Of a stretch of 8,190 bases of DNA, positions 1 through 8,190 are shown one piece after another. Source of the stretch: Acidobacteriota bacterium (GTDB lineage Bacteria; Acidobacteriota; Terriglobia; Terriglobales; Acidobacteriaceae); NCBI GenBank assembly GCA_021779695.1, contig JAJYAE010000199.1:1-8190 (forward strand), given 5' to 3'. The first letter of the stretch is position 1; each line of letters begins with the position of its first letter. A program made the translations under genes and the position numbers. Under the pieces are notes generated by a model. The model made no database searches and was not told where the DNA came from. It was given only the letters and a program-made list of their open reading frames with translations.

Positions 1-122
1 TGACGGGCATTGAGAACGGCACGCTGCGCGGTCTCGGCTGGAACATGCTTACCGACAAGGAGACGCCTTTCGCGCTGGACCTGAAGACTGGGAGCGTGCT
101 CGCCGATGGTCCTGCGGCATAA
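1..122 (+). CDS. 3' end of an unassigned gene (partial)
   Basis: The frame that ends at the TAA of 120-122 is open back to the window edge and gives about 39 residues, beginning TGIENGTLRGLGWNMLTDKE and ending ADGPAA. The composition (Gly, Leu, charged residues, a tryptophan) and the GC-rich third positions look like real coding sequence. I cannot assign a family from this tail alone. A short GC palindrome (GCCGCGCGGC, 135-144) follows the stop, but it has no T-run, so I do not call it a terminator. Confidence 0.6.
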   Translation, partial: TGIENGTLRGLGWNMLTDKETPFALDLKTGSVLADGPAA

Positions 123-191
123 GTGCCGACTGCTGCCGCGCGGCGGCGCGTAATTCTCTGCAAACTTTCTGTGGAAAACGAAAATAAATAA

Positions 192-208
192 GGGGGGGGT
201 AGGGGGGG
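192..208 (+). repeat. G8-TA-G7 tract
   Basis: Eight G (192-199), then TA, then seven G (202-208). Each G-run can supply two G3 tracts, so the strand could in principle fold into a G-quadruplex. It directly precedes the heptanucleotide tandem repeat. Homopolymer runs like this are also prone to length change and sequencing error. Confidence 0.7.
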
Positions 209-209
209 C

Positions 210-258
210 AGCTTCTAGCTTCTAGCTTCTGGCTTCTGGCTTCTAGCTTCTAGCTCCC
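210..258 (+). repeat. heptanucleotide tandem repeat (AGCTTCT)n
   Basis: Seven head-to-tail 7-nt units start at 210: AGCTTCT three times, GGCTTCT twice, AGCTTCT once, and a degenerate last unit AGCTCCC. The array lies between genes and is not translated. Such an array can change copy number by slippage. It could serve as a strain-typing locus, but no function can be read from the sequence. Confidence 0.9.
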
Positions 259-292
259 AGCCGGGGTCGTGACTCGACGGAATCCTGCAGGG

Positions 293-341
293 ACCGGGGA
301 GATACCTGACATTTTGAACCGGGGACATGCCTGACACTTTT
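293..341 (+). repeat. pair of imperfect direct repeats, period 25
   Basis: Copy 1 (293-315) and copy 2 (318-341) share the core ACCGGGGA-N-AT-N-CCTGACA-N-TTT and differ at three internal bases. Tandem short repeats of this kind occur at the ends of some transposable elements, so this may be the scar of an element end. No transposase gene is present in the window, so that origin is inference. Confidence 0.65.
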
Positions 342-612
342 GCTGGGCTCTGGCTTTTCATGTATCCATTGTGCGCCGGGGCGGGGAAATGTTCTGCAAG
401 GCGGCGGCGGGTTTTGGGACGAGTGGAATGAATGGGTTAAGGATGTGATTGGGTGCGAGGGTGTTGACTTCGCGAATGACGGACGGCTGGGGCGGGCTGG
501 GATCGTTCTGGCTAGCCGACTTTTGGGGACCTATTTGCTGCCTCGATGAGTGACTTGGCGATTCGGCATCATCAGGCTCGACCGACGCGGAGTACAGCTT
601 CTCGGCAGACTC

Positions 613-1974
613 TCAGGCGTCGATTCGGCTCTTAGCTGCAATACCCTGCAGCATGCCGCGGAAAACGAACTGGTGGAAGGGGAAAACAGAGTACCAGTAG
701 GCACGGCCCAACAAGCCTACGGGGTCGAATGTGGCTGTTTGCCGGATCATAGAGCCAGTTGCATCACTCTCGACTTCGAACTCGAGCCAGGCGCGACCGG
801 GAAGCTTCATCTCCGCGGCGAGACGCAGACGCCGATCCGGCTCGATCGCCTCAACGCGCCAGAAGTCCACAGCATCGCCTACACGGAGCGATTCAGGATC
901 GCGACGACCGCGTCGAAGTCCGACGCCGCCAAACAGTATGTCTAACAGTCCGCGAAGCTGCCAAAGCCAGTTTGCATAATACCAACCGCTGGAACCACCG
1001 ATCCGTCGAATCGGGGCAAAAGCCTCCTTCGGCGAAACGCCCACGTGAATCGCCCGGGAATCGACCTTAAGATGCAGCCCATCCGCACTGATGGCTGACG
1101 CGATAGCTTCTCGAAACCCGCAAGGCCGAGTCTTGAACTGGCTCAGGGCAGTCTGGTCTTCCACGACTGTTTCGTGACGAATACTATCAATCAGTTTGCG
1201 GCCCACGCGGACGTAAAGAGGGGTGACCAGAGCAAGCCAGAGACTGGATAGGCGCGGCGTAAGGAACGGCACGGAAATCACAAGCCGTTTCAGTCCCCGT
1301 TGGCGAGCGTATTCCCTCATCAGACCGCCGTAGGACACCTGATCGGAGCCGCCTATTTCGAAAATCCTGCTTTCGGTCGGCGGCAGTTCCAGAGCCTCGA
1401 GCAAATAGGAGAGCAAATCGGCGATTGCGATAGGCTGAGCGGCAACGGTAACCCAGCGCGGCGCGATCATGACAGGAAGTCGTTCCACCAGAGCGCGGAT
1501 CATTTCGAAAGATAGGCTGCCTGAACCGATGACCACTGAGGCACGGAACTCGATGACCGGAACCCCCGTGGATTTGAGAATCTCGCCCACCTGTTGACGG
1601 CTGCGCAAATGTGCGGAGAGTTGGTCCGAGCTGTGGCCAAGACCGCCAAGATAGATGATTCTCGTAACCCCGGATTCCCGGGCGGCATTCGCGAAATTCT
1701 TTGCCGCGATTCGGTCTTGCCCCTCAAAGGATTGAGTCGAGCCCATTGAGTGAACAAGGTAATATGCAGTGTCAATTCCAGCCATCGCGGCGCGTATAGA
1801 TGCAGCATCTAGAACATCCCCCGCGACGACCTGCAACCCAGGGAGTCCCCTGGCCTCGAGTATCTTTGGACGCCGTGCGAGGCAGCGTACCGGGTAACCC
1901 GCGGCTAGCAGGGCCTTCAGCAATTCTCCACCCACGTACCCGGTTGCGCCGGCAATAAGAATTGGCAGCTTCAT
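613..1974 (-). CDS. NAD(P)-binding SDR-family protein with DUF2867 domain (YbjT-like)
   Basis: The 453-aa product is an atypical short-chain dehydrogenase/epimerase. A Rossmann fold opens with the dinucleotide-binding motif GATGYVGG at residues 9-16, followed by the family segments YLVHSMG (about 72) and YLGGLG (about 109). The C-terminal part from about residue 330 (GWYYANWLWQLRG onward, with DFWRVEAIEP and YWYSVFPFHQFVF) matches the DUF2867 domain. Length and domain order fit Escherichia coli YbjT and its relatives. The substrate is unknown; quinone or sugar-nucleotide substrates are only guesses. It is the last gene of a leftward operon: its ATG at 1974 overlaps the TGA of the SRPBCC gene as ATGA (1971-1974), which fixes the start and implies translational coupling. 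No signal peptide is visible, so the product is probably cytoplasmic or loosely membrane-associated. Confidence 0.9.
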   Translation of the reverse strand: MKLPILIAGATGYVGGELLKALLAAGYPVRCLARRPKILEARGLPGLQVVAGDVLDAASIRAAMAGIDTAYYLVHSMGSTQSFEGQDRIAAKNFANAARESGVTRIIYLGGLGHSSDQLSAHLRSRQQVGEILKSTGVPVIEFRASVVIGSGSLSFEMIRALVERLPVMIAPRWVTVAAQPIAIADLLSYLLEALELPPTESRIFEIGGSDQVSYGGLMREYARQRGLKRLVISVPFLTPRLSSLWLALVTPLYVRVGRKLIDSIRHETVVEDQTALSQFKTRPCGFREAIASAISADGLHLKVDSRAIHVGVSPKEAFAPIRRIGGSSGWYYANWLWQLRGLLDILFGGVGLRRGRRDPESLRVGDAVDFWRVEAIEPDRRLRLAAEMKLPGRAWLEFEVESDATGSMIRQTATFDPVGLLGRAYWYSVFPFHQFVFRGMLQGIAAKSRIDA

Positions 1975-2450
1975 GCCACTCTACCCCTCGTTCTCCCAAA
2001 CACCTCCTCAATACATTGACGCCGGTATTCAAATATCCGCCGCACATCACTGCGTACCTTCAACACGTGAGCAATCTGTCCGAGGACGCCGAAAGGCAGC
2101 ATGTACCTAACGACATCGATCATTCGTGTCTGGTCGCCGTGCGCCTGAAAGATGTGCGTATGATGCCACAGTCTGTAAGGTCCCGATCTCTGCACGTCTA
2201 CAAAACGATGGGGAGGATTCCACCTACGGATCTCGGTTCGCCAGCCGAAAGGTATTTGATGCAGGCGGAGATGATAACTAATCTCAGTGCCCTCCGAAAT
2301 GGAGCTGGAGCTCACGGAGAGTATCTTGAAACCCAACCACGGAGGCGTGATGTCCTCCAGATTGCGAGCGTCTGCAAAGAACGCGAATACCTCTTCGACG
2401 GGTCGCGAGATCCACTGTTCTTGTCGAAGGGTATGGAACTTGAAGCTCAT
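1971..2450 (-). CDS. SRPBCC-family ligand-binding protein
   Basis: This 159-aa protein has the START/Bet v1-like (SRPBCC) pattern of COG4276-type proteins: an early VEEVFAFFADARNLEDITPP helix, then GTEISYHLRLHQIPFGW, a WNPPHRFVDVQ strand, GPYRLWHHTH, DVVRYMLPFGVLG, and a closing amphipathic helix IFEYRRQCIEEVF. The fold makes a hydrophobic pocket; the ligand cannot be read from sequence. The gene is coupled by ATGA overlaps on both sides, with the membrane-protein gene upstream (2447-2450) and the SDR gene downstream (1971-1974). A binding protein next to an oxidoreductase suggests they act on the same hydrophobic small molecule, but this is inference. Long open frames on the opposite strand here are shadows. 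Confidence 0.88.
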   Translation of the reverse strand: MSFKFHTLRQEQWISRPVEEVFAFFADARNLEDITPPWLGFKILSVSSSSISEGTEISYHLRLHQIPFGWRTEIRRWNPPHRFVDVQRSGPYRLWHHTHIFQAHGDQTRMIDVVRYMLPFGVLGQIAHVLKVRSDVRRIFEYRRQCIEEVFGRTRGRVA

Positions 2451-2755
2451 ACTTGCTTTTCACCAGTGCCCGTCATAGCTTTGTTGGAAATACATGCCGA
2501 TGTGCCGACGCTATTCTCAGGTTCCAGGCGCCACAAATGCAGCGTAGAGATTTCGATGTATAAGCGACTCAGCCTTGCGACCAGTAGAAGGACCACTCCA
2601 AGAGCTGCGGCAATTCCACCGAGATAAGCCCATTGAATGTGCCCTGTCATGAAGCTTCCCGGCAGCACATTGATCCCCTGCAGAACCCAGATAATTCCAA
2701 GAGCGATAAGTAGAACAGCAACCACGCGAAGAACGAACCTTATTGATTGACTCAT
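2447..2755 (-). CDS. small inner-membrane protein, first gene of the operon
   Basis: I place the start at the ATG of 2755, giving 102 residues from MSQSIRFVLR. It lies in the right window after a GAGGA stretch, and the open sequence further upstream (to 2878) does not resemble protein. Residues 7-25 (FVLRVVAVLLIALGIIWVL) and about 43-61 (the AYLGG to LLLVA stretch) are two membrane segments joined by QGINVLPGSFMTGHIQW, a loop I recognise from a common family of uncharacterised small proteins of about 65 residues. The roughly 40-residue tail after the second helix is unusual for that family and may be a relic of a lost stop codon. The TGA overlaps the SRPBCC start as ATGA. Its function is unknown. 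Confidence 0.72.
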   Translation of the reverse strand: MSQSIRFVLRVVAVLLIALGIIWVLQGINVLPGSFMTGHIQWAYLGGIAAALGVVLLLVARLSRLYIEISTLHLWRLEPENSVGTSACISNKAMTGTGEKQV

Positions 2756-3083
2756 TCTCTCTGTCCTCGACAATGCCCTCTCTACCGGATTCGTATCCGG
2801 CCGCAGAGGATTCAATTGGAGCTCTTTCGTCAGCGCCGAACCGCACAAAATGTGACGGAATTGTTCATCGCATGACAATCAGACAAGCATCGGCAATTGA
2901 TGAACATTTTCAAGCAGCACCATTGCGGACCCAGCCACGGATTCATTCAATCCGCACAGACATTAATGCAAGCGGAGGCGCATCAGGTCGATCAAGCCGT
3001 TGATCCGGCCAATCGCCGACTGATCAGTAATTCGCAAAAGTAAGCTCTGCGTTCATTCGCCGACTCATACGTCCTGTCTACCC
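2756..3083. other. intergenic region between divergent transcription units
   Basis: These 328 bases separate the leftward operon (first ATG at 2755) from the rightward defence-type cluster (3084). Both units probably need promoters here, but I find no pair close to the sigma-70 consensus on either strand. Two symmetrical sites near the right end are listed separately and may be operators. An open frame at 2743-3003 on the plus strand has no coding character. Confidence 0.5.
2990..3028. promoter_or_regulatory. possible operator: GATCAA inverted repeat and a 10-bp palindrome
   Basis: GATCAA (2990-2995) and TTGATC (3000-3005) form a 6-bp inverted repeat around GCCG. Fourteen bases further on lies ACTGATCAGT (3019-3028), a perfect 10-bp palindrome. 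Both share the GATCA core and lie between divergent units, as repressor sites often do. No regulator gene is adjacent, and short palindromes can arise by chance. Confidence 0.3.
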
Positions 3084-3473
3084 GTGGCGTCCAGTACCGG
3101 AGGTGGGCCATCGACGCCCACACTTGACCCAACATTGCCCGCAACAGTCAGTGGCAAGGGATTTTCCACGCTGATTACCCGTTCCGCTACATATCAGTTT
3201 CTGTCAAAACTCCCAAATGACGCGCGGCTTCAAAAGGTCCAGGCCAAGGTTTCACTGGCTGCTACTGATACCACGGTGACTCTGACCTGGGATGCCAAGA
3301 CTCAGCTCGCCCCAGCGCAAGTCCGCGAGGCGTTCGAATTCCTAGATAAACAGGTAGAAGATGGCGAATGGTGGCTGCGTTTCGACCAACTACACTTCAC
3401 GACTGGCCAGTCTCTGCTACAGTGGCAGGTCGACGCCAGCATCAAAGTAGATCCGGGGCAAATCAGCCAATGA
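3084..3473 (+). CDS. defence-cluster-associated protein, 129 aa, possible C-terminal relic of a larger protein
   Basis: The frame reads 129 residues from a GTG at 3084. The first 27 or so are a Gly/Ser/Thr/Pro linker, followed by a compact domain with a strand-rich middle (VQAKVSLAATDTTVTLTWDA), a helix (PAQVREAFEFLDKQVEDGEWW) and further strands (LLQWQVDASIKVD). The GTG has no Shine-Dalgarno, and the frame stays open upstream to a TGA at 3021-3023 without an ATG. A linker at the very start and a weak start suggest the C-terminal piece of a larger protein. One candidate is DUF499, whose family often ends in a domain of this sort and neighbours DUF3780. The TGA overlaps the DUF3780 start (ATGA, 3470-3473), so the two were co-translated. 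I do not recognise the domain with certainty. Confidence 0.6.
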   Translation: MASSTGGGPSTPTLDPTLPATVSGKGFSTLITRSATYQFLSKLPNDARLQKVQAKVSLAATDTTVTLTWDAKTQLAPAQVREAFEFLDKQVEDGEWWLRFDQLHFTTGQSLLQWQVDASIKVDPGQISQ

Positions 3474-4264
3474 GTGCACAGGCAGTTCACGATTTCGGAC
3501 GAGTGGATGAGAAGGGCGACGCCTTTGAATTCATCATCGGCGCACTTGGCGGTGACTGCCGCCTCATCGCAGTCCTCCAAACAGAGCGGGGGCCTCGCCG
3601 CACCGAAGTAGCGGTCATTTCGACCGAACTGTGGACTGCTGTCTCTGCTGCTGTTGTGAGAGAGCTTTCCACGGAGATGGACGAAACGGAACGCGAGAAG
3701 AAGGCGCCTAGCCTAGAACCTGGTCTCAATCGGATTAGCCCTCTTGTTGGTCGAGAGCTTGGCGTTTTGCTGATTGTCTTGATGGAGGCTGGTGCAGCGG
3801 AACGAGTAAGCGCACTGGTTCACGCTTGGCGGGAGCTTGCACGGGAGGAGCGCTGGTGGCTTTATTCCAAGGCCACCGCGCCCGGTCAACGGGTTGGAGT
3901 TGGTTGGCGAAAGGCCTTGTTTCACGCATTGAGTGAGACCTCAGACACTCGTGTTGCGCCGCCAACCGAGGCTAAAAAAAAACTCTCTGGGAGCATCGCG
4001 AGTCCCTCTTCGCAGAAGCAAGCGACCAAAGCCTTGCCACAGAACCCCCGCCGAGCAGTTTCCCGGCCAACCTCGAGCCAACAGCAACAGCCCAAGAGGA
4101 AACAATCAACATCGCAAAAGCCGGCGGCGAAGACCAAGCCATCCAAGCCCAGCCGAGCGGTCACGCCGACAGCCCCAAGCCGCCAGCAGAAGCCCAAGAA
4201 GCAGCAACTAAGAGCCGTCCCTCCAGGCGCAAAGCACAGCAAGCTCAGGAAGACGACCAGATGA
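3470..4264 (+). CDS. DUF3780 domain protein (defence-island associated) with a basic low-complexity tail
   Basis: The start is the ATG at 3470 (MSAQAVHDFGRV), coupled by ATGA to the preceding gene; an open extension back to 3368 is a shadow. Residues 1-155 fit the DUF3780 pattern: TELWTAVSAAVVREL (52-66), GLNRISPLVGRELGVL (85-100), then EERWWLYSKATAPGQ (126-140) and VGWRKALFHALSE (144-156). DUF3780 has no known activity but sits beside DUF1156 methyltransferases and DUF499 ATPases in defence islands. Residues 172-264 are a Lys/Pro/Gln/Ser-rich tail that should be disordered and could bind nucleic acid. The tail begins right after nine adenines (3974-3982). A one-base slip there moves to another open frame ending QMRLF at 4275, so the C-terminus shown is uncertain. 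The domain call is confident; the tail is not. Confidence 0.82.
   Translation: MSAQAVHDFGRVDEKGDAFEFIIGALGGDCRLIAVLQTERGPRRTEVAVISTELWTAVSAAVVRELSTEMDETEREKKAPSLEPGLNRISPLVGRELGVLLIVLMEAGAAERVSALVHAWRELAREERWWLYSKATAPGQRVGVGWRKALFHALSETSDTRVAPPTEAKKKLSGSIASPSSQKQATKALPQNPRRAVSRPTSSQQQQPKRKQSTSQKPAAKTKPSKPSRAVTPTAPSRQQKPKKQQLRAVPPGAKHSKLRKTTR
3974..3982 (+). other. A9 slippage-prone run in the DUF3780 gene
   Basis: Nine adenines encode Lys169-Lys171 as in-frame AAA AAA AAA. Runs of this length cause transcriptional slippage, and the run contains the heptamer A AAA AAA used in some -1 ribosomal frameshifts. A net -1 shift (or one extra A in the genome) continues as TLWEHRESLFAEASDQ and stays open for about 97 codons to the TAA at 4273-4275, ending QMRLF. 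Confidence 0.6.
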
Positions 4265-4276
4265 GGCTCTTTTAAG

Positions 4277-5158
4277 ATGACAGCCAAGACTCTTCTCGAA
4301 GTCCAGTTTCCCATCGGCCCTCTCTCGCTGGAAAGCTACAAAGAGCGAGATGCCAAAGGAGCGAAAGTTTTAGCTTCGCTCGGCAAGTGGTGGGGCGCAA
4401 AGCCACTGGTGCTCGTTCGCGCCATTGTTATTGGTGCCGTGTTCCCGGCCTCGGACGATCCAGAACGCTGGCCGGATGATCTCGACATATTCCTCAAAGT
4501 GATGTGTATGGACAACGCCGGTATGTGGAAGCGGAAGACAGAAGCCCTTCCGGCCAACCTGTGTTTCCCGGAGGCTAATTATAGGGAGCGCAACGAGCTA
4601 TTTAACGATGACAGCGAGAGCTGGAAGCGCGGCGCACCAGCCGATATGCGGAGTGCTCTGGAGAAGCGAGTTTTTTACACTCTCGGGCACACAGACCAGC
4701 GGGAGTACTGCTGCAGGGTTGAAGAAATTGACGGTCCCCCAAAAGAATCCTGGACTGAGATCAATGCTTACCTCGGGACATCGGCAAATACCTTGGCGGA
4801 ATTGGTTCAGCAACTCTCTCAACAACGATTTGGAACCCATTTGAAGGTTGGTGATGCCTTTTGTGGGATGGGTTCGATTCCGTTTGAAGCAGCTGAATTG
4901 GGGTGCGATGTCTACGCCTCTGATTTGAATCCGGTCGCGTGCCTACTTACGTGGGGCGCTCTGAATCTAATTGGAGGCTCAGACGAGTTTCGTGCGCGCG
5001 TACACCAGGCACAGCGTGAGGTTTACAACGAGGTTGACCGCTGGCTTCTTAAGGAAGGCCTCGAAACGAGTGAAGAGGGTTGGAGAGCTGAGGCCTATCT
5101 CTACTGTGTCGAAATGGTTGTGCCTGAATGGGATGGCTGGAGAATATCCGTTGATTGA
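4277..5158 (+). CDS. DUF1156 DNA methyltransferase, truncated N-terminal third
   Basis: This is the N-terminus of an adenine-specific DNA methyltransferase of the DUF1156/COG1743 kind. The signature FPIGPLSLESYKER is at residues 11-24, GKWWGAKPLVLVRA at 36-49, and the S-adenosylmethionine-binding motif GDAFCGMGSIPFEAAELG at 192-209. DLNPVACLLTWGALN follows at 216-230 and WRAEAYLYCVE near 272. Family members are usually some 900 residues or more, but this frame stops at 293, just after VPEWDGWRI, with a short unrelated SVD end. The catalytic NPPY/DPPY motif lies further on in the family and is missing, so methylation activity is not expected. The start follows the DUF3780 stop by 12 bases, with GAGG about 10 bases upstream. 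It is best regarded as a broken gene in the same transcription unit as DUF3780. Which bases the family modified cannot be read here. Confidence 0.85.
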   Translation: MTAKTLLEVQFPIGPLSLESYKERDAKGAKVLASLGKWWGAKPLVLVRAIVIGAVFPASDDPERWPDDLDIFLKVMCMDNAGMWKRKTEALPANLCFPEANYRERNELFNDDSESWKRGAPADMRSALEKRVFYTLGHTDQREYCCRVEEIDGPPKESWTEINAYLGTSANTLAELVQQLSQQRFGTHLKVGDAFCGMGSIPFEAAELGCDVYASDLNPVACLLTWGALNLIGGSDEFRARVHQAQREVYNEVDRWLLKEGLETSEEGWRAEAYLYCVEMVVPEWDGWRISVD

Positions 5159-5230
5159 TGAGGAGAAGGGCGAGTCAATTCTCATTCCTACGCCGTTGCT
5201 TGACAGCTACATCAATGACAAAACCGGTCA
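5146..5230 (+). pseudogene. out-of-frame continuation after the DUF1156 stop
   Basis: Skipping one base near 5145 restores an open frame: WRI then PLIDEEKGESILIPTPLLDS, and so on until the sequence becomes antisense to the DUF499 fragment at about 5228. The WRI-P-L join is what the DUF1156 family has after PEWDGW, so a single inserted base may have caused the premature stop. The residues after PL do not match my memory of the family, so a foreign join is also possible. Confidence 0.4.
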
Positions 5231-5941
5231 GAGAAGGTGCTTTGTCGAGAAGTGGAAAGGGTAGGAGACGAGAATCTCCTCGCGAATCTTGACGGTTGGG
5301 CGCTCCAGAATCCCACTGGCTGTGGCGAGCTCTGCTATATATGAGTCAGCAACTGCCCTCTTGTCTTTATCGGTGACCTCAATGGTCCTAAATAATCGCT
5401 TTCGCAAAATGGCGTAAAGCTCATCCTTCTGGTTGTCAACTGGCGCGATGGACTGTGCGCCCTTCGACATCTCATTGTTGACGCTCTGCATCGCGCCCCC
5501 AAGGATGTCATTGGATCGGAGGATCTTTGCCAACTCCTCCGCACCTTGTTCCCAGTCCTTCTGCAGATCGGCGATAACGAGCACGCAGCGACCACATTCC
5601 TTGTAGTCGCGCACTGCCCCGAATAGGGTTGTGAGTGCCAAGCCTGCTAGCGTTGCCGCACGGGTGCCTTCATCCTTTGTTCCTTGACTCGCTGCGTGGA
5701 CAAGGTAGAACGCCAATTCATCAAGTAAGATCAGAGCTGCGCGGTTCTTGAGAGCATCGCGCCACTCGGCCTCGGAAGGAGCCCGGTCGGCGGGAAAATC
5801 CACGCCGAGTTGCTTGCCAATTCCTACCCATACCTTCTGGTCAGTGGAGCGCCCCGTGAAGGAGGCCACTACATCGGCCTTGGCTTTAGGTAGTGCTTTG
5901 TGGAATGCGTACGCTGCACTGCGGGAGTTGGAGCGGAAGAA
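5228..5941 (-). pseudogene. DUF499 AAA+ ATPase, internal fragment, inverted
   Basis: On the minus strand the frame is open from 5941 down to a TGA at 5228-5230. Recognisable DUF499 (COG1483) sequence runs from about ALPKAKADVVASFTG through WRDALKNRAALILLDELAFY, which holds the Walker B motif (LILLDE), then KDWEQGAEELAKIL and LRKRLFRTIEVTD, and ends at ILVSYPFHFSTKHLL. A start could be forced at the GTG of 5867-5869 (213 aa). Intact family members have roughly a thousand residues. The Walker A loop, which lies upstream in the family, is missing, as is everything after the YPFHP-like segment, so no ATPase function is expected. DUF499 normally runs in the same direction as DUF1156; here the two face each other. 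The first 15 or so codons (5898-5941) look like antisense to the next fragment, so the homologous part probably begins near 5897. Confidence 0.8.
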
Positions 5942-6068
5942 CTATCTTTTGGCGATGACCCGCGGGGAGGATGACGAAATCACCGATATTGTGATCACGC
6001 CGGAACGGTTCCGCTGCCACGCTTGTCGACTCATCATCAGCAGTCGGGAGGACTGGGAAGTGTCTTAG
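5898..6068 (+). pseudogene. C-terminal fragment of an unknown protein with a CxxC pair
   Basis: The plus-strand frame from about 5898 reads WNAYAALRELERKNYLLAMT, then RGEDDEITDIVITPERF, and CHACRLIISSREDWEVS before the TAG at 6066-6068. Its composition is protein-like (a helix, a DEITDIVI strand, a Cys-x-x-Cys knuckle near the end). Upstream of 5898 the frame is antisense to DUF499 and has no start of its own. It is therefore probably the tail of a gene whose body was deleted. I cannot assign it; a lost member of the same defence cluster, such as its helicase, is one possibility. Confidence 0.5.
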
Positions 6069-6316
6069 ACAGATCCCGCTCTGAGTACGTGCTGAATGCT
6101 TCTGGATGGGCCGATGCCGCCTGGTCGGCGAACAGCACGTGAACTGCTTCCTGGTTGAAGAGGCTGTAGGGCTTCAGCCACTTAGGGCCGTTGGACCAGG
6201 TGACGCGCGGCCGCGAGAATGGGTCTGCCTCAACGACACGACCGAGTGCCGTCTCAGCGCCAATTTGCTTCGTCAGACGATCGTCACCGCCGCGGTACTC
6301 CACCCAGTCGCCGGCG
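6037..6316 (-). pseudogene. out-of-frame downstream half of the disrupted leftward gene
   Basis: The frame on the minus strand reads GDWVEYRGGDDRLTKQIGAE, then TALGRVVEADPFSRPRVTW and PKWLKPYSLFNQEAVHVLF, and stops at 6037. This looks like a small strand-rich, SH3-like domain. It has no start codon with a ribosome site; the only start option is the GTG at 6301-6303. It takes over exactly where the upstream frame loses protein character (about 6304-6330), so a one-base shift would join the two. The last dozen residues overlap the preceding plus-strand fragment and are probably junction sequence. Confidence 0.5.
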
Positions 6317-6737
6317 CTGAGAGCAGCATCTGCATCTGGCCGATCCTCGGGAGCAACTCGTCACGATAGCGCACTGCCAGTTTGCGCTCTTCACCGAGCA
6401 GATCGTCGGTAAGGTCGTGGATTTCCGAATCGAGGTTGTTGTATTCGGTTGCAAAACTCGCGACACATGTCGCGAGTTCGTCGACGGCGCCGGTTGGCTT
6501 GTCGGCCAATACTAGCGCGGTGGGCCGGGGAACATGGTCCAGACGATTCTGGCTGGACTGCTTTTCCTTCGTGGATTCGGCGATTGAATCACCCGGATTC
6601 CGGGCGAATCGCTGTTCCTGGTCGAACGTAATCTTTGTGGCTACTGGGTCGAGTGCTTCGAACCCGAACTCGACTCGCGCAGATTCTGCGCGAATTTGAT
6701 GTGGCACCGAATCGATATCCTCAGCAAGATGGCTCAT
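6273..6737 (-). CDS. unknown coiled-coil protein, island gene, frameshifted near its 3' end
   Basis: The 154-aa reading (MSHLAEDIDSVPHQIRAESA onward) starts at an ATG that overlaps the stop of the upstream 41-aa ORF as ATGA (6734-6737). The second half is a charged helix (ATEYNNLDSEIHDLTDDLLG, then ERKLAVRYRDELLPRIGQM) that may form a coiled coil. Similar helices occur in small proteins beside integrases in mobile islands, but I cannot name a family. The last 18 or so residues (APATGWSTAAVTIV) look like noise, and the real continuation is in another frame (see the downstream half). The product is probably non-functional or shortened. Confidence 0.55.
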   Translation of the reverse strand: MSHLAEDIDSVPHQIRAESARVEFGFEALDPVATKITFDQEQRFARNPGDSIAESTKEKQSSQNRLDHVPRPTALVLADKPTGAVDELATCVASFATEYNNLDSEIHDLTDDLLGEERKLAVRYRDELLPRIGQMQMLLSAPATGWSTAAVTIV

Positions 6738-6859
6738 ACTGCCTCCTCATCTCGATAAGGCTTCACGCGGTTGTTGGGATAGAACACCGCCTTGCAATAG
6801 CGCCACCCAAGGTCAGGCAGCTTGATGTATTTGTATAGTTGGACTTTACGGTTGGCCAT
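6734..6859 (-). pseudogene. integrase N-terminal stub, 41 aa
   Basis: This leftward ORF has an AGGAGA ribosome site well placed before the ATG at 6859. It reads MANRKVQLYKYIKLPDLGWR then YCKAVFYPNNRVKPYRDEEAV. The stretch from KVQLYKYIKL to YCKAVFYPNNRVKP resembles the first residues of tyrosine recombinases of integrated islands that I recall from Acidobacteria. The catalytic Arg, His and Tyr would lie some 200-350 residues further on and are absent, so recombination is impossible. The position, downstream of a tRNA 3' end, is where an island integrase belongs. Alternatively it is a small gene in its own right, coupled by ATGA to the next one; the good ribosome site leaves that open. Confidence 0.55.
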
Positions 6860-6922
6860 CTATGGTTCTCCTGAAACCTAATACTGGTTTTTTGGAGAAA
6901 CCTCAGGCTGTCCTTTGCAGAA

Positions 6923-6945
6923 TTGCTAGGAAGTTTGCTAGGAAG
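6923..6945 (-). repeat. tandem direct repeat TTGCTAGGAAG x2 upstream of the integrase stub
   Basis: TTGCTAGGAAG occurs at 6923-6933 and again at 6935-6945, period 12, a little over one helical turn. It lies between the integrase stub and the tRNA. Repeats in this position of tRNA-inserted elements are often arm-type sites for integrase or sites for an excision factor, but that role here is inference. Confidence 0.55.
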
Positions 6946-6957
6946 CAATCCTAATCT

Positions 6958-6990
6958 CTCGTAAACTTTTGAAATTCATAAATTTACGAG
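6958..6990 (-). other. 8-bp AT-rich inverted repeat just past the tRNA 3' end
   Basis: CTCGTAAA (6958-6965) pairs perfectly with TTTACGAG (6983-6990) around a 17-nt spacer that itself contains the palindrome TGAAATTCA. It begins 5 bases past the tRNA CCA end. It could be a weak transcription terminator for the tRNA or a binding site at the island attachment junction. There is no clean T-run, so I do not call it a terminator. Confidence 0.45.
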
Positions 6991-6995
6991 GAAAT

Positions 6996-7082
6996 TGGTG
7001 CCGAAGAAGGGACTCGAACCCCCACACCCTTGCGAGTACGTGGACCTGAACCACGCGCGTCTGCCAATTCCGCCACTTCGGC
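6996..7082 (-). tRNA. tRNA-Leu (anticodon CAG), CCA encoded
   Basis: The minus strand from 7082 folds as a class II tRNA: acceptor stem GCCGAAG (7076-7082) pairs with CTTCGGC (7000-7006), discriminator A, and CCA encoded at 6996-6998. The anticodon arm is GTGG-TTCAGGT-CCAC, placing CAG at the anticodon positions; a long variable arm and a GTTCGAGTC T-loop region follow. CAG reads CUG leucine codons. The gene appears complete. An integrase-like stub and island debris lie immediately past its 3' end, so this is the probable insertion site of the element. Confidence 0.95.
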
Positions 7083-7200
7083 ACGGGACACGTATCTGGC
7101 TGTAACTTTTTGCCAGACCGGCAGCATCTTTGAGTCTCGCAAATGCGGCCAGCCGTGTCAAATCTGCCTCACTCCCACCACCCTACTCCGCAGAAATCTC

Positions 7201-7230
7201 TTGACTTGCTCCTTCCGTTGACGGCATACT
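7201..7230 (+). promoter_or_regulatory. candidate sigma-70 promoter for the secreted-protein gene
   Basis: TTGACT (7201-7206) is five of six matches to the -35 box. CATACT (7225-7230) is four of six to the -10 box, at 18 bp spacing. If used, the transcript would have a leader of about 290 bases before the ATG at 7527, including the 11-bp hairpin. This is a pattern match only. Confidence 0.35.
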
Positions 7231-7397
7231 GCGCCCACTGCTGGTGCCAAACGGGCCGGCACATTCGAACGACTCTCCCCCTGAACTTAACTTCTCGCCT
7301 CAGGCAGTGGGTGGGGCTTGCTCCATCCCACGGCTGAGCTTGTGTGGCTGTGCACCGCACCGGTAAGAACGACCCGATGACGATGCCAATTCGATGG

Positions 7398-7441
7398 GCG
7401 CGAGCGCAGCGCTCTCCTCGAGCGCCAGGGTGCGCTCGCGC
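7398..7441 (+). other. GC-rich hairpin in the leader (11-bp stem)
   Basis: GCGCGAGCGCA (7398-7408) is the exact reverse complement of TGCGCTCGCGC (7431-7441), with 22 bases between. An alternative fold uses GAGCGC-A-GCGCTC (7402-7414). It lies about 85 bases before the start codon, leaves the ribosome site free and has no T-run. It may stabilise or regulate the transcript. Confidence 0.6.
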
Positions 7442-7526
7442 GGGCGAAGCAGATTCTGCGCTTCCAGGCACGATTGCCCGGCATACACAAGCGACAAACA
7501 AAGCACAAATCAACCCGGAGGAAAGT

Positions 7527-8190
7527 ATGTTTCATTTGCGCACATTCATGATCTGCCTTGGCTGTGCAACGCTTCTGGTTGCCGCCGCCCCTCGTCTGCG
7601 CTCGGAGGCTTCAGCAGACGCGCAGGCCGCGCTCAACAAAGACCTGCTCGGTAAAGAAGTCAAACCACTGATGGACATGCCTGCCTATAAAGAAGGCATC
7701 GACATCTATTACGTGGCGCCCAACGGCAAGCGCTCCGACGACCGCGGAATTGACCTTCAGGGCCTGACTAAGTGGCTCAAAGCCAAGGGCGTAGGCATCG
7801 AAAAGGGTGAGGACGTCATCATCACCAACGTCAAGGTCGATAGCGACAAGGTTGAGATTCACCTGGGCGGGGGCGGCGAGGGGCGTCGGGGGAGCAATCA
7901 CGCAAACAAGGTGAATGCAGGCTTCAAACGCGCCGGCGGTTCGCGCATCAACTTCCGCTACCAGGCGCCGGTGACGGACCTCGACCTGCAGCCGGCAATG
8001 TTCCTCAAGTTCATGTCGCGCATTCTGGATGTAAGTGAAATTGAGGGCGCGGTTGAAACCCAGCAGATGCCGGCAGACGACAAGGCCGCCATCGAGTCGC
8101 ACACCGTCATCCAGGGAATGACCTATCAGATGGTCATGTTGAGCTTCGGTGAGCCGGAGCAGAAGAAGATCGACGACAGCGCCGACAGCT
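7527..8190 (+). CDS. secreted protein of unknown function (partial, runs off the window)
   Basis: An ATG at 7527 preceded by CGGAGGAAAG (a strong Shine-Dalgarno) opens a frame with no stop to the window end, 221 codons. The N-terminus MFHLRTFMICLGCATLLVAA is a typical Sec signal peptide. Cleavage is plausible in the SEASADA region, so the product should be exported. The mature part starts with a helix (AQAALNKDLLGKEVKPLMDM), then YKEGIDIYYVAPNGKRSDDRG, GLTKWLKAKGVGIEKGEDVI, strands with a glycine patch IHLGGGGEGRRGSNHANK, and near the end VIQGMTYQMVMLSFGEPEQK. I recall similar uncharacterised proteins from Acidobacteria but know no function. The last segment resembles the SmpA/OmlA-like small outer-membrane fold (a GMTYQMV-LSFGEP pattern), which is only a suggestion. 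A long open frame on the opposite strand (7611-8102) is its shadow. Confidence 0.85.
   Translation, partial: MFHLRTFMICLGCATLLVAAAPRLRSEASADAQAALNKDLLGKEVKPLMDMPAYKEGIDIYYVAPNGKRSDDRGIDLQGLTKWLKAKGVGIEKGEDVIITNVKVDSDKVEIHLGGGGEGRRGSNHANKVNAGFKRAGGSRINFRYQAPVTDLDLQPAMFLKFMSRILDVSEIEGAVETQQMPADDKAAIESHTVIQGMTYQMVMLSFGEPEQKKIDDSADS

Follow-up and report, generated by a model that had tools for sequence, protein, structure and literature searches.

A broken gene cluster, probably the remnant of a Type-2 BR defence island, beside a tRNA-Leu gene in Acidobacteriota

Type-2 BR systems and their intact relatives

The Type-2 BR systems are, in PMC12839542, DUF499-centred systems related to BREX. A stand-alone DUF3780 gene is given there as their marker, and restriction-modification-like defence is predicted for the intact form. 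The same paper uses Hma (helicase, methyltransferase, ATPase) as the new name of a DUF499-centred system.

We analysed the window, that is, the whole 8,190-nucleotide stretch of an acidobacterial contig, in which a preliminary description had named DUF3780, DUF1156 and DUF499 as members of a decayed defence cluster. The three family names are real: each was matched by Pfam and NCBIfam profile searches, and the outcome that would have undone the description, no profile hits, did not occur.

In intact relatives the gene order is DUF499 ATPase, DUF3780, DUF1156 methyltransferase and HKD-helicase. All four genes were found in 70 of the 92 loci compared, always (70/70) in this order and on one strand, and 61 of the 92 had this ordered set with each of the three large genes reaching at least 90% of full length. 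A DUF499 match was present in 82/92 loci, and the best DUF499 frame was inverted in none. Twelve of the relatives' loci lay in viral contigs, nine of them with all four genes. Thus, full-length clusters exist elsewhere. They were not found in sister genomes, where the preliminary description had proposed to look for them: no close methyltransferase was found among 398 genomes from the acidobacterial family, only short or distant matches in 19, and the nearest intact systems (L001–L006) are mainly proteobacterial. Loss is therefore inferred from other taxa and not from a sister lineage.

A phage origin of the methyltransferase was also considered; a search of 50,697 phage records gave no match. 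For DUF3780, 12 of 72,556 plasmid records matched, none covering 80% of the query.

Pieces of the system in the window

The features of the window are listed in the table. Residue numbers of the ATPase follow its homologue in Candidatus Accumulibacter meliphilus (L001).

Features identified in the window, with position, strand and evidence
Feature	Position	Strand	Evidence
DUF499 C-terminal RRM region (last ~120 residues)	3105..3470	+	ORF 3084-3473; NCBIfam, tblastn, profile
DUF3780, complete, 264 aa	3470..4264	+	Pfam PF12635 E 1.6e-21; same-length homologues at 83-84%
DUF1156 N6-adenine methyltransferase, N-terminal ~289 residues (998 in L001)	4277..5145	+	profile matches, alignment
DUF499 scrap, 28 residues (~630-657 of L001 ATPase)	~5145..5228	+	other reading frame; tblastn, alignment
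DUF499 residues ~103-326 (L001 numbering), inverted	5231..5905	-	NF042962, alignment
Internal 51-residue piece of ~118-residue acidobacterial protein, function unknown	5907..6059	+	homology to L149, L150
Piece of unknown origin, open frame	6062..6303	-	no match found
Unknown protein family, N-terminal part, cut after ~residue 140	6306..6737	-	6 homologues besides itself
Tyrosine-recombinase integrase, first 34 codons	6758..6859	-	97% to L144, 74% to L146
tRNA-Leu(CAG), presumed integration site	6996..7082	-	ARAGORN, Rfam

As had been suggested, only DUF3780 is intact; the methyltransferase and DUF499 are both broken. DUF3780 scored 77.3 bits with Pfam against a cut-off of 27, and 71.6 bits with NCBIfam, under the equivalog cut-off of 200. 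As in L001, its ATG overlaps the stop of DUF499. The homologues P0122 and P0123, at 83–84% identity, come from metagenome contigs of up to 14,972 bp and 19,155 bp, respectively. An AlphaFold2 model gave block-mean pLDDT values of 76–96 over residues 1–160 and a low-confidence, disordered-looking tail over residues ~159–264; no structural match was found at E ≤ 0.001 in PDB or BFVD. DUF3780 also matches the Pfam family DUF7680 weakly (E 0.019, below the cut-off).

The methyltransferase piece (DUF1156 in Pfam, E 1.8e-13; NCBIfam E 1.7e-103 over model positions 1–283 of 960) keeps the SAM motif and has lost the DPPY motif. That this protein lacks its catalytic motif was borne out: DPPY stands at residue 595 in the L001 homologue, and the window piece reaches only to what corresponds to about residue 292, some 300 residues ahead of it, with the right junction placed at 5144–5146 by alignment.

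DUF499 is present in three pieces, namely the C-terminal RRM region, a 28-residue scrap and an inverted middle block. The RRM region, whose left junction lies somewhere in 3081–3117, matched NF042962 at model positions 906–1025 of 1025 (E 3.7e-6; E 2.8e-25 with our own profile) and L001–L006 at 59–66% by tblastn. The claim that the ATPase lacks both ends was therefore wrong, since what is by homology its C-terminal RRM is present as a separate ORF directly before DUF3780. The scrap matched L001–L005 at 56–63% over 30 residues (tblastn, E 2e-6 to 9e-6); the broad DUF499 profile did not list it at E ≤ 1. The middle block matched L001–L006 at 73–79% (Pfam E 2.8e-10; NF042962 E 1.9e-31, model positions 114–319 of 1025). 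It runs inverted relative to DUF3780 and the methyltransferase, which corrects the earlier reading, and its match ends at about 5905, short of the 5941 first given; another protein follows. Walker B is kept, and the Walker A region (residue 78 in L001) is absent. For the helicase, profile searches of all frames of at least 30 residues in the window gave no match at E ≤ 1, and tblastn returned one 13-residue chance match (E 0.93); a helicase may lie further left on the contig, beyond the window.

It is highly improbable that this is a functional reduced system, in which DUF3780, perhaps with the RRM piece, is retained and expressed as, for instance, a modified-DNA reader or decoy. DUF3780 is of full length, with a confidently predicted fold over residues ~1–158 and only 2 of 74 invariant columns changed (72 kept), within the relatives' range of 0–3; the RRM region is also complete and, as in L001, overlaps the start of DUF3780. 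However, the cut methyltransferase piece keeps 63/63 otherwise invariant columns and looks as unrelaxed as DUF3780, so this conservation reflects recency rather than selection. No sigma-70-like promoter was found (0 against 2.0 expected). In a sample of 248 genomes, moreover, DUF499 adjoins DUF3780 in all six genomes with DUF3780, and a methyltransferase is in its neighbourhood in five, the contig of the sixth ending 3.2 kb on. A stand-alone DUF3780 would thus be unusual, and an orphan DUF3780 as a known unit is unsupported in this small sample. Finally, of 79 methyltransferase frames that do not reach an edge, none ends at model positions 270–310, the site of the window's break. The short form is therefore not conserved in that set, and a conserved reduced system, the alternative that had been raised against decay, was rejected on this ground. 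DUF3780 working alone is without positive support.

Integrase, tRNA-Leu and flanks

Breakage does not stop at the end of the span described at first but runs on rightward to the tRNA-Leu gene. The internal piece after the DUF499 block matched open frames in L149 and L150 at 78% and 71% (DNA 86% over 111 bp). The next piece had no Pfam match and none in 30 acidobacterial genomes, in a search run without a positive control. Members found of the third family have 129–256 residues.

The integrase start adjoins the tRNA 3′ end, and the best five integrase relatives all (5/5) lie beside a tRNA-Leu. The closest is an island in the acidobacterium G660 (L144), where the integrase start is 136 bp from tRNA-Leu(CAG), the same as in the window. 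DNA of the two matches at 94% over 426 bp, beginning abruptly at 6758, with one mismatch from there through the tRNA. Three more distant islands (L145–L147, in G721, G416 and G668) match the window's DNA at 72–85% over the stretch from integrase start to tRNA. In L144 and L146 the integrase frame runs on, unlike that of the window, which is cut at codon 34 and has lost the catalytic domain PF00589 (found in the L146 frame at residues 245–391, E 1.3e-22). G660, apparently one of the 398 family genomes, does not belong to the 19 that gave a methyltransferase match.

The tRNA 3′ end occurs only once in the window, allowing up to three mismatches, without a second copy as a direct repeat; the far border may be beyond the window. 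The left flank gene matched at 79% and 78% in the acidobacterial genomes G177 and G399; in the genus of G453, five of ten genomes matched DNA of the right flank at 73–74%. In G177 and G399 the left flank gene is on another contig than tRNA-Leu, and the same holds for the right flank gene in G453. No empty or intact copy of the island was found in sister genomes.

Nature of the breakage and comparison with known systems

Seven junctions were counted in ~3.7 kb, joining pieces of 84 to ~2,000 bp in both orientations. None of the eight pieces contains a stop, and no signal of relaxed constraint was seen in them (0/63 invariant columns changed in the methyltransferase, 2/74 in DUF3780). Since all pieces are open and the methyltransferase keeps every invariant column, the breakage looks recent and structural and not a slow decay. 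The preliminary description had spoken of the loss of an antiviral system through decay; the broken cluster, with intact forms elsewhere (61/92), agrees with loss, and the open, unrelaxed pieces speak against its slowness. Seven joins without point decay are odd for natural erosion and would better fit a single event or an artefact.

The main rival is indeed an artefact, in which the joins arose in vitro or during assembly, for example as chimeras of multiple displacement amplification, and the living organism has a more complete system; we consider it unlikely. It would agree with the joining, out of order and with one inversion, of segments from a single stretch of ~4.5 kb of an intact operon, with the estimated overlap of only 0–2 bp at the two joins inside the system (5144–5146 and 5229–5232, from alignments), and with the lack of point decay. 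Against it, the cut proteins P0001, P0121 and P0241 are each found as one sequence on five contigs (the longest 11,088), though these may not be independent, and five of the seven joins border non-BR sequence on one side or both. Making seven joins within 3.7 kb would also take many events in a single molecule, which would then have had to dominate the assembly, and an overlap of 0–2 bases, being less than an assembler's word length, would argue against misassembly at a shared word. Repeats of 12 bases in the window are no test of misassembly, since only one copy remains after a misjoin at a shared word.

The best explanation is probably that the window holds the wreck of a horizontally acquired island with a Type-2 BR system, broken by several illegitimate joins and now non-functional. 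Homology, the relatives' gene order, the break positions, the open pieces and the match of integrase and tRNA are observed; we infer the order and mechanism of breakage, the loss of function and the lack of a role for DUF3780. An island carrying the Type-2 BR system would have entered an acidobacterial genome at the 3′ end of tRNA-Leu(CAG) through its tyrosine integrase. Several illegitimate joins would then have shattered it, giving the seven junctions and the inverted block, and removed the catalytic half of the methyltransferase, the Walker A region of the ATPase, nearly all of the integrase and, judging from the window, the helicase-nuclease. The remnant would lack methylation, ATP hydrolysis and DNA cutting and so would not be expected to provide restriction-like defence, and DUF3780 is probably a bystander not yet eroded.

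It is extremely improbable that this DUF3780 serves a second, complete copy of the system located elsewhere in the genome, or that a larger working island has its worn edge in the window. The jump from methyltransferase to DUF499 at 5144–5146 runs backwards in operon order, which would be easiest if two tandem copies had once been present, but, as indirect counter-evidence, a close methyltransferase was found in 0/398 family genomes. Another history, that replicative template switching shattered the island in a single event soon after arrival and left DUF3780 whole, seems to us quite unlikely. If true, it would be a fresh case in which an acquired restriction-like system was catastrophically inactivated, perhaps owing to the cost of a DUF499, methyltransferase and helicase set in a host without matched methylation.

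Provided that the scrambling is real and recent, the locus captures the disabling of an incoming restriction-like system. It places Type-2 BR beside a tRNA-Leu integrative element in Acidobacteriota, in a family where a screen of 398 genomes found no close relative of the methyltransferase. It also indicates that matches to the names DUF3780, DUF1156 and DUF499 can flag a defence system that is most likely unable to work; automated defence counts should therefore check integrity.

Among the closest intact homologues are those of Ca. Accumulibacter meliphilus (L001) and the proteobacterial L002 and L004, to which the window matches at 73–74% for the methyltransferase piece, 74–79% for the middle DUF499 piece, 63–66% for the RRM and 50–55% for DUF3780. 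These loci differ in having all four genes complete and, unlike the window, no tRNA-Leu; L001 and L002 contain a tRNA-Ser, and L004 contains none. The likeness to Hma lies in the SAM-motif region of the methyltransferase, which PADLOC HmaB matches (E 3.3e-11). However, this protein scores far better on the DUF1156_MTase model (E 8.8e-78), and the window has a stand-alone DUF3780, the Type-2 BR marker in PMC12839542. Compared with Type-2 BR as outlined there, the window has no helicase, a methyltransferase cut before DPPY, and an ATPase in three pieces, partly inverted and without Walker A; it shares the C-terminal RRM of DUF499, the stand-alone DUF3780, the DUF1156 N6-methyltransferase and the same order of RRM, DUF3780 and methyltransferase. 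The cluster is thus most likely the remnant of a Type-2 BR system (DUF499-centred, BREX-related), of a kind already known and not a new system.

Pieces of a defence system in the window

The window, from an acidobacterium, holds a recently shattered remnant of Type-2 BR, a DUF499-centred BREX-related defence system, which is most likely non-functional. Next to it lies a broken integrase at a tRNA-Leu. Profile searches confirmed the three families named in a preliminary description: DUF3780, the methyltransferase (MTase) family DUF1156 and the ATPase family DUF499. All three passed the Pfam cut-offs, and the NCBIfam models that they matched are all named "anti-phage-associated". None of the three reached the NCBIfam whole-protein cut-off, DUF3780 itself scoring 71.6 bits against 200.

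Coding pieces in the window and the evidence for each
Feature	Position	Strand	Evidence
SDR/NmrA-DUF2867, polyketide-cyclase-like and small unknown proteins in a row	613-2878	-	
DUF499 C-terminal (RRM) region	ORF 3084-3473	+	last 120 positions of DUF499 model, E 3.7e-6
DUF3780	3470-4264	+	profile searches
DUF1156 MTase	4277-5158 (family match at start)	+	profile searches
DUF499	5228-5869	-	profile searches
Middle of ~118-residue protein	5907-6059		protein found in 3/398 genomes
Open piece between two junctions	6062-6303	-	
Front of unknown protein family	ORF 6273-6737		six other members found

A 28-residue DUF499 scrap sits between the MTase piece and the inverted DUF499 block. It aligns with residues 630-657 of the ATPase of Candidatus Accumulibacter meliphilus (L001) and has tblastn matches in five of the closest intact relatives (L001-L005; E 2e-6 to 9e-6), and is absent from the broad DUF499 profile matches at E <= 1. 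No relatives of the 6062-6303 piece were found in Pfam or in 30 acidobacterial genomes, the latter being searched without a positive control.

Alignment to nine DUF499 proteins, to MTases and to the comparison loci placed seven junctions, at about 3081-3117, 5144-5146, 5229-5232, about 5906, about 6060, about 6305 and 6757. The bases shared at the two joins inside the system were estimated at 0-2, judged from protein alignments. The inverted DUF499 piece, the deletion and the few shared bases resemble multiple displacement amplification chimeras as described in PMC1855051, and the joins might be artefacts of that kind. However, at five of the seven joins the sequence comes partly or wholly from elsewhere than the system, and each of three proteins of the window is listed on five contigs, which may be non-independent. 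We consider such an artefact unlikely.

In the shattered system, which is the reading we prefer, DUF499 has lost its N-terminus and, with it, Walker A (at residue 78 in L001). The MTase is gone past the equivalent of about residue 292, and with it DPPY (595 in L001), so the preliminary description was right that the catalytic motif is missing. The helicase is missing from the window as well: its profile matched none of the window frames of at least 30 residues at E <= 1. The ATPase had been described as lacking both ends, and DUF3780 as the only intact core; the N-terminal loss stood, but the C-terminal RRM region is complete, and so is DUF3780. An AlphaFold2 model of DUF3780 was confident up to about residue 158 from residue 1, and the rest looked disordered, with no structural match at E <= 0.001 in PDB or among viral models. 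A scan of 2800-7000 gave no sigma-70-like promoter, but promoters in acidobacteria may be of another type.

Intact loci in other genomes

Genome contigs were searched with an alignment of 16 DUF1156 N-termini, taken from 120 listed rows and including the window's own. Of the 312 stretches confirmed, the best 80 were taken as loci, and viral contigs added 12, making 92 loci. The gene-order comparison called for by the preliminary description returned intact systems: DUF499, DUF3780, MTase and HKD-helicase were all present in 70 loci, in this order and on one strand in 70/70. All three large genes were at least 90% full length in 61 loci, and DUF3780 was seen in 85. The best DUF499 frame was inverted in no locus (82/92 had a DUF499 match). 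The L001 helicase carries PLDc_2, SNF2-related and Helicase_C domains.

The MTase frame was full length in 75 of the 79 loci where it lay clear of an edge, the frames of the remaining 13/92 reaching one. A short form conserved elsewhere had been proposed as the mark of a functional reduced system; none of the 79 frames ended at model positions 270-310. In L016, L038, L050 and L087, the MTase was broken or split at places other than the window's break.

DUF3780 was present in six of 248 genomes of the class to which the L001 genome belongs, the L001 copy included. DUF499 adjoined it in 6/6 and the MTase lay near it in 5/6; the sixth contig (L160) ends 3.2 kb further on. In another of the six, locus L161, DUF499 is spread over four consecutive frames (6509-10275; model 1-229, 236-869, 869-924 and 915-1032), which jointly cover the whole model, with DUF3780 and a full-length MTase frame adjacent. 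This split is either a small-scale break or the result of sequencing errors.

Type-2 BR-like four-gene clusters also occur on IMG/VR contigs classed as viral (L081-L086, L088, L089 and L091). A tRNA-Ser (16147-16240 in L001, 17161-17253 in L002) lies within 0.4-1.5 kb of the helicase end in both these closely related intact systems, and may mark another island site.

The tRNA-Leu end and the flanks

From 6758 through tRNA-Leu(CAG), the window differs by one base from L144, a locus of acidobacterium G660. In L144 an integrase frame starts 136 bp from the same tRNA. The window's frame starts at that distance too, but breaks off after codon 34. The L144 frame extends past the end of its contig and had no Pfam match; a related full frame, L146, carries a phage integrase domain (Pfam). 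Integrase matches were found in 24/398 genomes, and the best five of the 24 all adjoin tRNA-Leu (four CAG, one GAG). Chromosomal DNA past the tRNA differs between L144 and the window while the island end (6758-7090) is almost identical, which suggests that a tRNA-Leu element was transferred recently.

Judged from sequence similarity, both flanks are acidobacterial. The left-flank SDR/DUF2867 protein showed 79% identity in G177 and 78% in G399, two acidobacterial genomes, and some match in 363/396 genomes. Within the genus of acidobacterium G453, five of ten genomes matched the right flank at 73-74% DNA identity. In G399 the SDR/NmrA-DUF2867 and polyketide-cyclase-like pair is kept together (DNA 73% over 635-2420). 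Left of the SDR gene lie a 7-base tandem repeat of 6.6 copies (210-255) and two copies of a 25-base-period unit (293-342), the latter presumably resembling dispersed repeat motifs of such genomes.

Origin and age of the broken system

Full-length clusters in sister genomes, proposed as a test of decay, did not appear: the MTase piece matched 19 of 398 family genomes at E <= 0.001, over at most 94 query residues among the matches listed. Two fetched loci, L135 and L139, gave longer alignments at 25-26% identity and show that the family does contain distant methyltransferases of the DUF1156 type. The best relatives of the window system (L001-L006) are mainly proteobacterial. Because the family matches to the MTase are few, short or distant, the system looks imported.

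No stops were found in eight coding pieces. The MTase piece had changed at 0/63 otherwise invariant columns (22 MTases compared) and DUF3780 at 2/74 (40 DUF3780s compared), against 0-3 changes in their relatives. With these columns almost all kept, no stops, and an island end that recurs nearly unchanged in a second genome, the breakage looks recent. A broken antiviral cluster, as in the preliminary description, is supported; decay of a slow kind is not. Since the cut MTase piece is equally unrelaxed, the intactness of DUF3780 is, on these alignments, no evidence of upkeep by selection.

The intact gene set of the comparison loci matches the Type-2 BR systems as they are set out in PMC12839542, which gives DUF3780 in 98% of Type-2 taxa and predicts a restriction-modification-like mechanism. 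The kind of system is already known, and the window adds a broken instance of modest interest.
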